The notes beneath the pieces are model-generated. The model had not been told where the DNA came from and ran no database searches. It saw nothing but the letters and a program-made list of their open reading frames with translations. From assembly GCF_900066015.1 (NCBI RefSeq), contig NZ_LN890655.1, positions 1,466,726 through 1,530,725 of the forward strand: DNA of 64,000 bases, written 5' to 3'. This stretch comes from Candidatus Promineifilum breve. Its GTDB lineage: Bacteria; Chloroflexota; Anaerolineae; Promineifilales; Promineifilaceae. Every line of letters begins with the position of its first letter. Position 1 is the first letter of the stretch. Shown here piece by piece: positions 1 through 64,000 of this stretch. The position numbers were made by a program, and so were the translations under genes.

Positions 1-578
1 CCCAGGGTGATACCGGCCAGCACTTGCGGCGGCGTGTGGCGCTTCAGATAGAGGCGAATCCAGGCGATGAGGATGAGCAGCGGCAGCAGGACGAGGCCGA
101 CGACCCAGCCGAAGATGAGCGCCGCGATGAGCCAGGTGGCGGCGGCGGCCGTGGCGTGGATGCTGATGAGCCAGCGAGTGTTGATCAGACCCAACATGCC
201 CAACGTGATGACGCTGAGGATAGCCAGACAGCGCAACAACTCCGGCCCATCGAAGAAGCGCAGAATCACGAAAGCCACTGCCCCGGAAATGACCGCCGTC
301 AGATAGGGGATGTGGCGCTCGTTGGTGGCGCTCATGTGCAGATCGGTGACGCGGCCGGTGCGCATCAGATAGGCGACGACCAGCATCGGCGTCAGGGCGA
401 TGAGGGCACTATAGAGCGCGCCCCAGGCCAACCCCGGCCAGAACGGCCGCGCGTGGACGCCCAACGCCAGCCCGGTGAGCGCGAACATGATCGGCGGGCT
501 GATGACGTTGGACAGCAGGCGGGCCACCCCCACCATGCCAACGCGGTCGGCTTTATGGGTATCGCGTGGTACGGTCAT
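1..578 (-). CDS. PAP2-like integral membrane protein (3' end outside window)
   Basis: The reverse strand reads 192 residues from an ATG at 578 with no stop before the window edge. The visible part is strongly hydrophobic, with about five membrane segments. Near the end are a SIHAT segment and an RLYLKRHTPPQVLAG segment. These match the Ser-x-His and distal His...Q-x-x-x-G layout of the phosphatidic acid phosphatase type 2 (PAP2) superfamily, where the histidines serve phosphoryl transfer on lipid phosphates. The likely role is dephosphorylation of a lipid or polyprenyl phosphate at the membrane. The first PAP2 motif (KxxxxxxRP) is not clear, so it could be a degenerate or non-enzymatic relative. 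The next gene in the same direction (ahcY) ends at 702, with a hairpin repeat between them. Confidence 0.6.
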   Translation of the reverse strand, partial: MTVPRDTHKADRVGMVGVARLLSNVISPPIMFALTGLALGVHARPFWPGLAWGALYSALIALTPMLVVAYLMRTGRVTDLHMSATNERHIPYLTAVISGAVAFVILRFFDGPELLRCLAILSVITLGMLGLINTRWLISIHATAAAATWLIAALIFGWVVGLVLLPLLILIAWIRLYLKRHTPPQVLAGITL

Positions 579-593
579 TGACGGACGGGGGGA

Positions 594-695
594 AATAATT
601 AACCACGGATTGACACGGATGTCACGGATTTTACGGATAGAAAATTTCTCTATCCGTTAAATCCGTTAAATCCGTCCAATCCGTGGTTAATTATT
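594..695. repeat. Inverted repeat, CACGGATT family
   Basis: Left arm 594-620 and right arm 670-695 are near-perfect reverse complements. Each arm is made of short direct units of the type ACGGATT separated by 2-4 bases. It fills the space between the ahcY stop (702) and the PAP2-like start (578) and would form a long hairpin on the ahcY transcript. It belongs to the same style as the CACAGATT repeats at 41.7, 42.3 and 49.9 kb. Confidence 0.85.
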
Positions 696-701
696 ATCTG
701 A

Positions 702-2995
<2,294 letters not shown>

Positions 2996-3201
2996 TTGTT
3001 CCGTTTTCTCTCTTCTCGACTTAACTATCCGTCGCCTTGCGCGATCAAATGACGATTCGGCCGCCTTGTCACGTGGACCGTATCGCCGGTCGGTGTCAAT
3101 TGTTCATTGCGCTGGGGCGTTGGATGCGCAACCATACAGTATAGCGCGATTATGCGCGGATGCACCCGTAGCACTATAGCCGCCGACGATTACAATCGAC
3201 C

Positions 3202-3966
3202 TTACAGCGTGTCGCCCACAATGCGATTGACGCCGGGCTGGCCGGGCTTGAAGACCGGCGTCATGCCCAGCCGGTCGCGCATCATCGTCACCATGGCCCG
3301 CAGCCCGTCGCTGGCCTTGATCTTCTTGCCCTCGGCATAGGTGCGGGGGTTATAGCTGATGGGAATCTCGATGATGTCATGGCCGGCCAGCAAGATTTTG
3401 TTGGGCAGTTCAAAATCGAGGTTGAAGTCGGTTGTGGTCAGGTTCAGCGATTTCGCCAGGTCGCCGCGCACCATCTTGGTCGCCGTTGCCACGTCGGTCA
3501 GGTGGCCGCCGAATAGCAGGTTGGTCATGGCCGTCAGCACGCGCACGCCCAGATAGGCGTGGGCATACTTGTACTTCACGTCACCGCCCAGCACGCGCGA
3601 GCCGAAGATGGCCGCCGCGCCCGTCTCGTCGGCCTTGCGGCAAAAGCGGGCGTGTTCGGCCGGGTCATATTCGGCGTCGGCGTCCTGGATGATCAGGTAG
3701 TCGCCGGTCATATTGGCGATGCCGGTGCGAATCGACATCCCCTTGCCCATGTTGCGTTCGTGGAAGATGACGCGCACATCCGGCGTGTCGAGCTGCCGCA
3801 AAATTTCGCGCGTGCCGTCAGTCGAATAGTTATCGACGACGAGGATTTCGCGCGTCCAGCCGGGGCCGAGATCGACGGCGCTGGTGCGGGCGATGACGTC
3901 CCGGATGGTGGCCTGCTCGTTATAGCAGCAGATGATGACCGATAGCTTTTTCATGTCCTTACTCAT
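3202..3966 (-). CDS. Family 2 glycosyltransferase (dolichol-phosphate-sugar synthase type)
   Basis: About 254 residues. It opens with the GT-A nucleotide-sugar fold KKLSVIICCYNE. A VVDNYSTDGT loop follows, then the metal-binding acidic motif QDADAEYDP. The C-terminal part has a short hydrophobic stretch but no long membrane domain, so it resembles soluble DPM/DPG synthases that charge a polyprenyl phosphate with a sugar. The start is uncertain: ATGs at 3990, 3966 and 3954 are all in frame and none has a well-spaced ribosome site. 3966 is given here because 3954 has TAAGGA only one base away. It lies 81 bases after the RfbH-like gene and is probably in the same unit, pointing to surface polysaccharide or glycolipid synthesis. 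Confidence 0.85.
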   Translation of the reverse strand: MSKDMKKLSVIICCYNEQATIRDVIARTSAVDLGPGWTREILVVDNYSTDGTREILRQLDTPDVRVIFHERNMGKGMSIRTGIANMTGDYLIIQDADAEYDPAEHARFCRKADETGAAAIFGSRVLGGDVKYKYAHAYLGVRVLTAMTNLLFGGHLTDVATATKMVRGDLAKSLNLTTTDFNLDFELPNKILLAGHDIIEIPISYNPRTYAEGKKIKASDGLRAMVTMMRDRLGMTPVFKPGQPGVNRIVGDTL

Positions 3967-4047
3967 TCGTTTGCATCCCGCGGCGCCCAAGATCGCCGGC
4001 CGGAATCTCTACCAATACGTGCTGTGCTCGCGCCGGGTGGTCGCTTC

Positions 4048-5370
4048 TCAGAGCTGCTTGAAGAAACGGCCGAACGTGTCGAGCATATAATCCAGCCGCG
4101 GCCGATCCAGCCCCGGATAGACGCCGACGAAGAAGCCGCCGCGCATGACCTGGTCGGAGTTGCTCAGGTCGCCGGCGACGCGGTGTTCGATGTGCTGATA
4201 GGCCGGCTGGCGCAGGATGTTGCCGGCAAAGATGAGCCGCGTCTGCACCTGGTTGGTCTCCAGAAAGCGGGTCAGTTGGTGGCGCATGAACGGCGCCTCG
4301 TCGCGCACCAGCAGCGGCAGGGCAAACCACGACGGATCGGCCTTGGGATGCCAGGTAGGCAGCATCAGGAACTCGCTGTAGGGGCGCAACCCTTCGTAGA
4401 GATAGGCGAAGTTTTCCTTGCGGCGGCGGATGAAATCGGGCAGCTTCTGCAACTGGGCCAGCCCCATCGCCGCCTGCGGGTCGGTCAGCTTCAGGTTGTA
4501 GCCGATCTCGGAGTAGAAGTAGCGATGGTCGTAGAAGCCGGGGATGCCGGGCACTTCGCGCTCGAAGCGGATGCCGCATTTGCCGTTGACCGGGTTGTCG
4601 TAGCCGCACCAGCAATCGCGCCCCCAATCGCGCACGGCGCGGGCGATCTTGGCCAGCTTGGGCCGGTCGGTGTAGACCGCGCCCCCCTCGCCCATCGTGA
4701 TGTGGTGGGCCGGGTAGAAGCTGAGCGTCGCCAGTTCGCCGAACGTGCCCACCATGCGGCCGTCCCATTTCGACCCCAGCGCGTCGCAGGTGTCCTCGAC
4801 CAGGAATAGATTGTGCCGCTGCACGAAAGCCATCACGGCGTCCATGTCGGCCGGGTTGCCCAGCGTGTGGGCGAACATAAGCGCCCGCGTGCGCGGCGAC
4901 AGCGCCTCTTCCAATTGGGCCACGTCGAGGTTGAGATCGCCCAGGCAGCTATCGACGAAGACCGGCGTCAGGCGGTTCTGGATGATGGGGTTGACGGTGG
5001 TGGGGAAGCTGACCGCCGGGACGATCACCTCGTCGCCGGGGCGCAGACCGTCGGGCAACTGGCGCGAGCAGAGCGTCGTCAGGGCCACCAGATTGGCCGA
5101 CGAACCGGAATTGACCGGCACGACCTCGCGCACGCCGATGAACGCGCCCAGTTGTTTCTCGAACTGCTCGGCGTATGGCCCGGCCGTCAGCCAGAAATCG
5201 AGCACGGCGCTGACCATGTTCTGGATTTCCGTCTCGTCGTAGACGCGCCCGGCGTAATGGACGGTTGATTGGCCCGGCACGAACGGCCGGTTGTTGTGAG
5301 CTTTGTCGTAATATTCGGCAACTCGGGCCAGGATCGACTGCCGCAGCTCTTCGATATCGCTATCACCCAT
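4048..5370 (-). CDS. RfbH-type CDP-4-keto-6-deoxyglucose 3-dehydrase (E1-like, DegT/AHBA fold)
   Basis: 440 residues of the DegT/DnrJ/EryC1/StrS aminotransferase fold. The usual PLP lysine is replaced by histidine: SFYPAHHITMGEGG has His222 at the lysine position. In RfbH/E1 enzymes this change turns an aminotransferase into a PMP-dependent dehydrase for 3-deoxysugars. Four cysteines at 195, 253, 255 and 265 follow the E1 [2Fe-2S] spacing (C-x57-C-x1-C, then C after 9). The RDWGRDCWCGYDNP context is also typical. The enzyme would need an E3-type reductase for a full C-3 deoxygenation, and none is present here. Start at 5370, purine-rich site upstream. Followed by a GT2 gene, consistent with making and transferring a 3,6-dideoxysugar. 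Confidence 0.9.
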   Translation of the reverse strand: MGDSDIEELRQSILARVAEYYDKAHNNRPFVPGQSTVHYAGRVYDETEIQNMVSAVLDFWLTAGPYAEQFEKQLGAFIGVREVVPVNSGSSANLVALTTLCSRQLPDGLRPGDEVIVPAVSFPTTVNPIIQNRLTPVFVDSCLGDLNLDVAQLEEALSPRTRALMFAHTLGNPADMDAVMAFVQRHNLFLVEDTCDALGSKWDGRMVGTFGELATLSFYPAHHITMGEGGAVYTDRPKLAKIARAVRDWGRDCWCGYDNPVNGKCGIRFEREVPGIPGFYDHRYFYSEIGYNLKLTDPQAAMGLAQLQKLPDFIRRRKENFAYLYEGLRPYSEFLMLPTWHPKADPSWFALPLLVRDEAPFMRHQLTRFLETNQVQTRLIFAGNILRQPAYQHIEHRVAGDLSNSDQVMRGGFFVGVYPGLDRPRLDYMLDTFGRFFKQL

Positions 5371-5543
5371 TCTGCGTTTTCTCTTCCGCGGCGCGGCGCG
5401 CCGTTATGTTTGTCGCTGTCGGATGAGCCGCCCCCGGAGGCGGTTTCCCAAAGGGGAAGGGCCTACCCAATGCCGAGGGGGGATTATACCACAGCGCTTT
5501 TCTTCTCCAAGTAGGCCCCGGACCTGTCAGGTCTGGAGCGTAT

Positions 5544-6563
5544 TCATCCTTCCTCATCCGGCGGCTCTTCGGTTGGCGGCGGCTCGGTCGGCGGCGGTGG
5601 ATCCGTCGGCGGCGGCGGTTCGGTTGGCGGCGGCGGGTCGGTCGGTGGCGGCGGCAGGGTCGCCGTGGGCGGCGGCTCCGTCGGCAGTGGCGGCGGCGTA
5701 AACGTCGGCGGTACGGCCGTGGGCGGCTCATCGGTCGGCGGCGGTTCGGTGGGCGGTTGCGTCGGCGGCACGGTCGGCGGCGGCGGCGGGGGTGGGTTGT
5801 CGGTGGCCGTCGGCAACGGGGGCAGCGTCGGCACGTCGGTGGCCGTGGGCAGCGGCGTCAGCGAGGGCTGGGGGATGGGCGCAACCGCGCCGGGTTGGCT
5901 GCCGGGCGGCAGGAAAATGAACTGCCCGGCCAGCAAATCCAGTTCAGCGCGGCAGTTGGCCCGCAATATCTCGTCGATGGTCGTGCCGCGATTGACGGCC
6001 AGCGCGCCCAGCGTATCGCCGGGGCGTATCTGATAGCGCGCCCACCACTGTGGCGGGCCGCACAAGGTCGCCGCCGGCTGGCGCGGCACGAGCACCTGCA
6101 TTCCCGCGCTCAATTGTTCGCCGCTCAGACAGTTAGCCGCCACCAGTTCGGCCGCCGTGGCCTCCGTGGCCGCGGCCAGCGCCGCCAGCGTCTCGGCGGG
6201 CTGCACGGTGTAGAGCAGCCAGCCCTCCGGCACCTGCCCACAGACGGTGAAAATGACGCCCGCGTCGTTGACGTCGGTGATGAACGGCGGGCGCGGGTTC
6301 AAATCGTCGGGGACGGGGCCGGCCGGTTCGGCCGCCGCGCCGGGCATGGCGGGGTTGAGATTCAACGGGATCACCTGGCCGTCGGCGATGGCCGTGGCCT
6401 GGATGTTGACAATGGGCAGGCCGGGCTGTTGCAGCGTGGCGCGGGCTTGCAGGATATCGAGTTGGGCCAGCAGCAAAGCCAGAACGACGGTCAGGATCAC
6501 CCCGCCCGTCAGGAGCGCGTTCACCCGCCAGCCGCGCAGTGGGGCTTCACGTTGAATTCTCAT
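5544..6563 (-). CDS. Membrane-anchored LysM protein with long Pro/Thr-rich tail
   Basis: 339 residues. A short basic N-terminus leads into one membrane anchor (about 13-35). Two LysM-like modules follow: one around 116-160 (YTVQPAETLAALA...ANCL...QVLVPR) and a clearer one around 172-217 (YQIRPGDTLGALA...ANC...FIFLPPG). LysM modules bind peptidoglycan glycans, so the protein probably sits outside the membrane on the wall. From about 230 to the end it is almost entirely PPPT/EPPPT repeats with an acidic end, a flexible extracellular stalk. Paired cysteines in the modules could form disulfides. It starts 10 bases after the stop of the GAF sensor gene at 6574-8610 and is surely in its operon. Confidence 0.85.
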   Translation of the reverse strand: MRIQREAPLRGWRVNALLTGGVILTVVLALLLAQLDILQARATLQQPGLPIVNIQATAIADGQVIPLNLNPAMPGAAAEPAGPVPDDLNPRPPFITDVNDAGVIFTVCGQVPEGWLLYTVQPAETLAALAAATEATAAELVAANCLSGEQLSAGMQVLVPRQPAATLCGPPQWWARYQIRPGDTLGALAVNRGTTIDEILRANCRAELDLLAGQFIFLPPGSQPGAVAPIPQPSLTPLPTATDVPTLPPLPTATDNPPPPPPPTVPPTQPPTEPPPTDEPPTAVPPTFTPPPLPTEPPPTATLPPPPTDPPPPTEPPPPTDPPPPTEPPPTEEPPDEEG

Positions 6564-6573
6564 AGCCCGTTCG

Positions 6574-8610
6574 CTAACTCGCCTCGCCCGTCGCCGGTTT
6601 TAGTGGCTCCTGGGCGGTGGTGTCGCGTTCCTGTTTGAGCTTCAGCATCGTCCAGGGGCGAACTTCGGCCGCCGGCAGCCGCAGGGTAAAGGTCGTGCCC
6701 GCGCCCGCCCGGCTCTCGAAATAAAGGTCGCCGCCGCTGGCCTGGGCCAATTTTTGCACCACGGCCAGATTGGCGCTGTTGTCGCCCAGCCCGACAATGG
6801 GCCGCCCGCCGCCGAGGTAATATTGCGAATCAAAGACGCGCTCCCGATCTTCGGCGCGAATCCCCACGCCGGCATCCGACACGATCAGGGCCACGGCGCG
6901 GGCGGTCGAGGGGCCGCTGCCGTTGGCCGAGACGGTCTCGGCGCGGACGAGCAGGCGGCCGTCCTGGGTCGAGGCGCGGCAGGCATTCTCCAGCAGGCTC
7001 AGCGCCAGTTGCCGCAAGACCGTCTCCCTGACCGCCGCCAGCGGTAGCTCTTCGCCCACGGCCACGTCCAGCTTGAGGTTCTTCTGGCGCAGCATCGGCA
7101 AGACCGCGCTGACGGCCTGATCGACGGCCGGGCCGAGGGCGGCCTGGGCCACCAGCGGCCGGGCGGCGGTGGGCCGGCCCGGTTCGCGCTGTTGCATGAA
7201 GACGGCCGCCGTCTCGGCCTGCCGCGCGCGATCCTCGGCCGTGGAGAGCATCCGGCGCGTGTCGGCCAGTTCCAGCATCAGCCGCTCCTTTTCGGCGTCG
7301 CGCTCCGGGGCGCGGGGCGGCGATACGACGGGCGACACAGCGGCGCGGGGGTCGCCCATCTCCAGCCGCCGGCTGTTGGCGATGGCTTGGGAGATAAACG
7401 ACGCCACGCCGGGGATGACGGCCCGGTCGCGGTCGGACCAGGCCTGGACGGTCGGCGGCGCGGCCAACAGCAGGAAGCCGAAGCAGTGATTGGCGGCCAC
7501 CAACGGCTCGACAAAGACCGGCCCCAACGGGCCGACGTTGAACTGCTGGGCCAATTCATGAGCCTGGCGCGCCCCAACGCCACGCGGTAGGAGTTCGATG
7601 CCACGCTGCTGCTCATAGGCCAGCCGGAAGGCGGCGTGGTCGGACAGGTTAATGGGGCGGCTGTAGCTCGTGTCGCGGCCGGCCGCCGGGCGCACCTGAC
7701 CGAAGACGACGCGCTGCGGGTTCTTTTCGTCGATCAGCCCGATGGCGGCGAAACGGGTCGCCACCAGCCCGGTGACCATATCGAGCGCCTGCTCCAGCCG
7801 CACCTCGGGGATGTGGGCGGTGATGACGCCGGTCGCCAGACGCAAATTGCGGGCCATCTGCGACGCCTGGGCGCGGTCGGCCTCGGCCGCCGTCAACAGG
7901 TCGCGCATGTTGTCGCGGTAAGCCTGCACGGCCCACAGCGGGAAGGCCACCAGATAGCCCAGCCGCAACCAGTAGACGACCTCGGTGCCGGAGGGGATGA
8001 TTTCGGGGTAGTTGAAGAAGTTGGCGACGTGGGCCAGCAGGGCCACGGCGACGATGATCGGCCGCAGGGTGAGGCGCGTGCCCCGCCCCAACGCCAGCCA
8101 CACCAGCCCGGCGGCCAGGATCGCCATCTGCAACACGCCCCAGACGTAAGCCTGAATCGTGCCTACGTAGGGGGTAGCGACACCGCCCGCCAACACCCGA
8201 TTTTGCCAATCCTGGAAGAAGAACAGGAACATGACGGCCACGACGACCAGACTGACCAGCAGGACGCCGTCGGCCAGACGCGGCCGATCCATCGCGAACG
8301 GCGTCAGCCCCCAGACCAGCAGCAGGATCGTCGCCAGATCGATGGCCTGCTCCAGCGGCGGCAGGACGATGCGCGCCCGCGCCGGATCGCCCTCAACCAT
8401 CAGCCCGGCGAAGAGCAACACCAGCCGCGCCACCAGGATGCCGCCGGCGGCAAAGGTCATACGCCGCGCCGATTCGTCGTTGGGATCGCGCTGCCAGCGG
8501 GCAAAGGCCAACGCCAGCACGATCTGCAACGCGAAGAGCGTCAGAAGGTGGTAGATGATGCTGCCCGGCGGCCGGCTCAGCAATTCGATGATCTGCTGCA
8601 ATAAGGCCAT
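6574..8610 (-). CDS. Seven-TM/GAF sensor with a histidine-kinase-type ATPase domain lacking a clear phospho-His
   Basis: 678 residues. Residues about 1-235 form a seven-helix membrane sensor. Residues about 255-415 are a GAF-like domain. A predicted coiled coil lies at about 435-475. The C-terminal HATPase_c domain (about 500-645) shows the N box LLENACRAS, the G1 box SDAGVGI and a G2-like GLGDNSANLAVVQ. Between the coiled coil and the ATPase there is no H-E-x-R-T-P or H-D box, so the phosphoacceptor is missing or strongly altered. It may act as an ATP-gated signalling protein or modify a partner kinase. The neighbouring kinase gene at 10153-11670 is a candidate partner. The LysM gene follows after 10 bases. 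Confidence 0.8.
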   Translation of the reverse strand: MALLQQIIELLSRPPGSIIYHLLTLFALQIVLALAFARWQRDPNDESARRMTFAAGGILVARLVLLFAGLMVEGDPARARIVLPPLEQAIDLATILLLVWGLTPFAMDRPRLADGVLLVSLVVVAVMFLFFFQDWQNRVLAGGVATPYVGTIQAYVWGVLQMAILAAGLVWLALGRGTRLTLRPIIVAVALLAHVANFFNYPEIIPSGTEVVYWLRLGYLVAFPLWAVQAYRDNMRDLLTAAEADRAQASQMARNLRLATGVITAHIPEVRLEQALDMVTGLVATRFAAIGLIDEKNPQRVVFGQVRPAAGRDTSYSRPINLSDHAAFRLAYEQQRGIELLPRGVGARQAHELAQQFNVGPLGPVFVEPLVAANHCFGFLLLAAPPTVQAWSDRDRAVIPGVASFISQAIANSRRLEMGDPRAAVSPVVSPPRAPERDAEKERLMLELADTRRMLSTAEDRARQAETAAVFMQQREPGRPTAARPLVAQAALGPAVDQAVSAVLPMLRQKNLKLDVAVGEELPLAAVRETVLRQLALSLLENACRASTQDGRLLVRAETVSANGSGPSTARAVALIVSDAGVGIRAEDRERVFDSQYYLGGGRPIVGLGDNSANLAVVQKLAQASGGDLYFESRAGAGTTFTLRLPAAEVRPWTMLKLKQERDTTAQEPLKPATGEAS

Positions 8611-8690
8611 ATGAAATCAGACCCGAAAACCCGGCCTCTTTCTTAAGCTTAGGATACCAGAAACCGCCCCCGGTCGCTATGAAGGAGGCG

Positions 8691-10166
8691 TTAAGCAGTG
8701 TGAATAGAGCGTGAGAGCCGCAGCGGCAGGCGGGCCAGCAACCACGGCAGGCCGAAGACAAAGGGCACGCCCAGCAGGTGGGCCACGGCCTGGTCGCCGC
8801 CCAACAGGAACACGCGCACGTGTCCATACAGGATGACCGACAGTTGCGACGTGAGCAGGAACCACAGCCCGGCGCGCAACCGGTAATGGGCCGCCTCGTC
8901 CGCCGGGCCGGCCGCGTCGAGCAGCAGCCAGGGGAACGGCCAGACGGCATACCAGACGCGGAAGTTGAGCGCCGTCCACAGATAGCCGAAGAAGGCATCG
9001 GCCGCGCCGCGCAACGGCGACCGGCCGCGCCAGCCCCGCCACACCAACCACAGACCGAAGGCCAGCAAGATCGCCCCGGCGATCAGGCCAATCGTGCCGA
9101 TGGACACGCGCCGGCCGAGGGCCATGTAGAGCCACACCGCCGGGGAGAAGCCCGCGCCGCCGGATGCCTCACGCGCCAGGCGCAGGGCCAACTCGACCGG
9201 CGTCCGCCACACGCCGCCCGCCCCGGCCCAGGGCAGGAAGGCCAGCCAGCCCAGCGCCGCCGCGCCGCCCAGGGCCAACGCGCTGAACCTGACCCGCGGC
9301 CGACCGGCAGGCAATTGGCGTAGAAAGCCGATGAAAAAGAACGGCAACGCCAGCACGGCCACCGGCTTGGTCAGCGCCGCGAGGGCCATGACCGCCAAAC
9401 CAGCCGCCGGACGGCCGCGCCGCCCCAGCCAATAGCCCAGCACCAGCCACAGCAGCATGAGCGCGTCGTTGTGGCCGTTCAGGGCGAACGTCAGCAGCAG
9501 CGCCGGGTTCCAGGCCCACAGCAGCGCGTAGGCCGGGCGGGCGCGCCCCGGCGGCCAGAGCGACCAGATGAGCGCGCCGCTGAGCAGAAAGCAGGCCAGC
9601 GCCAGCCCCTTGAACAGCAACACGCCCAGCAACAGATTATCACCGGCCACGGCGGCCGTCCCGGCGGCGACGATCTCCCACAGCGGGCCGTAGGGCGACG
9701 TTTCGCCGGCCCATTCGCCGGCCAGCGGCAGAAACGGGTCGGTTGGGAAATCGCTCGGTGGGGCGACGTAGGGGCTTTGGCCGTAGACGGCGGCGACCCG
9801 GCCGCGGATGACGTAGCGGTAGACGTCGGTGGCGTTGATCGGATAGGCCAGCAGCAGCGGCAGCGCCAGCAGCAGCCCACCCCCCAGAATGACCGGCAAC
9901 GGCCGCCGCCCCACTCCCCCGGCTTCGGCGCGGCGAAAGGCAACGACCAGCAGCGCGAACAGGGCGATGAGCAGCAGGGCGTAGGCCAGCCCGCCGGCCA
10001 GCGTGGGGGCGAAGGTGCGGATGTCGGCCGCCGGTACGCGGCCGACGTTGGGAGCCAGGGGAAACCACAGGGCCATTAGCCCATAGAGCAGGGCGCTGCC
10101 CAACAGGACGGCCCACAGGCCCAGCCGCGCGGCCGGGGGAGACGGGGGGCGCTCAGCGGGCGGCAT
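8691..10166 (-). CDS. Polytopic GT-C glycosyltransferase (GT87/MptB-like polyprenyl-P-mannose type)
   Basis: 491 residues with about 11-13 hydrophobic segments. The first external loop holds DVYRYVIRGR and SPYGPLWE. A later loop has NGHNDALM. These acidic-loop signatures are shared with DUF2029/GT87 and MptA/MptB mannosyltransferases, which take mannose from polyprenyl-phosphate-mannose on the outer membrane face. The acceptor cannot be read from sequence. The start overlaps the end of the kinase gene at 10153-11670 by 14 bases, so translation is probably coupled. The C-terminus ends with a hydrophobic helix and a short basic tail. It could instead be an O-mannosyltransferase for secreted proteins. 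Confidence 0.75.
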   Translation of the reverse strand: MPPAERPPSPPAARLGLWAVLLGSALLYGLMALWFPLAPNVGRVPAADIRTFAPTLAGGLAYALLLIALFALLVVAFRRAEAGGVGRRPLPVILGGGLLLALPLLLAYPINATDVYRYVIRGRVAAVYGQSPYVAPPSDFPTDPFLPLAGEWAGETSPYGPLWEIVAAGTAAVAGDNLLLGVLLFKGLALACFLLSGALIWSLWPPGRARPAYALLWAWNPALLLTFALNGHNDALMLLWLVLGYWLGRRGRPAAGLAVMALAALTKPVAVLALPFFFIGFLRQLPAGRPRVRFSALALGGAAALGWLAFLPWAGAGGVWRTPVELALRLAREASGGAGFSPAVWLYMALGRRVSIGTIGLIAGAILLAFGLWLVWRGWRGRSPLRGAADAFFGYLWTALNFRVWYAVWPFPWLLLDAAGPADEAAHYRLRAGLWFLLTSQLSVILYGHVRVFLLGGDQAVAHLLGVPFVFGLPWLLARLPLRLSRSIHTA

Positions 10167-11670
10167 CGACGGGCTGCGGTTCTTCGGCCGCCGGTTCGGC
10201 GGCGGTTGCTTCGGCGTCCGCGCCGTGTTTGTCCAGCGGCACGACCAGCGTCACCGTCGTCCCGCTTTCGGGCGACGACTCCACCCGCAGCGAGCCGTCG
10301 ATGCGCTCGGCGCGCTCGCGCATATTGACCATGCCCAGGCTGCCGCGCGTGCTGTAGTCGCGGTTGATGTCGTAGGTATCGAAGCCGACGCCGTTATCGC
10401 GCACGGCGGCCACGAACAGGCCGTCAGTCTGCCACAGGCGCACCTCGATCAGCGTGGCCCGCGAATATTTGCGGGCGTTGTTCAGCGCCTCCTCGACGAT
10501 GGCGAAGGCCACCACCTGCGCCCGTTTGCTCAGCAGGCTGCCGTTCTCCGCGCCCATCAGGCGCATCTCGATGCCGTCGCTCTCGCTATGGCGGCGCAGC
10601 AGGGCATCGATGGCCGGGCCTAGTCCCTGGGCTTCCAGCACCAACGGCCGCAGCGTGAACAACATGCCCCGAATCTCGGCCGAGGTGCGTTTCGCCAGCG
10701 CCTCGACCTTGAGCAACTCTTCCTTGGCCCGCGCCGGGTCCTGGTCGATCATCGTGCGGGCGAAGCCCATGCGCATGGCGATGGCGGCGATGCTCTGTGT
10801 CGGGCCGTCGTGGAGGTCGCGGGCCAGCTCCTTGCGCGCCTCCTCGTCGGCTTCGATGAGCCGCTGCTTCTCGGCCTCAAGGCGTTGGTAGAGTTGGGCG
10901 TTTTGCAGGGCGATGACCGCCTGATCGCCCACGGATCGGAACAGGTCGATATGATCGCGCTCGAAGTGGACGGCCGTGTCCGCGCCGATGACCATCGCCC
11001 CGAACAACTGGAACCCGGCCCGCAGCGGCACACAGACGGCCGTCAGGCATTCGCGGAACGCCTCGTAGACCTTCAGTTCGGGGTCTTCGGGCGGGTTATT
11101 GGTGACGACCGGCTCGGCCTGGCTGAGGGCCGCGCCGACGACGCCCTCTTTGCCGGCGATGACCTGATTGCTGTCGTTGCCCAGGAAGCGGCGGCGGGCG
11201 ATGGGGCGCAACATGCCCCGCTCATAGAGGAACACCGCCCCGACCAGCGATTGGCGCGGGATACCCATCTCCTCCAGCGCCAGACTGCACACGTCCAGCG
11301 ATTGCTCCACGACGCGCTCGAAGCTGAGCGTGGCGCTGAGGGTGGAGGCCATGCGTTGCAGCGATTGGGCGCGGTCGTTGGCCGAATGAAGCTCGCGCAA
11401 CTCCTGGCCCACGGCCCGGCTCACGTCGCGCTGCACGGCCGCCTGCGCCTGCCCCACGGCATACAGGGCAATCGCCCCCAACAACAGGGTGAACAGGATC
11501 GCCAGCACCAGTTCAGGCAGCCAGTCGGCCGCCGCCTGCGCCCCGACGAAGGCGAACAGGACGAGGAAAAGCCCCACCTGCAACACCGTCAGGATGATGA
11601 GCGCGATCGTGACCAGGCGGCCCACGCGGGCCAGCCGGACGCGGATGAGTTCGTTGACTGAGTCGTCCAT
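10153..11670 (-). CDS. NarX/DegS-type membrane histidine kinase with GAF domain
   Basis: 505 residues. Two membrane helices (about 15-45 and 52-76) are followed by a GAF domain (about 105-258) and a short coiled coil. The HisKA_3 dimerisation box is ARDLHDGPTQ with phospho-His287. The HATPase_c domain has EALNNARKYS (N box), VRDNGVGFD (G1) and RGSLGMVNMRERA (G2). HisKA_3 kinases normally pair with NarL/FixJ-type DNA-binding regulators, and none is adjacent, so the output partner must be elsewhere. Its stop overlaps the start of the GT-C gene by 14 bases. Start ATG at 11670. The upstream side is a 420-base spacer divergent from the epimerase gene. Confidence 0.92.
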   Translation of the reverse strand: MDDSVNELIRVRLARVGRLVTIALIILTVLQVGLFLVLFAFVGAQAAADWLPELVLAILFTLLLGAIALYAVGQAQAAVQRDVSRAVGQELRELHSANDRAQSLQRMASTLSATLSFERVVEQSLDVCSLALEEMGIPRQSLVGAVFLYERGMLRPIARRRFLGNDSNQVIAGKEGVVGAALSQAEPVVTNNPPEDPELKVYEAFRECLTAVCVPLRAGFQLFGAMVIGADTAVHFERDHIDLFRSVGDQAVIALQNAQLYQRLEAEKQRLIEADEEARKELARDLHDGPTQSIAAIAMRMGFARTMIDQDPARAKEELLKVEALAKRTSAEIRGMLFTLRPLVLEAQGLGPAIDALLRRHSESDGIEMRLMGAENGSLLSKRAQVVAFAIVEEALNNARKYSRATLIEVRLWQTDGLFVAAVRDNGVGFDTYDINRDYSTRGSLGMVNMRERAERIDGSLRVESSPESGTTVTLVVPLDKHGADAEATAAEPAAEEPQPVDAAR

Positions 11671-11815
11671 GCTGAATGCGGCGCGGCCGGGGCGTTCCCC
11701 GGTGTGTCCGGCGCCGATGATCGGATCGTCGCCAGTATAAACGGGAAACCTTACGGGCTGATTAACGCTTCGGCCTGCCTCTCGCTTACTATATCAGATA
11801 GTTGTCATAGGCTAA

Positions 11816-12005
11816 AGACCTGACCGATGGGCAGAGCTTTTCAGTAGTCGCCTTGGGGACACAGAGTACACAGAGGAGTCACAGAGGTTCACAGAGAAAG
11901 CGCCTTCATCGCTCCGTGTCCTCTGTGACTCCTCCGTGATCTCTGTGTCCGCTTTTGACAACTGAAAAGTCCTGTGACCGGCGGGCGGCCTACCTGTCAG
12001 GTCTA
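11816..12005. repeat. Three-layer nested inverted repeat
   Basis: The outer layer pairs AGACCTGACCG at about 11815-11825 with CTGTCAGGTCT ending at 12004. The middle layer pairs CTTTTCAGT (11837-11845) with ACTGAAAAG (11961-11969). The inner layer is an ACACAGAG/CTCTGTGT hairpin with arms at about 11855-11897 and 11911-11952, built of direct 9-10 base units. Each layer lies within the loop of the previous one. Confidence 0.8.
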
Positions 12006-12021
12006 GGTTTACTGCTATAAT
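11994..12021 (+). promoter_or_regulatory. Candidate sigma-70 promoter for the epimerase gene
   Basis: A perfect TATAAT lies at 12016-12021. A CTGTCA hexamer (4 of 6 to the consensus) lies 16 bases upstream at 11994-11999, inside the ACCTGTCAGGT palindrome. Transcription would start near 12028, giving a leader of about 64 bases that holds the 12032-12054 stem-loop. Confidence 0.5.
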
Positions 12022-12031
12022 CGCCTACAAA

Positions 12032-12054
12032 GGGCGGCAAACCATTAGCCGCCC
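12032..12054 (+). promoter_or_regulatory. Leader stem-loop GGGCGGC/GCCGCCC
   Basis: Perfect 7-base stem (12032-12038 with 12048-12054) and a 9-base loop, about 38 bases before the epimerase start. A short T run follows at 12060-12063. It could be a weak attenuator or an RNA-stabilising element. Nothing else supports a riboswitch. Confidence 0.4.
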
Positions 12055-12091
12055 GGCAATTTTGACCAGTTTAACTGATAAGGAAAGGCGT

Positions 12092-13222
12092 ATGAAAGCG
12101 TTTGTAACGGGCGGCACGGGGTTCATCGGCCGCGTCGTCGTGCGCAAGTTGCTGGCGCGGGGCTACCGGGTGACGGCCCTGGCCCGGTCGGAGAGCGGCG
12201 CGGCCGGCCTGCGCGACATGGGCGCGGCCGTCGTCCGCGGCGACGTGACCGACCGCGAATCGATGCGCGCCGGGATGAGTGGCTGCGACGTCGTCTTCCA
12301 CATCGCCGCCGTCTATGACTTCTCGCCCGCGGGCGTGGCCCAATCCGAGGCCGTCAACGTGGGGGGCACGGAAAACGTGCTGGGGCTGGCCTTCGAGTTG
12401 GGCGTGCCGCGCATCATCTACACCAGCACCGTGGCCGTCTTCGGCGACACGCGCGGCGAGTTGCCCGACGAGACCTACTACGCCGGCGGGCCGTTTCTGA
12501 CCGAATATGACCGTACCAAGTGGCTGGCCCACTACGAAGTGGCCGAGGCGCTCATCGCCCAGGGCGCGCCGATCATCATCGTCCTGCCCGGCGGCGTCTA
12601 TGGGCCGGGCGACACGAGCTGGCTGGCCGACATGATGCGCCTCTACCACCGGGGGCTGCTGCCCATCTTGCCGGGGCCGGAGAGCGTCATCACCTTCGCC
12701 TTCGTCGATGACGTGGCCGAGGGCCACATCCTGGCCGCCGAAAAGGGGCGGCTGGGCGAATGTTACATTTTGGCCGGGCCGGCCGTGCCCATCGGCGAGA
12801 TGGTCGACTTTTGGGCACAACTAACCGGCAAGCGCCCGCCGATGGCCCACATCCCGGCCCGCGCCGCGCGCCGTCTGGCCCCGCTGGCCGGTCGCGCCCA
12901 ATCGGCGCTGTCGTTGCCCCAGGCGTTCAGCGGCGAACTCATGCGCACGCTGGGCGTCAGCTACGCCGCCCGCTCCGACAAGGCCCGCGCCGAACTGGGC
13001 TGGCGGCCGCGCCCCATTCAGGCCGGGATGCTGGAGACGTTCGAGTGGATCGCCGCCTCGGAGCCGGCCGACAACGACCAGGGCGAGCGACGTATCGCCG
13101 GGGGGCTGGTTCTGGTGGCGGTGGGGTTGTTGCTCCTGTGGTTAGTTAAACGGCCGCGGACGGGCGGAAGCGCAGGGGAGCAGGGGAGCGGGGGAGCAGG
13201 GGAATCGGACGGCGACGGCTGA
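12092..13222 (+). CDS. NAD-dependent epimerase/dehydratase (extended SDR, dihydroflavonol-reductase/HpnA-like)
   Basis: 376 residues from the ATG at 12092, which has AAGGAAAGG 4-12 bases upstream. An in-frame TTG at 12062 is less likely. The N-terminal Rossmann motif is VTGGTGFIGR (about 5-14). The catalytic Tyr and Lys sit in YDRTKW. The family acts on NDP-sugars, flavonols or hopanoid-linked sugars, and the substrate is not decidable here. After the enzyme core there is a hydrophobic helix (AGGLVLVAVGLLLLWLV) that would anchor it to the membrane. It ends in a low-complexity Gly/Glu/Gln/Ser tail. That tail is encoded by the GGGGAGCA repeat at 13171-13204, so the 3' end of the gene has apparently been rewritten by a repeat. 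Confidence 0.88.
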   Translation: MKAFVTGGTGFIGRVVVRKLLARGYRVTALARSESGAAGLRDMGAAVVRGDVTDRESMRAGMSGCDVVFHIAAVYDFSPAGVAQSEAVNVGGTENVLGLAFELGVPRIIYTSTVAVFGDTRGELPDETYYAGGPFLTEYDRTKWLAHYEVAEALIAQGAPIIIVLPGGVYGPGDTSWLADMMRLYHRGLLPILPGPESVITFAFVDDVAEGHILAAEKGRLGECYILAGPAVPIGEMVDFWAQLTGKRPPMAHIPARAARRLAPLAGRAQSALSLPQAFSGELMRTLGVSYAARSDKARAELGWRPRPIQAGMLETFEWIAASEPADNDQGERRIAGGLVLVAVGLLLLWLVKRPRTGGSAGEQGSGGAGESDGDG

Positions 13223-13345
13223 TATATATCGACGCAAAGAACGCAAAGATAGCAAGCATCACCTTTGCGCTTTCGCGTTAAATCAACTTTTTCAGCGGCC
13301 GCCTCTTATCTCCCCTGCTCCCCTGCTCCCTTTCTCCCCTGCTCT
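13151..13345. repeat. Nested composite repeat at a convergent gene junction
   Basis: The outer arms are GGGGAGCA-type 8-base units at 13171-13204 and their complement at 13309-13345. CGGCCGCGG-like flanks at about 13150 and 13296 also pair. The loop holds a different family, the GCAAAGA hairpin with arms near 13232-13246 and 13262-13281. The left outer arm lies inside the epimerase coding sequence. Confidence 0.8.
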
Positions 13346-13353
13346 TCCGGTGG

Positions 13354-14907
13354 TCATCCGTCAGCCGTCAACTCCTCCCCCGCCATCATCAACCCCAGCC
13401 GCTCGGCCGTGGCCTCGGCGCGGGGCACGTCGCCCATGATGCGCCCGCCGAAGATGACCAGGATGCGGTCGGACAGGGCCAGGATTTCGTCCAGGTCTTC
13501 GGAGATGAGCAGGGTCGCCGTGCCCTGTTCGCGCTGTTCCAGCAGCCGGGCGTGGACGTACTCCGTCGCCCCGATGTCCAGGCCGCGCGTCGGCTGGGCG
13601 GCGATGATGACCCCCGGCTTGCGCGATAGCTCGCGGGCCAGCACCAGCTTCTGAATGTTGCCGCCGGACAGGTTCTTCACCGGCGTCTCGATTGACGGGG
13701 TCTTGACGCTGAACGCCTTGACCAGCGTCTCCGCGTTGCGCCGGATGGCTCCGCGATTCATAAAGCCGGTGCGGGCGAAGGGGGGCTGGTCGAACTCGCG
13801 CAGGACGGTGTTCTCGGCCACGGTGAATTCCTTGATCATGCCGTCGCGCATCCGCTCTTCGGGGATGTAGGACAGGCCCAACTCCATGATCGCCCGCGGC
13901 GATTGGCCGACGACGGAGCGCCCGGCCAACTGGATCGCCCCGCCGGTCACCGGCCGCAGCCCGGCCACCACCTCGGCCAGTTCGCGCTGCCCGTTGCCCG
14001 ACACACCGGCCACGCCGACGATCTCGCCGCCGCGTAACTCGAAAGACACACCGTTTAGAGCCGCTCGCCCGCGGTCGTTCTGCGCCTGCACGTCGCGCAG
14101 GCTCAGGCGTATATCGCCCACGGCCACGGCGGCCTTTTTGGGCTGCAAGGCAATCGGCCGGCCGACCATCATCTCGGCCAGTTGGTGCTTGGTCACGCCC
14201 TCGGTGCTGTGGGTGCCGATGGCCCGGCCGTCGCGCAAGACCGTCACGCGGTTACACAGTTGCAGCACCTCGTGGAGCTTGTGGGAGATGAAGATGAGGG
14301 CGTGGCCGTCACGCTTCATTTGCTCCAACGTCACGAAGAACTCGTCCACTTCCTGCGGCGTCAGCACGGCCGTCGGCTCGTCCAGGATCAGCAGCGCCGC
14401 GCCGCGATAGAGCGCCTTGAGAATCTCCACCCGCTGCTGTTGCCCCACGGCCAGTTGCCAGACGTAGGCGTCGGGGTCAACCTCCAGGCCGTAGAGGCCG
14501 GCCAGTTCCCTGATGCGCCCGGCCACCCGATCCAGATCGGTGCGCACCCCGCGCGACGACTTGAGGCCCAGGGCCACGTTCTCGGTCACGGTCAGCGACG
14601 GCACGAGCATGAAATGCTGGTGGATCATGCCGATGCCCAGATTGATGGCGTCGGCCGGGGAGTTGATGGTCACCGTCTCGCCGTTCAGGCAAATGTCCCC
14701 CTCGTCCGGCTGGTAGAGGCCATAGAGCACCTTCATCAGCGTGCTCTTGCCCGCGCCATTCTCGCCCAGCAGCGCGTGGACTTCGCCCGACACCACGTCG
14801 AAATTGACGCGATGATTGGCCAGTACGCCCGGAAAACGCTTGGTGATGCCGCGCATCTCCATCTTGTCGATGCGCGGGCGGCCGGAGGGGAGGAGTTGTG
14901 TGGTCAT
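13354..14907 (-). CDS. BMP-type ABC importer ATPase (double-cassette), set 2
   Basis: 517 residues with two ABC cassettes, as in NupA/RbsA/YufO-type simple sugar and nucleoside importers. First cassette: Walker A GENGAGKST (48-56), a degenerate signature LAVGQQQR (152-159) and Walker B LLILDEP (172-178). Second cassette: altered Walker A (GVSGNGQRE) and a good LSGGNIQK signature, the asymmetry usual in this family. It is the last gene of the importer cluster. Its start at 14907 is separated from the double-BMP gene only by a heptamer hairpin repeat (14908-14996). No ribosome site is visible upstream, so expression may depend on coupling or on the repeat. It presumably energises the permeases at 17586-19756. 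Confidence 0.92.
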   Translation of the reverse strand: MTTQLLPSGRPRIDKMEMRGITKRFPGVLANHRVNFDVVSGEVHALLGENGAGKSTLMKVLYGLYQPDEGDICLNGETVTINSPADAINLGIGMIHQHFMLVPSLTVTENVALGLKSSRGVRTDLDRVAGRIRELAGLYGLEVDPDAYVWQLAVGQQQRVEILKALYRGAALLILDEPTAVLTPQEVDEFFVTLEQMKRDGHALIFISHKLHEVLQLCNRVTVLRDGRAIGTHSTEGVTKHQLAEMMVGRPIALQPKKAAVAVGDIRLSLRDVQAQNDRGRAALNGVSFELRGGEIVGVAGVSGNGQRELAEVVAGLRPVTGGAIQLAGRSVVGQSPRAIMELGLSYIPEERMRDGMIKEFTVAENTVLREFDQPPFARTGFMNRGAIRRNAETLVKAFSVKTPSIETPVKNLSGGNIQKLVLARELSRKPGVIIAAQPTRGLDIGATEYVHARLLEQREQGTATLLISEDLDEILALSDRILVIFGGRIMGDVPRAEATAERLGLMMAGEELTADG

Positions 14908-14996
14908 AGTGTTCAGTGGGTAGTGGGTAGTGGACAGTGGTCACTGGTCAGTATTGACTGCCCACTGTCCACTGCCCACTGCCCACTATAAACTAA
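14908..14996. repeat. Heptamer inverted repeat, GTGGGTA family
   Basis: Left arm at about 14916-14955 is made of 7-base units (AGTGGGT, AGTGGAC, AGTGGTC). The right arm 14957-14989 is the complement. It fills the whole gap between the double-BMP stop and the ATPase start. The same family occurs at 27717-27771 and in the loop of the 49.9 kb repeat. Confidence 0.85.
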
Positions 14997-17213
14997 TTAT
15001 TCGCTCGAGCCTTCCATCCCTTCCAGCAGTTGCGGCAGGTACCAGATCTCATCGTCGCTGGCTACCGAGCCTTCGGCGATGTAGGGCGTGCCGTCTTGCA
15101 GGTTGATCGGGCCGCTCCAGACGTTGATCTCGCCCGAAGCCATCCCGGCGATGAATGTATCGAGGCTGGCTTGCACCTCTTCGGTGATGGCCGGGCCACT
15201 GACCCAACCGACGTTGGTCAGCGACGGGTCGGTCAGGTTATCCCAATCGGCCGGCAGCCAGTCCCACGATTGCTCCCAGGTGCCGCCGGCTACGGCCTGC
15301 GCCGTCGCCAGATAGGCCGGCCCCCAACTGAAGAAGGGCACGCCCAGGCAGACCTCGGGGGCGATGTCACAGGCGGCCAGGTAGTCGTAGGGGATGGCCC
15401 ATACGGCGTCGCCCTGCCCGGCCCGCTGCCCGGCGATGTCGATGGCCTCGGTCGTGTCGATGCCGCTCAGCACCACGTCCGTGCCCGTGTCGAAGAAGCT
15501 GGTGACCACTTCGGTCGGGTCGAGCGTGACGCCGGGGATGTTGAACCAGAAGCCGATCCAGTTGACGGCAAAGGTCAGGTCGAGGGGTTCGGCGCGCAAG
15601 TTTTCGTTGCAGTACTTGGCCCCCAGGAAGGCCGCGGCCGTCAGGCGGCGGGTCTCGAAGTTGATCAGCGGGCCAAGATAGCCGATGCTACCGGTTTCGC
15701 TCGACAGCGCGGCGGCACAACCGGCCACGGCCTTCATGTCTTCCATGCGGCCCATGATGTTGCCCAGGTTGGGCGTCGCTTCGCCGGTCTTGGCGTCGTC
15801 GCCGGAGATGTTGATGAAGGTCACATCGGGGTATTTGGCGGCCACGCTGAGGGTGTCTTCCTCGAACTCGTCGGAGGTCGTGAAGATCAGCGTCGCGCCC
15901 TCGGCCACCATGTCATCGACCACGCCTTCCACCGTCGCCTCCGGCTTGTCGGCCGGGTTCAGCGACTCGAAGATGATCATGGTCGCATCGGGCATGTTCG
16001 CCAGGACGAAATCGCCGCCGTCGGCGTGGGCCTGGCTCCAACCGTGGTCGTTGCGCGGGCCAACGAGGATCATGCCGAAGGTCAGGGGGGTCACTTCGGC
16101 CGCCGGCTGCTCTTCGGCCGGGGCCTCGGCCGCGCCGCCGAACACGGCGATCGTGCCCGCGGCAATGCCGGCCGCCGCTTCATCGGCCGCGGCCCGCACG
16201 TCGTCGGGCAGGGCGTATTCGGAGTTGTAATCCATCACCAGGCCGCCGTTCTCCAGCGTCAGGGCGAACGATTCGCCGCCCAGCGTGCCGGCCTTCACCT
16301 GCTCGATGATCGTGTTCAACACGCCCGTCCAGTTGTAGACCTGATTGGCGACAACGACCGACGGGGCCAGCGAGGTCTGGCTCGATTGCGTGCCGAACCA
16401 GGGCACGTCATTGGACTCGGCCACGCCGATAGCGCCCACGACCATTTGCGCCGTGCCGGTCAGGGCATCTGCCCCCGCGCCGACCTGGGTGTTGGCGGCT
16501 TCCGTCGCCAGGGCCACGTCGCTGAAGGAACCGATGTAGTTGACGTTGACGGTGATGTCGGGGTTGGCCGCCTTGGCGCCGGCCACGAAGCCATCGACGT
16601 AGAGCTTGGCGTCGCCCGTCTCGATGGGGCCGACAACGCCCAGGATACCGCTCTCCGACAGCCCGGCGGCCAGCACGCCGTTGACGTAGCCGCCCTCTTC
16701 GGAGCGGGCCTCATAGGCATAGATGTTGGCGATACCGAAAGTATCGACCGTCGTGCCCCAGGCGAAGCTCGTCTCCGGGAAGTCGGGGGCGATCTCCTGG
16801 AGCGAACTGCCGTATTGCGAGCCGTGGGCGATGACCAGATTATAGCCCTGGCTGGCGTAGTCGCGGATGGCCGCGGCGGCATCATCGACGACGAACATAT
16901 TCTCGGAATAGGCGAACTCGAAGTTCTCCGCGCCCATCTCGGTCTGGACGGCGGTCAGGGCATCGAAAATGCTCTGGCTGAAGGCCAGGTCATTGATGGC
17001 GCTGGGCATGACCACGGCCACGCGGAACGGGCCGGCGGCTTCCTCGGCCGGGGCTTCTTCCTCGACCGGGGCCTCTTCTTCGACAACGGCCTCGGTCGGG
17101 GCCGCTTCTTCGCCCGTCGTCTCTTCCACTTCAGCGGCCGGCTGCGTGCCACCGCAGGCCACGACCGTCATGGCCAGAATCAAAACCAGAATTAACCATA
17201 GGTAACGTTTCAT
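14997..17213 (-). CDS. Tandem double-domain BMP-family substrate-binding lipoprotein
   Basis: 738 residues from the ATG at 17213, which has an AGGAGAGG site. A lipoprotein signal (hydrophobic 5-17, then VVACGG) puts Cys20 as the lipid anchor. An acidic Ala/Glu/Pro linker runs to about 61. Domain 1 (about 63-355, from FRVAVVMPSAINDLAFSQ) and domain 2 (377-735, from LTFGMILVGPRNDHGWSQ) are each a complete PnrA/Med/BMP-type binding protein. They are joined by an Ala/Glu-rich linker (356-376). BMP proteins normally have one such domain of about 300-350 residues and bind nucleosides or similar ligands. Two complete but divergent domains on one anchor are unusual, and the cluster also has two permease pairs and two ATPases. 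An open frame extends upstream to 17570 through tandem repeats, but the signal peptide fixes the start at 17213. Confidence 0.92.
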   Translation of the reverse strand: MKRYLWLILVLILAMTVVACGGTQPAAEVEETTGEEAAPTEAVVEEEAPVEEEAPAEEAAGPFRVAVVMPSAINDLAFSQSIFDALTAVQTEMGAENFEFAYSENMFVVDDAAAAIRDYASQGYNLVIAHGSQYGSSLQEIAPDFPETSFAWGTTVDTFGIANIYAYEARSEEGGYVNGVLAAGLSESGILGVVGPIETGDAKLYVDGFVAGAKAANPDITVNVNYIGSFSDVALATEAANTQVGAGADALTGTAQMVVGAIGVAESNDVPWFGTQSSQTSLAPSVVVANQVYNWTGVLNTIIEQVKAGTLGGESFALTLENGGLVMDYNSEYALPDDVRAAADEAAAGIAAGTIAVFGGAAEAPAEEQPAAEVTPLTFGMILVGPRNDHGWSQAHADGGDFVLANMPDATMIIFESLNPADKPEATVEGVVDDMVAEGATLIFTTSDEFEEDTLSVAAKYPDVTFINISGDDAKTGEATPNLGNIMGRMEDMKAVAGCAAALSSETGSIGYLGPLINFETRRLTAAAFLGAKYCNENLRAEPLDLTFAVNWIGFWFNIPGVTLDPTEVVTSFFDTGTDVVLSGIDTTEAIDIAGQRAGQGDAVWAIPYDYLAACDIAPEVCLGVPFFSWGPAYLATAQAVAGGTWEQSWDWLPADWDNLTDPSLTNVGWVSGPAITEEVQASLDTFIAGMASGEINVWSGPINLQDGTPYIAEGSVASDDEIWYLPQLLEGMEGSSE

Positions 17214-17281
17214 GTTCTTCCTCTCCTTTGAGGGTTCCAAATTCCACATGCGAATTCTCTTCTTCAGCAAACAGAACGACA

Positions 17282-17552
17282 TCGTAGGGAGAACTTCCAG
17301 TTCCCCGCCCACAAGACAACTCGTAGGGGGAACTTCCAGTTCCCCGCCCCACGAAACAACTCGTAGGGGGAACTTCCAGTTCCCCGCCCCACAAGACAAC
17401 TCGTAGGGGGAACTTCCAGTTCCCCGCCCCACAAGACAACTCGTAGGGGGAACTTCCAGTTCCCCGCCCCACGAAACAACTCGTAGGGGGAACTTCCAGT
17501 TCCCCGCCCCACGAAACAACCAAGATGGGCAACTGGAAGTTGCCCCTACATC
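17282..17552. repeat. Tandem array of six 40-bp hairpin units
   Basis: TCGTAGGG starts recur at 17282, 17321, 17361, 17401, 17441 and 17481 (spacing 39, then 40). Each unit holds the stem GGGGAAC/GTTCCCC around TTCCA. The array ends with an inverted variant unit at 17525-17552. It occupies the leader of the double-BMP gene, between the upstream permease stop and its ribosome site. Copies differ only by single bases, so there are no unique spacers as in CRISPR. Confidence 0.92.
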
Positions 17553-17585
17553 ACGGGCTGTAGACATCACCTCCTTAATAGTCGT

Positions 17586-18527
17586 TTATGTACCACGCTC
17601 ATAGGGCACGCCCAAGGCGGCCGGCTTACGCATCCGCCCGGCGGCGACAATAAGCACCAGAATCGTCAACACGTAGGGCATCATAATCAGCAATTCCGAG
17701 GCGTCGCCCGGAATGGGGATATTGAGCGCCTGAATCCACAATTGCAGCGCGTTGACCATGCTGAACAGCAACGCGCCGAACAACACGCCATACGGCCGCC
17801 AGCCGCCGAAATAGACCAGGGCCACGGCGATGAAACCGATGCCGCTGGTCAAATTCTGCTGGAAAACGTTGAGCAGAGCGATAGACAGCGACGCCCCGGC
17901 CACACCGGCCAACATGCCGCCCAGCGTCACCGTGGCGTAGCGAGTGCGCGTCACGCTGACGCCCAACGCGTCGGCCGCCGCCGGGTTCTCGCCCACGGCG
18001 CGAATCTTCAGCCCTAGCGTCGTCCGGTACATCACGTACCAGGCGATGGGCACCAGCAGGTAGGCGATGTAGACCATCATGCTCTGCTGGAACAGGATGG
18101 GGCCGATGAAGGGAATGTCACCCAGGAGCGGGATTTTCACCGCCTGGAAGCCCTGCACCGTCTCAACCGTGCCCAGTGTGCGCTGGAAGAGCAGGTCGCT
18201 CATGCCCAGCCCGAACAGGTAGACGCCGATGCCGCTGATGCCCTGCTCGGCCTGCAACGTGACGCTGATGACGGCCATCGCCAGCCCCATGATGGCCCCG
18301 ACGACGATCGACGCCAGCAGCCCCAGCCACGGGTTGCCGGTGGTGAAGGTGACGTAGAAGGCGGCGAACGCGCCCATGAGCATCATGCCCTCGACGCCGA
18401 GGTTATAGACGCCGCTGCGCTGGCCGAACATCTCGCCGATGCTGGCGAACAGGTAGGGCGTCGCCAGGCGAAAGCCCGAAGTCAGAATGCCGACGAGAAC
18501 GGTGGTGGTGAACAGTTCGCTGATCAT
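17586..18527 (-). CDS. BMP-type ABC importer permease, set 2 second subunit (NupC/YufQ-like)
   Basis: 313 residues, BPD_transp_2 family, with about 8-9 membrane helices. Conserved features include QRSGVYNLGVEGMML near the N-terminus, the cytoplasmic loop GLKIRAVGENPAAADALGV that contacts the ATPase, and YFGGWRPYGVLFGALLF. The ATG at 18527 overlaps the stop of the previous permease (ATGA), so the two are translationally coupled. The frame stays open to 18641 but that extension is arginine-rich repeat sequence. It pairs with the gene at 18524-19756 as one transmembrane heterodimer. The double-BMP gene follows after 372 bases of repeats. Confidence 0.93.
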   Translation of the reverse strand: MISELFTTTVLVGILTSGFRLATPYLFASIGEMFGQRSGVYNLGVEGMMLMGAFAAFYVTFTTGNPWLGLLASIVVGAIMGLAMAVISVTLQAEQGISGIGVYLFGLGMSDLLFQRTLGTVETVQGFQAVKIPLLGDIPFIGPILFQQSMMVYIAYLLVPIAWYVMYRTTLGLKIRAVGENPAAADALGVSVTRTRYATVTLGGMLAGVAGASLSIALLNVFQQNLTSGIGFIAVALVYFGGWRPYGVLFGALLFSMVNALQLWIQALNIPIPGDASELLIMMPYVLTILVLIVAAGRMRKPAALGVPYERGT

Positions 18528-19756
18528 TGGCTTGCCTTCCCTCCGCCTTGTAGGGCGGGTTGGTAACCCGCCTCTTCTCCGCCGGCAATCCCATCCGCCC
18601 CCTCGCCCACATCCGGCGGCGCGGCTGGGGCGGGTTGCCAACCCGCCCTACTTTCGGCGGGCGTCTCCACGCCCAACCGCCGGGCGCGGTTCAGACGCCG
18701 GCTGAATATCTCGCTACTGACGACGAAGACGACCACCAGGCCGTTCAGGGCCGTGATGAGCGCCGCCGGCACTTGCATGGCCCGCTGCAAGCTGTTGGCC
18801 CCCACGATGAGAGCGCCGAAGATGAACGAGGCCGGGATCGCGCCGATGGGGTTGAGCTTGCCGAACAGCGCGGCGACGATGCCGTTGAAGCCGGCCGAGC
18901 CGGTGAAGCCGGCCAGCGAGCCATCGGTGAACATGCGGTGATGCACGCCGTAGACCTGCACCGCCCCGGCCAGCCCGGCGAACGCGCCGCTGAGCAGCAG
19001 CGCCAGAACGATGTTGCGCTTGACGTTGATGCCCGCGTAGCGCGAGGCGTCGGGGTTCAGGCCCACGGCGCGGATGCGATAGCCCGTCGTCGTCCGCCAC
19101 AGGAAGATGTAGACCACGAAGGCCAGCACCACAGCGATGAGCGCCCCCAGATGCAGCCGGGTGGGCACCAGGCGCGGCAGGTCGAAGGCCTGGGCCAGCC
19201 GCGCCGTCTGCGGAATGCGCGACGAGGCCTGGGCCTGGGCCGGATCGATCATCGGCTGGCGCAGCAGGTAGTTCATGCCCTGCACGGCGATGATGTTGAG
19301 CATGATCGTACTCAGGATTTCGTTGACGTTGTAATAAGCTTTCAGCACGCCGGGGATGCCGCCCCAGATGGCCCCGCCGACGAAACCGGCCACCAGCGCC
19401 AGGGGGATGACCACGATGCCCGGCGCTTCGGGAAACATCAGGCCGACGAGCGTGCCCAGGATGGCCCCGGCCACCAGTTGCCCCTCGCCGCCGATGTTGA
19501 TGACCCCGGCGCGAAAGGCGATGCAGATGCCCAGCGCCACCAGCAGCAGCGGCGTGGCCCGCACGATGGTGTCGGCCAGGGCGTTCTGCGAGCCGAACGC
19601 GCCTTTGAGCAGGGCGCTATAAGCGGTGAAGGGGTTGGCCCCCAGCAGTTGCAGCATGATGGCCCCGACCCCCAGCGCGGCCAGCGTCGCCAGCAGCGGC
19701 AAGAGCATATCGAAGAGTTGGGCAAATCGGGGGTGCTTGATGAAGAGATTGAGCAT
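18524..19756 (-). CDS. BMP-type ABC importer permease, set 2 first subunit (NupB/YufP-like)
   Basis: 410 residues, BPD_transp_2 family. It has multiple membrane helices, the conserved FRAGVINIGGEGQLV segment and the coupling loop GYRIRAVGLNPDASRYAGI. The transport domain ends near 355. The last 55 or so residues are a low-complexity hydrophilic tail rich in Gly, Ala, Pro and Glu. It contains AGWQPA and AGYQPA, encoded by an inverted repeat (18550-18651). It starts 24 bases after the first permease pair, so the two pairs lie in one continuous polycistron. Start ATG 19756, upstream GGAGGTG. Confidence 0.92.
   Translation of the reverse strand: MLNLFIKHPRFAQLFDMLLPLLATLAALGVGAIMLQLLGANPFTAYSALLKGAFGSQNALADTIVRATPLLLVALGICIAFRAGVINIGGEGQLVAGAILGTLVGLMFPEAPGIVVIPLALVAGFVGGAIWGGIPGVLKAYYNVNEILSTIMLNIIAVQGMNYLLRQPMIDPAQAQASSRIPQTARLAQAFDLPRLVPTRLHLGALIAVVLAFVVYIFLWRTTTGYRIRAVGLNPDASRYAGINVKRNIVLALLLSGAFAGLAGAVQVYGVHHRMFTDGSLAGFTGSAGFNGIVAALFGKLNPIGAIPASFIFGALIVGANSLQRAMQVPAALITALNGLVVVFVVSSEIFSRRLNRARRLGVETPAESRAGWQPAPAAPPDVGEGADGIAGGEEAGYQPALQGGGKASQ
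18550..18651. repeat. Inverted repeat GTAGGGCGGGTTGG family inside a coding sequence
   Basis: Left arm 18550-18572 and right arm 18629-18651 are reverse complements differing at one base. Each arm is itself a short palindrome (GGCGGGTTGG/CCAACCCGCC). The whole element lies in frame in the 3' end of the permease gene 18524-19756. Confidence 0.88.
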
Positions 19757-19780
19757 GGTCCACCTCCCTCGCGGCCGGCG

Positions 19781-20755
19781 CTACCCTTCCTGGAAGGGCG
19801 TGCCGAGAGCCATCGGCGGCGAAACGCGCAACACGCGGCGTAATGGCCGCTGCCAGCTCTTGGGCATGGCGTTGATAAATCGTTCGGTGTAGTCGCTGCC
19901 GACCGCCAGCAGCACCAGAATCATCAGAATCCAGGGCAGGCTATTGAAGGCCACGACCGACACTTCGGGGAAGGCGCGCTGCAACACCGTCGCCAGGGCC
20001 TTGGTCGCGCCAAAGAGCAGCGCGCCGAACGCGCCGCGAATGGGCGACCAGCCGCCGAAGATGACGATCGCCAGCGCGATCCAGCCCATGCCGCGGATGT
20101 GGCCGTCGGACCAGCCTATTTTGACGTTGAGCGAGAAGGCCGCCCCGGCGATGCCCACCAGCGCGCCGCCAAGAATGGTATACAGGTAGCGCTGGCGGTT
20201 GACGTTGACCCCACGAGCGAAGGCCGCCGCCGGCCGCTCGCCCGCGCCGCGCAGCCGCAGGCCGGGCTGGGTGCGGTTCAGCCACCACCAGGTGACGGCG
20301 ATCAGGATCATGGCGAAATAGACCACTACGTCGTGATCGAAGAAAATCGGGCCGATGACGGGGATGTCCTTGAGCAGCGGGATACCGAAATGGGGCACGG
20401 TGACGCCGCGCATCCGGGTGTAGTTCTGGCCCAGGAAGGCGCTCAGGTCGTCGCCCAGCAGGGCCAGCACGAAGCCAATGGCGACCTGGCTCTGCCCCAG
20501 GCGAATGCTGCCGACGGCGACGATGGCGGCAAAGATCATGCCGACCACGGCCGCGGCCAAAAAGCCCAGCCACACGTTTTGCGTCATCAGGCCGACGACG
20601 AAGGCGGTCATGGCCGCCATGAGCATCGTGCCGTCGAGCGACAGATTGACGACGCCGGCCCGCTCGGTCAGGATTTCGCCACAAACGGCGATGATGAGCG
20701 GCGAGGCCTGCAAAATGATCGAGGCCAATACGGCGATGAGTTGTGCGTTATTCAT
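19781..20755 (-). CDS. BMP-type ABC importer permease, set 1 second subunit
   Basis: 324 residues, BPD_transp_2 family, with about 8-9 helices. Signature parts are ERAGVVNLSLDGTMLM near the N-terminus, the coupling loop GLRLRGAGERPAAAFARGV and IFGGWSPIRGAFGALLFG. The C-terminus ends RVSPPMALGTPFQEG, similar in style to the paralogue at 17586 (GVPYERGT). The start at 20755 abuts the stop of the partner permease (20755-22035). Together with that gene and the ATPase at 22032-23495 it makes one complete membrane part of an importer. Confidence 0.93.
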   Translation of the reverse strand: MNNAQLIAVLASIILQASPLIIAVCGEILTERAGVVNLSLDGTMLMAAMTAFVVGLMTQNVWLGFLAAAVVGMIFAAIVAVGSIRLGQSQVAIGFVLALLGDDLSAFLGQNYTRMRGVTVPHFGIPLLKDIPVIGPIFFDHDVVVYFAMILIAVTWWWLNRTQPGLRLRGAGERPAAAFARGVNVNRQRYLYTILGGALVGIAGAAFSLNVKIGWSDGHIRGMGWIALAIVIFGGWSPIRGAFGALLFGATKALATVLQRAFPEVSVVAFNSLPWILMILVLLAVGSDYTERFINAMPKSWQRPLRRVLRVSPPMALGTPFQEG

Positions 20756-22035
20756 CAGTCGCCTCGCCCTCCCCCAACCCCTCCCGGTGGGAGGGGAGTA
20801 ACTGTCCCCTCTCCCTGTGGGAGAGGGTTAGGGAGAGGTTCTTTTCCTGTCCCCTCTCCCCCCGGGAGAGGGCTAGGGAGAGGGTCTTTTCCTGTCCCCT
20901 CTCCCCCCGGGAGAGGGCTAGGGAGAGGGTCTTTTCCTGTCCCCTCTCCCCCCGGGAGAGGGTTAGGGAGAGGGTCTTCACCCCCATGATGAGAAGATAC
21001 CCGGCCAATCCCCAATTGCCGCGCCGACCCAAACAGCAACACAAACAACACCATCACCCCGGTCAAAATCCCCCCCAGCGCCGAATGCAGTTGCGTCTTC
21101 AATTGCAACGTAATACTGCCGTTGAGCACGACCGAGAAGAAAAAGGCGATCAGCGGCACCCACAGGATGCGATAGGCGGCCAGCATCACAATGAGCAGCG
21201 ACAGAAAGCCGATGCCGCCGGAGATACTTTGCCGCAGGCTGTCGAACCAACTGAGGACGCGCACCGCCCCGCCCAACCCGGCCAGCGCGCCACAGGCCAT
21301 CATCGCCAGGATCGTCTCGCGCTCGCTCGATACGCCCAACAGATAGGCCGAATACGGGTTCTTGCCCAGCGCCTTCAGCTTGAGGCCCCAGGTCGTGCCG
21401 CGCAGGATGTAGTAGACGCCAATGATGGCGATGGTCGCCAGGATGAGCGACAGCGGGCTGAAGCGCGACTCCCACAGCCGGGGCAGCAGGGCCGCCTCCT
21501 GGAAGGGCGTCGTGCCGCGAAAGCTGCCGCCCTCCGGCGGCTGCCACGGCCCGGAGATCAGGTAATTGGTCAGGATAATTGCCAGATTGTTGAGCGCCAG
21601 ACCGCTGAAAATCTCGTTGACCTTGCCGCGCGTCTTGAGCACGGCCGACAGCCCGGCCCACAGCGCCCCGCCCAGCATGGCCGCGCCGATCTCCAGCGGG
21701 ATGAGCACCCAGGCCGGCCCGCTGAGACGCAGGGCCACCCAACTGGCGCAGATGGCTCCCAGGATGATCTGCCCCTCCACGCCGATGTTCCATAAGCCGG
21801 CGGTGAAGGTGATGATCAGGCCGGTGGAGGCCAGCAACATGGGCACCCAGAAAGCCAGCACGCCCAGAATCTTGTCCTGGCCGCCGAACGCGCCGTCCCA
21901 CATGGCCCGATAGGCTTCGGCCGGGCTGGCGTCGAACAGCAGCAGCAGGCCACTGGTGAAAATGAGCGCGGCGGCGATGGGCACGAGCGGCCAAAGGCGA
22001 AGCAGCCAGCCGCGGCCGGTTTGCGCCTGTGTCAT
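20755..22035 (-). CDS. BMP-type ABC importer permease, set 1 first subunit, with repeat-encoded C-terminal tail
   Basis: 426 residues. The BPD_transp_2 transport domain (about 1-345) has the FTAGLWNIGVEGQII segment and the coupling loop GLKLKALGKNPYSAYLLGV. The last 75 or so residues are four to five in-frame copies of a 15-residue unit of the type DPLPSPLPGGEGTGK, then a Gly/Arg-rich end. This tail is encoded by the 45-bp hairpin repeats at 20765-20985 and has no counterpart in known permeases. The start overlaps the ATPase stop by 4 bases (ATGA) and the stop meets the next permease start. The tail is inferred to be cytoplasmic, placing it near the ATPase or ribosome side. Confidence 0.9.
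   Translation of the reverse strand: MTQAQTGRGWLLRLWPLVPIAAALIFTSGLLLLFDASPAEAYRAMWDGAFGGQDKILGVLAFWVPMLLASTGLIITFTAGLWNIGVEGQIILGAICASWVALRLSGPAWVLIPLEIGAAMLGGALWAGLSAVLKTRGKVNEIFSGLALNNLAIILTNYLISGPWQPPEGGSFRGTTPFQEAALLPRLWESRFSPLSLILATIAIIGVYYILRGTTWGLKLKALGKNPYSAYLLGVSSERETILAMMACGALAGLGGAVRVLSWFDSLRQSISGGIGFLSLLIVMLAAYRILWVPLIAFFFSVVLNGSITLQLKTQLHSALGGILTGVMVLFVLLFGSARQLGIGRVSSHHGGEDPLPNPLPGGEGTGKDPLPSPLPGGEGTGKDPLPSPLPGGEGTGKEPLPNPLPQGEGTVTPLPPGGVGGGRGD
20765..20985. repeat. 45-bp tandem hairpin repeats, in frame at a permease 3' end
   Basis: CTTTTCCTGT recurs at 20841, 20886 and 20931, a period of exactly 45. Each unit has CTCTCCC...GGGAGAGGG complementarity. More diverged units flank the regular ones. 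Because 45 is a multiple of three, the permease frame stays open through the whole array. Confidence 0.92.
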
Positions 22036-23495
22036 GCCTGTCCTCCTATCAGATGGCCCAGTTCTTCGGCCGTCGTGGCCCGCGCGTCGAGCACGCGCGA
22101 CATGACACCGCCGGAGAACACGGCGATGCGGTCGCTATGCTCGATGATCTCATCCAGGTCGGCCGAGATAAACAGGATGGCCGTGCCGTCCTGGCGGCGC
22201 TGGTAGAGCAGTTGCCAGATGTAATCGGCCGAGCGCACGTCGAGGCCGCGGGTGGGATGCTCCAGCAGCAGCAGCTTCAGCGGCGCGTTGAGCAGCGAGA
22301 AGAGCAGGCGCTGCTGGTTGCCGCCGGAGAGGGCGTCGGCCGTCGTCTCCGGCCGGCCGACGATCTGATAGGTCTTGATCCGCTCGCCCATCTCGGCCTG
22401 ATTCTCTTTCCAATCGACGAAGAACCGCTGGCCGGGCCGGGCCAGGACGAGGTGCTCGGTCAGGCTGAGGCCGGCCACCAGTCCCTCTTCCAGCCGTCCG
22501 GCGGCCACGTAGCCCACGCCGTAATCTTGCAGCCGGTGGTAGCGCCAGCCGGTCACGTCCTGGCCGCCGAGGCGAACCCGACCGCCGGCCACGGGGATCA
22601 ACCCGCCGCAGGCCTGCATGACCAGGCGCTGCCCGCTGCCCTCCAGCCCGGCAAAACCAAAAATCTCCCCGGCGCGGACGGAGAGATTGATGGGGGGAAT
22701 GGTTAATTGGTAGGTGGCGATGGTCGCGTCCTGCAATTCGAGCACCGGCTGGCCCAGGGCGAAGTCCGGGCGGCGGCTGCGCTGCGGAGCCTGGCCGAAC
22801 ATCATTTCCACCAGTTGTTCGTTCAGACAGGGCAACTCCTGATCGCCGGCCAGCTTGCCGCGCCGCAGGATGTAGGCATAGAAACAAAGCTCCTGCACCT
22901 CTTCCAGCTTGTGGGAAACCAGAATAACGGTCTTGCCCTCTTCGCGCGTCATTACCCGCATCGAATCGAACAGGACGCCTTTTTGCTCGGCGCTGATGCC
23001 GGTGGTGGGCTCGTCGAGGATGAGCACCTGGGCCCCGCCGGCCAGCAGGCGGACGAGTTCCAGTTGTTGCCGCTCGCCCATCGACAGCGAGTCGATGGTG
23101 GCGTTGGCGTCGATGCTGAAGCCGTAGCGGGCGGCCAGCGCGTCCAATTCGGCGCGGGCGGCCTTATAATCGAGGCGCGTGCGATTGTCGCGGCCCAACA
23201 GATAATTATCGATGACCCGGAACGGCGGCATATCCAGCGGGTCCTGATAGAGCATCCCCACGCCCTTGGCCAGCGCATCGGCCGGCGAATGGAAGCGCAC
23301 CGGCCGGCCGTCGAGCAGGATTTCGCCGCCGGTTGGGGGTTGGTAGCCGGACAGGATCTTCATCAGGGTGCTCTTGCCGGCGCCGTTTTCGCCCACAAGC
23401 GCATAGATCTTGCCCGGTTCAAAGGTCAGGTTGATGCCGTCATTGGCTTTCACCTGTCCGAAGTACTTACGGATGTCTCGCAGCTCGACCCGCAT
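22032..23495 (-). CDS. BMP-type ABC importer ATPase (double-cassette), set 1
   Basis: 487 residues with two cassettes. First: Walker A GENGAGKST (35-43), Q-loop LYQDP, signature LSMGERQQL (137-145), Walker B VLILDEPTTG (157-166). Second: degenerate Walker A (GLEGSGQR), signature LSGGNQQRLLF, Walker-B-like LLLLEHPTRG with His in place of the usual Asp/Glu pair. It is the first gene of the cluster and overlaps the first permease by 4 bases. It is clearly diverged from the set-2 ATPase at 13354, so the duplication is old or the two sets came from different sources. Start ATG 23495. Confidence 0.92.
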   Translation of the reverse strand: MRVELRDIRKYFGQVKANDGINLTFEPGKIYALVGENGAGKSTLMKILSGYQPPTGGEILLDGRPVRFHSPADALAKGVGMLYQDPLDMPPFRVIDNYLLGRDNRTRLDYKAARAELDALAARYGFSIDANATIDSLSMGERQQLELVRLLAGGAQVLILDEPTTGISAEQKGVLFDSMRVMTREEGKTVILVSHKLEEVQELCFYAYILRRGKLAGDQELPCLNEQLVEMMFGQAPQRSRRPDFALGQPVLELQDATIATYQLTIPPINLSVRAGEIFGFAGLEGSGQRLVMQACGGLIPVAGGRVRLGGQDVTGWRYHRLQDYGVGYVAAGRLEEGLVAGLSLTEHLVLARPGQRFFVDWKENQAEMGERIKTYQIVGRPETTADALSGGNQQRLLFSLLNAPLKLLLLEHPTRGLDVRSADYIWQLLYQRRQDGTAILFISADLDEIIEHSDRIAVFSGGVMSRVLDARATTAEELGHLIGGQA

Positions 23496-23664
23496 ATGAC
23501 TCCTTCACCACGGCGAGGCTCCTGGGCCTGCTGTGCCGGCAGATTGCGCCGACCGGCCAAACCCAGTCTACGTAGCATAATGGAAGAAAGGTTCGCTGGG
23601 TACTGTCATTGATCCTGTCTTTGGTATGACATTCATCGTCAACAATGCCCAATGACACGCCGTT

Positions 23665-24921
23665 CTAGGCGTCGCTGGAGTGATTGGTGGTGTTTCCCTC
23701 AGAAACCGGGGGCGACAAGTCGCGCCCGGCGTGGTCACGCCCATGGTCACGATCGTGGGCATTGATCAATTGCGCCTCCTCGGCATAGCGGCGCAGCAGC
23801 GGCTCATGGCCCAATTCGGCCGCCGTCTGTTGGGCGGCGGCGATGTCGGCGCGGGCGGCCTCGTATTGGCCCAGGCGGCGATAGCCCTGGGCGCGCATGT
23901 AGCGCAGTTCGGCCAAATGGCCCGGCGACAGGCCGGCCGGATCGATTTCGGCCGCGGCCAGGGCCGGATCGAGCGCCGCCACGGCCGCCCGGCCGTCGCC
24001 CCGCTCCAGATAGTGGCGGGCGACGAGCCGCCGGGCCAACGCCGCGTCGTCGGGCTGGCGCAGCCCCAACGCCAGGGCGCGCTCGGCGCTACGGGCGGCG
24101 TCGGGGTCTACCTGGCCGCGTCCGCCGCGGAGCAATGCCTTTTGCAGATGCCCCTCGGCCGATTGGGGATAGTCGCTCAGGAAAATGTCCAGCGCGGTGC
24201 GGGCCTGGTGGGGTGCGCCGCCGACTTGCAGGGCGGCAATGGCCTGCAACTGGACCATGGGATCACCCAGGGAGTTGCCGGCCCTCTCAAAACGACTCTG
24301 GGCGGCGGCCGACTCGAAGGCCACCATCTCGAACGTCCCGACGCGGTCAGCCCGCCAGAACCACAACAGGGCCAGGGCGTGGGCCACGGCCGTAGCCGCG
24401 CTCAGGATGGGCGTCGCCCCAAAGTCGTAGATACTGCGCCAGTCGCCGATGGGCAGAAACAGGCTGAAGAGCGGATAATAGAGCAGGGAAAAGTAGATTT
24501 GGAAGCGCACGGCGCGCAGGCCGAAGTAGCGGATGGTCCGGCTGGGGCTGCGGCGAGCCACCAGCCACACGGCCGTGCCGAAGGCCAGCGACCCCAGCGT
24601 GCCGGCGATGGCGATGAGCCAGTTTTCGGCGGCGCTGAACACCCCATCGGGCACGACGTAGCCCCAGAAGACGCGGTAGCCGAACTCGACCACCCGCCCG
24701 CCGAAGGCCACGACCGCCAGGGCATGGGCTGCCTCGTGGACCAGTACGGCCGGGGGGACGCCCAAAAAGAACGCCGCCTGTTCGGCCTGGCGTTGTTTGG
24801 CCCCGGTGAGTGGCTCCTGCCGCAGCGCGCCCCAATTTCGGCCGATCTGTACCGCCAATTGGATGGCGCGAACAATGTACACCAGGGCCAGGACGTTGAA
24901 CAGACTCGTCATTAATGACAT
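23665..24921 (-). CDS. M50-like membrane zinc protease with C-terminal TPR region
   Basis: 418 residues. An HExxH motif (HEAAH, 62-66) lies in a hydrophobic helix, and further helices run to about 215. A GDWRSIYDFGATP segment provides a later conserved Asp, as in site-2-protease-like M50 relatives. The second half (about 225-395) is helical TPR-like repeats (for example ALDIFLSDYPQSAEGHLQKALL), probably cytoplasmic. The end is His/Asp-rich. Members of this fold cleave within or near the membrane, often in regulated proteolysis, and the TPR part may select the substrate. It is divergent from the cNMP/PH gene at 25073 across a 150-base spacer that carries a palindromic repeat. Confidence 0.75.
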   Translation of the reverse strand: MSLMTSLFNVLALVYIVRAIQLAVQIGRNWGALRQEPLTGAKQRQAEQAAFFLGVPPAVLVHEAAHALAVVAFGGRVVEFGYRVFWGYVVPDGVFSAAENWLIAIAGTLGSLAFGTAVWLVARRSPSRTIRYFGLRAVRFQIYFSLLYYPLFSLFLPIGDWRSIYDFGATPILSAATAVAHALALLWFWRADRVGTFEMVAFESAAAQSRFERAGNSLGDPMVQLQAIAALQVGGAPHQARTALDIFLSDYPQSAEGHLQKALLRGGRGQVDPDAARSAERALALGLRQPDDAALARRLVARHYLERGDGRAAVAALDPALAAAEIDPAGLSPGHLAELRYMRAQGYRRLGQYEAARADIAAAQQTAAELGHEPLLRRYAEEAQLINAHDRDHGRDHAGRDLSPPVSEGNTTNHSSDA

Positions 24922-24973
24922 CGGCTAGTCGTCATCATAGCCGACATGACCCGGCGCGGCAATCATAATCGGG

Positions 24974-25049
24974 ACTTAACCCTGACCGGTGGGCGGACAT
25001 AGACCATTTACAGAAGCGAGACGTTGGGCCGCTCACCTGTCAGGTCTCA
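24974..25049. repeat. Imperfect inverted repeat, ACCTGTCAGGT family
   Basis: The left arm (CCTGACCGGTGGGCGG, 24980-24996) pairs with the right arm (CCGCTCACCTGTCAGG, 25029-25044) around a loop of about 32 bases. It sits between two divergent genes. The right arm overlaps the candidate -35 region of the rightward gene. Confidence 0.65.
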
Positions 25050-25066
25050 CCAATTCATGTTAAAAT
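25037..25066 (+). promoter_or_regulatory. Candidate promoter giving a leaderless mRNA
   Basis: A TAAAAT -10 box at 25061-25066 ends six bases before the GTG start at 25073, so transcription would begin at or beside the start codon. A CTGTCA -35-like hexamer at 25037-25042 (spacer 18) lies within the ACCTGTCAGGT palindrome. No ribosome site is present upstream of the GTG, which supports a leaderless message. Confidence 0.5.
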
Positions 25067-25072
25067 GGGGCT

Positions 25073-26809
25073 GTGAGCGATAAGAGTGAATTCCTGAGCG
25101 AGTTGCCCCTCTTCACCAATCTGAGCGAGGCGGCCATCGACGCCATTGCCGGCATCACCAAAGAGTATGCCTTCGATAGCGGCGCGGTCATCGCCTACCA
25201 GCGCGACATCGCCGGCCAGTTCTACATCGTCAAGGAAGGGCGGCTGTTCACCATCGCCATCGACAACAACGGCATCACGCGCGGCTCCAAATCCTACTTC
25301 CCCGGCCAATATTTCAACGAGATGTGGCTGCTGGTGCCCGGTGTCCATCCGGCCACCATCAAGGGCGGCGAGGCAGGACGCCTCTACGTCATCGAAGGCT
25401 CGGATTTCGTCCAACTGCTCAAACGCTTCCCGGCCATCATCGACGCGCTGGCCCCCTATGAGGATGACGACGATACCCACTATGGCCTGAGCGATGAGGC
25501 CTGGCTGGAGGCACAAAAGCTCAAGCTGCGCCCGCGCCGCGTCACCACGTCGGCCGGTGGGGCATTGCTGCCGGAGGAACGGTTGGAGTTGTTCACCCGT
25601 CGTAGCTGGTGGTATCTGCTGGGCCTGCTGCTGCTGCCGTTCAGCCTGCTGATCATCGCCATCGTCGTCGTCATCGTCACGCCGACCGATACCGGCCTGG
25701 AAGTCAGCGTCAAATATGGTCTGCCCATCATCCTGATCCTCATCAGTCTCATCATTGCCCTGTTACGGCTGATCGACTTCCGCGCCGACTACTTTCTGAT
25801 CACCAACCGCCATCTGACCCACCACGAGTTCGAGTTGCGCCATTTCCGCATCCAACTGGTGAAAGTGCCTATCGGTCAGATACAGACGGTCGAAATCGTG
25901 AAGCCTTCCTTCCTGGCGAATATGTTCAACATCGGCACGGCGCGGGTGACGACGGCGGCCATTGCCGGCGTCATCCTGTTCGACAACATCGACAATCCGG
26001 TCGTGGTTAAAAACATTCTGGAACGTCTGATCGGCCAATACAAGACGCAGGAGTCGGCCCAGACCCAGGCCGTCATGCGCCAGGCGCTGGAAAAACATTT
26101 CGGTGTCGGTTCGCCGCTGACGCCCACGGAGACGCCGGCCGCCCCCGCCCCCCGGCCGCGCAGCCCGGAAGGGTTCTTCGCCGGACTAAGCAAGCGCTAT
26201 GGCTGGCGGGTCATCGAGGGCAATACGATCACCTATCGCAAGAGCCTGTTTGTGCTGCTGAAACAGGTCAGTTTGCCGCTGCTGGTGTTCGTCGGGCTGG
26301 GTGTGGCCCTGGCGGGGGCCATCTATGCCGAGATTACGCCCTGGGTGGTGGCGATCCTGATCGGCGTCGGCGCGCTGGCCAATCTGGGTTGGTTCGTGTG
26401 GCAGTTGGAGAACTGGCGCAACGACATCTTCCAACTGAGCGACCGCTTCGTGCTCGACGTGGATCGCAAGCCGTTCGGCTTCGGCGAGAGCCGCAAGCAG
26501 GCGGCCATCAGCAACATCCAGAACGTTGATGCCTCGCGTCCCGGTTTTCTGCCGACGCTGTTCAACTATGGCTTTGTCAGCATCGACACCGCCGGCTCCA
26601 AATCCGATATCGTCTTCGACTACGTGCCCAATCCCGAACTCATCCAGAGCGACATCTTCCAGCGCATCGACGAAAGCCGCCGCCAACAGCGCGTGCAAGA
26701 GGGCAGCACCCGCCGCCAGGAGTACGCCCTGCTGCTCGACGTCTATCGCCAGGCGATGGAACAACAGCGCATCCCGCGCCGCACCCCCACCGATTTTGAG
26801 GAGACATGA
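25073..26809 (+). CDS. Membrane protein with N-terminal cyclic-nucleotide-binding-like domain and two bacterial PH domains
   Basis: 578 residues from a GTG. Residues about 5-130 resemble a Crp-type cNMP-binding beta-roll (FLSELPLFTNLSEAAIDAIAG, then YIVKEGRLF). Two helices follow (about 180-232). A bacterial PH domain comes next (about 235-330, from DYFLITNRHLTHHE through VPIGQIQTVEI to GTARVTTAA). A second helix pair (about 393-440) precedes a second PH-like domain (about 450-545, ISNIQNVD...YGFVSIDTAG). The layout suggests a ligand-gated membrane-surface protein. It has no enzyme motif. The stop overlaps the def start (ATGA), so it is translationally coupled to def. Its function is not known. 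Confidence 0.8.
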   Translation: MSDKSEFLSELPLFTNLSEAAIDAIAGITKEYAFDSGAVIAYQRDIAGQFYIVKEGRLFTIAIDNNGITRGSKSYFPGQYFNEMWLLVPGVHPATIKGGEAGRLYVIEGSDFVQLLKRFPAIIDALAPYEDDDDTHYGLSDEAWLEAQKLKLRPRRVTTSAGGALLPEERLELFTRRSWWYLLGLLLLPFSLLIIAIVVVIVTPTDTGLEVSVKYGLPIILILISLIIALLRLIDFRADYFLITNRHLTHHEFELRHFRIQLVKVPIGQIQTVEIVKPSFLANMFNIGTARVTTAAIAGVILFDNIDNPVVVKNILERLIGQYKTQESAQTQAVMRQALEKHFGVGSPLTPTETPAAPAPRPRSPEGFFAGLSKRYGWRVIEGNTITYRKSLFVLLKQVSLPLLVFVGLGVALAGAIYAEITPWVVAILIGVGALANLGWFVWQLENWRNDIFQLSDRFVLDVDRKPFGFGESRKQAAISNIQNVDASRPGFLPTLFNYGFVSIDTAGSKSDIVFDYVPNPELIQSDIFQRIDESRRQQRVQEGSTRRQEYALLLDVYRQAMEQQRIPRRTPTDFEET

Positions 26810-27387
26810 GCAAACTGCCTATCGTGACCATTCCCGACAAGGGCCTGCGGGACAAAACGCGCCCGGTCACTAAATTCGACGCCGATCTGCAACAGCTGAT
26901 CGACAACATGATCGAGACGCTGAGCGAGGCCAACGGCGTCGGGCTGGCCGCGCCACAGATCGGCCGGCCGCTGAAACTGGCCGTCATCTGGACGCTGCCC
27001 GAAGAGGACGACGCGGGCAATGAGCTACCCGACACGCGCGACCTGTACGTGGTCATCAATCCCGAGATCTTTTGGGCCTCGCGCGAGACGGATAAGGGCA
27101 TCGAGGGCTGCCTCTCGATCCCCGGCTATCTGGGCGAGGTGGAACGGTCGGTATCAATTCGCGTGCGCGGCCTCGACCGCCACGGCCGCAAGTTCCGCCG
27201 CCGCTTCGACGATTGGGACGCCCGCATCTTCCAGCACGAGATCGACCACCTCAACGGCGTGCTCTACATCGACAAGCTGACCACGCCGGAAAATATCTGG
27301 ACCGAGGAGGAGTTCGAGGCCATGCGCCAGGAGCGCGAGAAGGCCAAGGGCCAGCAAGCGGAACACGAGCCGATGGTGGGGGATTGA
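26806..27387 (+). CDS. def: Peptide deformylase
   Basis: 193 residues. It removes the formyl group from the N-terminal methionine of new proteins. All three catalytic motifs are present: GVGLAAPQIG (about 46-55), EGCLSIPG with the metal-binding Cys, and QHEIDHLNG with two metal-binding His and the catalytic Glu. An acidic insertion (PEEDDAGNELPDTRD) lies between motifs 1 and 2. The C-terminus is charged and helical. The start overlaps the upstream PH-domain gene by 4 bases and gatC begins 5 bases after the stop, so it is in one operon with gatC and gatA. Confidence 0.97.
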   Translation: MSKLPIVTIPDKGLRDKTRPVTKFDADLQQLIDNMIETLSEANGVGLAAPQIGRPLKLAVIWTLPEEDDAGNELPDTRDLYVVINPEIFWASRETDKGIEGCLSIPGYLGEVERSVSIRVRGLDRHGRKFRRRFDDWDARIFQHEIDHLNGVLYIDKLTTPENIWTEEEFEAMRQEREKAKGQQAEHEPMVGD

Positions 27388-27392
27388 GCCGT

Positions 27393-27683
27393 ATGTCACT
27401 GAGCCACGATGAAGTTGCCCGGATCGCCCATCTGGCCCGGCTGGCGCTGACCGAGGAAGAATTGAATCACTATGGCGCGCAGCTTTCGGCCATCCTGGAA
27501 TACGCCGCGCGGCTGAACGAGCTGGACGTGAGCGGCATGGAGCCGGCCGCCCAACCCGCCGCCCGCCGCAACGTCATGCGCGACGACGCCATCACCCCCT
27601 CGCTGCCGACCGAAGACGCCCTCTTCAACGCCGCGGCCACGGCCGAGGGGCAATTTTTCATTCAGGCCGTGTTGGACGAATGA
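27393..27683 (+). CDS. gatC: Glu-tRNA(Gln)/Asp-tRNA(Asn) amidotransferase subunit C
   Basis: 96 residues. Small subunit that wraps around GatA and stabilises the GatCAB amidotransferase. The typical opening SLSHDEVARIAHLARLALTE and the mid-region ILEYAARLNELDVSGMEP are present, ending FFIQAVLDE. ATG at 27393, 5 bases after the def stop. A longer in-frame extension upstream overlaps def and is rejected. The stop codon runs into a heptamer repeat that separates it from gatA. Confidence 0.95.
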   Translation: MSLSHDEVARIAHLARLALTEEELNHYGAQLSAILEYAARLNELDVSGMEPAAQPAARRNVMRDDAITPSLPTEDALFNAAATAEGQFFIQAVLDE

Positions 27684-27771
27684 CGAATGACGAATGACGA
27701 ATGACGAGCAGTTCTTCACTCGCCACTCGCCACCCGCCACTGACCACTGCCCACTACCCACTGCCCACTCT
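27684..27771. repeat. Heptamer repeats between gatC and gatA
   Basis: Starting at the gatC stop, four GACGAAT-type 7-base units run to about 27706. CGCCACT, TGACCACTGCCCACT and ACCCACT units then run up to the gatA start. The second part is one arm of the GTGGGTA family seen at 14908-14996. No ribosome site remains in front of gatA. Confidence 0.85.
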
Positions 27772-29226
27772 ATGGACATCACCACCCTGACCCTGACCGA
27801 ACTGCGCGACGCGCTGCGCAGCGGCGCGACGACGAGCGTGGCCGCCACCGAGGCCATGCTCGACCGCATTGTCGCCCACGACAACGACATCCTCAGCTAT
27901 CTGACCGTCACCGACGAGATGGCCCTGGAGGCCGCCGCCGCCGCCGACCAGCGACGCGCCGCCGGCGAAGAGGGGCCGCTGTTGGGCATCCCGCTGGCGG
28001 TCAAGGACATCCTCTGCCTGGCCGGCGCGCCGACCACCGCCGGCAGCAAAATCCTGGAGGGCTTCATCCCGCCCTACAACGCCCACGCCGTCGACCGGCT
28101 CATCGCCGCCGGGGCGGTCATCCTGGGCAAGACCAATACCGACGAATTCGCGATGGGGTCATCGACCGAGAACTCGGCCTACTGCACCACGCGCAACCCG
28201 TGGGACACGGCCCGCGTGCCCGGCGGCAGCAGCGGCGGCAGCGCCGCGGCCGTGGCCGCCGGGCTGGCCTATGGCGCGCTGGGCACCGACACCGGCGGCA
28301 GCGTGCGCCAACCGGCCTCGTTCTGCGGTCTGGTGGGCATCCGCCCCACCTATGGCCGCGTCTCGCGCTGGGGGGTGGTGGCCTTCGCCTCGTCGCTCGA
28401 TCAGGTGGGCGCGTTCGGCCGCACCGTGGCCGACACGGCGGCTCAATTGAGCGTCATCGCCGGCTACGACCCGCGCGACAGCACTTCGCTCGACGCGCCC
28501 GTGCCCGACTACGAGGCCGCTCTGACCGGCGACGTGCGCGGGCTGCGTGTCGGCGTGCCGCGCGAATATTTCGTCGAGGGCATTGAGCCGGCGGTCGAGG
28601 CGGCGGTGCGGGCGGCCATCGACGACCTGGCCGCGCTGGGGGCTGAGGTAGTCGAGATCAGCCTGCCCCATACCAAATATGGCCTGCCGGTCTACTACCT
28701 CATCGCCCCGGCCGAGGCCAGCGCCAACCTGGCCCGCTATGACGGCACGCGCTTCGGCCCGCGCGTGGCCGGGGCGGACATGATCGACACCGTGCGCCAC
28801 ACCCGCGCCCTCTTCGGCCCGGAGGTGAAGCGGCGCATCATGCTGGGCACGTATGCCCTCAGCGCCGGCTACTACGACGAATATTACGGCCGCGCCCTGA
28901 AGGCCCGCGCCCTCATCGCCGACGACTTCGGCCGCGCCTTCCAGAACGTCGATGTCATCGCCGCGCCCACCAGCCCGACGACGGCCTTCGCCATTGGCGA
29001 CCGGGCCGACGACCCGCTGAGTATGTATCTGGCCGACATCTTCACCCTGCCACTGAACCTGAGCGCCGCCTGTGGCCTGTCGGTGCCCTGCGGCTTCGAC
29101 GGCGGCGGGCTGCCCATCGGCCTGCAACTCATCGGCGACACGCTGCAAGAAGCGCGCATCCTCAACGCCGCCTACGCCTATGAGCGGGCGCGGCCGTGGT
29201 ATCAGCAACGGCCTGCTCTCCTTTAG
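27772..29226 (+). CDS. gatA: Glu-tRNA(Gln)/Asp-tRNA(Asn) amidotransferase subunit A
   Basis: 484 residues. Amidase that frees ammonia from glutamine for conversion of misacylated Glu-tRNA(Gln) or Asp-tRNA(Asn). The Ser-cisSer-Lys triad is Lys78 (LAVKDIL), Ser153 in GGSSGGSAAA and Ser177 in TDTGGSVRQPA. Length and C-terminus (LPIGLQLIGDTLQEARIL) are standard. The ATG at 27772 starts the recognisable domain. The frame is open upstream to 27694 through repeats, giving a non-conserved extension that is not included. The preceding bases carry no Shine-Dalgarno sequence, so translation may be coupled to gatC or occur from an unusual leader. Confidence 0.96.
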   Translation: MDITTLTLTELRDALRSGATTSVAATEAMLDRIVAHDNDILSYLTVTDEMALEAAAAADQRRAAGEEGPLLGIPLAVKDILCLAGAPTTAGSKILEGFIPPYNAHAVDRLIAAGAVILGKTNTDEFAMGSSTENSAYCTTRNPWDTARVPGGSSGGSAAAVAAGLAYGALGTDTGGSVRQPASFCGLVGIRPTYGRVSRWGVVAFASSLDQVGAFGRTVADTAAQLSVIAGYDPRDSTSLDAPVPDYEAALTGDVRGLRVGVPREYFVEGIEPAVEAAVRAAIDDLAALGAEVVEISLPHTKYGLPVYYLIAPAEASANLARYDGTRFGPRVAGADMIDTVRHTRALFGPEVKRRIMLGTYALSAGYYDEYYGRALKARALIADDFGRAFQNVDVIAAPTSPTTAFAIGDRADDPLSMYLADIFTLPLNLSAACGLSVPCGFDGGGLPIGLQLIGDTLQEARILNAAYAYERARPWYQQRPALL

Positions 29227-29530
29227 GTGCGATGCACTTTCTGAAGTGCGTCGCACCTATCTTCTCCCAGGTGTTCTCCCAAGTGCAACCCACCTCGGAA
29301 GGTGGGTCGCACCGAGCGCACCTTTCTTCTCCCAGGTGCAACCCACCTCGGAAGGTGGGTCGCACCGAGCGTACCATTCTCCCAGGTGCAACCCACCTCG
29401 GAAGGCGGGTCGCACCGAGCGTACCATTCTCCCAGGTGCAACCCACCTCAGAAGGTGGGTCGCACCGAGCGCACCATTCTCCCAGGTGCAACCCACCTCG
29501 GAAGGTGGGTCGCACCGAGCGCACCTTGAT
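29226..29530. repeat. Tandem hairpin array between gatA and gatB
   Basis: Five units begin at 29283, 29336, 29386, 29436 and 29486 (spacing 53, then 50). Each has the stem GTGCAACCCACCT/AGGTGGGTCGCAC. The array is preceded by a related hairpin (AGGTGCGATGCACTT/AAGTGCGTCGCACCT, 29226-29260). It occupies most of the 415-base gatA-gatB gap. Bases 29531-29641 are AT-richer with a TACAAT (29574-29579) that may be a -10 box for gatB. Confidence 0.92.
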
Positions 29531-29641
29531 AAATTTTCACGACAAACATACCACCAAACCTTTTTTGTAAAGCTACAATAGGGTAGGATAAACGGACGTA
29601 GTAATAAGCTCGCATCCGTCCGCTACGGGAAGAGGGACACG

Positions 29642-31093
29642 ATGCTCAATCGGTATGAGCCGGTGATCGGCCTGGAAATCCACGCCGAACTGATGACCCA
29701 ATCGAAGATGTTTTGCGGCTGCCGCGTGGTCGATAGCGTGACGGCCGCGCCCAACACGGCCGTCTGCCCCGTCTGTCTGGGGATGCCGGGCATGTTGCCC
29801 GTCATCAACCGGCGGGCCATCGATTTCGCCGTGCGCGTGGCCCTGGCCCTGGGCTGCGACATTCAGCCCCACAACATCTTCGCCCGCAAGAACTATTTCT
29901 ACCCCGACCTGCCCAAGGGCTACCAGATTAGCCAGTACGAGTTGCCCATCGGCCGCCACGGGGCGCTCGACGTGACCCTGCCCGGCGGCCGGACAAGCCG
30001 CATCGGCATCCGCCGCGTCCACATCGAGGAAGACACCGGCAAACTGACCCATCGCGACGGCGGCTCGCTCGTCGATTACAACCGCTCCGGCGTCCCCCTG
30101 CTGGAGATCGTCTCCGAGCCGGACATTCGCTCCGGCGAGGAAGCGCGGGCCTATGCCACCCGCATCCGCCAGATCTTGCGCTATCTGGACGTGAACAGCG
30201 GCGACATGGAAAAAGGCGTGCTGCGCATCGAGCCGAACATCAGCCTGCGGCCACGGGGCAGCGACGCCTTCGGCACGCGCACCGAATTGAAGAATCTGAA
30301 CAGCTTCCGCGCCCTGGCCGACGGCACGGACTACGAATTGACCCGCCAGGCGGCCGTGCTCGACGGCGGCGGCCGGGTCATCCAGGAGACGCGCGGCTGG
30401 CACGACACCCGCCGCGAGACGTTCAGCCAGCGCGTGAAGGAAGAGGCCGAGGATTACCGCTACTTCGCTGAGCCTGACCTGCCGCCGCTGCTCATCGACC
30501 CGGACTGGATGGTCGCGGCGCGGGCGGCGCTGCCCGAATTGCCCCAGGCCAAAGAGGCGCGCTATACGGACGCCCACGGCCTGTCGCCCTACGAGGCGGC
30601 GGCCCTGGCCGAAGACCGCGCCGTGGCCGAATGGTTCGACGCCGTGATCGCCGCCGGCGGCCGGCCCAAGACGGCGGCCAACTGGATTCTCAACGATCTC
30701 TTCCGGCTGATGAACGAGCGCGGCCGGAGCATCGCCGACCTGCCCGTATCGCCCGCGGCGTTTGTCGCGCTGCTGGGCCGGGTGGAGGGGGGCGAGGTGA
30801 ACGGCGCCTCGGCCCGCGAAGTGCTGGCCGAAATGGTGGACAGCGGCGGCGACCCGGCGGCCATTATCGCCGCCCGCGGCCTGAGCCAGCTCTCCGACGA
30901 AGCGGCGCTGGCGGCCATCATCGACGGCATCATCGCCGCCAACCCCGACGCGGTGGCGAACTACCTGGGCGGCAAGGAAAGCCTGCTGGCCTGGTTCGTG
31001 GGGCAGGCCATGCGGGCCACGCGCGGCCAGGGCAACCCGGCGCTCATCAACCGGCTGCTGCGCGAGCGACTGGAGGCGCGCCGGTCGGCTTAG
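29642..31093 (+). CDS. gatB: Glu-tRNA(Gln)/Asp-tRNA(Asn) amidotransferase subunit B
   Basis: 483 residues. tRNA-binding and kinase subunit of GatCAB that activates the misacylated residue before amidation. The N-terminal signature YEPVIGLEIHAEL, the GMPGMLPVIN segment, SYDYNRSGVPLLEI-like VDYNRSGVPLLEI and YRYFAEPDLPP are all present. The C-terminal Yqey-type helical domain ends in NRLLRERLEARR. Cysteines around residues 25-45 (FCGC, CPVC) suggest the structural zinc site found in some GatB proteins. AGAGGG precedes the ATG. It is separated from gatA by tandem hairpins and may have its own promoter. The next gene begins 25 bases downstream. Confidence 0.97.
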   Translation: MLNRYEPVIGLEIHAELMTQSKMFCGCRVVDSVTAAPNTAVCPVCLGMPGMLPVINRRAIDFAVRVALALGCDIQPHNIFARKNYFYPDLPKGYQISQYELPIGRHGALDVTLPGGRTSRIGIRRVHIEEDTGKLTHRDGGSLVDYNRSGVPLLEIVSEPDIRSGEEARAYATRIRQILRYLDVNSGDMEKGVLRIEPNISLRPRGSDAFGTRTELKNLNSFRALADGTDYELTRQAAVLDGGGRVIQETRGWHDTRRETFSQRVKEEAEDYRYFAEPDLPPLLIDPDWMVAARAALPELPQAKEARYTDAHGLSPYEAAALAEDRAVAEWFDAVIAAGGRPKTAANWILNDLFRLMNERGRSIADLPVSPAAFVALLGRVEGGEVNGASAREVLAEMVDSGGDPAAIIAARGLSQLSDEAALAAIIDGIIAANPDAVANYLGGKESLLAWFVGQAMRATRGQGNPALINRLLRERLEARRSA

Positions 31094-31118
31094 CCAACCG
31101 CCCGCGCGAGGAAAGCGT

Positions 31119-33137
31119 ATGAACGGTATCGCGCTGCAATTTACCCCCTTCCTCGTACCTGTCATCGGCACGGCCATCGGGCTAACCTTGCTATTGTTCT
31201 ACGCCTGGCGGCGCGGCCGTTCCACGCCGGGGACGTGGGCCTTCCTGGCCCTCGTCAGCCTCACCGGCTGGTGGTGCTACACCTACGCCCTGGAGCTGAT
31301 GACGACCGACCCGGAGACGATGCTGCTGTGGGTCAAGCTACAATGGATCAGCATCCCCCTGATCCCGGTCGTCTGGCTGTTTTTCGCGCTGTTCTATGCC
31401 GGCTACGGCCACCGGGTCAATCTGCGCTTCGTCGCGGCGTTGCTGGTGGTGCCGTTCATTATGATCCTGCTGGCCTGGACAACGCCGGCCCACGATTGGC
31501 TCTACGTCAATCCCGGGGTCAGCGACGTGGGCCGCATTGTTGTCTTCGATGCCGAATATGGCCCGGCCTTTATCGTCCATACCGCCTACTCCTACATCCT
31601 GTTTATCATCGCCACGGCGCTCATCGTGCGCGTCTGGCGTCGGTCGGGCGACACCCAGCGGCAACTGGCCCTCACCGTCACCGCCGGGGCGATCTTGCCC
31701 TTCATCGGCAACGCCATTTACCTCATCGCCCCGCTCCTGGGCGTGGAAGTCCACATCGACCTGACCGTGCTGGCCCTGGCGTTCAGCGCCGTCTGCTTTG
31801 CCTGGGGCTGGTTCCGCTTGCGCCTGTTCACCGTGTTCCCCGAATTCACCGAGCCTGTCAGCGCGGGGCGCATCGATCCGGCCATGGCGGCGCAGAACAC
31901 CCAGACGCGCAGCCTCAATCTGGTGTCACTCGGTCTGGCGCTGTTCTACTTCGTGGCCCTGATGCCCATTCTCACTATTTTGTTGCGCGGCGATCCGGCG
32001 GTGCGGCCATTGGCCGTTATCTACGTGGGGCTGTACCTGATGTTGCTGGGAATCACCATCTGGCGCGGCGGGAGCTATTCCGTCCGCGCGGTAGGGCTGA
32101 CGGGCGTCTATCTGGGGCTGGCGCTGCTTGATTTGCGCGTCAGCGGGTTGTTTCCGACGGTGGGTTTTTTCCTGGCGGCCTACACCGCGTTTGCCGCCGT
32201 GCTGCTCCCGGTGCGGTTGATGTGGGCCGTGTTTGCCGCCGGTTTGCTGGGCGTGGCCCTGGTGCCTCCGGCCATGAATCCGGCCATCCAGCGCGACATC
32301 TATTCGCTGGCCTATCTGCTGTTGACGGTCGCCATGACGGCCGGGATGCTGATCGTCGCCCTGGTGGCGACGCGGCGCGACAACCGTACGCTGCTCAACG
32401 TCTCGCGCAATCTGGCGCGCGCCCTGGAGAGCGAGCGGACGCAACTGGAAGCGCGCGTCGTCGAACGCACGCGCGCGCTGGAGACGAGCGCCGCCGTCAG
32501 CCGCCAACTTTCGACCATCCTGGATCAATCGCGGCTGGTGCGCGAAGTGGTGGAGCAATTGCACGTCGCCTTTGCCTATTACCACGTCCACGTCTACCTA
32601 TGGGATGAGGCCGCCGGGGCGCTGCGCATGGTGGGCGGCACGGGGCAGGCCGGGCAGGCGATGCTGGTCATGGGCCATAGCCTGCGGCCCAATATCGGGC
32701 TGGTCGGCCGCGCCTATTCCACCAACGCCCCGGTCGTCGTTCCCGACGTGAACGCCGACCCCGGCTGGATGCCCAATCGCCTGCTGCCGGGCACGCGCGC
32801 CGAGATCGCCGTGCCCATCACCTATGGCGACGAAGTGCTGGGCGTTCTCGACGCCCAGGATACGGAAGTGGGCGGCCTCGGCCCGGCCGATTCGCAACTG
32901 TTGCAGACCATTGCCGGGCAGTTGGCCGTGGCCCTGCGCAACGCCCGCCTCGTGGCCCAGGTGCAGCGCGAGGCCGAGCAGGCGGCCCTGATCAACGCCA
33001 TCAACCGCAAGATCGCCCAGACCAACGACATCGACGGCGCTTTGCGGGTGGCCGAGGCCGAACTGTCGCGCGCGCTGGAGGTTCAGGAAACAGCCATCCG
33101 GCTAGACCTGGGCGGGGAGAACGGCCATGAGCGCTGA
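31119..33137 (+). CDS. Membrane/GAF sensor without a kinase domain
   Basis: 672 residues. A first block of seven helices (about 8-225) resembles the 7TM domain found on bacterial histidine kinases. A second block of helices runs at about 265-430. A coiled coil (ARALESERTQLEARVVERTRALE) is followed by a GAF domain (about 470-625). The protein stops shortly after the start of what looks like another helix-GAF unit (RKIAQTNDIDGALRVAEAELSRAL), with no HisKA or ATPase. The next gene overlaps by 11 bases and supplies GAF and kinase domains. The two probably act as one complex or derive from a single split gene. Confidence 0.8.
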   Translation: MNGIALQFTPFLVPVIGTAIGLTLLLFYAWRRGRSTPGTWAFLALVSLTGWWCYTYALELMTTDPETMLLWVKLQWISIPLIPVVWLFFALFYAGYGHRVNLRFVAALLVVPFIMILLAWTTPAHDWLYVNPGVSDVGRIVVFDAEYGPAFIVHTAYSYILFIIATALIVRVWRRSGDTQRQLALTVTAGAILPFIGNAIYLIAPLLGVEVHIDLTVLALAFSAVCFAWGWFRLRLFTVFPEFTEPVSAGRIDPAMAAQNTQTRSLNLVSLGLALFYFVALMPILTILLRGDPAVRPLAVIYVGLYLMLLGITIWRGGSYSVRAVGLTGVYLGLALLDLRVSGLFPTVGFFLAAYTAFAAVLLPVRLMWAVFAAGLLGVALVPPAMNPAIQRDIYSLAYLLLTVAMTAGMLIVALVATRRDNRTLLNVSRNLARALESERTQLEARVVERTRALETSAAVSRQLSTILDQSRLVREVVEQLHVAFAYYHVHVYLWDEAAGALRMVGGTGQAGQAMLVMGHSLRPNIGLVGRAYSTNAPVVVPDVNADPGWMPNRLLPGTRAEIAVPITYGDEVLGVLDAQDTEVGGLGPADSQLLQTIAGQLAVALRNARLVAQVQREAEQAALINAINRKIAQTNDIDGALRVAEAELSRALEVQETAIRLDLGGENGHER

Positions 33138-36100
33138 GCTTGCCCCGCGCCGCCCGCTCGGCGCAAGCGAGGATGACGCCCGGCGACTGCTGGGCGCTGT
33201 GGCCGTCATCGTGGCCGCCGGCGCGGCCGTTTGGCCGGCGATCTATCTATTGAGCGCCGGCAACGGGCAGCCCTGGCCCGCGGCCCCGCTATTATTTCTG
33301 GCCGCCGGGGTTGGCGGTCTGTTGCTGTCGCGCGCCGGGCGCTTCGCCGCCGGTGGGCGGCTACTGGTAGGTCTTCTGGCGGCGGGCGTCATTGTCCTGA
33401 TCGTTCAGCCGCTGCTGGGGGCCGGCTTCAGCGCGCCCGGCGTGTTGTCGGCCGTCGCCTGGTTGGGCGTGCTGGCCGTGGCATCCACCCTGGTGCTCGG
33501 TTGGCGCGGCGCGGCCGGGGTGGCGGTGGGCGGTCTGGCCGTTTTGGCCGCGGCCATGCTGGTTGGCGAGTGGGATACGCGGCCCAACTCCCTGGCCGCG
33601 ATCCTCACCGTGGCCGTCAATGTCGCCGTTTTGGCCCTGGTGCTCTACCAGAGGCTACGGGCCGCCGCGCCGCAGGCGACTTCGCCCACTTCCGGGCCGG
33701 AACTGGCCCAGAAACAGGCCGAGCTACAGGAACAAGTGACGGAGCGCACCGCCGCGCTGGCCGCCGCCGCCACCGTGGGCAATCAGATTAGCCGGATGCA
33801 AGACCTGGATTCGCTGCTCAGAGACGCAGCCGAGTTAATCCGCGATCGCTTCCGGCTGGTTCACGTCCAGGTCTACCTGCTCAGTCCGGGCACGCAGGAG
33901 TTGATCCTGCGCGCGGCGACGGGCGAGGCGGGCGCGGAGCTGCTGCGCCACAATCATCGCCTGGCCGTCGGCCCCGGCTCGGTCAACGGCACGGCCGCCG
34001 CCGCGCTGGAGGCCGTCACCGTGCGCTACGACCGCGATCATGCCGCCTTGCCGGCCCATTCATTATTGACGGAAACGCAGTCGGAAATCGCCCTGCCGCT
34101 CATCTTCGAGGACGAGGTGATCGGCACGCTCGACCTGCAAAGCCGCGATCCCGACGGGCTGGGGCTGGAGAACCTGACCGCCTTTTCCGTGTTGGCCGAT
34201 CAACTGGCGACGGCGGTGGAGAACGCGCGTCTGTTCACCGAGGTGACCGAGGCCCGCGAACAGTTGGCCCGCCAGGCCGAAGCCCTGACCCGCGACGGCT
34301 GGCGGCGGTTCATGGCCGAACGCGCGGCCGAGGATAGCCGGCCCAATGCCGACAGCGCCCCGGCCCAAGCGAACGACGGCCCGACCCCGCGCCTCCGCCA
34401 ATCCATCGGCGTGCGGGGCACAACCATCGGCTACGTGGAGATGGCCCAACCGGCGGCCGAGTCGCCACGGGCCAGGGAGCTGGTTTCGGCCGTGGCCGGA
34501 CAGTTAGGGGCGCACCTGGAGAATTTACGCCTGACGCAACAGGCCGAGACGGCCCGCGACGAAGCCCGCCGCCGCGAGTTGGAACTGGTCTTGCTCAATC
34601 GGGTCGTTTCGGCCATTGCCGCCTCATCCGACCTACACAGCAGCCTGCAACTCATCGTCGATCAATTGGCGATGGCGACCGGCATCCAGCAGGTGGGCGT
34701 CGCCATTCTGAACGAGGAGCACACCGGGCTGGAGGTCGTGGCCGACCGCTCCGGCAGCCTCAACACGGAGAGCGCCGTCGGCTTTGTCATCCCCCTCGAA
34801 AATAATCCGGCGACGCAGATGGCGATTGCCGAGCGGCGGCCGGTCGTCGTCCACCACGCCACCGAGAACCCGCTGACCGCCTCGGCCCACGAAGTGCTGC
34901 GCCAGCGCGGCGTGAAGACGATCCTCATCCTGCCCCTGGTCGTGGAGAATGAGGTCATCGGCACCATCGGCCTGGACGTTGTGGAAGAGGGCATCGAGAT
35001 GACGGCCGATCAATTGCGTCTGGCCGAGACCATTGTCTACCAGGCGGCGTCGGCCATCCAGCGGGCGCGCTTGTTCAATCAGGTGCGCGCCCGCTCCCGC
35101 CAGTTGGAGAGCCTGTCGCGCATGGAGGCCGATCTGTCGCTGGCAACGACCGAGGACGAAATCCTGATGGCGCTGGCCGGCGGGCCGCCGTGGGGCCGGC
35201 CACCGGCACTGGCGTTGACCTACCTGTCGCCGGGGGCCGACGACGTGCTGCGGGCCGAACCGGCGGGCCTGGTGCACGGCGGCGCGGTGCAGGCCGTGGC
35301 CAAGGCCACGCCTCGACCTGTGGCGTCCATTCCCCTCAGTCCATTGTGGATCGAAAAGCGGCGCGAGATGCTGATCATCGAAGACGCGGCGACCGATCCG
35401 CGCCTGGACGAGGCCACGCGCGCCCGGCTGGCCGACGCGGGGCAGGCGGCGGTGGTGGCGCTACCCTTGCGGCGCGGCGGCCAATGGCAGGGGCTGCTGA
35501 CGCTGAGTTGGCCCCAACCGTATCAATTGACCTCCGACGAGGCCTTTATCCTGCAACGCCTGCACGAACCGCTGGCGGCCACCGTCGCCAGCCGGCGCGC
35601 CTATCTGGCCCAGCGCGCCGCCCTGGCCCAGACCGAGGCGGCGCTGGCTGCCCAGGCGCGGCTATCGCGCGAGCTACGGGCCGTGTCCGACGTCGGCGTG
35701 GCGGCGGCGGCCACCCTCGACGTGGATCGTTTGCTGTCGGCGGCGGTCGATCTGACCAAAGAGAACTTCAACCTCTATCACGCCCACATTTACCTGCTGG
35801 ACGAGGACAAAACGACCCTGGCGCTACGGGCCGGGGCGGGGGCCATCGGCCGCCAAATGGTGCGCGAGGGGCGCACGATCCCCATGTATGCCCAATCCAT
35901 CGTGGCCCGCGCCGCCCGCGAGCGCGACGTGGTGGTCGTCAGCGAAACGGGGCGCTCGACCGACTTTCTGCCCCACCCCCTACTGCCCGACACCCGCTCG
36001 GAGTTGGCCGTGCCGCTGGTCATCGGCGACCGCTTGCTGGGTGTGCTCGACGTGCAATCGTCCCAGGCCGGCCGCTTCCAGGCCACCGACCGGCAGGTGT

Positions 36101-36891
36101 ACCGGATTCTGGCCGCCCAGTTGGCCGTGGCGACGCAAAACGCCATGTATTTCGGCGAACAGTTGCAGATGGCCGAAAAGCTGCGCGAGGTAGACCGGCT
36201 GAAGACCGACTTCCTGGCCCGCATGAGCCACGAGCTACGCACGCCGCTCAATTCGATCATCGGCTTCGCCGACGTGCTGCTGATGGGGCTGGAGGGCGAT
36301 CTGAACGAGCGCATGATCGAGGACCTGCAACTCATCCGCGGCAGCGGCTTTCATCTGCGCGACATCATCGGCGACATCCTGGATATGTCGCGCATCGAGG
36401 CCGGGCGGCTGGAACTGACCTATGAGACGTTCGACTTGCGCCGCACGGCGACCGAGATGATGGCGACGGCCGCGCCGTTGGCCGAGCAAAAGGGGCTGGC
36501 GCTGCGGCTGGACATCGATAGTCGCATCGGTCTGGTATCGGCCGACCGCACCCGGCTGCGGCAGGTGCTATGGAATATCGTCGGCAATGCCATCAAGTTC
36601 ACCGACCACGGCGGCATTACCGTTTCCATCCGGCCCGAGAATGACGACGTGCTGGTCTGCATCAGCGATACCGGCATCGGCATTGCCGACGATAACCTGC
36701 CGCGTATCTTTGACCATTTCAGCCAGGTGGAAGGGACGCAACGGCAATCGATCGGCGGCACGGGGCTGGGGCTGTCGATCAGCAAGAGCCTGGTCGAATT
36801 GCACGGCGGCCGCCTGTGGGTCGAAAGCCGGCTGGGCGAGGGCAGCACCTTCCGCTTCACCATTCCCGGCGGCTTGCGCGATGACAAGTGA
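33127..36891 (+). CDS. Large multi-GAF hybrid-type sensor histidine kinase
   Basis: 1254 residues. Six or so helices (about 18-170) are followed by a coiled coil. GAF modules lie at about 215-370, 495-655 and 860-1010, with degenerate GAF-like segments at about 420-475 and 690-835. Phosphoacceptor box MSHELRTPLNS with His1035. The HATPase_c domain has NIVGNAIKF (N box), ISDTGIGIA (G1), IFDHFSQVEG (F box) and GGTGLGLSIS (G2). No receiver domain is attached, but a single-domain receiver gene follows 82 bases later. The start overlaps the preceding sensor gene by 11 bases, so translation is coupled. Confidence 0.93.
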   Translation: MSAELAPRRPLGASEDDARRLLGAVAVIVAAGAAVWPAIYLLSAGNGQPWPAAPLLFLAAGVGGLLLSRAGRFAAGGRLLVGLLAAGVIVLIVQPLLGAGFSAPGVLSAVAWLGVLAVASTLVLGWRGAAGVAVGGLAVLAAAMLVGEWDTRPNSLAAILTVAVNVAVLALVLYQRLRAAAPQATSPTSGPELAQKQAELQEQVTERTAALAAAATVGNQISRMQDLDSLLRDAAELIRDRFRLVHVQVYLLSPGTQELILRAATGEAGAELLRHNHRLAVGPGSVNGTAAAALEAVTVRYDRDHAALPAHSLLTETQSEIALPLIFEDEVIGTLDLQSRDPDGLGLENLTAFSVLADQLATAVENARLFTEVTEAREQLARQAEALTRDGWRRFMAERAAEDSRPNADSAPAQANDGPTPRLRQSIGVRGTTIGYVEMAQPAAESPRARELVSAVAGQLGAHLENLRLTQQAETARDEARRRELELVLLNRVVSAIAASSDLHSSLQLIVDQLAMATGIQQVGVAILNEEHTGLEVVADRSGSLNTESAVGFVIPLENNPATQMAIAERRPVVVHHATENPLTASAHEVLRQRGVKTILILPLVVENEVIGTIGLDVVEEGIEMTADQLRLAETIVYQAASAIQRARLFNQVRARSRQLESLSRMEADLSLATTEDEILMALAGGPPWGRPPALALTYLSPGADDVLRAEPAGLVHGGAVQAVAKATPRPVASIPLSPLWIEKRREMLIIEDAATDPRLDEATRARLADAGQAAVVALPLRRGGQWQGLLTLSWPQPYQLTSDEAFILQRLHEPLAATVASRRAYLAQRAALAQTEAALAAQARLSRELRAVSDVGVAAAATLDVDRLLSAAVDLTKENFNLYHAHIYLLDEDKTTLALRAGAGAIGRQMVREGRTIPMYAQSIVARAARERDVVVVSETGRSTDFLPHPLLPDTRSELAVPLVIGDRLLGVLDVQSSQAGRFQATDRQVYRILAAQLAVATQNAMYFGEQLQMAEKLREVDRLKTDFLARMSHELRTPLNSIIGFADVLLMGLEGDLNERMIEDLQLIRGSGFHLRDIIGDILDMSRIEAGRLELTYETFDLRRTATEMMATAAPLAEQKGLALRLDIDSRIGLVSADRTRLRQVLWNIVGNAIKFTDHGGITVSIRPENDDVLVCISDTGIGIADDNLPRIFDHFSQVEGTQRQSIGGTGLGLSISKSLVELHGGRLWVESRLGEGSTFRFTIPGGLRDDK

Positions 36892-36973
36892 TGGGCGGTG
36901 GTTGTAACGCGGCCCGTAATACGCCTGTGGTTCAATCATAGCAGGCCTTGAAGTAATGTAAGGAGCGAATAGG

Positions 36974-37342
36974 ATGGGCCGTAAACGAATATTGTGTATC
37001 GAAGACAACGATAGTAATCTCCGCCTCGTATCGCGTATTGTGGAGGGCGAGAAGCACGAGTTCCTGATGGCCGTCGATGGCCTGACGGCGCTGGCGTTGG
37101 CCCAGCGTGAACATCCCGACCTCATCTTGCTGGACATCAACATCCCCGGCCTGAGTGGGCTGGAACTGGCGCGGCGTATCAAGGATGATCCGGCGCTGTC
37201 GTCCATCCCGGTCATCGCCACCACGGCCAACGTCTTGCGCGGCGACCGCGAGCGCTGCCTGGAAGCCGGCTGCGACGAATATTTGGCCAAGCCCCTGGAT
37301 GTGCGTGAATTGCAGACCATGTTGCGCGCCTATTTGACCTAA
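36974..37342 (+). CDS. Single-domain response regulator (CheY/DivK-like)
   Basis: 122 residues, receiver domain only. Acidic pocket ED near residues 10-11 (ILCIEDND), phospho-Asp in LLLDINIPG (about 57), the switch Thr in VIATTAN and Lys in YLAKPLD. With no output domain it would pass phosphate or change a partner's activity, as DivK does. AAGGAG sits before the ATG. The most likely phosphodonor is the kinase encoded just upstream. Confidence 0.95.
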   Translation: MGRKRILCIEDNDSNLRLVSRIVEGEKHEFLMAVDGLTALALAQREHPDLILLDINIPGLSGLELARRIKDDPALSSIPVIATTANVLRGDRERCLEAGCDEYLAKPLDVRELQTMLRAYLT

Positions 37343-37452
37343 CCCCCTTCGTGCCATTTCCCGCGGATGCGCTACAATTATCGGTGCGGCATCGGAGTCG
37401 CGGCGCAAGGGACGCCGAGCTGACCGGCCGCCAGCAAGACAGGGAAGGGAAC

Positions 37453-38505
37453 ATGCGCGTCGCGGTGCTGGCGAATTTGCAGAAGAACGCGCCCACCTGG
37501 CCGGGTATGCCGGAAGATCGGTGGGACGATCTGGATACCGAAGAGACAATCGAGGCTCTGGTGGCGGCTCTGGAGGCGGGCGGCCATGAGGCGACCTTCG
37601 TGGAGGGCAATCTCACCCTGTGTGAGACATTGCCCAAGCTGAAACCCGACATTTGCTTCAACATCTGCGAGGGGCATTGGGGCGACTCGCGCGAGGCCCA
37701 GGTGCCGGCCATTCTAGAGATGCTGCGCATCCCCTACACCGGCTCCGGCCCCCTGACGCTGGCCCTGGCCCTCGATAAGCCCATGACCAAGCGCGTGCTG
37801 TGGTATCACAACCTGCCCACGCCGGTCTTCCAGTCGTTCGAGCGGGCCAACGAACCGCTCGACCCCGATATGACGTTCCCGCTGTTCGTGAAGCCCAGCC
37901 GCGAGGGCACGGGCATGGGCGTGACCGCCGAGTCCATCGTCTACGATGAGGCCCAATTGCGCGACCAGTTGCGCCGCCAGTTCAAGACCTACCAGCAATC
38001 GATTCTGGTGGAGCACTTCATCGAGGGGCGCGAGATCACCGTCGGGCTGGTGGGCAATCTGACCGGCCCGGTGGCCCGCCGCGTGCCCGACGACCACGAC
38101 GCGCCGCGCATCTCGCGCGGGCTGCACTTCTTCCCGCCGCTGGAGGTGGACATGAGCCGCTATCCCGAGGAAGAAGCGGGCGTCTACACCAGCCGGATCA
38201 AGACCGAAATGGCCCACACGTTCCACTATTTGTGCCCGGCCCCCCTGCCAGATGAACTGGCCCATGAACTGAACTGGCTGGCCGCGGCCACTTTCCGCGT
38301 CACCGGCTCTTTCGACGTGGGGCGGATCGACTTCCGGCTGGACTCCCACGACAACAACAAGCCCTACATTCTGGAGATTAACCCGCTGCCGGGTCTGAAC
38401 CCCGGTTACTCCGACCTGCCCCTGGAGGCGCAGGCCGACGGCTGGACGTTTGAACAGTTGGTCAACCGTATTCTGGAGGAAGCGGTTCATCGCTACGAAC
38501 TATAA
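37453..38505 (+). CDS. ATP-grasp ligase of the D-Ala-D-Ala ligase family
   Basis: 350 residues from the ATG at 37453, which has AGGGAAGGGAAC just upstream. The frame opens earlier at 37351, but that part has no conserved sequence. The middle domain has FPLFVKPSREGTGMGV (ATP-binding Lys and Gly loop) and ILVEHFIEGREITVG. The C-terminal metal-binding end is EINPLPGLNPGYSDLP, close to the Ddl EVNTLPG signature. The N-terminal segment has NICEGHWGDSREAQ where Ddl has HGxxGEDG, so the amino-acid substrate probably differs from D-alanine. A LysW-like carrier gene lies 71 bases downstream, suggesting a ligase that loads a carrier protein. That is an inference. Confidence 0.85.
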   Translation: MRVAVLANLQKNAPTWPGMPEDRWDDLDTEETIEALVAALEAGGHEATFVEGNLTLCETLPKLKPDICFNICEGHWGDSREAQVPAILEMLRIPYTGSGPLTLALALDKPMTKRVLWYHNLPTPVFQSFERANEPLDPDMTFPLFVKPSREGTGMGVTAESIVYDEAQLRDQLRRQFKTYQQSILVEHFIEGREITVGLVGNLTGPVARRVPDDHDAPRISRGLHFFPPLEVDMSRYPEEEAGVYTSRIKTEMAHTFHYLCPAPLPDELAHELNWLAAATFRVTGSFDVGRIDFRLDSHDNNKPYILEINPLPGLNPGYSDLPLEAQADGWTFEQLVNRILEEAVHRYEL

Positions 38506-38507
38506 GA

Positions 38508-38555
38508 TACGAAATACGAGTTCGGAGCGCTTAAACGCCTACCTCGTATTTCGTA
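38508..38555. repeat. Perfect 13-bp inverted repeat
   Basis: TACGAAATACGAG at 38508-38520 pairs with CTCGTATTTCGTA at 38543-38555. Each arm holds two 7-base TACGAAA/TACGAG units. It overlaps the last base of the ATP-grasp stop region and lies before the LysW-like gene. It may terminate or stabilise the upstream message. Confidence 0.88.
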
Positions 38556-38576
38556 GCTAAATCAGGAGAGAAATCG

Positions 38577-38855
38577 ATGCTCGACAAAGACCCAGCCCTC
38601 ATGGCCCGTTGCCTTGAATGCGATTCGCGCATCTATTTCGAGCGGAAACCGGACGTGGGGGAGATCATCGTCTGCCCCGAATGTGAGACCAGCCTGGAAG
38701 TGGTGTGGTCGTCGCCGATCCGCTTCGGCTGGCCCGACGACGAGGGCGAACGCGGCAGCGGCGGCCCGGTTAACCTGGACGAATATTTCCGCGACCTCGA
38801 CAACGAAGAAACCGAAACCGAGTACGGTGACGACGAAGAGGACGAGCGGTATTGA
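38577..38855 (+). CDS. LysW-like zinc-ribbon amino-group carrier protein homologue
   Basis: 92 residues with an AGGAG ribosome site. Residues 9-50 match the LysW zinc ribbon: Cys12, Cys15, Cys33 and Cys36 in RCLECD...GEIIVCPECETSLEVV. LysW proteins carry the growing amino acid on a C-terminal glutamate in lysine or arginine biosynthesis and normally end EDWGE at about 54 residues. This one has a longer, very acidic tail ending EEDERY, so the usual attachment residue is not at the end. The neighbour is a Ddl-type ATP-grasp enzyme rather than a RimK-type LysX. It may be a carrier of a different pathway or a zinc-ribbon protein that no longer carries substrate. Confidence 0.8.
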   Translation: MLDKDPALMARCLECDSRIYFERKPDVGEIIVCPECETSLEVVWSSPIRFGWPDDEGERGSGGPVNLDEYFRDLDNEETETEYGDDEEDERY

Positions 38856-38880
38856 GAGCCACCGCGAGAAGATGAAGAAA

Positions 38881-38937
38881 AACGCAAAGGCGCTAAGGCT
38901 GATTAATTTGGCTTTCCGCCTTTGTGTCTTTGCGTTA
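38881..38937. repeat. Inverted repeat, AACGCAAAGG family
   Basis: The left arm AACGCAAAGGCGCTAAGG (38881-38898) pairs with a right arm at 38917-38937 around a short AT-rich loop. A related hairpin lies at about 13232-13281. It fills the gap between the LysW-like gene and the sialidase-like gene and leaves no ribosome site before the latter. Confidence 0.82.
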
Positions 38938-38957
38938 AATCCTTCGCGTTAAAGCTT

Positions 38958-40097
<1,140 letters not shown>

Positions 40098-40135
40098 TTA
40101 GCTAGAGTTTTAGCCTACGACGCCCAGAAGACAAA

Positions 40136-40192
40136 TCACGGATTGCGCAGATTTCACAGAAAGAGCATCCGAGATTACGCAGATCCTTCTTG
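40136..40192. repeat. Half copies of the CACAGATT/CGCAGATT repeat
   Basis: Two 25-base stretches (ACGGATTGCGCAGATTTCAC and GAGATTACGCAGATCC types) lie in direct order between the stops of two convergent genes. There is no matching inverted arm, so this looks like a decayed copy of the family seen at 42305-42374. Confidence 0.6.
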
Positions 40193-41035
40193 TCATTCCG
40201 CGGAAATGACATTCTGATCATTTCTCAAGTCGTCCAGAAAGGAAGTCTGCACAACTTCCCAGCCATCTTCCAGATAAGGTGAGGGATGCAACAGGAAGGT
40301 CGACGTGACCTTGTGCTCTGATTGATCATTCTCCGATGTCCACTTGATGATCGCTTCGGTCCGTGCCTCGCTCCCCTTTACTTGAACTGCCAGCATCTCC
40401 ACCGAATAAGCCTTGATAGGCGGTAGCACCGACCAGATTTCCACTATTGCCCGGTGAAACTCGGCTTCGGTGATGGGGATGCCGACCGGGTTGTAGAACT
40501 GCATGGGGATTGAGCCGGGATGGACAAAGTAATTATCGCGGCGAAGGACTCCCATAACGAACTGCTCTGTCCACATCTCGGCATTGTATTCCGGGCTGGC
40601 AAAGGTGAAACACATCCTCGCCCCCGGAATATTGATGTCGTCTATTTCTTCATCGAGTAGTTCCCCTGTCAGATAGCGATAGACGTCAATGACCTGAGCC
40701 TCGCCCAAGAAGTCGACGAAGATGCCATTAGCTTCCATCAGGTCTAGCAAGCTATCGATGGCTTGCTGAAGTTCTTCAACAGGAATTTCTTCTATCGGTA
40801 AAATCGGGGGATCGCCGATCCGTTCGCGCACCAAAATGCTTTTTGCGTTCTCAAATTGGCGCTCAAATTCAAGGACGTAATCCAGAAAATCGCTCTCTAT
40901 CTCAAGTGGTAAGTTGTCCGAGCGATAATCGGCGATCATGCCAAATTCGTCGCGTAGTACCTCTCGCTTGGATTCGTTCAGCGATTCCAGAATCCGGCGC
41001 TGCATTTCGTTAAACCACTCATCACTGGGTCGCAT
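40193..41035 (-). CDS. Unrecognised soluble protein, acidic
   Basis: 280 residues from the ATG at 41035, which has GGAGGG 6 bases upstream. An in-frame earlier ATG at 41092 has no site. I do not recognise the family. The N-terminal half is helical and acidic (ESLNESKREVLRDEF, LEFERQFENAKSIL, PVEELQQAIDSLLDLMEAN). The second half looks alpha/beta with a QFVMGVLRRDNYFVHPGSIP segment. No signal peptide or membrane helix. Base composition is less GC-rich than the neighbours, so it may be acquired. It is divergent from the first DUF488 gene. Confidence 0.7.
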   Translation of the reverse strand: MRPSDEWFNEMQRRILESLNESKREVLRDEFGMIADYRSDNLPLEIESDFLDYVLEFERQFENAKSILVRERIGDPPILPIEEIPVEELQQAIDSLLDLMEANGIFVDFLGEAQVIDVYRYLTGELLDEEIDDINIPGARMCFTFASPEYNAEMWTEQFVMGVLRRDNYFVHPGSIPMQFYNPVGIPITEAEFHRAIVEIWSVLPPIKAYSVEMLAVQVKGSEARTEAIIKWTSENDQSEHKVTSTFLLHPSPYLEDGWEVVQTSFLDDLRNDQNVISAE

Positions 41036-41091
41036 TTTGATTACCCTCCAACAGCGCACTTCAGTCCATAATAGCAGAACTATTTGGTTCA

Positions 41092-41125
41092 AGAAACCGA
41101 GTATTTCGGAAAAAACTCGGTTTCT
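41092..41125. repeat. Perfect 11-bp inverted repeat, AGAAACCGAGT family
   Basis: AGAAACCGAGT (41092-41102) pairs with ACTCGGTTTCT (41115-41125). A second copy lies at 53003-53037. Here it sits just upstream of the TATAAT of the first DUF488 gene, in a divergent spacer. Confidence 0.85.
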
Positions 41126-41129
41126 ACGC

Positions 41130-41135
41130 TATAAT
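41130..41135 (+). promoter_or_regulatory. TATAAT box placed for a leaderless start
   Basis: A perfect TATAAT ends seven bases before the GTG at 41142, and no ribosome site lies between. No good -35 hexamer is seen at 16-18 bases. The 11-bp hairpin occupies that position. Confidence 0.5.
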
Positions 41136-41141
41136 CCCCTC

Positions 41142-41768
41142 GTGTCCTCTCCTCCCCTCTACACCATCGGCTACGGTGCCCGCGACATCGACGCCTTCAT
41201 CGCCGCGCTGCGCCTCTATGGCGTTGCCTACCTGCTCGACGTGCGCTCCCGCCCCTATTCGCGCTATAAGCCCGACTTCAGCCGCGAGCGGCTGGAGGAG
41301 CACCTTCGCCAGGCGGGCATCCGCTACGTCTACATGGGCGAGGCGCTGGGCGGGCTGCCGGCCGACCGCAGTTGCTACGATGCCGAGGGCAAAGTAGACT
41401 ATGCGAAGGTGATCGAGCGGGATTTCTACCGGGCCGGTATCGAGCGGCTGGTCAGCGCCCAGGCGCAGGGGCTGGCCGTGGCGGTCATGTGCAGCGAGGG
41501 CAAGCCGGAGATGTGCCACCGCAGCAAGCTCATCGGCAAGACGCTGGCCGCCCGCGGCCTGCCCGTGGCCCACATCGACGAGAATGACGCCCTGATCGGC
41601 CAGGACGAAGTGCTGCTGCGCCTCACCGGCGGCCAGCCTTCCCTCTTCGGCGACGAGATGCTGCCCGGCGGCTCGCGCAAACGGTATGCGATTCGGGGGG
41701 ACGACAACGATGAATCGACAGAAGAGGAAGAATCCTCAGATTACACAGATTTCACAGATGATAGATAA
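41142..41768 (+). CDS. DUF488 family protein, copy 1
   Basis: 208 residues from a GTG. It opens LYTIGYGARDIDAFIAALR and has the family core LLDVRSRPYSRYKPDFS, then VAVMCSEGKPEMCHRSKLI with the conserved Cys...Cys-His-Arg. DUF488 proteins are small cytosolic proteins of unsettled function. The last 15 or so residues (EEEESSDYTDFTDDR) are encoded by the left arm of a CACAGATT repeat (41721-41759), so the native C-terminus has been altered or extended. It is followed 48 bases later by a second DUF488 gene. Confidence 0.88.
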   Translation: MSSPPLYTIGYGARDIDAFIAALRLYGVAYLLDVRSRPYSRYKPDFSRERLEEHLRQAGIRYVYMGEALGGLPADRSCYDAEGKVDYAKVIERDFYRAGIERLVSAQAQGLAVAVMCSEGKPEMCHRSKLIGKTLAARGLPVAHIDENDALIGQDEVLLRLTGGQPSLFGDEMLPGGSRKRYAIRGDDNDESTEEEESSDYTDFTDDR

Positions 41769-41805
41769 ATCTGTGAAATCTGTGTAATCTGTGGATTCTC
41801 TTCTC
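41721..41805. repeat. CACAGATT inverted repeat overlapping a DUF488 3' end
   Basis: The left arm (41721-41759, GAAGAGGAAGAATCC then 9-base CAGATTTCA-type units) pairs with the right arm (41769-41805). The stop codon of the DUF488 gene lies in the loop. The right arm ends just before the ribosome site of the second DUF488 gene. Confidence 0.9.
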
Positions 41806-41816
41806 CGGAGGCTTTG

Positions 41817-42302
41817 ATGATCGTCACGATTGGAGCCATCGGCTACACGGCCGAATCGTTCTTCCAGGCGCTACAGAATGCCAACGTCGATACGTTCATC
41901 GATGTGCGCCGGCGGCGGGCGGTGCGCGGGCGGGAGTACGCCTTCGCCAACAGCCAACGGTTGCAGGCGCGGCTGGCCGAACTGGGCATTCGCTACGTCC
42001 ATCGCCTCGACCTGGCCCCACCGCCCGCCGCCCGCGAGCAACAGGCCGCGGCCGACCAGGCCGCCGGCATCGCCCGCCGCCAGCGGACAACGCTCGGCCC
42101 GGCCTTCATCGCCGCCTACGAGCGCGACATGCTGGCCCACCTCGACCCGGCGGCGCTGCGGGCCGACTTGCCGCCCGACGCGGCGGTGATCGCCCTGATG
42201 TGCGTGGAGCGCGCCCCGGCGGCCTGCCATCGCTCGCTCCTGGCCGACCGTTTGAGCGCAGCGTGGGGTGAGGAAGTGCGACATTTAAAATCCGAAGAAT
42301 AA
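41817..42302 (+). CDS. DUF488 family protein, copy 2
   Basis: 161 residues from the ATG at 41817, with CGGAGG upstream. It has a shorter core than copy 1: TIGAIGYTAESFFQAL, then TFIDVRRRRAVRGRE, and near the C-terminus ALMCVERAPAACHRSLLADRL with the Cys...Cys-His-Arg set. It is clearly diverged from copy 1. The first 16 bases of the gene (ATGATCGTCACGATTG) are identical to those of the RecQ gene downstream, although the proteins then differ. Confidence 0.88.
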   Translation: MIVTIGAIGYTAESFFQALQNANVDTFIDVRRRRAVRGREYAFANSQRLQARLAELGIRYVHRLDLAPPPAAREQQAAADQAAGIARRQRTTLGPAFIAAYERDMLAHLDPAALRADLPPDAAVIALMCVERAPAACHRSLLADRLSAAWGEEVRHLKSEE

Positions 42303-42304
42303 AG

Positions 42305-42425
42305 GATCCGCAGATTACGCAGATTGCGCAGATTAAAGAAAAGAAATCTGCGCAATCTGCGAAATCTGCGGATCATACCTCTTAAAAATCTGTGGAATCT
42401 GTGAAATCTGTGGTTTCTCTTCCTG
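42305..42425. repeat. CGCAGATT perfect inverted repeat plus adjacent half copy
   Basis: Arms 42305-42334 and 42345-42374 are perfect complements of three 9-10 base units each. They are followed by a single arm of the CTGTG(A/G)AAT type (42387-42420). Together they fill the gap between the second DUF488 gene and recQ. Confidence 0.9.
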
Positions 42426-42436
42426 GGAGGGAGTTA

Positions 42437-45370
42437 ATGATCGTCACGATTGTCGCCAAGACCCACATGGGCGGCGGGGCGTGCATCGGCGGGATCACCG
42501 CTGACGGCCGCTCCGTGCGCCTCATCGCCCCCGACATGGCCTTCAACGAGCACTTCAACCTCGATTATCAGGTTGGCGACGTGTGGGAGATCGCCGGCGA
42601 GCCGCCCGATGACCTCCTCCCGCCGCACACCGAGAACGTCATCGTGCGGCGCAAACGGCGGCAGGGCGTGGCCGACGATCTGCCCGGCCTCATCGAGCGC
42701 CACATGCCGCCCCGCGCCGGCGGTCTGGCTGCGCTCTACGACGGGCTGACGCAAAGTAGCAAGCCGGGTGGCCCGCTCTACATTGCCCACGCCGAACCGG
42801 ACCTGACCGGTCAGCGGGCAATGTCCGGCGGGCAGGCAACAGACGCGGCCGACGTGTCGGGTCTGGGCGTCCCGGGCTATAGCACCATCTTCTGGCGGCC
42901 CGACCAACCCCTGACCCGCGACACGGAGGGCAAGCGCATCCGCTACCGCTACCCGACCGATGACGGCGGCCGCACGCTGACCTTCGTTGGCTTCCAGGAG
43001 CCGCTCGCGGTCATCCCGGCCGGGACATTGTTGCGCGTGTCGCTGGCCCACTGGTGGCGGCCACAAGAGCATCCGGAGGCCGAGCCGCGCTGTTATCTTC
43101 AGTTGTCGGGCTGGTATGAGCTGGGCGATGACGTCCCCTTCGCCGAGCAGGGGAGCAGGGGGGCGGAGGAGCAGGGGAGCGGCGGCGAGTGGCCGGCGCT
43201 TGACGATGCGCCGACGCTCGACGAGGCCCGCGCCGTGCTGAAGCGCGTCTACGGCTACGACGACTTCCGGCCGTTGCAGGCTGAGATCATCGCCAACGTG
43301 CTGGCCGGGCGCGACAGCCTGGCCGTGATGCCCACCGGCAGCGGCAAATCGCTGTGCTACCAGTTGCCCGCCCTGCTCTGGCCGGGGCTGACGGTGGTCG
43401 TGTCGCCGCTCATCTCGCTCATGGAAGACCAGGTGATGCAGTTGCGCCAGGTGGGCGTGGCCGCGGTCTTTCTGAACAGCACCCTGGCCTACGATGGCTA
43501 CGTCGAGATCGCCCACCGCATCCGGGCCGGGCGGGTCAAGCTGCTCTACACCTCGCCGGAGACGCTGCTGCGGCCGGAGACGCTGGTCATGCTCGATGAG
43601 TGCCGCGTCGATTGCCTGACCATTGACGAAGCCCACTGCATCTCCGAATGGGGCCACGACTTCCGGCCGGAGTATCGCCAACTGGTGCAGGTGCGCCGGC
43701 GCTTGCCCCACGCCGTCTGCCTGGCGGTGACGGCCACGGCCACCGACCGGGTGCGGCGCGACATCAAGGCCACGCTGGCCGTGGGCGACGCCGACGAGTT
43801 CGTGTCCTCCTTCGACCGCGAGAACCTCTTCCTGGCCGTGGAGCCGCGCGACGACGGGTTGGCACAATTGCAATCATTCCTGCAAGCCCATCCCGACGAA
43901 TCGGGCATCATCTATTGCACGACCCGCAAACGGACGGATGAGGTGGCGGCCTGGTTGGTGGCTCGCGGCTGGAACGCGCTGCCCTATCACGCCGGGCTGG
44001 ACAATGCCGTCCGGCGCGAGAACCAGCGCCGCTTCACCCACGACGAGACGCCGATCATCGTCGCCACCATCGCCTTCGGCATGGGCATCAACAAGTCCAA
44101 CGTGCGCTTTGTCGTCCACTTTGACTTGCCCAAGGACCTGGAGAACTACTACCAGCAGATCGGCCGCGCCGGGCGCGACGGGCTGCCGGCCGACTGCCTG
44201 CTGCTGTTCAACCGGGCCGACGCGGTGACGCTCAACTTTCTGGCTGATCAGGACGCGCCATCGCAACGCGCGGCGGCCACGGCCCGCCTGCAAGCCATGC
44301 TGGCCTATGCCGAGACGGACGGCTGCCGCCGCCGGCCGCTGCTGAGCTACTTCGGCGATACCGAGTTCGCCGACAACTGCGGCCGGTGTGATAACTGCGT
44401 GGGCGGCGAGCGGGAGCGCGTCGATCTGACCGTGCCCGCCCAAAAGTTTCTCTCCTGCGTGGCCCGCACCGACCAGATATTCGGCGCGACCTACATCATC
44501 GACGTGCTACGCGGCTCGCAGCGCAAGGAGATCATCGACCGCCACCACGACCGGCTGAGCACCTACAACATCGGCGGCGAATACTCCAAGAAGCAGTGGC
44601 AGCAACTGGCGCGGCAGTTCCTCAGCGCCGGGCTGCTGGCCCAGGATATGGATCATGGCGGCTTGCGACTGACACCCAATGGGCGGGCGGTGATGAAAGG
44701 CGAGGCGTTTATGGGCGCGCCACCGGCGGCCGAGCGGGTCGTCAGCCGGCGCGGCATCGCCCAGGATTACGACGTCGCCCTGTTCGAGCGCCTGCGCCAG
44801 GTCAGGTTGCACCTGGCCCAGCAGGCCAACGTGCCGCCCTACGTGATTTTCTCCGACGCCTCGTTGCGCGATATGGCGATCTATTATCCGCACTCGCGCG
44901 AGTCGTTCCTCCAGGTGCAGGGTGTCGGCGCGGTGAAGCTGGAGCGGTATGGCGACGAATTTTTGGGGGTTATTGGCGATTATTGTCGGGAGAAGGGGTT
45001 GAGCGAGAAGGCGCGGACGGCTGACGCCGCCCTGCCGTTCAATAGCCCGCCGCGTTCTTCGCCCCGCCGCGAGGAGATCACCAACCTCTATCGCCGCGGC
45101 CACACCGTGGGGGCCATCGCCGAAATGTTCAATATCAGGCTACAAACGGTGGTGAATTATCTGTGGGAGTCCGTCCGGGAAGGGGTAGAGATCGATGCCG
45201 CGCCTTTATTGGCCGATTCCAAGCTTGGGCCCGACGAGCAGGCCCGTGTGTTGCGGGTGTTCGAGGAGCTAGGCGTGGAGCGGTTGCGGCCGGTGTATGA
45301 TGCGTTGCAGGAGGCGGTGGGGTATGAGGAGTTGCATTTGTTGCGGCTGTATTATGTGGCAATGCAGTGA
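42437..45370 (+). CDS. recQ: RecQ-family DNA helicase with an extra N-terminal domain and C-terminal HTH
   Basis: 977 residues from the ATG at 42437 (GGGAGGGAG upstream). Residues 1-235 are an additional domain that I do not recognise with confidence. It begins IVTIVAKTHMGGGACIGGI and looks beta-rich, possibly OB-like. Residues 237-250 are a repeat-encoded linker. Helicase: FRPLQ (278-282), MPTGSGKS Walker A (298-305), DEAH (397-400), TATATD, and motif V/VI TIAFGMGINKS...QQIGRAGRDG. Zinc cluster at Cys630, 648, 651 and 654. An RQC winged helix and an HRDC domain (about 785-870) follow. A helix-turn-helix ends the protein (ITNLYRRGHTVGAIAEMFN). RecQ unwinds 3'-5' in repair and recombination. 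The extra domain and DUF488 neighbours hint at a dedicated system. Confidence 0.92.
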   Translation: MIVTIVAKTHMGGGACIGGITADGRSVRLIAPDMAFNEHFNLDYQVGDVWEIAGEPPDDLLPPHTENVIVRRKRRQGVADDLPGLIERHMPPRAGGLAALYDGLTQSSKPGGPLYIAHAEPDLTGQRAMSGGQATDAADVSGLGVPGYSTIFWRPDQPLTRDTEGKRIRYRYPTDDGGRTLTFVGFQEPLAVIPAGTLLRVSLAHWWRPQEHPEAEPRCYLQLSGWYELGDDVPFAEQGSRGAEEQGSGGEWPALDDAPTLDEARAVLKRVYGYDDFRPLQAEIIANVLAGRDSLAVMPTGSGKSLCYQLPALLWPGLTVVVSPLISLMEDQVMQLRQVGVAAVFLNSTLAYDGYVEIAHRIRAGRVKLLYTSPETLLRPETLVMLDECRVDCLTIDEAHCISEWGHDFRPEYRQLVQVRRRLPHAVCLAVTATATDRVRRDIKATLAVGDADEFVSSFDRENLFLAVEPRDDGLAQLQSFLQAHPDESGIIYCTTRKRTDEVAAWLVARGWNALPYHAGLDNAVRRENQRRFTHDETPIIVATIAFGMGINKSNVRFVVHFDLPKDLENYYQQIGRAGRDGLPADCLLLFNRADAVTLNFLADQDAPSQRAAATARLQAMLAYAETDGCRRRPLLSYFGDTEFADNCGRCDNCVGGERERVDLTVPAQKFLSCVARTDQIFGATYIIDVLRGSQRKEIIDRHHDRLSTYNIGGEYSKKQWQQLARQFLSAGLLAQDMDHGGLRLTPNGRAVMKGEAFMGAPPAAERVVSRRGIAQDYDVALFERLRQVRLHLAQQANVPPYVIFSDASLRDMAIYYPHSRESFLQVQGVGAVKLERYGDEFLGVIGDYCREKGLSEKARTADAALPFNSPPRSSPRREEITNLYRRGHTVGAIAEMFNIRLQTVVNYLWESVREGVEIDAAPLLADSKLGPDEQARVLRVFEELGVERLRPVYDALQEAVGYEELHLLRLYYVAMQ

Positions 45371-45542
45371 ACGGGTGAGAGATAGGCTTCACAAAGGGGT
45401 TCAACTGGAGAGTCCTTTATTAAATCCTCTTTTTCATTATACTCCGTATCATATAGAAAGTTTATTTGTATAAGCACCGTACAGATGTGTTTTGTAATAC
45501 AAAGTAGGTCGGCATCTTTATTAGTTTCAAGGAGCCTAAACC
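45371..45542. other. AT-rich junction and leader of the TPR gene
   Basis: The base composition drops sharply from GC-rich to AT-rich around 45380-45420. The stretch holds several TATACT/TATAAG-like boxes and a small palindrome TTTGTAATACAAA near 45490-45503. An AAGGAG ribosome site at about 45529-45534 precedes the ATG at 45543. It marks the left edge of a probably acquired segment. Confidence 0.6.
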
Positions 45543-47195
45543 ATGCAAATCGACATCAACTCAACATCGTTTTCTGAGGAGGACTCTTTAGAATTGTTGA
45601 ACTTCCTTTATGGATTCTATCACGGCCGGCCGTTTGTTTCTGCAGAAGCCCCTGAACTTGTTGAGTTTCTCATGAATTGGGGTTTTATAGGAATGGCACG
45701 GGTAATATACATAATTCTTGGGTCAGAAGAGTTACTTAACAAAGGTCGAAAAGAAGTAAAAGAGTTGATTGAGCATTTACCTGGTACTCAATTTCCTAGG
45801 GTTGAAAGGAAGAAATTTGAAAGAGAGCTAAGGTATTACCGGGAGAGAGGACACGACAACCTCTATTCTAAATTTAGAGATGGCATGACGTCGTTTGAAG
45901 TAGGGAAGCAATTATTGAAAGACAAAGATTACGTTTCAGCTGAGGGTGAATTAAAGGAAGCGATTGAAAAAGGCATAGCAAGTTGGGATATGTATCATAA
46001 TTGTGGACTAGCACTATATAAACAGGGGAGTGAATCAGGGAACGTTTCCAAATTCGAACAGGCTATTCCATTCTATCAAGAAGCAATTTCACGTAATCTG
46101 AACGACAGTGAACCATATTCTTGCGATGACCTGAAGTGGTGTTATCACCACAGCAGCTTTCCCAATCGGTATCAATTAGCAATAGAATATTTCAGTGCTG
46201 TGTACGCACAATTCCCGGATCGTTGGTCGGCACTTCACCAGCTAGGCTGGTTACACAGCAAGTTAGGCAAGAATGAAAAGGCCATAGATCTCTATCAAGA
46301 AACCATTCGTAAGTGCTTATGGAATGCATGGGAATGCTCTGCCCTTGATCTTCTAGAAATCTATCGTAATAGCTGGAATGTTGAAGCGGGATTCAATTAT
46401 TTTGATGGCCTTGTAAACGAAGGAACTTGTAATAATTGGAGTATTTGGCATGCATACGCCTGGTTGAGATGGAATTACCGGCCCGATGGATGGAAGGAAG
46501 AAGTAATAGGAGAGGAAGTACTTCAAGCCTATAGAAAATCACTCGCCCTTCACCCAGATGGAGGATGGGGATGGACCTATTATGACTTAGGCTATGTCCT
46601 AGGTGATCTCAAAAGATATGATGAAGCGTACGAGGAGCTTACTTCAGCTAAAGCCAGACAGCCTCACTGGAGCATTTTGCGACGCATGGCGTGGACGAAG
46701 GAGATGATTGCATCAAGCAGTTCCCATCGTTCTAAGGAATTTAACGATGCACTTGAACATAACAAAGAGGTGCTGAGATTATTCACTGAGGATCCTGGTG
46801 CTTGGGTAGGGCTTGGCATAGCTTATCAACACAGACCGAAATCTTCTGTCATACCCGAAAATAGGCAATTGGATTACATACTAGCTTGGGAAGCACTTTT
46901 GCAGGTGATCAGTAAATTTCCTTCACTACCAGATGAGCTTAGAGAACAGGTTCAAAGTGAACTGGCTCTATTACAACAAGAACCCCGGATTCAGTTACAT
47001 AAACTACTTAGTGAGCGACTTGATTCGGAAGAACTTGATACTCTTTGCATGTATGCTGGCTTATCTTCAGGAGAACTGGGGACAGGTGGTATTAGGCATA
47101 GTACAAGGGTTATGAATTTTATGCTTTACTTCCAAGATAGAGAACAAGAGTTAAAAAGGGTCTGTCCTAAATTGTGTGTAAACACCATTTGGTGA
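45543..47195 (+). CDS. TPR-repeat protein with EAD-like C-terminal domain, 3' end disrupted by IS256
   Basis: 550 residues as read. An N-terminal part of about 95 residues is unrecognised. TPR-like helical repeats follow, roughly 110-460 (for example ALYKQGSESGNVSKFEQAIP, LHQLGWLHSKLGKNEKAIDL, YYDLGYVLGDLKRYDEAY). From about 483 the sequence LHKLLSERLDSEELDTLC...YFQDREQELK matches the effector-associated (death-like) adaptor fold of conflict systems. The last native residue is about 538. The final ten residues and stop come from the terminal repeat of the IS element. The lost tail (LIRENRPDLIPELI, then stop) can be read beyond the IS at 48537-48581. The AT-rich codon use unlike all neighbours suggests horizontal transfer. 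Confidence 0.82.
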   Translation: MQIDINSTSFSEEDSLELLNFLYGFYHGRPFVSAEAPELVEFLMNWGFIGMARVIYIILGSEELLNKGRKEVKELIEHLPGTQFPRVERKKFERELRYYRERGHDNLYSKFRDGMTSFEVGKQLLKDKDYVSAEGELKEAIEKGIASWDMYHNCGLALYKQGSESGNVSKFEQAIPFYQEAISRNLNDSEPYSCDDLKWCYHHSSFPNRYQLAIEYFSAVYAQFPDRWSALHQLGWLHSKLGKNEKAIDLYQETIRKCLWNAWECSALDLLEIYRNSWNVEAGFNYFDGLVNEGTCNNWSIWHAYAWLRWNYRPDGWKEEVIGEEVLQAYRKSLALHPDGGWGWTYYDLGYVLGDLKRYDEAYEELTSAKARQPHWSILRRMAWTKEMIASSSSHRSKEFNDALEHNKEVLRLFTEDPGAWVGLGIAYQHRPKSSVIPENRQLDYILAWEALLQVISKFPSLPDELREQVQSELALLQQEPRIQLHKLLSERLDSEELDTLCMYAGLSSGELGTGGIRHSTRVMNFMLYFQDREQELKRVCPKLCVNTIW

Positions 47196-48529
47196 TGGCC
47201 AGGCCATCATAGCTCAAACCGTCCTTCAAACCGAATGGCCAGTTGGTTGAGGATCTTGGCCCAATCGCGGATGGGGGCTGTCCAGCCACGGGTGACTCGT
47301 TGCGTGGCCAGGTACAGCAGCTTACGGGCCGCCTCGGGGGTGGGGAAGGCGGCCTTGGTCTTCATTACCTTGCGCAACTGGCGATGGTAACTCTCCACGC
47401 TGTTGGTGGTGTAGATGATGCGCCTAATCTCAGCCGGATAGTCGAAGAAGGTCGAGACCTCCGGCCAGTTGGTCTGCCAGGAACGAATGGCCATGGGGTA
47501 CTTTGTCCCCCAGCGCTGGCCTAGCTGCTCCAGGTTCAACTGGGCCTCGTCCCGTGTGGCCGCGCGATAGACGCGCTTGAGGTCGGCGACGAACGCCTTG
47601 TGGTCGGTCCAGGAGACGTATTTCAGGCTGCTGCGAATCTGGTGGATGACGCAGCGCTGCACCTGGGTCTGCGGGAAAACGGCCCGGATGGCCTCGCTGA
47701 AACCGTTCAGCCCATCGATACAGGCCAGGAAGATGTCGGCTACGCCCCGGTTTTGCAGGTCGGTCAGGACGCTCAGCCAGAAGTTGGCCCCTTCGCCGCC
47801 GTCGCCCAGCCAATGCCCCAGAATGTCCCGGTGGCCCTCCATATCCACGCCCAGAACGTTGTAGACAGCCGTGTTGGCCACGCGGCCCTCCCGCCGCAGC
47901 TTGATATGGATGGCATCCAGGTAGACGATGGGGTAAATGCGCGCCAACGGCCGGCTCTGCCACGCCTCCACCAGCGGCCACACCTTCTCGGTGATGGTGC
48001 TGATGGTCGTCGCCGAGATGTCTACCCCATACAGCTCGGCCAGCGTCCCGGCGATGTCGCGGGTCGACAGCCCGCGGGCGTACATGGCCAGCACCTTCTC
48101 CTCCAATTCGTTGGTGTTGCCGGCATATTTGGCCAACACCTGCGGCTCGAACGCGCCGTTGCGGTCGCGTGGTACCTGGATGCTCGTCTGGCCGGTCGAC
48201 GTGCGCACCTTCTTGGTATAATGCCCGTTGCGGTTGTTGCCGGAGTTACGGCCGGCGGCTTCATACGGCTCGTAGCCCAGGTGTTCGCTCAGTTCGCCCT
48301 CCAGCATCTGTTCCAGCGTCGAGGCGAAGAGCCGGGCAAAGACCCCTTCCTTGCCGAAAAAATCGTCCATCGACTGCACCTTGCCCAGTTCGGCCTGCAC
48401 TGTCTCCGCCGATGGCATATACTCCTGCGGTGATTGGCTTTTCTTCTGCTTTGTCATCGTGTAACCTCCGACCGTCGCAATGGCTATACTGTAGTTGATT
48501 TCTGGTTACACACAATTGCGGACACTACC
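47158..48529. mobile_element. IS256-family insertion sequence
   Basis: About 1.37 kb. The left end (47158 on: GGGTCTGTCCTAAATTGTGT) and the right end (48529 back: GGTAGTGTCCGCAATTGTGT) form imperfect terminal inverted repeats of about 25 bases sharing TGTCC and AATTGTGTGTAA. They enclose one intact transposase gene on the minus strand. No exact 8-9 bp target duplication is visible: 47150-47157 and 48530-48537 differ. The element lies in the C-terminal coding region of the TPR-EAD gene. Confidence 0.9.
47207..48457 (-). CDS. IS256-family (Mutator-type) DDE transposase
   Basis: 416 residues, full length for the family. The catalytic triad is visible: Asp in IVYLDAIHIK, Asp in LACIDGLNGF and Glu in TTNSVESYHRQLRK. 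The RCVIHQIRSSLKYV segment, with the C-x2-H pattern typical of IS256 transposases, lies between the second Asp and the Glu. The frame is intact, so the element may still be active. GC content is like the host and unlike the TPR gene it interrupts, which suggests it jumped in from the resident genome after the TPR island arrived. Start ATG 48457. Confidence 0.95.
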   Translation of the reverse strand: MTKQKKSQSPQEYMPSAETVQAELGKVQSMDDFFGKEGVFARLFASTLEQMLEGELSEHLGYEPYEAAGRNSGNNRNGHYTKKVRTSTGQTSIQVPRDRNGAFEPQVLAKYAGNTNELEEKVLAMYARGLSTRDIAGTLAELYGVDISATTISTITEKVWPLVEAWQSRPLARIYPIVYLDAIHIKLRREGRVANTAVYNVLGVDMEGHRDILGHWLGDGGEGANFWLSVLTDLQNRGVADIFLACIDGLNGFSEAIRAVFPQTQVQRCVIHQIRSSLKYVSWTDHKAFVADLKRVYRAATRDEAQLNLEQLGQRWGTKYPMAIRSWQTNWPEVSTFFDYPAEIRRIIYTTNSVESYHRQLRKVMKTKAAFPTPEAARKLLYLATQRVTRGWTAPIRDWAKILNQLAIRFEGRFEL

Positions 48530-48530
48530 G

Positions 48531-48581
48531 CTCAGGCTCATTAGAGAAAATCGACCCGATCTAATCCCTGAACTCATTTGA
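48531..48581 (+). pseudogene. Severed C-terminal fragment of the TPR-EAD gene
   Basis: Directly right of the IS the frame reads LRLIRENRPDLIPELI then TGA (48579-48581). This fits the usual end of an EAD-type domain, a helix with RRERP(D/N). Joining it after ELKR (ending 47159) restores a continuous helix QELKR-LIRENRPDLIPELI. Only the codon AGG is shared by both flanks. Confidence 0.7.
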
Positions 48582-48663
48582 GCGAATCTTTCCTATTTTG
48601 ATCGAGAATTGACGTTGTTAGTACCTCTGAGTAGCAGTCAGCATAAGAATCTCACGTGGAACC
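48582..48663. other. AT-rich tail of the acquired island, no gene seen
   Basis: No reading frame or repeat of note. Composition is still lower in GC than the region right of 48760. Confidence 0.5.
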
Positions 48664-48714
48664 TTAACTGGTTTTTCCCGCCACCCCGACGAAGAATCCT
48701 TGAATGGCCGGCAA
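48664..48714 (-). pseudogene. Remnant of an acyltransferase C-terminus (partial duplicate)
   Basis: The minus strand reads LPAIQGFFVGVAGKTS followed by TAA. The intact acyltransferase gene at 49125-49790 ends with LPVIQGFFAGVAGKNVERTL, so this is a diverged copy of its last exon-sized piece. An in-frame stop (48715-48717) lies immediately upstream, so it is not expressed as part of a larger protein. It sits between the foreign island and the antitoxin-like gene. Confidence 0.75.
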
Positions 48715-48750
48715 CTACTCCTTATTCAGGAGGCACCACTGCTGATTCAA

Positions 48751-49083
48751 CTAGACCAGCACACGAGCCTTAACCAATTGCAATTGCTCTTCAAGCCGGC
48801 CAAATCGATCCAGCTCCACTTCCTCGGCCAAACTCAAGTTGCCCTCGTCGCTTCTGTCCAGGAGATCACTCACCCTTGTTTCGATTTCCTCCGAGAAACG
48901 GAAGGCGATAATGGCTTCAGGGGTTGGGGCCTGTGTGAGCAGAGTAACGGCTTCACTGTAGGCTTTCGTCGAAATAGGGGCCAGGCGACTTAAGCCCATT
49001 TCAAGGACTAATGACAACTGGTCGCCCAATTCGGTGACGATAGGCGCCAGATGGTCGGGAATATCCAGGGTAATCGTCGTCAT
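48751..49083 (-). CDS. Antitoxin-like small protein, orphan
   Basis: 110 residues. The N-terminus TTITLDIPDHLAPIVTELGD resembles the opening beta-strand and helix of small antitoxin-like proteins common in Chloroflexota and cyanobacteria. A long helical, acidic C-terminal half follows (FSEEIETRVSDLLDRSDEGNLSLAEEVELDRFGRLE). In many genomes relatives are followed by a toxin-like nuclease gene. Here only 37 bases and a pseudogene remnant lie downstream, so the partner is absent or lost. ATG at 49083, weak ribosome site. Function not established. Confidence 0.65.
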   Translation of the reverse strand: MTTITLDIPDHLAPIVTELGDQLSLVLEMGLSRLAPISTKAYSEAVTLLTQAPTPEAIIAFRFSEEIETRVSDLLDRSDEGNLSLAEEVELDRFGRLEEQLQLVKARVLV

Positions 49084-49124
49084 GCAGTTGATTATAGCAC
49101 CGATTGCGGGGGTAATCTCACTTC

Positions 49125-49790
49125 TCAGGAGTGAAAATCACGCTGAAGCACCAACGTCCGCTCCACATTCTTCCCCGCCACCCCGGCAAAGAACCCCTGA
49201 ATCACCGGCAGGTCGGCCTCATAGCTCTCGCCCGGCCAGACCGTCGGCCCCACGCGCATGTGCTTGTTGGCGTAGTCGAAGATGACCATGACCAGCGGCA
49301 CGCCCGCGCCCCGGGCGATGTGGTAGAAGCCGCTGCGCCAGCCCTTGCTCGCGCTGTCGTGGGCTTTACCGCGCGTGCCTTCGGGCATGATTGCCAGCAT
49401 GAACTGCTCGCGGCCGTCGAACTCGTCCACCATCTGGGCCACGAAGTCGCGCGTCCGGTCGCGGTCCAGCGGGATGCCGCCGAACCAGCGCAGGAACCAG
49501 CCCACCGGCCCCACGAAGGGCGTGTGCTTCATCACGAAATGCACGTCGATGCCCAGCGTAGCCATCGTCAGGGCGGTCATAAAGAAGTCCTGATTCGACG
49601 TATGCGGCGCGCCCACTAAGACAAAGCGCGATAGTTCGGGAATTTGCCCCACCACGCGCCAGCCCATCAGCCGCATGACCAGGCCCCAGAAGCCGCGCGA
49701 CAGCCGGTTGCCCCGGCGCGGCACGCCTGCGCCTATTTGGGGTAGAGTCGTATAGGTGATCGTCTCGGTTTCGGAGCGTTTTGGCACCAT
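49125..49790 (-). CDS. 1-acyl-sn-glycerol-3-phosphate acyltransferase family protein (PlsC-like)
   Basis: 221 residues. The acyltransferase motif I is HTSNQD (H-x4-D) in VGAPHTSNQDFF. The acceptor-phosphate motif is FVGPVGWFLRWFGGIPLDRD. Motif III is the PEGTR in IMPEGTRGKAHDSASKGWRSGFYHIA. The protein is short and lacks an N-terminal membrane anchor. It resembles the DUF-type PlsC proteins of Cytophaga/Chloroflexi rather than E. coli PlsC. It would transfer a fatty acyl group in phospholipid synthesis. A truncated duplicate of its C-terminus lies 410 bases downstream at 48664-48714. Confidence 0.88.
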   Translation of the reverse strand: MVPKRSETETITYTTLPQIGAGVPRRGNRLSRGFWGLVMRLMGWRVVGQIPELSRFVLVGAPHTSNQDFFMTALTMATLGIDVHFVMKHTPFVGPVGWFLRWFGGIPLDRDRTRDFVAQMVDEFDGREQFMLAIMPEGTRGKAHDSASKGWRSGFYHIARGAGVPLVMVIFDYANKHMRVGPTVWPGESYEADLPVIQGFFAGVAGKNVERTLVLQRDFHS

Positions 49791-50042
49791 CCCACACTGT
49801 TTCCTTTAGCGGGGACGGGCGGTGAGATTCGTTGCCTATCCCCAATTCATTACAACACCACCCCCCGCTAAAAGAAACGCCTGATGGGTAAGAAAAGAGA
49901 ATCCACAGATTTCACAGATTTCACAGATAAAGAATGAGTGGTCAGTGGGTAGTGGACAGTGACCAGTCTGGATACTGATCACTGACCACTACCCACTTCT
50001 TCAAATCTGTGCAATCTGTGTAATCTGTGGATTCTCTTCTCC
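49791..50042. other. Intergenic region carrying a composite palindrome
   Basis: No gene. Bases 49791-49894 hold nothing recognisable apart from the leader of the acyltransferase gene. From 49895 the space is taken by the composite repeat described separately. Confidence 0.7.
49895..50039. repeat. Composite repeat: GTGGGTA hairpin inside a CACAGATT hairpin
   Basis: Outer arms 49895-49928 and 50002-50039 are CACAGATTT-type 9-base units ending in AAGAGAATCC and its complement. The loop contains a complete second hairpin of the heptamer GTGGGTA family (arms 49935-49961 and 49974-49998). The outer arms are near-identical to the element at 41721-41805, whose loop is empty. Confidence 0.9.
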
Positions 50043-51911
50043 TTATCCCAGATTCTGCGAGAAGATCAGCGCGGCATAGGGGCCGAGGTTGACCTTGCCG
50101 TGGGCCGGCAGGCCGTCGTACTCGCCATCTTCGGCGGTCACATCGCCGCTCACCTGGCCCTTGTAGTCGGGGCTATAGACGGCGGCGTGGCTGTCAAAAC
50201 GCAAGGCCCACTGACCGGCGGCAGGGAAGCCGAGGGCATAATCCGTCAGCGTCGCGTTGCTCATGTTCAGCACCACCATCACGCTGTCGCCCGGCCCGCC
50301 GTCGTGCCAGCGATGGTAGGCCAGCACCTTGTCGTTCTGATTCAGGTGCGAGGCAAACACGTGCTGCCCGGTCAGCCCCTTGCTCACGCCGTCCAGATTG
50401 CGGCGCAGACGCATCAGGTCGCGATAGAGATAGATGATGCCTTCGTGATTCTTGGCCTCTTCCCAGTCCAGCGGCTCGGTGTCGGTGAACCACTTGCCTT
50501 CCATGAACTCCTGTCCCTGGAAGATCATGGGGATGCCCGGCGCGGTGAAGACCAGCGCCGCGCCCAACGTGGAGCGCTTCTTGGCGAACCAGTTCTTGCT
50601 GTCGCCCGGCCAAATCTCTTCCGGCACGCGCGCCTTGCCGTTGGCCACTTCGTCGTGCGATTCGGTATAGATCACGCGCTTGAAGGCGTTGCCGTCATAC
50701 TTGGAGTACAGCGCGTCGCGAACCGCTTCCAGGTTGCGGAAGGCGTCGTCGTTGGTGATGATCGCCGTGCGCACCGGATGGACAAAGCCGGCGTCCCACT
50801 GCGCGCCAAAGCCCGCCCCGCCCGCGCCGGTGTCCTTCACCACCCATTCGTTACCCTTCAGGTCTTCGGCAATGGTCAGATGATTGGGCGCGAATTCGGT
50901 CACCTCTTCGTTGATCCACTGCATCAGATTCCAGCCGTCGGGCAGGTCGTTGGCCGGCTCGTTGTCATTGCCATGGACGTTGCGAATATAGGCTGTGGCG
51001 TCCCAGCGCAGGCCGTCCACTTTGTACTCGTGCAGCCAGGTCAGGGCATTATCGCGCAGCATCTGGCGCACTTCGGGCCGGCCGTAATCGGGCCGCGTGT
51101 GGCCCCAGGGCGTCTCGGAGCGGTGGTCGTTGTAGAAGTAGATGCCGCCGCCTTCGCCCTCCGACCAGCCGTCGAAGCGCCACAGGTCAAGGTCGCCCGG
51201 CCCCAGGTGGTTATAAACCACGTCGAGGATGACGGCGATGCCATGGCTATGAGCGGCCTTCACGAACTTCTTGAAGCCCAACATGCCGCCGTAGTCCGAC
51301 TCCACGGCGAAGGGCAGCGACAGGTTATAGCCCCACGAACGGCCGCCGGGGAACTCCATCGGCGGCATGATCTGCACGGCGTTGACGCCCAGCGCGCGCA
51401 GATAGGACAGGCGCCGGATGGCCCGCTGGAACGTGCCGACGTGCCCTTCCGACGATGGGTTGAACGTGCCCACGTGCATCTCATAGATGATCAACTCGTT
51501 CCAGTTGGCGCTCTGAAAATCGGCCGTGTCGCCCCAGTCGAACGCCGGGTCGTGGATGACGCTATTGCCGACCGAGCCGGTCACCTGCCGCGAATAGGGA
51601 TCGAGGCGGTAGAGCTTTTGCTGGCCGTTGATAATCACATACTTGTATTCCTGGCCCGCCTTGGCTCCGGCCACGTCGGTGGCCCAATAACCGTCGGCCT
51701 CGTGGGTCAGCGGGGTGGCCGTTTCTTTCCAGTCGTTGAAATCGCCAACGACGAACACCTTTTCGGCGTTCGGCGCCCAGACACGAAAGGTCGCGCCCTT
51801 CTCATGGATAATCGGCCCCATGCCCGGTTTCATTGCCGGCCGCCGGCTGCGATCATACGCCTTAAAGCGGCCTTCCACGGCTTTGGCCGCCTTCTCCAAT
51901 GCTTTCATCAT
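50043..51911 (-). CDS. glgB: GH13 alpha-glucan branching enzyme-like protein
   Basis: 622 residues. A CBM48-type beta-sandwich (about 38-125, ATFRVWAPNAEKVFVVGDFNDW) precedes the GH13 barrel. Region I is DVVYNHLG (230-237). The nucleophile is Asp304 in DGLRWDAT. The acid is Glu349 in LTIAEDLKG. The transition-state Asp is Asp420 in TESHDEVANG. It would cut alpha-1,4-glucan chains and rejoin them as alpha-1,6 branches in glycogen synthesis. A related maltooligosyltrehalose hydrolase is less likely on overall layout. Two in-frame ATGs (51911 and 51908) follow GAAGGAAG. No other glycogen genes are near. Confidence 0.85.
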   Translation of the reverse strand: MMKALEKAAKAVEGRFKAYDRSRRPAMKPGMGPIIHEKGATFRVWAPNAEKVFVVGDFNDWKETATPLTHEADGYWATDVAGAKAGQEYKYVIINGQQKLYRLDPYSRQVTGSVGNSVIHDPAFDWGDTADFQSANWNELIIYEMHVGTFNPSSEGHVGTFQRAIRRLSYLRALGVNAVQIMPPMEFPGGRSWGYNLSLPFAVESDYGGMLGFKKFVKAAHSHGIAVILDVVYNHLGPGDLDLWRFDGWSEGEGGGIYFYNDHRSETPWGHTRPDYGRPEVRQMLRDNALTWLHEYKVDGLRWDATAYIRNVHGNDNEPANDLPDGWNLMQWINEEVTEFAPNHLTIAEDLKGNEWVVKDTGAGGAGFGAQWDAGFVHPVRTAIITNDDAFRNLEAVRDALYSKYDGNAFKRVIYTESHDEVANGKARVPEEIWPGDSKNWFAKKRSTLGAALVFTAPGIPMIFQGQEFMEGKWFTDTEPLDWEEAKNHEGIIYLYRDLMRLRRNLDGVSKGLTGQHVFASHLNQNDKVLAYHRWHDGGPGDSVMVVLNMSNATLTDYALGFPAAGQWALRFDSHAAVYSPDYKGQVSGDVTAEDGEYDGLPAHGKVNLGPYAALIFSQNLG

Positions 51912-51956
51912 GTTGCTTCCTTCTCTGTTATTACGCTGTTACACAAGGATTCTGAG

Positions 51957-52036
51957 GTTCGTAGTCAGCAACTTTAGTTGCGTTCTTCAGAGACGACCCT
52001 TGTCGGCTAACGGCGCTAAAGCGCCTGACTACGAAC
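51957..52036. repeat. Compound palindrome with two inner hairpins
   Basis: GTTCGTAGTCA (51957-51967) pairs perfectly with TGACTACGAAC (52026-52036). Inside are two more palindromes, GCAACTTTAGTTGC (51968-51981) and GGCGCTAAAGCGCC (52012-52025), so the RNA would fold as a three-way junction. It lies upstream of glgB and downstream of the SDR gene. Confidence 0.88.
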
Positions 52037-52126
52037 AAATCGTGATTTCCAATATAACAGGGTACTATGGTTTATATACCTGCAAAATATAGCTTCATAC
52101 GCCAACAATCTGGAGAGCGAGAGGTT

Positions 52127-52190
52127 CTCCCCTGCTCCCCTGCTCCCCTGCTCCCCCGCTCCCCTGCGCTTCCGCTCCCCTGCGCTTCCA
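52127..52190. repeat. GGGGAGCA-type direct repeat block
   Basis: Seven or so 8-base CTCCCCTG/CTCCCCCG units run to 3 bases before the SDR stop codon (52193). This is the same unit as at 13171-13204, 13309-13345 and inside recQ at 43147-43182, here without an inverted partner. Confidence 0.85.
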
Positions 52191-52192
52191 CC

Positions 52193-52975
52193 TCACCCCT
52201 GCAACAGCGACTCCGCCCCATCGATCCAAACCTCCGTGCCGGTGATATGGCCGGCGGCGTCGGAGGCCAGGAAGTAGACCAGCTCGGCCACCTGCTCGGC
52301 CGAGCCGGGTTGGCCGTCGGTCAGGGGCACGCTGCCTTCGGGGTACTCCACCGGCTCCCTGGCCTCTTCGGTGTGGCGCTTCTCGGTGCTTTCCTCGATT
52401 TCCGTCTGGATCCAGCCGGGGCAGATGACGTTGACGCGGATCTTGTGCTTAGCCAGTTCCAGCGCCGCCATCTTGGCAAAGGCCACCTGCCCGGCCTTGC
52501 TGGAACTATAGGCCGACGCGCCGGCATTGCTGAACACGCGCGTACCATTGACCGAGGAGGTGATGATCACCGAGCCGCCCCGCTGTTTCAGCAAAGGCAA
52601 CGCATACTTGACCGTCAGAAAGGTGCCGGTCAGATTGATGGCCAGCGTCTCGGCCCATTCGTCCGGCTTCAACTCCTCGATGGGGGCCCAGACGCCATTG
52701 ATGCCGGCATTGGCGAAAACGATGTCGAGCCGCCCCCATTCCTTTTTGATTTGGGCCACGGCGGCCTGCATCTCTTCCGGGCGCGCGATGTCGGCCTCGA
52801 CAACGATGGCCCGGCCGCCGGCGGCGGTGATCTTATCGACCGTTTGTTGCAGGCTGTCGCGGCCGCGACCCAGCGCGGCGATCCTGGCCCCGCCCTCGGC
52901 CAGCCGCAGCGCCGCCGCTTTGCCCAACCCCGACCCCGCGCCGGTCACCAAGGCCACTTTATCTTTCAGTTCCAT
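52193..52975 (-). CDS. Short-chain dehydrogenase/reductase
   Basis: 260 residues, classical SDR. Cofactor loop TGAGSGLG (about 11-18). NAG motif in FANAGING. The catalytic Ser is in VIITSSVNGT, and Tyr and Lys are in YSSSKAGQ. The C-terminal half has ITGTEVWIDGAESLLQG, the usual ending. The substrate is not predictable, and loss of an Asp after beta-2 (it has LGRGRDSL) suggests NADP preference. A charged insertion (EESTEKRHTEEAREPVEYPEG) lies in the substrate loop. It stands alone between repeats. Confidence 0.9.
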   Translation of the reverse strand: MELKDKVALVTGAGSGLGKAAALRLAEGGARIAALGRGRDSLQQTVDKITAAGGRAIVVEADIARPEEMQAAVAQIKKEWGRLDIVFANAGINGVWAPIEELKPDEWAETLAINLTGTFLTVKYALPLLKQRGGSVIITSSVNGTRVFSNAGASAYSSSKAGQVAFAKMAALELAKHKIRVNVICPGWIQTEIEESTEKRHTEEAREPVEYPEGSVPLTDGQPGSAEQVAELVYFLASDAAGHITGTEVWIDGAESLLQG

Positions 52976-53002
52976 GCGTCACCTCCGCTAGTCAGCAAAG
53001 AT

Positions 53003-53037
53003 AGAAACCGAGTTTCTGCTTTGGAAACTCGGTTTCT
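53003..53037. repeat. Perfect 14-bp inverted repeat, AGAAACCGAGT family
   Basis: AGAAACCGAGTTTC (53003-53016) pairs with GAAACTCGGTTTCT (53024-53037), loop of 7. It is related to 41092-41125. It lies between the sulfatase stop and the SDR start. Confidence 0.88.
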
Positions 53038-53121
53038 ACGCCCTAACTATACGGATTGCGCCGCCTATTCCTATAGACCGGGGATATATTTCTCTCTGGC
53101 AGCCGCTCGGATGAGCCACCT

Positions 53122-55686
53122 CTAGACAACGATCGGCGGCTGCCCTTGCATATCGGCTACCCGGCTGCCCTCACCACTGGACGCATAGAAGATGTGGAGC
53201 ATCTGCGCCAGTTCGGGAATCGGCGCGGTCGCCAGATTGGTGGTCTGGTGCGGATCACTTTCCAGCCGGTATAGCTCATTGTCGATGACCGCCGTCGGCT
53301 CGGCCACGTCAACGTAGTATTGAACGTAGATGTCGTTGACCGCTTGCCCGGCGGTGGTGTGCATCTGGCGCAGCGCCAGGTAATCGGGCAGGCCGTAGCG
53401 CCAGTCGGTGGACGAACGGTCGCCGATCACCGCGCCGCGCGGCTGGTGGTGCTCCACCAACAACGACCGCCGCCAGTTGCGCACCGGTCGGCCTTCGATC
53501 AGGTTGCGCAACGAACGGCCGTCCACGTTAAAGACCGGATTTTGCCAGCTCAAGCCGGTGTAGTCCAGCAGCGTCGGGGCGATGTCGATGTTGGCGACCA
53601 GATTGGGGATTTGGCGGGCCACGGTGTTGGGGCCGCGTATATATAGCGGCACGCGCACCGACTCTTCCTGGGGCGTCATCTTGTTGCTCAGCCGGTGCTC
53701 GCCGATCAGATGGCCGTTGTCGGAGGTGAAGATGATCAGCGTGTTCGGCCCGGCGGCGTCGACCACCTCGCCCACCATGCGGTCGAGGGTCAGTAGCTGT
53801 TCCATTCGATCCAGCAGCAGCCGCCCCAGATAATCCTCTTGGCGCCGGTTGCCCTGCACCGGATCGTTCAAATCGGGCCAGGCAGCCGGCGAGTAGAACG
53901 GGATGCTATTATCGATCTGCCGGTTGAACGACGCCTTGCCGCGCGGCAGGTCGAAGGTAGCCGAGAGTGGCAAGAAGCCGTTGGGGTCGCGGTTGGCGCG
54001 CAGGCTGCCGGCGGGCAAACCGGCGCTGCCGTAGTCGTAGGTTTGGCCGGGGGCGATGGGCGACCAGTTACCCTCGGCATAGGGGCGCAGGAGAAAGTAG
54101 GGATGCACCTCGGAGACAATGCCCTGGCCGATGGCCGCCGCCCCGGCCCCGACCGGCTTATCCCGGTTAATGGGGCTGGCAGGTGAATATTTCATCGCCG
54201 GATCGCGATATTGATCGCCCTCGTCGAGAAGCTCATCGATAACCGCCCCCTCTAACCCAGCCTCATCGAGCACCGTGCCGGTGATGGCTAATTCCTGAAA
54301 ATCAACCAGTTCGCCGCTCTCCCACCATTCAAAGGTGGCCGCGCCGGGCCGCCGTAGAATGAGCTTGATCACGAAGCGCGCGCCCTCGGTGGGCACGAGG
54401 GCAAAACCACATAGACGCCCGAAAGTGACGGTTTCGCCCCAATCGGGGTCGAAGCGCCAGGCCGTGAATTGACCCGTGGACGGGATGCGATGGCGCACGT
54501 AACTGACGTAGCCTTGCGTCTCGCTGCCGCGCACCACTTGCTGGCGGATGAGGCCGCTGGGGAAGATGACCGCCGACCAGCCGGTGATGGGCAGGCTGCC
54601 CGTGCCGGCCAGGGCCGATTCATCGGCGGTCAAGACCCACGGCTGGATCGGCTGGTTGGTGACGATATCGCGCGCGTAGAACTCGACCCTCGCCCCGGTC
54701 TGTCTGACCAATTGCTGCCGGCGCACGTCGCTCGACGGCACGAGGACATTCCAGCCGACCACCGCCCCACTGCCCGTATTCGGCGCGATGCCCGCGACGT
54801 TGCCGGTGTTCGTCCAGCCGCCCCAGCCGCTATCGCGTTGCTGGCTATCGCGCGACCACCACAGATAAACCGGGCTGCCCGAGGCAAAGTCAACCGTCAC
54901 CAGGTGCTGCCGCCAGCCGTTGGTTTGGGCGTTGGGAAATTGGGCCAGGTCTACCGGCGTTCCGGTAAAGGATGCTTGCGCCTGGCCGGTTCTCTGCCGC
55001 CAGCCGGATAGGTTGACGTGGATGGGCGTGGGCGCGACCAGCAGGAAAAACGGCTTGTTGCCGCGTTGGGCGATGGCCTGCTTGGCCGAGTCGCCGATGT
55101 ATTTGGTCTGGTAGACGTTGGGCCAGGCGCGCACGCCGTTCTCGATAGACCGATACATGCCCGGCCGCGGGTCGTAGCCGTCGACCGGCCGGTAGTAGTC
55201 CCATTCGGGATGCTTGGAACCCAGGTGATACTTGCCGATGAAGGCGCGGTAATAGACAGAGCTAAGCCAGGTGGGCAGATAGCCGTTGTTGGTCGCCGCC
55301 AGGTGATCGTCGAATTGCTCCGGGCCTTCCTCGCCGACGACGTGCCACACGCCGTGGTTGTGGCTGAACTTGCCGGTCAGGAGCGAGGCCCGCGACGGCG
55401 AGCAGATGCTGGTGGGCACGAAGGCATTGGTGAAGTTGACGCTGCCGTCGATGATCTTGGACTTGATGTTGGGCAATTTGCCGGCGGCCACCAGACGCTG
55501 CAAGGTTTCGACGTCGAGGTCATCGATCACGAACAGGAGGACGTTGGGGGCATTGGGGTCGGCGACGCCGGTCGATTCCAGCTTCGGGGCGGTCTTTTTC
55601 TTGCCCTGGCGCGTGGTCGCCATGAAGGCCGCCGCCAGCGAGATCCCGGCCACTAGTAGACGGGCTAATCCTTTTAACTTCGCCAT
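53122..55686 (-). CDS. Secreted-type sulfatase with a large inserted module
   Basis: 854 residues. N-terminal hydrophobic segment (about 8-24) for export or anchoring. Metal-binding Asp pair in FVIDDLD (about 52-58). The active-site signature ICSPSRASLLTG has Cys95 in C-x-P-x-R, which needs conversion to formylglycine. The C-terminal half has IIFTSDNGHLIGEHRL and NIDIAPTLLDYTG. Between KPFFLLVAPTPIH (about 213) and the resumption near DLPRGKASFNRQ (about 575) there is an insertion of roughly 300 residues, rich in Trp and Gly and beta-sandwich-like, not found in ordinary sulfatases. No maturase gene lies in the window. The substrate is unknown. Confidence 0.85.
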   Translation of the reverse strand: MAKLKGLARLLVAGISLAAAFMATTRQGKKKTAPKLESTGVADPNAPNVLLFVIDDLDVETLQRLVAAGKLPNIKSKIIDGSVNFTNAFVPTSICSPSRASLLTGKFSHNHGVWHVVGEEGPEQFDDHLAATNNGYLPTWLSSVYYRAFIGKYHLGSKHPEWDYYRPVDGYDPRPGMYRSIENGVRAWPNVYQTKYIGDSAKQAIAQRGNKPFFLLVAPTPIHVNLSGWRQRTGQAQASFTGTPVDLAQFPNAQTNGWRQHLVTVDFASGSPVYLWWSRDSQQRDSGWGGWTNTGNVAGIAPNTGSGAVVGWNVLVPSSDVRRQQLVRQTGARVEFYARDIVTNQPIQPWVLTADESALAGTGSLPITGWSAVIFPSGLIRQQVVRGSETQGYVSYVRHRIPSTGQFTAWRFDPDWGETVTFGRLCGFALVPTEGARFVIKLILRRPGAATFEWWESGELVDFQELAITGTVLDEAGLEGAVIDELLDEGDQYRDPAMKYSPASPINRDKPVGAGAAAIGQGIVSEVHPYFLLRPYAEGNWSPIAPGQTYDYGSAGLPAGSLRANRDPNGFLPLSATFDLPRGKASFNRQIDNSIPFYSPAAWPDLNDPVQGNRRQEDYLGRLLLDRMEQLLTLDRMVGEVVDAAGPNTLIIFTSDNGHLIGEHRLSNKMTPQEESVRVPLYIRGPNTVARQIPNLVANIDIAPTLLDYTGLSWQNPVFNVDGRSLRNLIEGRPVRNWRRSLLVEHHQPRGAVIGDRSSTDWRYGLPDYLALRQMHTTAGQAVNDIYVQYYVDVAEPTAVIDNELYRLESDPHQTTNLATAPIPELAQMLHIFYASSGEGSRVADMQGQPPIVV

Positions 55687-55864
55687 ATGCCTCCACCTCT
55701 CTTGCTTGTTCGCGTTCTACCGGACGAATGACCACATTATACCCGACCCCGCCCGACGCACATTATAGGCCACACGCGGCGGAATGCCCAGACCTGACCG
55801 GGCGGCGCATCGCTCGCTGCGGCCCAACCCCGGCGCGCCGGCCGATCCGCTCTGGGGATAGGTG

Positions 55865-56602
55865 TCAGAAGACCGGCAGGCGAATGATGTTGATGACGCA
55901 ATACAGCAGGACGATGAGGGCTGCGCCCACTACCACGGCCCGCAGCTCAGCCCATTCAAAGCGATTGGCGATGCCGGCCAGCAGCAACGACGCCGCCAGA
56001 ATGACGACCGACAGGGTGTATTGATCGCCAATGTTGCCGGACATTTCCGCCTGGCGCCCAAAGTTTTCGGCATCCTCCAGCTTGGCCGCGGCCTCGACCA
56101 GCGCCGCCACCCGGTACTCCGGCATGTCAAAAGGGGTATCGGGCGCGTCGACATCGGCAAACGGATCTTCGCTGAGCCAGGCATCGAAGGCCGGCCGGAA
56201 TTCGTCGCGGAATCGGGCGCGCAGAAAGTCGGCCACGCGGGTGTCACCGACGGCGTAGGCGCTGATCCAATCGGCGAACAATCCGACGTCGATGGCCCGC
56301 GATTGATAGCCGCGCGTCGAGAGTTGTGACGATTCGACGCGCAGGCTGAGCGCCCGGTTGCCGATGACGGTCTGGGCGCTGTTCCAATTCCCGGCCTGAT
56401 AGCCGGCCCACACCGTCGCCAGCGTCGCCAGGGTGACGACGATGGTTTCCCACAGTTCCGCCCGGCGGTGAATGCGCCGGTCTTGCAAGTATTCGGGCGA
56501 CGGCTCCGGGCGTCGCCATTTTGCATAACGACTCGCTGCCCCAACTTTCTGCTGGGTTTTCGCACCGGGCGAAGGTTCAGGGGGGGCCACTTGATCATCC
56601 AT
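55865..56602 (-). CDS. Unrecognised small integral membrane protein
   Basis: 245 residues. A Pro-rich N-terminus precedes one helix at about 50-70 (LWETIVVTLATLATVWAGYQ). Two helices lie near the C-terminus (about 192-212 and 218-240). The acidic central region (about 75-190) is probably exposed. WAGYQAGNWNSAQT after the first helix recalls uncharacterised DUF4337-like proteins. It lies 9 bases downstream of the Dpp-type permease pair and is probably in that operon. The function cannot be stated. Confidence 0.75.
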   Translation of the reverse strand: MDDQVAPPEPSPGAKTQQKVGAASRYAKWRRPEPSPEYLQDRRIHRRAELWETIVVTLATLATVWAGYQAGNWNSAQTVIGNRALSLRVESSQLSTRGYQSRAIDVGLFADWISAYAVGDTRVADFLRARFRDEFRPAFDAWLSEDPFADVDAPDTPFDMPEYRVAALVEAAAKLEDAENFGRQAEMSGNIGDQYTLSVVILAASLLLAGIANRFEWAELRAVVVGAALIVLLYCVINIIRLPVF

Positions 56603-56611
56603 TGGTCTACC

Positions 56612-57601
56612 TCACTGCCTCTTGTCGGATTGTGATTCTAGCGCACTTGCCGCCGGGTGGCGACGCCACATGAACGGCCGGCCGCGGGTCACGTCCATTT
56701 GCCGCCGCAGCCCTTCGCCCAGTAGATTGAAGGCCAGGATCAGCAAGAATAGCGTGATACCGACAAAGGCCACTTCCCACGGCGTGCGGATCATCTTGCT
56801 CCAAAAATTGGACATCATTTGCGCCAGTTCGGGGTAATTGGCGGTGATGCCGATGGGCGCGTCGTTGATGTCGCCGCTGCGGCCCATGATGACAAACACT
56901 TCGCCGATGAACTGGCCCAGGAAACCGAGTTCGCCGACCACCAGCAGCGTGGCCGCCAGCTCGAAGGAGATGAGCGCGGGCAGCGCCGGCCACAATTGGG
57001 GGACAACGTGGCGGCTCAGGATGCGGCCCGGCGATGCCCCGGCCGCCCGCGCGCCCTCGATGTAGGGCTCACGCTTGATGAGCAGGGTGCTGTTGCGGAC
57101 GAAAACGGCCGTGCCCGCCCAGCCGGTGGCCGTCAGGGCCAGGATAAAGATCGGCAGTTCGCGGGCTTCGCTGTACGAAGTGACCGCCAGGGCAAACAAC
57201 AGGATCGGCACGGCCAGACAGACCTGGATCAACACCTCGATCAGTCGCCGCGCCGGCCCGTCGAACCAGCCGGCGATCAGCCCCAGGATGAGGCCCAGCA
57301 GGATGCGCAACCCGGCAATGAGGGCGCACAAGATCAGCGTCGGCCGCACCGCCCACAACAGGCGGCTCAGCAGATCGCGGCCGGCGATGTCGGTGCCCAG
57401 GATCACATCATCCAGCGTGAACGGCGGCACCGGCCGCACCGAGGGAATATAGGCCTGATCGCCCACGCGGAACACGTCGGTCAGGATCTCGACCGGCTCA
57501 AAGGGCGACAGGCGGGGGCCGACGACGGCGATGATCAAGAAAAACCCCAGGAGGGCGGCCCCGATCCACAGGGGGTAGTTAGGAGAGGTGAGCCGGTTCA
57601 T
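56612..57601 (-). CDS. Dipeptide/nickel-type ABC transporter permease, DppC-like
   Basis: 329 residues with an N-terminal helix and five core helices of the BPD_transp_1 fold. The ATPase-coupling EAA loop is EGARAAGASPGRILSRHV (about 182-199). The extracytoplasmic loop after helix 1 has ILTDVFRVGDQAYIPS and ILGTDIAGRDLLSRLLW, the DppC family hallmark. It follows its DppB-like partner by 18 bases. No ATPase or peptide-binding protein gene is present on either side, so those parts must be shared or encoded elsewhere. Confidence 0.92.
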   Translation of the reverse strand: MNRLTSPNYPLWIGAALLGFFLIIAVVGPRLSPFEPVEILTDVFRVGDQAYIPSVRPVPPFTLDDVILGTDIAGRDLLSRLLWAVRPTLILCALIAGLRILLGLILGLIAGWFDGPARRLIEVLIQVCLAVPILLFALAVTSYSEARELPIFILALTATGWAGTAVFVRNSTLLIKREPYIEGARAAGASPGRILSRHVVPQLWPALPALISFELAATLLVVGELGFLGQFIGEVFVIMGRSGDINDAPIGITANYPELAQMMSNFWSKMIRTPWEVAFVGITLFLLILAFNLLGEGLRRQMDVTRGRPFMWRRHPAASALESQSDKRQ

Positions 57602-57619
57602 GGCGTTCGTTCCGACCGC

Positions 57620-58579
57620 TCAGGCCGGCAGCGCGCCCCCCTCCTGGGCGGCGACGCTGACGCGCGGGTCGAAATGATAGGCCAACAGACCGGCAATCAG
57701 ATCGGCCAGCAAGATCCAACTGCCGAGGATGACGGCCAGAATGGCGATCAGTTCCGGGTCGCCAAAAAAGTTCCCGGTTGGCCCGGCGTCGAGGCGCAGG
57801 CCGAGCGAGTACAGGAGGATGCGGCCGATGCCCGGCCAGAGGAAGATCGCCTCGACCAGCACCAGGCCGCCGATCATCAGGCGCATCGCCTCGCCCATCG
57901 TGATCAGGGCCGGCGACAGCACGTTGGCCCAGGCGTGCCGCCCCAGCACGCGCCGCCAGTCTAGCCCCTTGCTTTGGGCCACCTGAATGTAATCCCGTTG
58001 CAGTTCATTCTCCAGCAGCCCGGCCGTCACCTTGGCCAGATGAAACGTGGGTTGAACGGCCAGAACCATCACCGGCAATATGAGGTGGCGGCCCAGGCCA
58101 TAGCCGCTGATGGGCAGCAGGGTCGTGCCGCTGCCGGAAAAAAGCAGTTGATAAACGAGCAATGACAGGATGATGGCCCCCAATACGAAGCCCGGCATCG
58201 ACGAACCGGCGGCCAGCAGCAACGTCGCCGCCGGCCGTATGCGCCACGTACGGGGCGATATAGCTAGAAACCCCAGCAGCAAGCCCGTCGTGACGGTCAC
58301 GACGACGGCCACGCCCAACAACACCAGGCTTTTGCGAATCGGGTCGCCAATCACTTCGGCGACCGGCGCGCCCCCGGCCTCGCCCAGATCGCCACTTAGC
58401 AGACCACGCACATAGGCCGGGTACTGGCTCGGTGAGAATTCGGCATCGGGGTCGGTGCTGCTCGAGAAGGGATAAAACAGGTGGGCCGGATGGCGCAGGG
58501 CAAAATGGTAGGCCACGAAATGCAAGACCACCAGGATGATGATCATGAGCAGCGACTTGCGAATGAGATAACGAATCAT
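57620..58579 (-). CDS. Dipeptide/nickel-type ABC transporter permease, DppB-like
   Basis: 319 residues from the ATG at 58579. An in-frame ATG at 58600 adds a short unconserved start. Helix 1 (IRYLIRKSLLMIIILVVLHF) is followed by a long outside loop (about 30-85), then the core helices and the EAA loop YIQVAQSKGLDWRRVLGRHA. Later come GGLVLVEAIFLWPGIGRIL and the C-terminal helix ending FDPRV. The outside loop is unusually short on conserved DppB motifs, and FYPFSSSTDPDAEF replaces the usual region. First gene of the likely unit 58579 to 55865. Confidence 0.9.
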   Translation of the reverse strand: MIRYLIRKSLLMIIILVVLHFVAYHFALRHPAHLFYPFSSSTDPDAEFSPSQYPAYVRGLLSGDLGEAGGAPVAEVIGDPIRKSLVLLGVAVVVTVTTGLLLGFLAISPRTWRIRPAATLLLAAGSSMPGFVLGAIILSLLVYQLLFSGSGTTLLPISGYGLGRHLILPVMVLAVQPTFHLAKVTAGLLENELQRDYIQVAQSKGLDWRRVLGRHAWANVLSPALITMGEAMRLMIGGLVLVEAIFLWPGIGRILLYSLGLRLDAGPTGNFFGDPELIAILAVILGSWILLADLIAGLLAYHFDPRVSVAAQEGGALPA

Positions 58580-58721
58580 AGGCGACCCACAGCCCCGCAA
58601 GGGTAGCCGCAGTTGGCGGATGAGGCAATGGTTTAGCTTAGACGTGACAAGGCAGCGGACAGGAGTCGGCGGACATGAGTCCGCTCACCTGTCAGGTCTA
58701 GGTCTGGGCGTCATCACGCCA

Positions 58722-58750
58722 TTGCCCGTAACGCAACGCGGCATTATACT
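58722..58750 (+). promoter_or_regulatory. Sigma-70-type promoter for the zinc-ribbon gene
   Basis: TTGCCC (58722-58727) and TATACT (58745-58750) are separated by exactly 17 bases. The start point would be near 58757, just before the inverted repeat at 58761-58794. Confidence 0.6.
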
Positions 58751-58760
58751 AGGCAAGTAG

Positions 58761-58794
58761 TGCCATGTGTCATCCAAAACAGTGACACATGGCA
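58761..58794. promoter_or_regulatory. Perfect 12-bp inverted repeat, candidate operator
   Basis: TGCCATGTGTCA (58761-58772) and TGACACATGGCA (58783-58794) flank a 10-base spacer. The repeat begins about 4 bases after the predicted transcription start, a classic repressor position. It could also act as an RNA hairpin in the leader. It is not related to the repeat families elsewhere in the window. Confidence 0.6.
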
Positions 58795-58834
58795 CGTGAC
58801 AGGCCCTGTCCGACCGGCTATGATGGAAGAACGA

Positions 58835-59374
58835 ATGACGCTGCGGGTGCGCCCCGGCGAGACGGTGCGCTTTCCCGCCGAGTGTGTGGCCTGCGGTCAA
58901 CCGGCGCGGGAACGCCTGAGCTTGCACAAGCGGCGCGGTCAGGTCACTCGCCGGGTTGACGCGCCATTGTGCGCCGACTGTGCCCGCCAATTGGCGCGGC
59001 GTAGCGGCCAGGAAGAGCGGCTGCTGCGGCTGAGCTGGCCGGCGGCGGCGCTGACGGCCGTGGCCCTGGCGCTGCCGGCGGCGTTGGCCCTGTCGGGCGT
59101 CGGCTGGTGGCTGCGGCTGCCCATCGCGGTGGGGCTGGGGCTGGCCGGTGGCGCGTTCATCCGCTGGGCATTGGTCCGGCGGGCGGCGGCGGCCGAACTG
59201 CCCGAGCGCCGCGCCGTGCGCCAGGCCGCGCAGATCGTCGATTTTACCTGGCGCGATATGACACTGGCCTTTACCAATCACGCAATGGCCGATCGGGTAC
59301 GCGCGCTAAACCCGGGCCTGGTTGTTGATGAGCCGGCGGTCGAAGCCGCGCCGCCGGCCGACACCACCAATTAA
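58835..59374 (+). CDS. Small membrane protein with N-terminal zinc ribbon
   Basis: 179 residues from the ATG at 58835 (GGAAG at 58825-58829). ATGs at 58820 and 58823 are also in frame. Two CxxC pairs (CVACGQP near residue 19 and CADCARQ near 52) would bind zinc. Two close hydrophobic segments (about 67-90 and 93-112) form a membrane hairpin. The rest is a helical cytosolic tail. The family is not recognised. It is preceded by a well-formed promoter and operator-like repeat and stands 41 bases before etfB. Confidence 0.75.
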   Translation: MTLRVRPGETVRFPAECVACGQPARERLSLHKRRGQVTRRVDAPLCADCARQLARRSGQEERLLRLSWPAAALTAVALALPAALALSGVGWWLRLPIAVGLGLAGGAFIRWALVRRAAAAELPERRAVRQAAQIVDFTWRDMTLAFTNHAMADRVRALNPGLVVDEPAVEAAPPADTTN

Positions 59375-59415
59375 CATTACCATATCTGTTATTGAAATTT
59401 GATGGAGGTTGATCT

Positions 59416-60210
59416 ATGAAAGTAGTCGTGTGCGTGAAACAAACGCCCAGCACGACCGCCGTATTCGCGGTGAAAGACGGCGCCGTCAGTTGGGAAGACC
59501 CCGGCGGCAAGCCCAACGTCGTCAATCCCTGGGACGAATACGCGGTCGAAGAAGCGATTAAGTTTAAGGAAGATCGCGGCGCGTCGGACGCCATTGCGCT
59601 GTGCGTGGGCGACGCGGCCAGCGATGAAGCCCTGAAGACCTGTCTGGCGATGGGCTGCACCGAGGCGGTGCTCGTGTCCGACCCGGCGCTGGCCGGCTCC
59701 GACACGCTGGGCACGGCCCGCACCCTGGCCGCCGCCATCGGCAAGATCGGCGACGTGCAGGTGGCCCTGTTCGGCAAGCAGGCCATCGACGGCGATTCGG
59801 GCCACGTGCCGGTGCAGACGGCGCGCGTCCTCGGCTGGACGCCCCTGACCTACGTCTCGGCCATCAAGTCGGTCGACGGCGGCAGCATCACCGTCGAGCG
59901 CCTGACCGACGACGGCAAGGAGACGGTCAGCGCCAAGCTGCCGGTCGTCCTCAGCGTCGTGAAGGAACTCAACGAGCCGCGCTACCCGTCCTTCATGGGC
60001 ATCCGCAAGGCCAGCAAGGCCGTCATCCCCACCTGGTCGGCGGGCGATGTCGGCGTCAGCAATGCCGGCGCGGCGGCGGCCAAGTCGGATTGGTCGAAGG
60101 TCTATCCCGTGCCGCCGCGTGAGGGCGAGGTCGAGATGATCGCCGCCGACAGCGTGGAAGAACAGGCGCGCATCCTGGTCAATAAACTGTTTGAGGAGAA
60201 GGTCATATGA
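59416..60210 (+). CDS. etfB: Electron transfer flavoprotein beta subunit
   Basis: 264 residues. Soluble partner of EtfA that carries AMP (or FAD in bifurcating types) and passes electrons from acyl-CoA and related dehydrogenases. It opens MKVVVCVKQTPSTTAVF. NPWDEYAVEEAIKFKE follows, then VALFGKQAIDGDSGHVP, the usual EtfB nucleotide-binding part. Near the end, YPSFMGIRKASKAVIPTWS is the family signature loop. GGAGG lies before the ATG. The stop overlaps the etfA start (ATGA). Whether this pair bifurcates cannot be judged without the redox partners. Confidence 0.96.
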   Translation: MKVVVCVKQTPSTTAVFAVKDGAVSWEDPGGKPNVVNPWDEYAVEEAIKFKEDRGASDAIALCVGDAASDEALKTCLAMGCTEAVLVSDPALAGSDTLGTARTLAAAIGKIGDVQVALFGKQAIDGDSGHVPVQTARVLGWTPLTYVSAIKSVDGGSITVERLTDDGKETVSAKLPVVLSVVKELNEPRYPSFMGIRKASKAVIPTWSAGDVGVSNAGAAAAKSDWSKVYPVPPREGEVEMIAADSVEEQARILVNKLFEEKVI

Positions 60211-61184
60211 GCGGTGGCGTGTGGGTATTCATTGAGAATCGTGACGGCGCGATTGGCGCCATCAGCCGCGAGGCGCTCGGCGCGGCCCGCGTCGTGGCCG
60301 ACGGCCTCGGCGCGCCGCTCACCGGCCTGGTCTTCGGCCACAATCTCGGCGGCGCGGCCGGCGCGGCCTTCGATCTGGGCGCGGACGCGGTCATCGCCGC
60401 CGACGACGCCACGCTGGCCGGTGGACGGCTGGAGGCGCTCGGCCCGCTGGTCGTCAAGCTGGCCCAGGAACGCCAGCCGGACGTCATCATCTTGGGCGCA
60501 TCCACCCGCGGCCGCGATCTGGCCGCCTGGGTTGGGGCCGATCTGGACGCGGGCGTCATCGCCGAGGCCATCGACCTGAGCGTCGCGGGGCAGACCGTGA
60601 AGGCCACCCGCGGCGTCTACACCGGCAAACTGCTGTGCGACACGTTCGTCAAGAGCGCGCCGCAGATCATCACCCTGCGCGGCCGGGCCTTCGCCCAGGC
60701 GGCCGCCACCGGCAAGAGCGGCTCGCCGGAGATGGTCAGCGCCGCCGTGGCCGAAGATGCCATCCCGACCAAAGTCCTCGGCTTCGAGGGCAAGGGCGGC
60801 AAGGTCAGCCTGAGTGACGCGGGCAAGATCGTCAGCGGTGGGCGCGGCGTGGGCGGGCCGGAAGGGTTCGAGCCGCTGCGCGAGCTGGCCGATGTGCTCG
60901 GCGCGGCGCTGGGCGCCTCGCGGGCCACGGTCGACGCCGGCTGGATCGCCTACGATCATCAGGTCGGCCAGACGGGCAAGACCGTCGCCCCCGATCTCTA
61001 CATCGCCTGCGGCATCAGCGGCGCCATCCAGCACCAGGCCGGTATGCGCAGCTCGAAGGTCGTCGTCGCCGTCAACAAAGACCCCGACGCGCCGATCTTC
61101 AAGCTGGCCCGCTACGGCATCGTCGGCGATCTGTTCAAGATCGTCCCGGCCCTGACGGCCGAATTCAAGAAACGTCTCAACTAA
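60207..61184 (+). CDS. etfA: Electron transfer flavoprotein alpha subunit
   Basis: 325 residues. FAD-binding subunit of ETF. The N-terminal domain opens [12 protein letters not shown]. The C-terminal FAD domain has [24 protein letters not shown] and the signature [17 protein letters not shown], followed by [17 protein letters not shown]. It is full length and co-translated with etfB. Downstream is a heptamer repeat and then rsgA. No dehydrogenase or FixCX gene is adjacent. Confidence 0.97.
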
Positions 61185-61188
61185 GAAG

Positions 61189-61268
61189 GGGCTAGGGGTT
61201 AGGTGCTAGGGGCTAGGGGAAGAACGCTCTTCCCTAGAACCTAGCACCTAGCACCTAGCACCTAACAC
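61189..61268. repeat. Heptamer inverted repeat, CTAGGGG family
   Basis: The left arm is about five 7-base units (GGGGCTA, GGGGTTA, GGTGCTA). The right arm (61229-61266) is about five CCTAGCA units. It starts 5 bases after the etfA stop and ends about 15 bases before the rsgA start codon. Confidence 0.88.
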
Positions 61269-61280
61269 CCAGAACCTATA

Positions 61281-62225
61281 TTGAACGAAGGCCTGATCAT
61301 TAAAGCCCAGAGCGGCTTCTTCACCGTCCAGCCCGACGGCGGTGGGGAGCCGGTCATCTGCCAGATTCGCGGGCGTCTGAAGCAGGAGCGCCTGCGCACG
61401 GCCATCGCCGCCGTCGGCGATCGGGTGACGTACACGGTCAACGCCGATGGCAGCGGCCTGATCCAGTCCGTGGCCGAGCGCCATTCGGCCCTGTCGCGCA
61501 CGCGCACGATTGCCGGCAACGACCGCAATCTGCAAACCGACCGCGAGCAGGTGCTCGTGGCGAACCCCGATCAGGTTGTCTTCGTCTTTTCGGTGCGTAA
61601 TCCGGCCTTTAGCCCGCGCAAGCTCGACCGCTTCCTGGTCGTGGCCGAGATGAACCATCTGCCGGCTGTCATCTGCGCCAACAAGGTCGATCTGGTCGAC
61701 GCCGGCGAGGCGCGGGCCATGTTCCGCCCCTACGAGGCCATCGGCTACCCGGTCATCCACACCAGCACCCTGACCGGCGAGGGCATCGATGCCCTGCGCG
61801 AGACGTTGCGCGGCCGAATCTCCGTGCTGGCCGGGTCGTCGGGCGTGGGCAAGTCGAGCCTGCTCAACGCCGTGCAAGCGGATTTGGGGCTGCGCGTGAA
61901 GCAGGTCAGCGACACCACCGGCAAGGGGCTGCACACCACGCGCCACGTGGAACTCATCCCCCTCGACGTGGGCGGCTACGTGGCCGACACGCCGGGCATC
62001 CGCAGCCTGGCCCTGTTCGATCTGGAGCCGGAGGAACTGGACGCCTACTTCCGCGAGATCGGCCCGCTGGTCGATCAATGCGCCTTCAGCGACTGCACCC
62101 ACACCCACGAGCCGAACTGCGCCGTGCGCGCGGCGGTCGAAGACGGGCGCGTGTCGTTTGAGCGGTATGATAGTTATTTACGGTTGCGGGAGGAGCAGCA
62201 GGGGTTGCAGGATAAGAAGTATTAA
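61281..62225 (+). CDS. rsgA: Ribosome small subunit-dependent GTPase A
   Basis: 314 residues from a TTG, which gives the conserved opening NEGLIIKAQSGFFTV. No ribosome site is visible because a repeat precedes it. An N-terminal OB fold is followed by a circularly permuted GTPase: G4 CANKVDLV, G1 AGSSGVGKSSLLN, G2 TTKGLHTT-like and G3 DTPG. The C-terminal zinc knuckle is CAFSDCTHTHEPNCAV. It helps mature the 30S subunit. The stop codon overlaps that of the convergent CobW-type gene. Confidence 0.95.
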   Translation: MNEGLIIKAQSGFFTVQPDGGGEPVICQIRGRLKQERLRTAIAAVGDRVTYTVNADGSGLIQSVAERHSALSRTRTIAGNDRNLQTDREQVLVANPDQVVFVFSVRNPAFSPRKLDRFLVVAEMNHLPAVICANKVDLVDAGEARAMFRPYEAIGYPVIHTSTLTGEGIDALRETLRGRISVLAGSSGVGKSSLLNAVQADLGLRVKQVSDTTGKGLHTTRHVELIPLDVGGYVADTPGIRSLALFDLEPEELDAYFREIGPLVDQCAFSDCTHTHEPNCAVRAAVEDGRVSFERYDSYLRLREEQQGLQDKKY

Positions 62226-63214
62226 ACCGGCTCCGCCAGACACCCCGCAAACCGCCGCCATAACTCGTCGCGATCAACGCTACCCGGCGCGCTAATCGTC
62301 ACGATCCGCGTCGCCGGCCGCTGCCTCTCCCAGCCCGCCAACCGCGTTATCTCCACCCGCCGGCAGACCACCTGCAAGACGGCCGGCCGCTCCGGCTCCT
62401 CGGCCAGGTAGACGATGCCTTTGCAACGGAAGACGCCGCCCGGCAGCCGCTGCGCTGCCCCCTCCAGCGCCGCCAGCGACAGGGGCCGGTCGGTTTCGAA
62501 GCTCCACGTATCGAACGCGGGCCGTGTCGTGTGATGGCGGTGCTCGCCATTGGGCGCAGCGGCCGTCATCAGGCGCGCCGGGTCGAAGCGGCCAACGCCC
62601 AACAGAATCTCGTAGGGCACGTCGCAATAGCTGGTCTCGACCAGGCGGATGTTGTTGAAATGATCGTCGATCAGTCCGTGGATCCGCCGCAGCGTCTCCG
62701 GCGAGGCCAGATCGACCTTGTTCAGGATAACCATGTCGGCGAAGGCGATTTGGTGCAGCTGTAGCTGTAATAGTTCCGGGTAGTCGGGATAGGCAAAGAG
62801 TTGCTGCGCGTCCAGCACGCAGGTCACACTGTCCAGGCGGATGCGGTCGCGCAGGCGGGGGGTGTGGAAGGCCAGCGTGATGCCCGCCGGGTCGGCCACG
62901 CCGCTGGCCTCCAGAAGGATGTACTCCGGGCGCTCCGGCCGGGCGATAGTCTGCAACACAGCCTCGACCAGATCATCGCGCAAACTACAGCAGATGCAGC
63001 CGTTAGCCAAACTAATCACGTCGCCGGTGATGCCTACCACGAGATCGGCATCGATGTTGATGGCGCCGAAATCATTGACCAACACAGCCACCCGCAGACC
63101 ATGATCGCCGCTCAGGATGCGGTTGAGCAAGGTCGTCTTGCCCGCGCCCAGAAAGCCGGTCAGGATGGTCAGCGGGATCGACGCGCCGGCCGCGGCATAA
63201 TCGCAAGGCTCCAT
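62222..63214 (-). CDS. CobW/YjiA-type G3E GTPase (metallochaperone family)
   Basis: 330 residues from the ATG at 63214, with GAGGAG about 10 bases upstream. An ATG at 63250 lies inside a hairpin and is less likely. P-loop LTGFLGAGKTTLLN. The metal-binding CxCC motif is in NGCICCSLRDD. Walker-B-like EASGVADP, G4 ILNKVDL. A CobW C-terminal domain follows a His-rich linker (GEHRHHTT). Such proteins deliver zinc, cobalt or other metals. The cargo cannot be read from sequence. Its 5' neighbour is the MBL-fold hydrolase, itself a metalloenzyme type. Confidence 0.92.
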   Translation of the reverse strand: MEPCDYAAAGASIPLTILTGFLGAGKTTLLNRILSGDHGLRVAVLVNDFGAINIDADLVVGITGDVISLANGCICCSLRDDLVEAVLQTIARPERPEYILLEASGVADPAGITLAFHTPRLRDRIRLDSVTCVLDAQQLFAYPDYPELLQLQLHQIAFADMVILNKVDLASPETLRRIHGLIDDHFNNIRLVETSYCDVPYEILLGVGRFDPARLMTAAAPNGEHRHHTTRPAFDTWSFETDRPLSLAALEGAAQRLPGGVFRCKGIVYLAEEPERPAVLQVVCRRVEITRLAGWERQRPATRIVTISAPGSVDRDELWRRFAGCLAEPV

Positions 63215-63232
63215 GTCGGTCACACTCCTCGC

Positions 63233-63269
63233 GCCGCCGATCCCCGGCATAATGCGGGGGATCGGCGGC
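63233..63269. terminator. Strong 13-bp stem-loop between two leftward genes
   Basis: GCCGCCGATCCCC (63233-63245) pairs perfectly with GGGGATCGGCGGC (63257-63269), loop of 11. It lies between the MBL gene stop (63284) and the CobW-type start (63214). No T run follows on the minus strand, so it may be a factor-dependent or partial terminator or an mRNA-protecting hairpin. Confidence 0.5.
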
Positions 63270-63283
63270 CTAGCGCCAACGGT

Positions 63284-64000
63284 CTACAGGCCCAGGGTCT
63301 TGGCCGGGTCCAGCGGGAAGGTTGGCGGCAGCGGATGGGCCCACTGGCGCACCTGGTCCGTAGGCGTGAATAGCGCCGGATCGATCTCCTGATCGCGGAC
63401 GTATTGCTCCTGGATGGGCGTGAATGGGTTTTGGGCCATCGCCGGCGGCGGCACCGCACCATCGAACTGATTCTGCAGCAGCCACTCCGACGACGCCCGG
63501 GCGGTATTCGTCGATTCGGGCAGGGCGGCTTCGCGGATCCACAGGTTGTCCTTGGTGACATTGACAACGGTGTGATCGATGCCGAAGGCAAAGAACCCCG
63601 GATAGTGCATCCGTACGCCGGCCATCATCTCGCCGACCAGCTCGCGGTCGAAGGAGACATGGGTAGCCATCGCCAGTCGGGGCTGGACAAGATTGGCCAG
63701 ATAGCCAAACGCGTAATGAGTGGTATGAAAGTTGTCCACCGTGAAGGCACCGATAAACGGCGAGACGCCCTGCTTGAGCGCCCACAGCCGGACGATATCG
63801 ACCGCCATCTCGGTCACGAACACGTCGACGCCCTTGGCATACTGCGCCGTCAGCTTGTCGGGCTTGCCGTCGCCCGTCCAGACGAACGATAGACCGTTCC
63901 AGTCCAGCCGGTAGGCCGAGGCGCCGTCGGCGGCGTGCGAGCGCCGCCAGTGGGTAATGACGACGCCGTCCTTATCATAGCAAACCCCGCCGTCGTCGCG
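63284..64000 (-). CDS. MBL-fold metallo-hydrolase-like protein (5' end outside window)
   Basis: 239 residues visible, with the frame open to the window edge. The segment SAYRLDWNGLSFVWTGDGKPDKL followed by AKGVDVFVTEM has the layout of the metallo-beta-lactamase strand-turn (TGD near a metal Asp). HTTHYAFGYLANLVQPRLAMATHVSFD supplies the later histidines. The family resembles long MBL-fold proteins with variable C-termini. The metal-binding HxHxDH motif would lie upstream, outside the window. The C-terminal 70 residues are Pro-rich and irregular (TPTDQVRQWAHPLPPTFPLD). The substrate is unknown. Confidence 0.7.
   Translation of the reverse strand, partial: RDDGGVCYDKDGVVITHWRRSHAADGASAYRLDWNGLSFVWTGDGKPDKLTAQYAKGVDVFVTEMAVDIVRLWALKQGVSPFIGAFTVDNFHTTHYAFGYLANLVQPRLAMATHVSFDRELVGEMMAGVRMHYPGFFAFGIDHTVVNVTKDNLWIREAALPESTNTARASSEWLLQNQFDGAVPPPAMAQNPFTPIQEQYVRDQEIDPALFTPTDQVRQWAHPLPPTFPLDPAKTLGL

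Follow-up and report, generated by a model that had tools for sequence, protein, structure and literature searches.

Conserved pairing of a Ddl-type ATP-grasp ligase with an acidic-tailed LysW-like zinc ribbon in Promineifilum and its linkage to lysine 2,3-aminomutase across Chloroflexota

To our knowledge, LysW-type carriers work with RimK-type ligases and carry a terminal Glu. In the described systems, EDWGE is recognised by LysX or ArgX, ATP-grasp enzymes with the motif GSWGR, and the substrate is attached to the terminal Glu at its gamma-carboxyl; a haloarchaeal E54A strain is an arginine auxotroph (PMC10433800). Known partners of these carrier proteins (AmCP) dock via positive charge (PMC9303977). 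Canonical loci in related Chloroflexota keep EDWGE as well as GSWGR, the latter in 4/4 LysX sequences.

The gene pair described here was found in Candidatus Promineifilum breve, in a window (i.e., the whole stretch of DNA that was analysed) of 64,000 nucleotides. The following features were used:

33127..36891, + strand: sensor histidine kinase upstream of the pair (ORF; retained at this place in most Promineifilum genomes according to neighbourhood maps)
36974..37342, + strand: single-domain response regulator directly upstream of the ligase (PF00072, 88 bits)
37453..38505, + strand: ATP-grasp ligase with D-Ala-D-Ala ligase fold (350 aa, P0001; Pfam/NCBIfam, AlphaFold)
37660..37686, + strand: NICEGHWGD motif of the ligase, residues 70-78, in place of Ddl HGxxGED (family alignments, profile alignment to DdlB)
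38507..38556, + strand: palindromic hairpin insert between the ligase and ribbon genes (fold -22.8 kcal/mol, z -3.4)
38564..38570, + strand: AGGAGAG ribosome-binding site of the ribbon gene (read directly; AGGAGA kept in 8/8 congeneric gaps)
38577..38855, + strand: zinc ribbon of the Cys4 type resembling LysW, extended by a long acidic tail (P0002, 92 aa; PF21344, PDB match, model)
38727..38852, + strand: acidic tail of the ribbon, residues 51-92 (predicted disordered, contains LDEYF, ends DERY)

Both reading frames of the pair were recovered where the first-pass annotation had placed them, with the ligase frame running from an ATG at 37453 to a stop ending at 38505 on the same strand as the ribbon frame (ORF list and translation). 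A response-regulator gene also precedes LysW-like or KamA genes in several other families (neighbourhood maps). Further downstream in the window, two adjoining DUF488 genes (40938-42302) directly precede a 992-aa ORF whose translation resembles a RecQ-type helicase.

The ribbon protein scored over the cut-off of PF21344 (Zn_ribbon_LysW; 36.2 bits, cut-off 27) and carries Cys12, 15, 33, and 36 together with LEVV. Its nearest solved sequence is T. thermophilus LysW (3wwl, E-value 7.6e-6), LysW was also the best fold match of the modelled protein (5eio_C, probability 1.00), and the LysW equivalog TIGR01206 was failed with 22 bits against a cut-off of 53. The tail of ~42 residues is strongly acidic, lacks EDWGE and a terminal Glu, and was modelled at low confidence, in line with disorder. 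Its segment LDEYF corresponds to LDEFF and similar segments in congeners, whose ribbons end in RD, AY, EG, RY, GY, or ER where the window protein ends in DERY. Among the ligase-linked members examined, no tail ended in EDWGE or in a conserved residue, the last residues varying by species. The earlier description of a LysW-like ribbon with a non-standard tail was thereby borne out. Having the Cys4 globular domain but neither EDWGE with its terminal Glu nor a GSWGR-bearing partner, the protein falls outside the LysW carrier family on the features compared, although it may still work like a carrier.

The ligase matched Pfam Dala_Dala_lig_C with 100 bits (cut-off 24) and stayed under every Ddl cut-off of NCBIfam (178 against 243 bits and 140 against 246 bits for the respective models). 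Its AlphaFold model (pLDDT 90.3) had P. aeruginosa DdlB as best PDB match (8evy, TM 0.74), and GSWGR of LysX was absent from the sequence in a motif check; the enzyme is accordingly of the Ddl type rather than the RimK/LysX type, as had been proposed. NICEGHWGD, which had been singled out as a changed N-terminal motif, was found to replace HGxxGED, and E73, R80, and E81 were invariant across the family alignments. Profile alignment showed that the ATP/Mg residues of Ddl (K109, K147, D293, E308, N310) and the acceptor-carboxylate residues (K250, R291, S320) are retained, and that His63 is replaced by the invariant E73, Leu282 by the invariant D321, and Tyr216 by a variable residue after K250. 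We take His63, Tyr216, and Leu282 (E. coli DdlB numbering) to be substrate-site residues of Ddl, and the other residue roles are likewise assumed. The ligase is therefore read as a probably active enzyme with altered amino substrates, which, judging from the residue changes, are possibly cationic. A flexible insert (about residues 202-225; alignment, AlphaFold model) is located beside the active-site lid of Ddl; this long region was weighed as a possible contact site for the ribbon and discarded, since orthologues that have no ribbon nearby share it. Ribbon-neighbouring ligases are strongly acidic (median net charge -19), and docking by simple electrostatics was rejected on these grounds.

Within the genus, the ligase gene is followed by the adjacent ribbon gene in 8/8 Promineifilum genomes. 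The gap between both genes, stop codon included, spans 29-31 nt with a Shine-Dalgarno-like AGGAGA in 6/8 of these genomes, and a palindromic element of about 45 nt, found in the window genome and in the congener G304 and missing from the other six, has entered the gap in these two. Median dN/dS over species pairs was 0.065 for the ligase, 0.10 for the ribbon, and 0.30 for the tail, i.e., both proteins are maintained under purifying selection and the tail changes fastest. The presence of the pair in all congeners together with low dN/dS therefore excludes a chance ORF pair.

The host genome (5.03 Mb, 99.96% complete, genus Promineifilum) has a separate Ddl homologue at C1:999323. Profile searches of the whole genome yielded no second LysW-type ribbon over the cut-off, and the only RimK-family enzyme over the cut-off was closest to RimK, not LysX (scores 115.6 against 275.6 in the comparison with LysX); there is therefore no canonical LysW system. 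The noted lack of a LysXYZ set was confirmed, and a canonical EDWGE LysW operon, named in the first-pass annotation as evidence that would count against its proposal, was not found by the whole-genome profile search. The relatives G362 and G364 carry such an operon as a clearly separate locus, and in G364 KamA and the ligase additionally neighbour a LysW-like gene with an acidic tail.

The surroundings of the closest ligase homologue (4 kb, same strand) were surveyed in 84 genomes, i.e., most ligase-bearing genomes of two draws, so that selection is modest; the families are not fully independent. A LysW-like gene was present in 21/84 genomes from 8 families, compared with a chance expectation of ~0.1 genome (our own estimate, based on about two LysW-like genes in a genome of 5 Mb), and was not near the ligase orthologue in the other 63. 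Rare co-occurrence, which had been put forward as an argument against the pairing, was thus found neither here nor in Promineifilum. KamA was present within the same distance in 44/84 genomes from 32 families. Nine genomes from seven families showed the order LysW-like - KamA - ligase, often with another Ddl-like ligase and a GNAT gene behind it; the order recurs on the MAG contigs L212, L214, L218, and L229, of which L212 and L229 appear identical to contigs of two of the nine genomes. On L145, LysW, KamA, two ligases, and GNAT form one operon; other layouts were LysW-ligase (L138, L157), LysW-GreA-ligase-LysW (L137, L139), and, in Dehalococcoides-sized genomes and many others, a ribbon-less KamA-ligase-ligase-GNAT set. 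Sets of KamA, GNAT, and two or three Ddl-like ligases in tandem (L057-L064, L045-L046) are widespread in Chloroflexota, with a Memo-like gene after the set in L045/L046; no curated family naming such a set was found among the family libraries searched. Relatives of the ligase (43-45%) also occur in Bacillota (Fermentithermobacillaceae) MAGs (L233, L237).

In three families (f90, f100, f107), the slot ahead of KamA is occupied by an unrelated rubrerythrin-type rubredoxin-like Cys4 protein (PF21349, over the cut-off in 3/4 slot sequences), whose tails are acidic and Trp-containing (L151, L152, L154, L160). This looks like a swap of acidic-tailed ribbons and speaks for a function of the tail or of the small acidic ribbon itself; the slot in the gene cluster may matter more than LysW ancestry. 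Acidic-tailed LysW-like paralogues occur nearly throughout the family, including members without the ligase, and a phylogenetic profile based on whether LysW-like genes are present or absent is for this reason of no use. Such ligase-less genes, sometimes in tandem pairs (L165, L168, L271, L272, L277, L281, L284, L285, L287), neighbour response regulators, a GreA/GreB-like gene, or acyl-CoA carboxylase-like genes, so the role of the ribbon may be broader or regulatory.

The identity of KamA was assessed with curated models: KamA of the operons (550 bits) and KamA of the window genome (541 bits) exceeded the lysine 2,3-aminomutase equivalog cut-off of 525, and neither reached the cut-offs for Glu and Arg aminomutases. 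In the window genome, KamA is unlinked, being located at C1:2919561, 1.4 Mb from the ligase; ligase orthologues adjoining KamA in other families are 55-74% identical to the window ligase. Over 118 genomes, 66 had both KamA and the ligase, 5 the ligase only, 8 KamA only, and 39 neither (Fisher p 8e-18, phylogeny ignored), and within the family, where both are mostly unlinked, the corresponding numbers were 28, 3, 5, and 16 (p 1e-6, phylogeny likewise ignored). The ribbon goes with the ligase and not with KamA, because LysW was found beside the ligase without KamA in 12 genomes and beside lone KamA loci in 0/13; KamA as an obligatory partner of the ribbon was ruled out by these lone loci. In three further loci (L299, L300, L304), KamA lies among genes for CoA-transferase subunits and a class III aminotransferase, a set that resembles the lysine beta-degradation genes of Bacillus. 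No paper in the library searched combined lysine 2,3-aminomutase with ATP-grasp, and the cluster was not found described there in work on LysW/AmCP and ATP-grasp, on lysine aminomutase and Ddl or ATP-grasp, or on Chloroflexi and aminomutase.

The preferred reading, to which we assign a probability of roughly 0.5, is that of a Ddl-type amide ligase of a beta-lysine-centred Chloroflexota pathway with a dedicated acidic-tailed ribbon partner; this is a joint figure that includes the ligase and ribbon genes being one functional unit. It builds on the observed pairing, conservation, fold, and KamA linkage, from which we infer the reaction, the substrate, and the role of the ribbon. KamA would make beta-lysine, and the ligase would use ATP to activate a carboxylate and couple it to an amino substrate, which is probably lysine or beta-lysine. 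Many relatives have one or two additional Ddl-like ligases and GNAT, which could then extend or acetylate the product. The ribbon would have no catalytic role but serve this ligase specifically, as carrier, tether, or scaffold, by offering its acidic tail; as the LysW-type terminal Glu is absent, covalent loading, if any, would have to take place on an internal Asp/Glu or on the non-conserved C-terminus. The first-pass annotation had suggested a carrier-based pathway other than lysine and arginine synthesis. A distinct pathway stands, tied to lysine 2,3-aminomutase and placed by us at beta-lysine as the probable substrate, whereas a covalent carrier is so far unsupported, given the missing attachment Glu and unconserved C-termini of the ligase-linked members examined and the paralogues without ligase.

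A covalent amino-group carrier, on whose tail side chain or C-terminus the ligase would put an amino acid (e.g., lysine or beta-lysine) so that later enzymes act on the tethered substrate, is considered somewhat unlikely. The LysW fold suggests it, as do the shared operon with an ATP-grasp gene, the flexible ligase insert beside the active-site lid and the acidic tail of the PF21349 stand-in, by which an acidic-tailed ribbon seems to be wanted in that slot. Ddl active sites, however, are small and closed, and the ligase lacks the GSWGR that is kept in the four canonical-locus LysX compared. Nor do the tails offer EDWGE or a conserved end residue, where Glu54 is essential in known ArgW (PMC10433800), and the very acidic ligase is unlike the basic docking of LysW partners (PMC9303977).

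Also rather doubtful is a free dipeptide or beta-lysine derivative (compatible solute or protected catabolic intermediate), with the ribbon regulating or stabilising the enzyme or being a co-transcribed regulator. The many ribbon-less KamA-ligase-ligase-GNAT orthologues, the resemblance of the KamA/CoA-transferase/aminotransferase loci to lysine beta-degradation, and the acidic ribbons beside response regulators and GreA-like proteins are consistent with such a product, but ribbon-ligase adjacency recurs in 8 families, and the ribbon stays beside the ligase in Promineifilum although KamA is located elsewhere.

A beta-amino-acid pathway in which Ddl-type ligases load lysine or beta-lysine on internal acidic residues of a ribosomally made, LysW-fold acidic-tailed protein is judged unlikely; it would be a carrier or storage system apart from the EDWGE carriers, and an unrelated rubredoxin-like protein could stand in for the LysW-like one. 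A role of the Cys4 protein as rubredoxin-like electron donor to the radical-SAM enzyme KamA, suggested by the rubredoxin-like proteins occupying the slot in three families, is very improbable, as the LysW-like protein remains beside the ligase where KamA is unlinked, is absent from the 13 lone KamA loci, and has a ribbon that is a zinc site in solved relatives. A second D-Ala-D-Ala ligase with an incidental neighbour is hardly credible despite the Ddl fold and the TM of 0.74 to DdlB, given the separate Ddl homologue, the scores under all Ddl cut-offs, the changed equivalents of H63, Y216, and L282, and the KamA linkage.

The module is real, conserved, and unnamed. That a LysW-fold protein recurs together with a Ddl-type ligase and with lysine 2,3-aminomutase points either to another way of doing carrier chemistry or to a beta-lysine metabolism that is undescribed and widespread in Chloroflexota, among them filaments common in activated sludge. 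The pair is small and easily tested in a laboratory host.

Compared with known systems, the pair shares the Cys4 ribbon fold, the acidic tail, and the adjoining ATP-grasp gene with LysW/ArgW and LysX/ArgX, but the ribbon has 92 aa instead of about 54 and no EDWGE or terminal Glu, the partner is of the Ddl type without GSWGR, and LysZ/Y/J/K are missing. With Ddl, the ligase shares the fold, the ATP/Mg residues, and the acceptor-carboxylate residues; it differs in having NxxEGxxGDxRE for HGxxGED, the loss of Tyr216, an invariant Asp for Leu282, a longer lid region, and a different gene neighbourhood. Carrier-peptide (PEARL) pathways are related in concept, with a small carrier protein as the platform for small-molecule chemistry, whereas the system described here has no tRNA-dependent ligase and its covalent attachment is hypothetical. 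The supply of beta-lysine by lysine 2,3-aminomutase, and GNAT in many clusters, is shared with AblA/AblB (N-epsilon-acetyl-beta-lysine) and EpmA/EpmB; no EpmA-type ligase was seen in the Chloroflexota KamA clusters, which instead add one to three Ddl-like ligases and, in some cases, a LysW-like ribbon.
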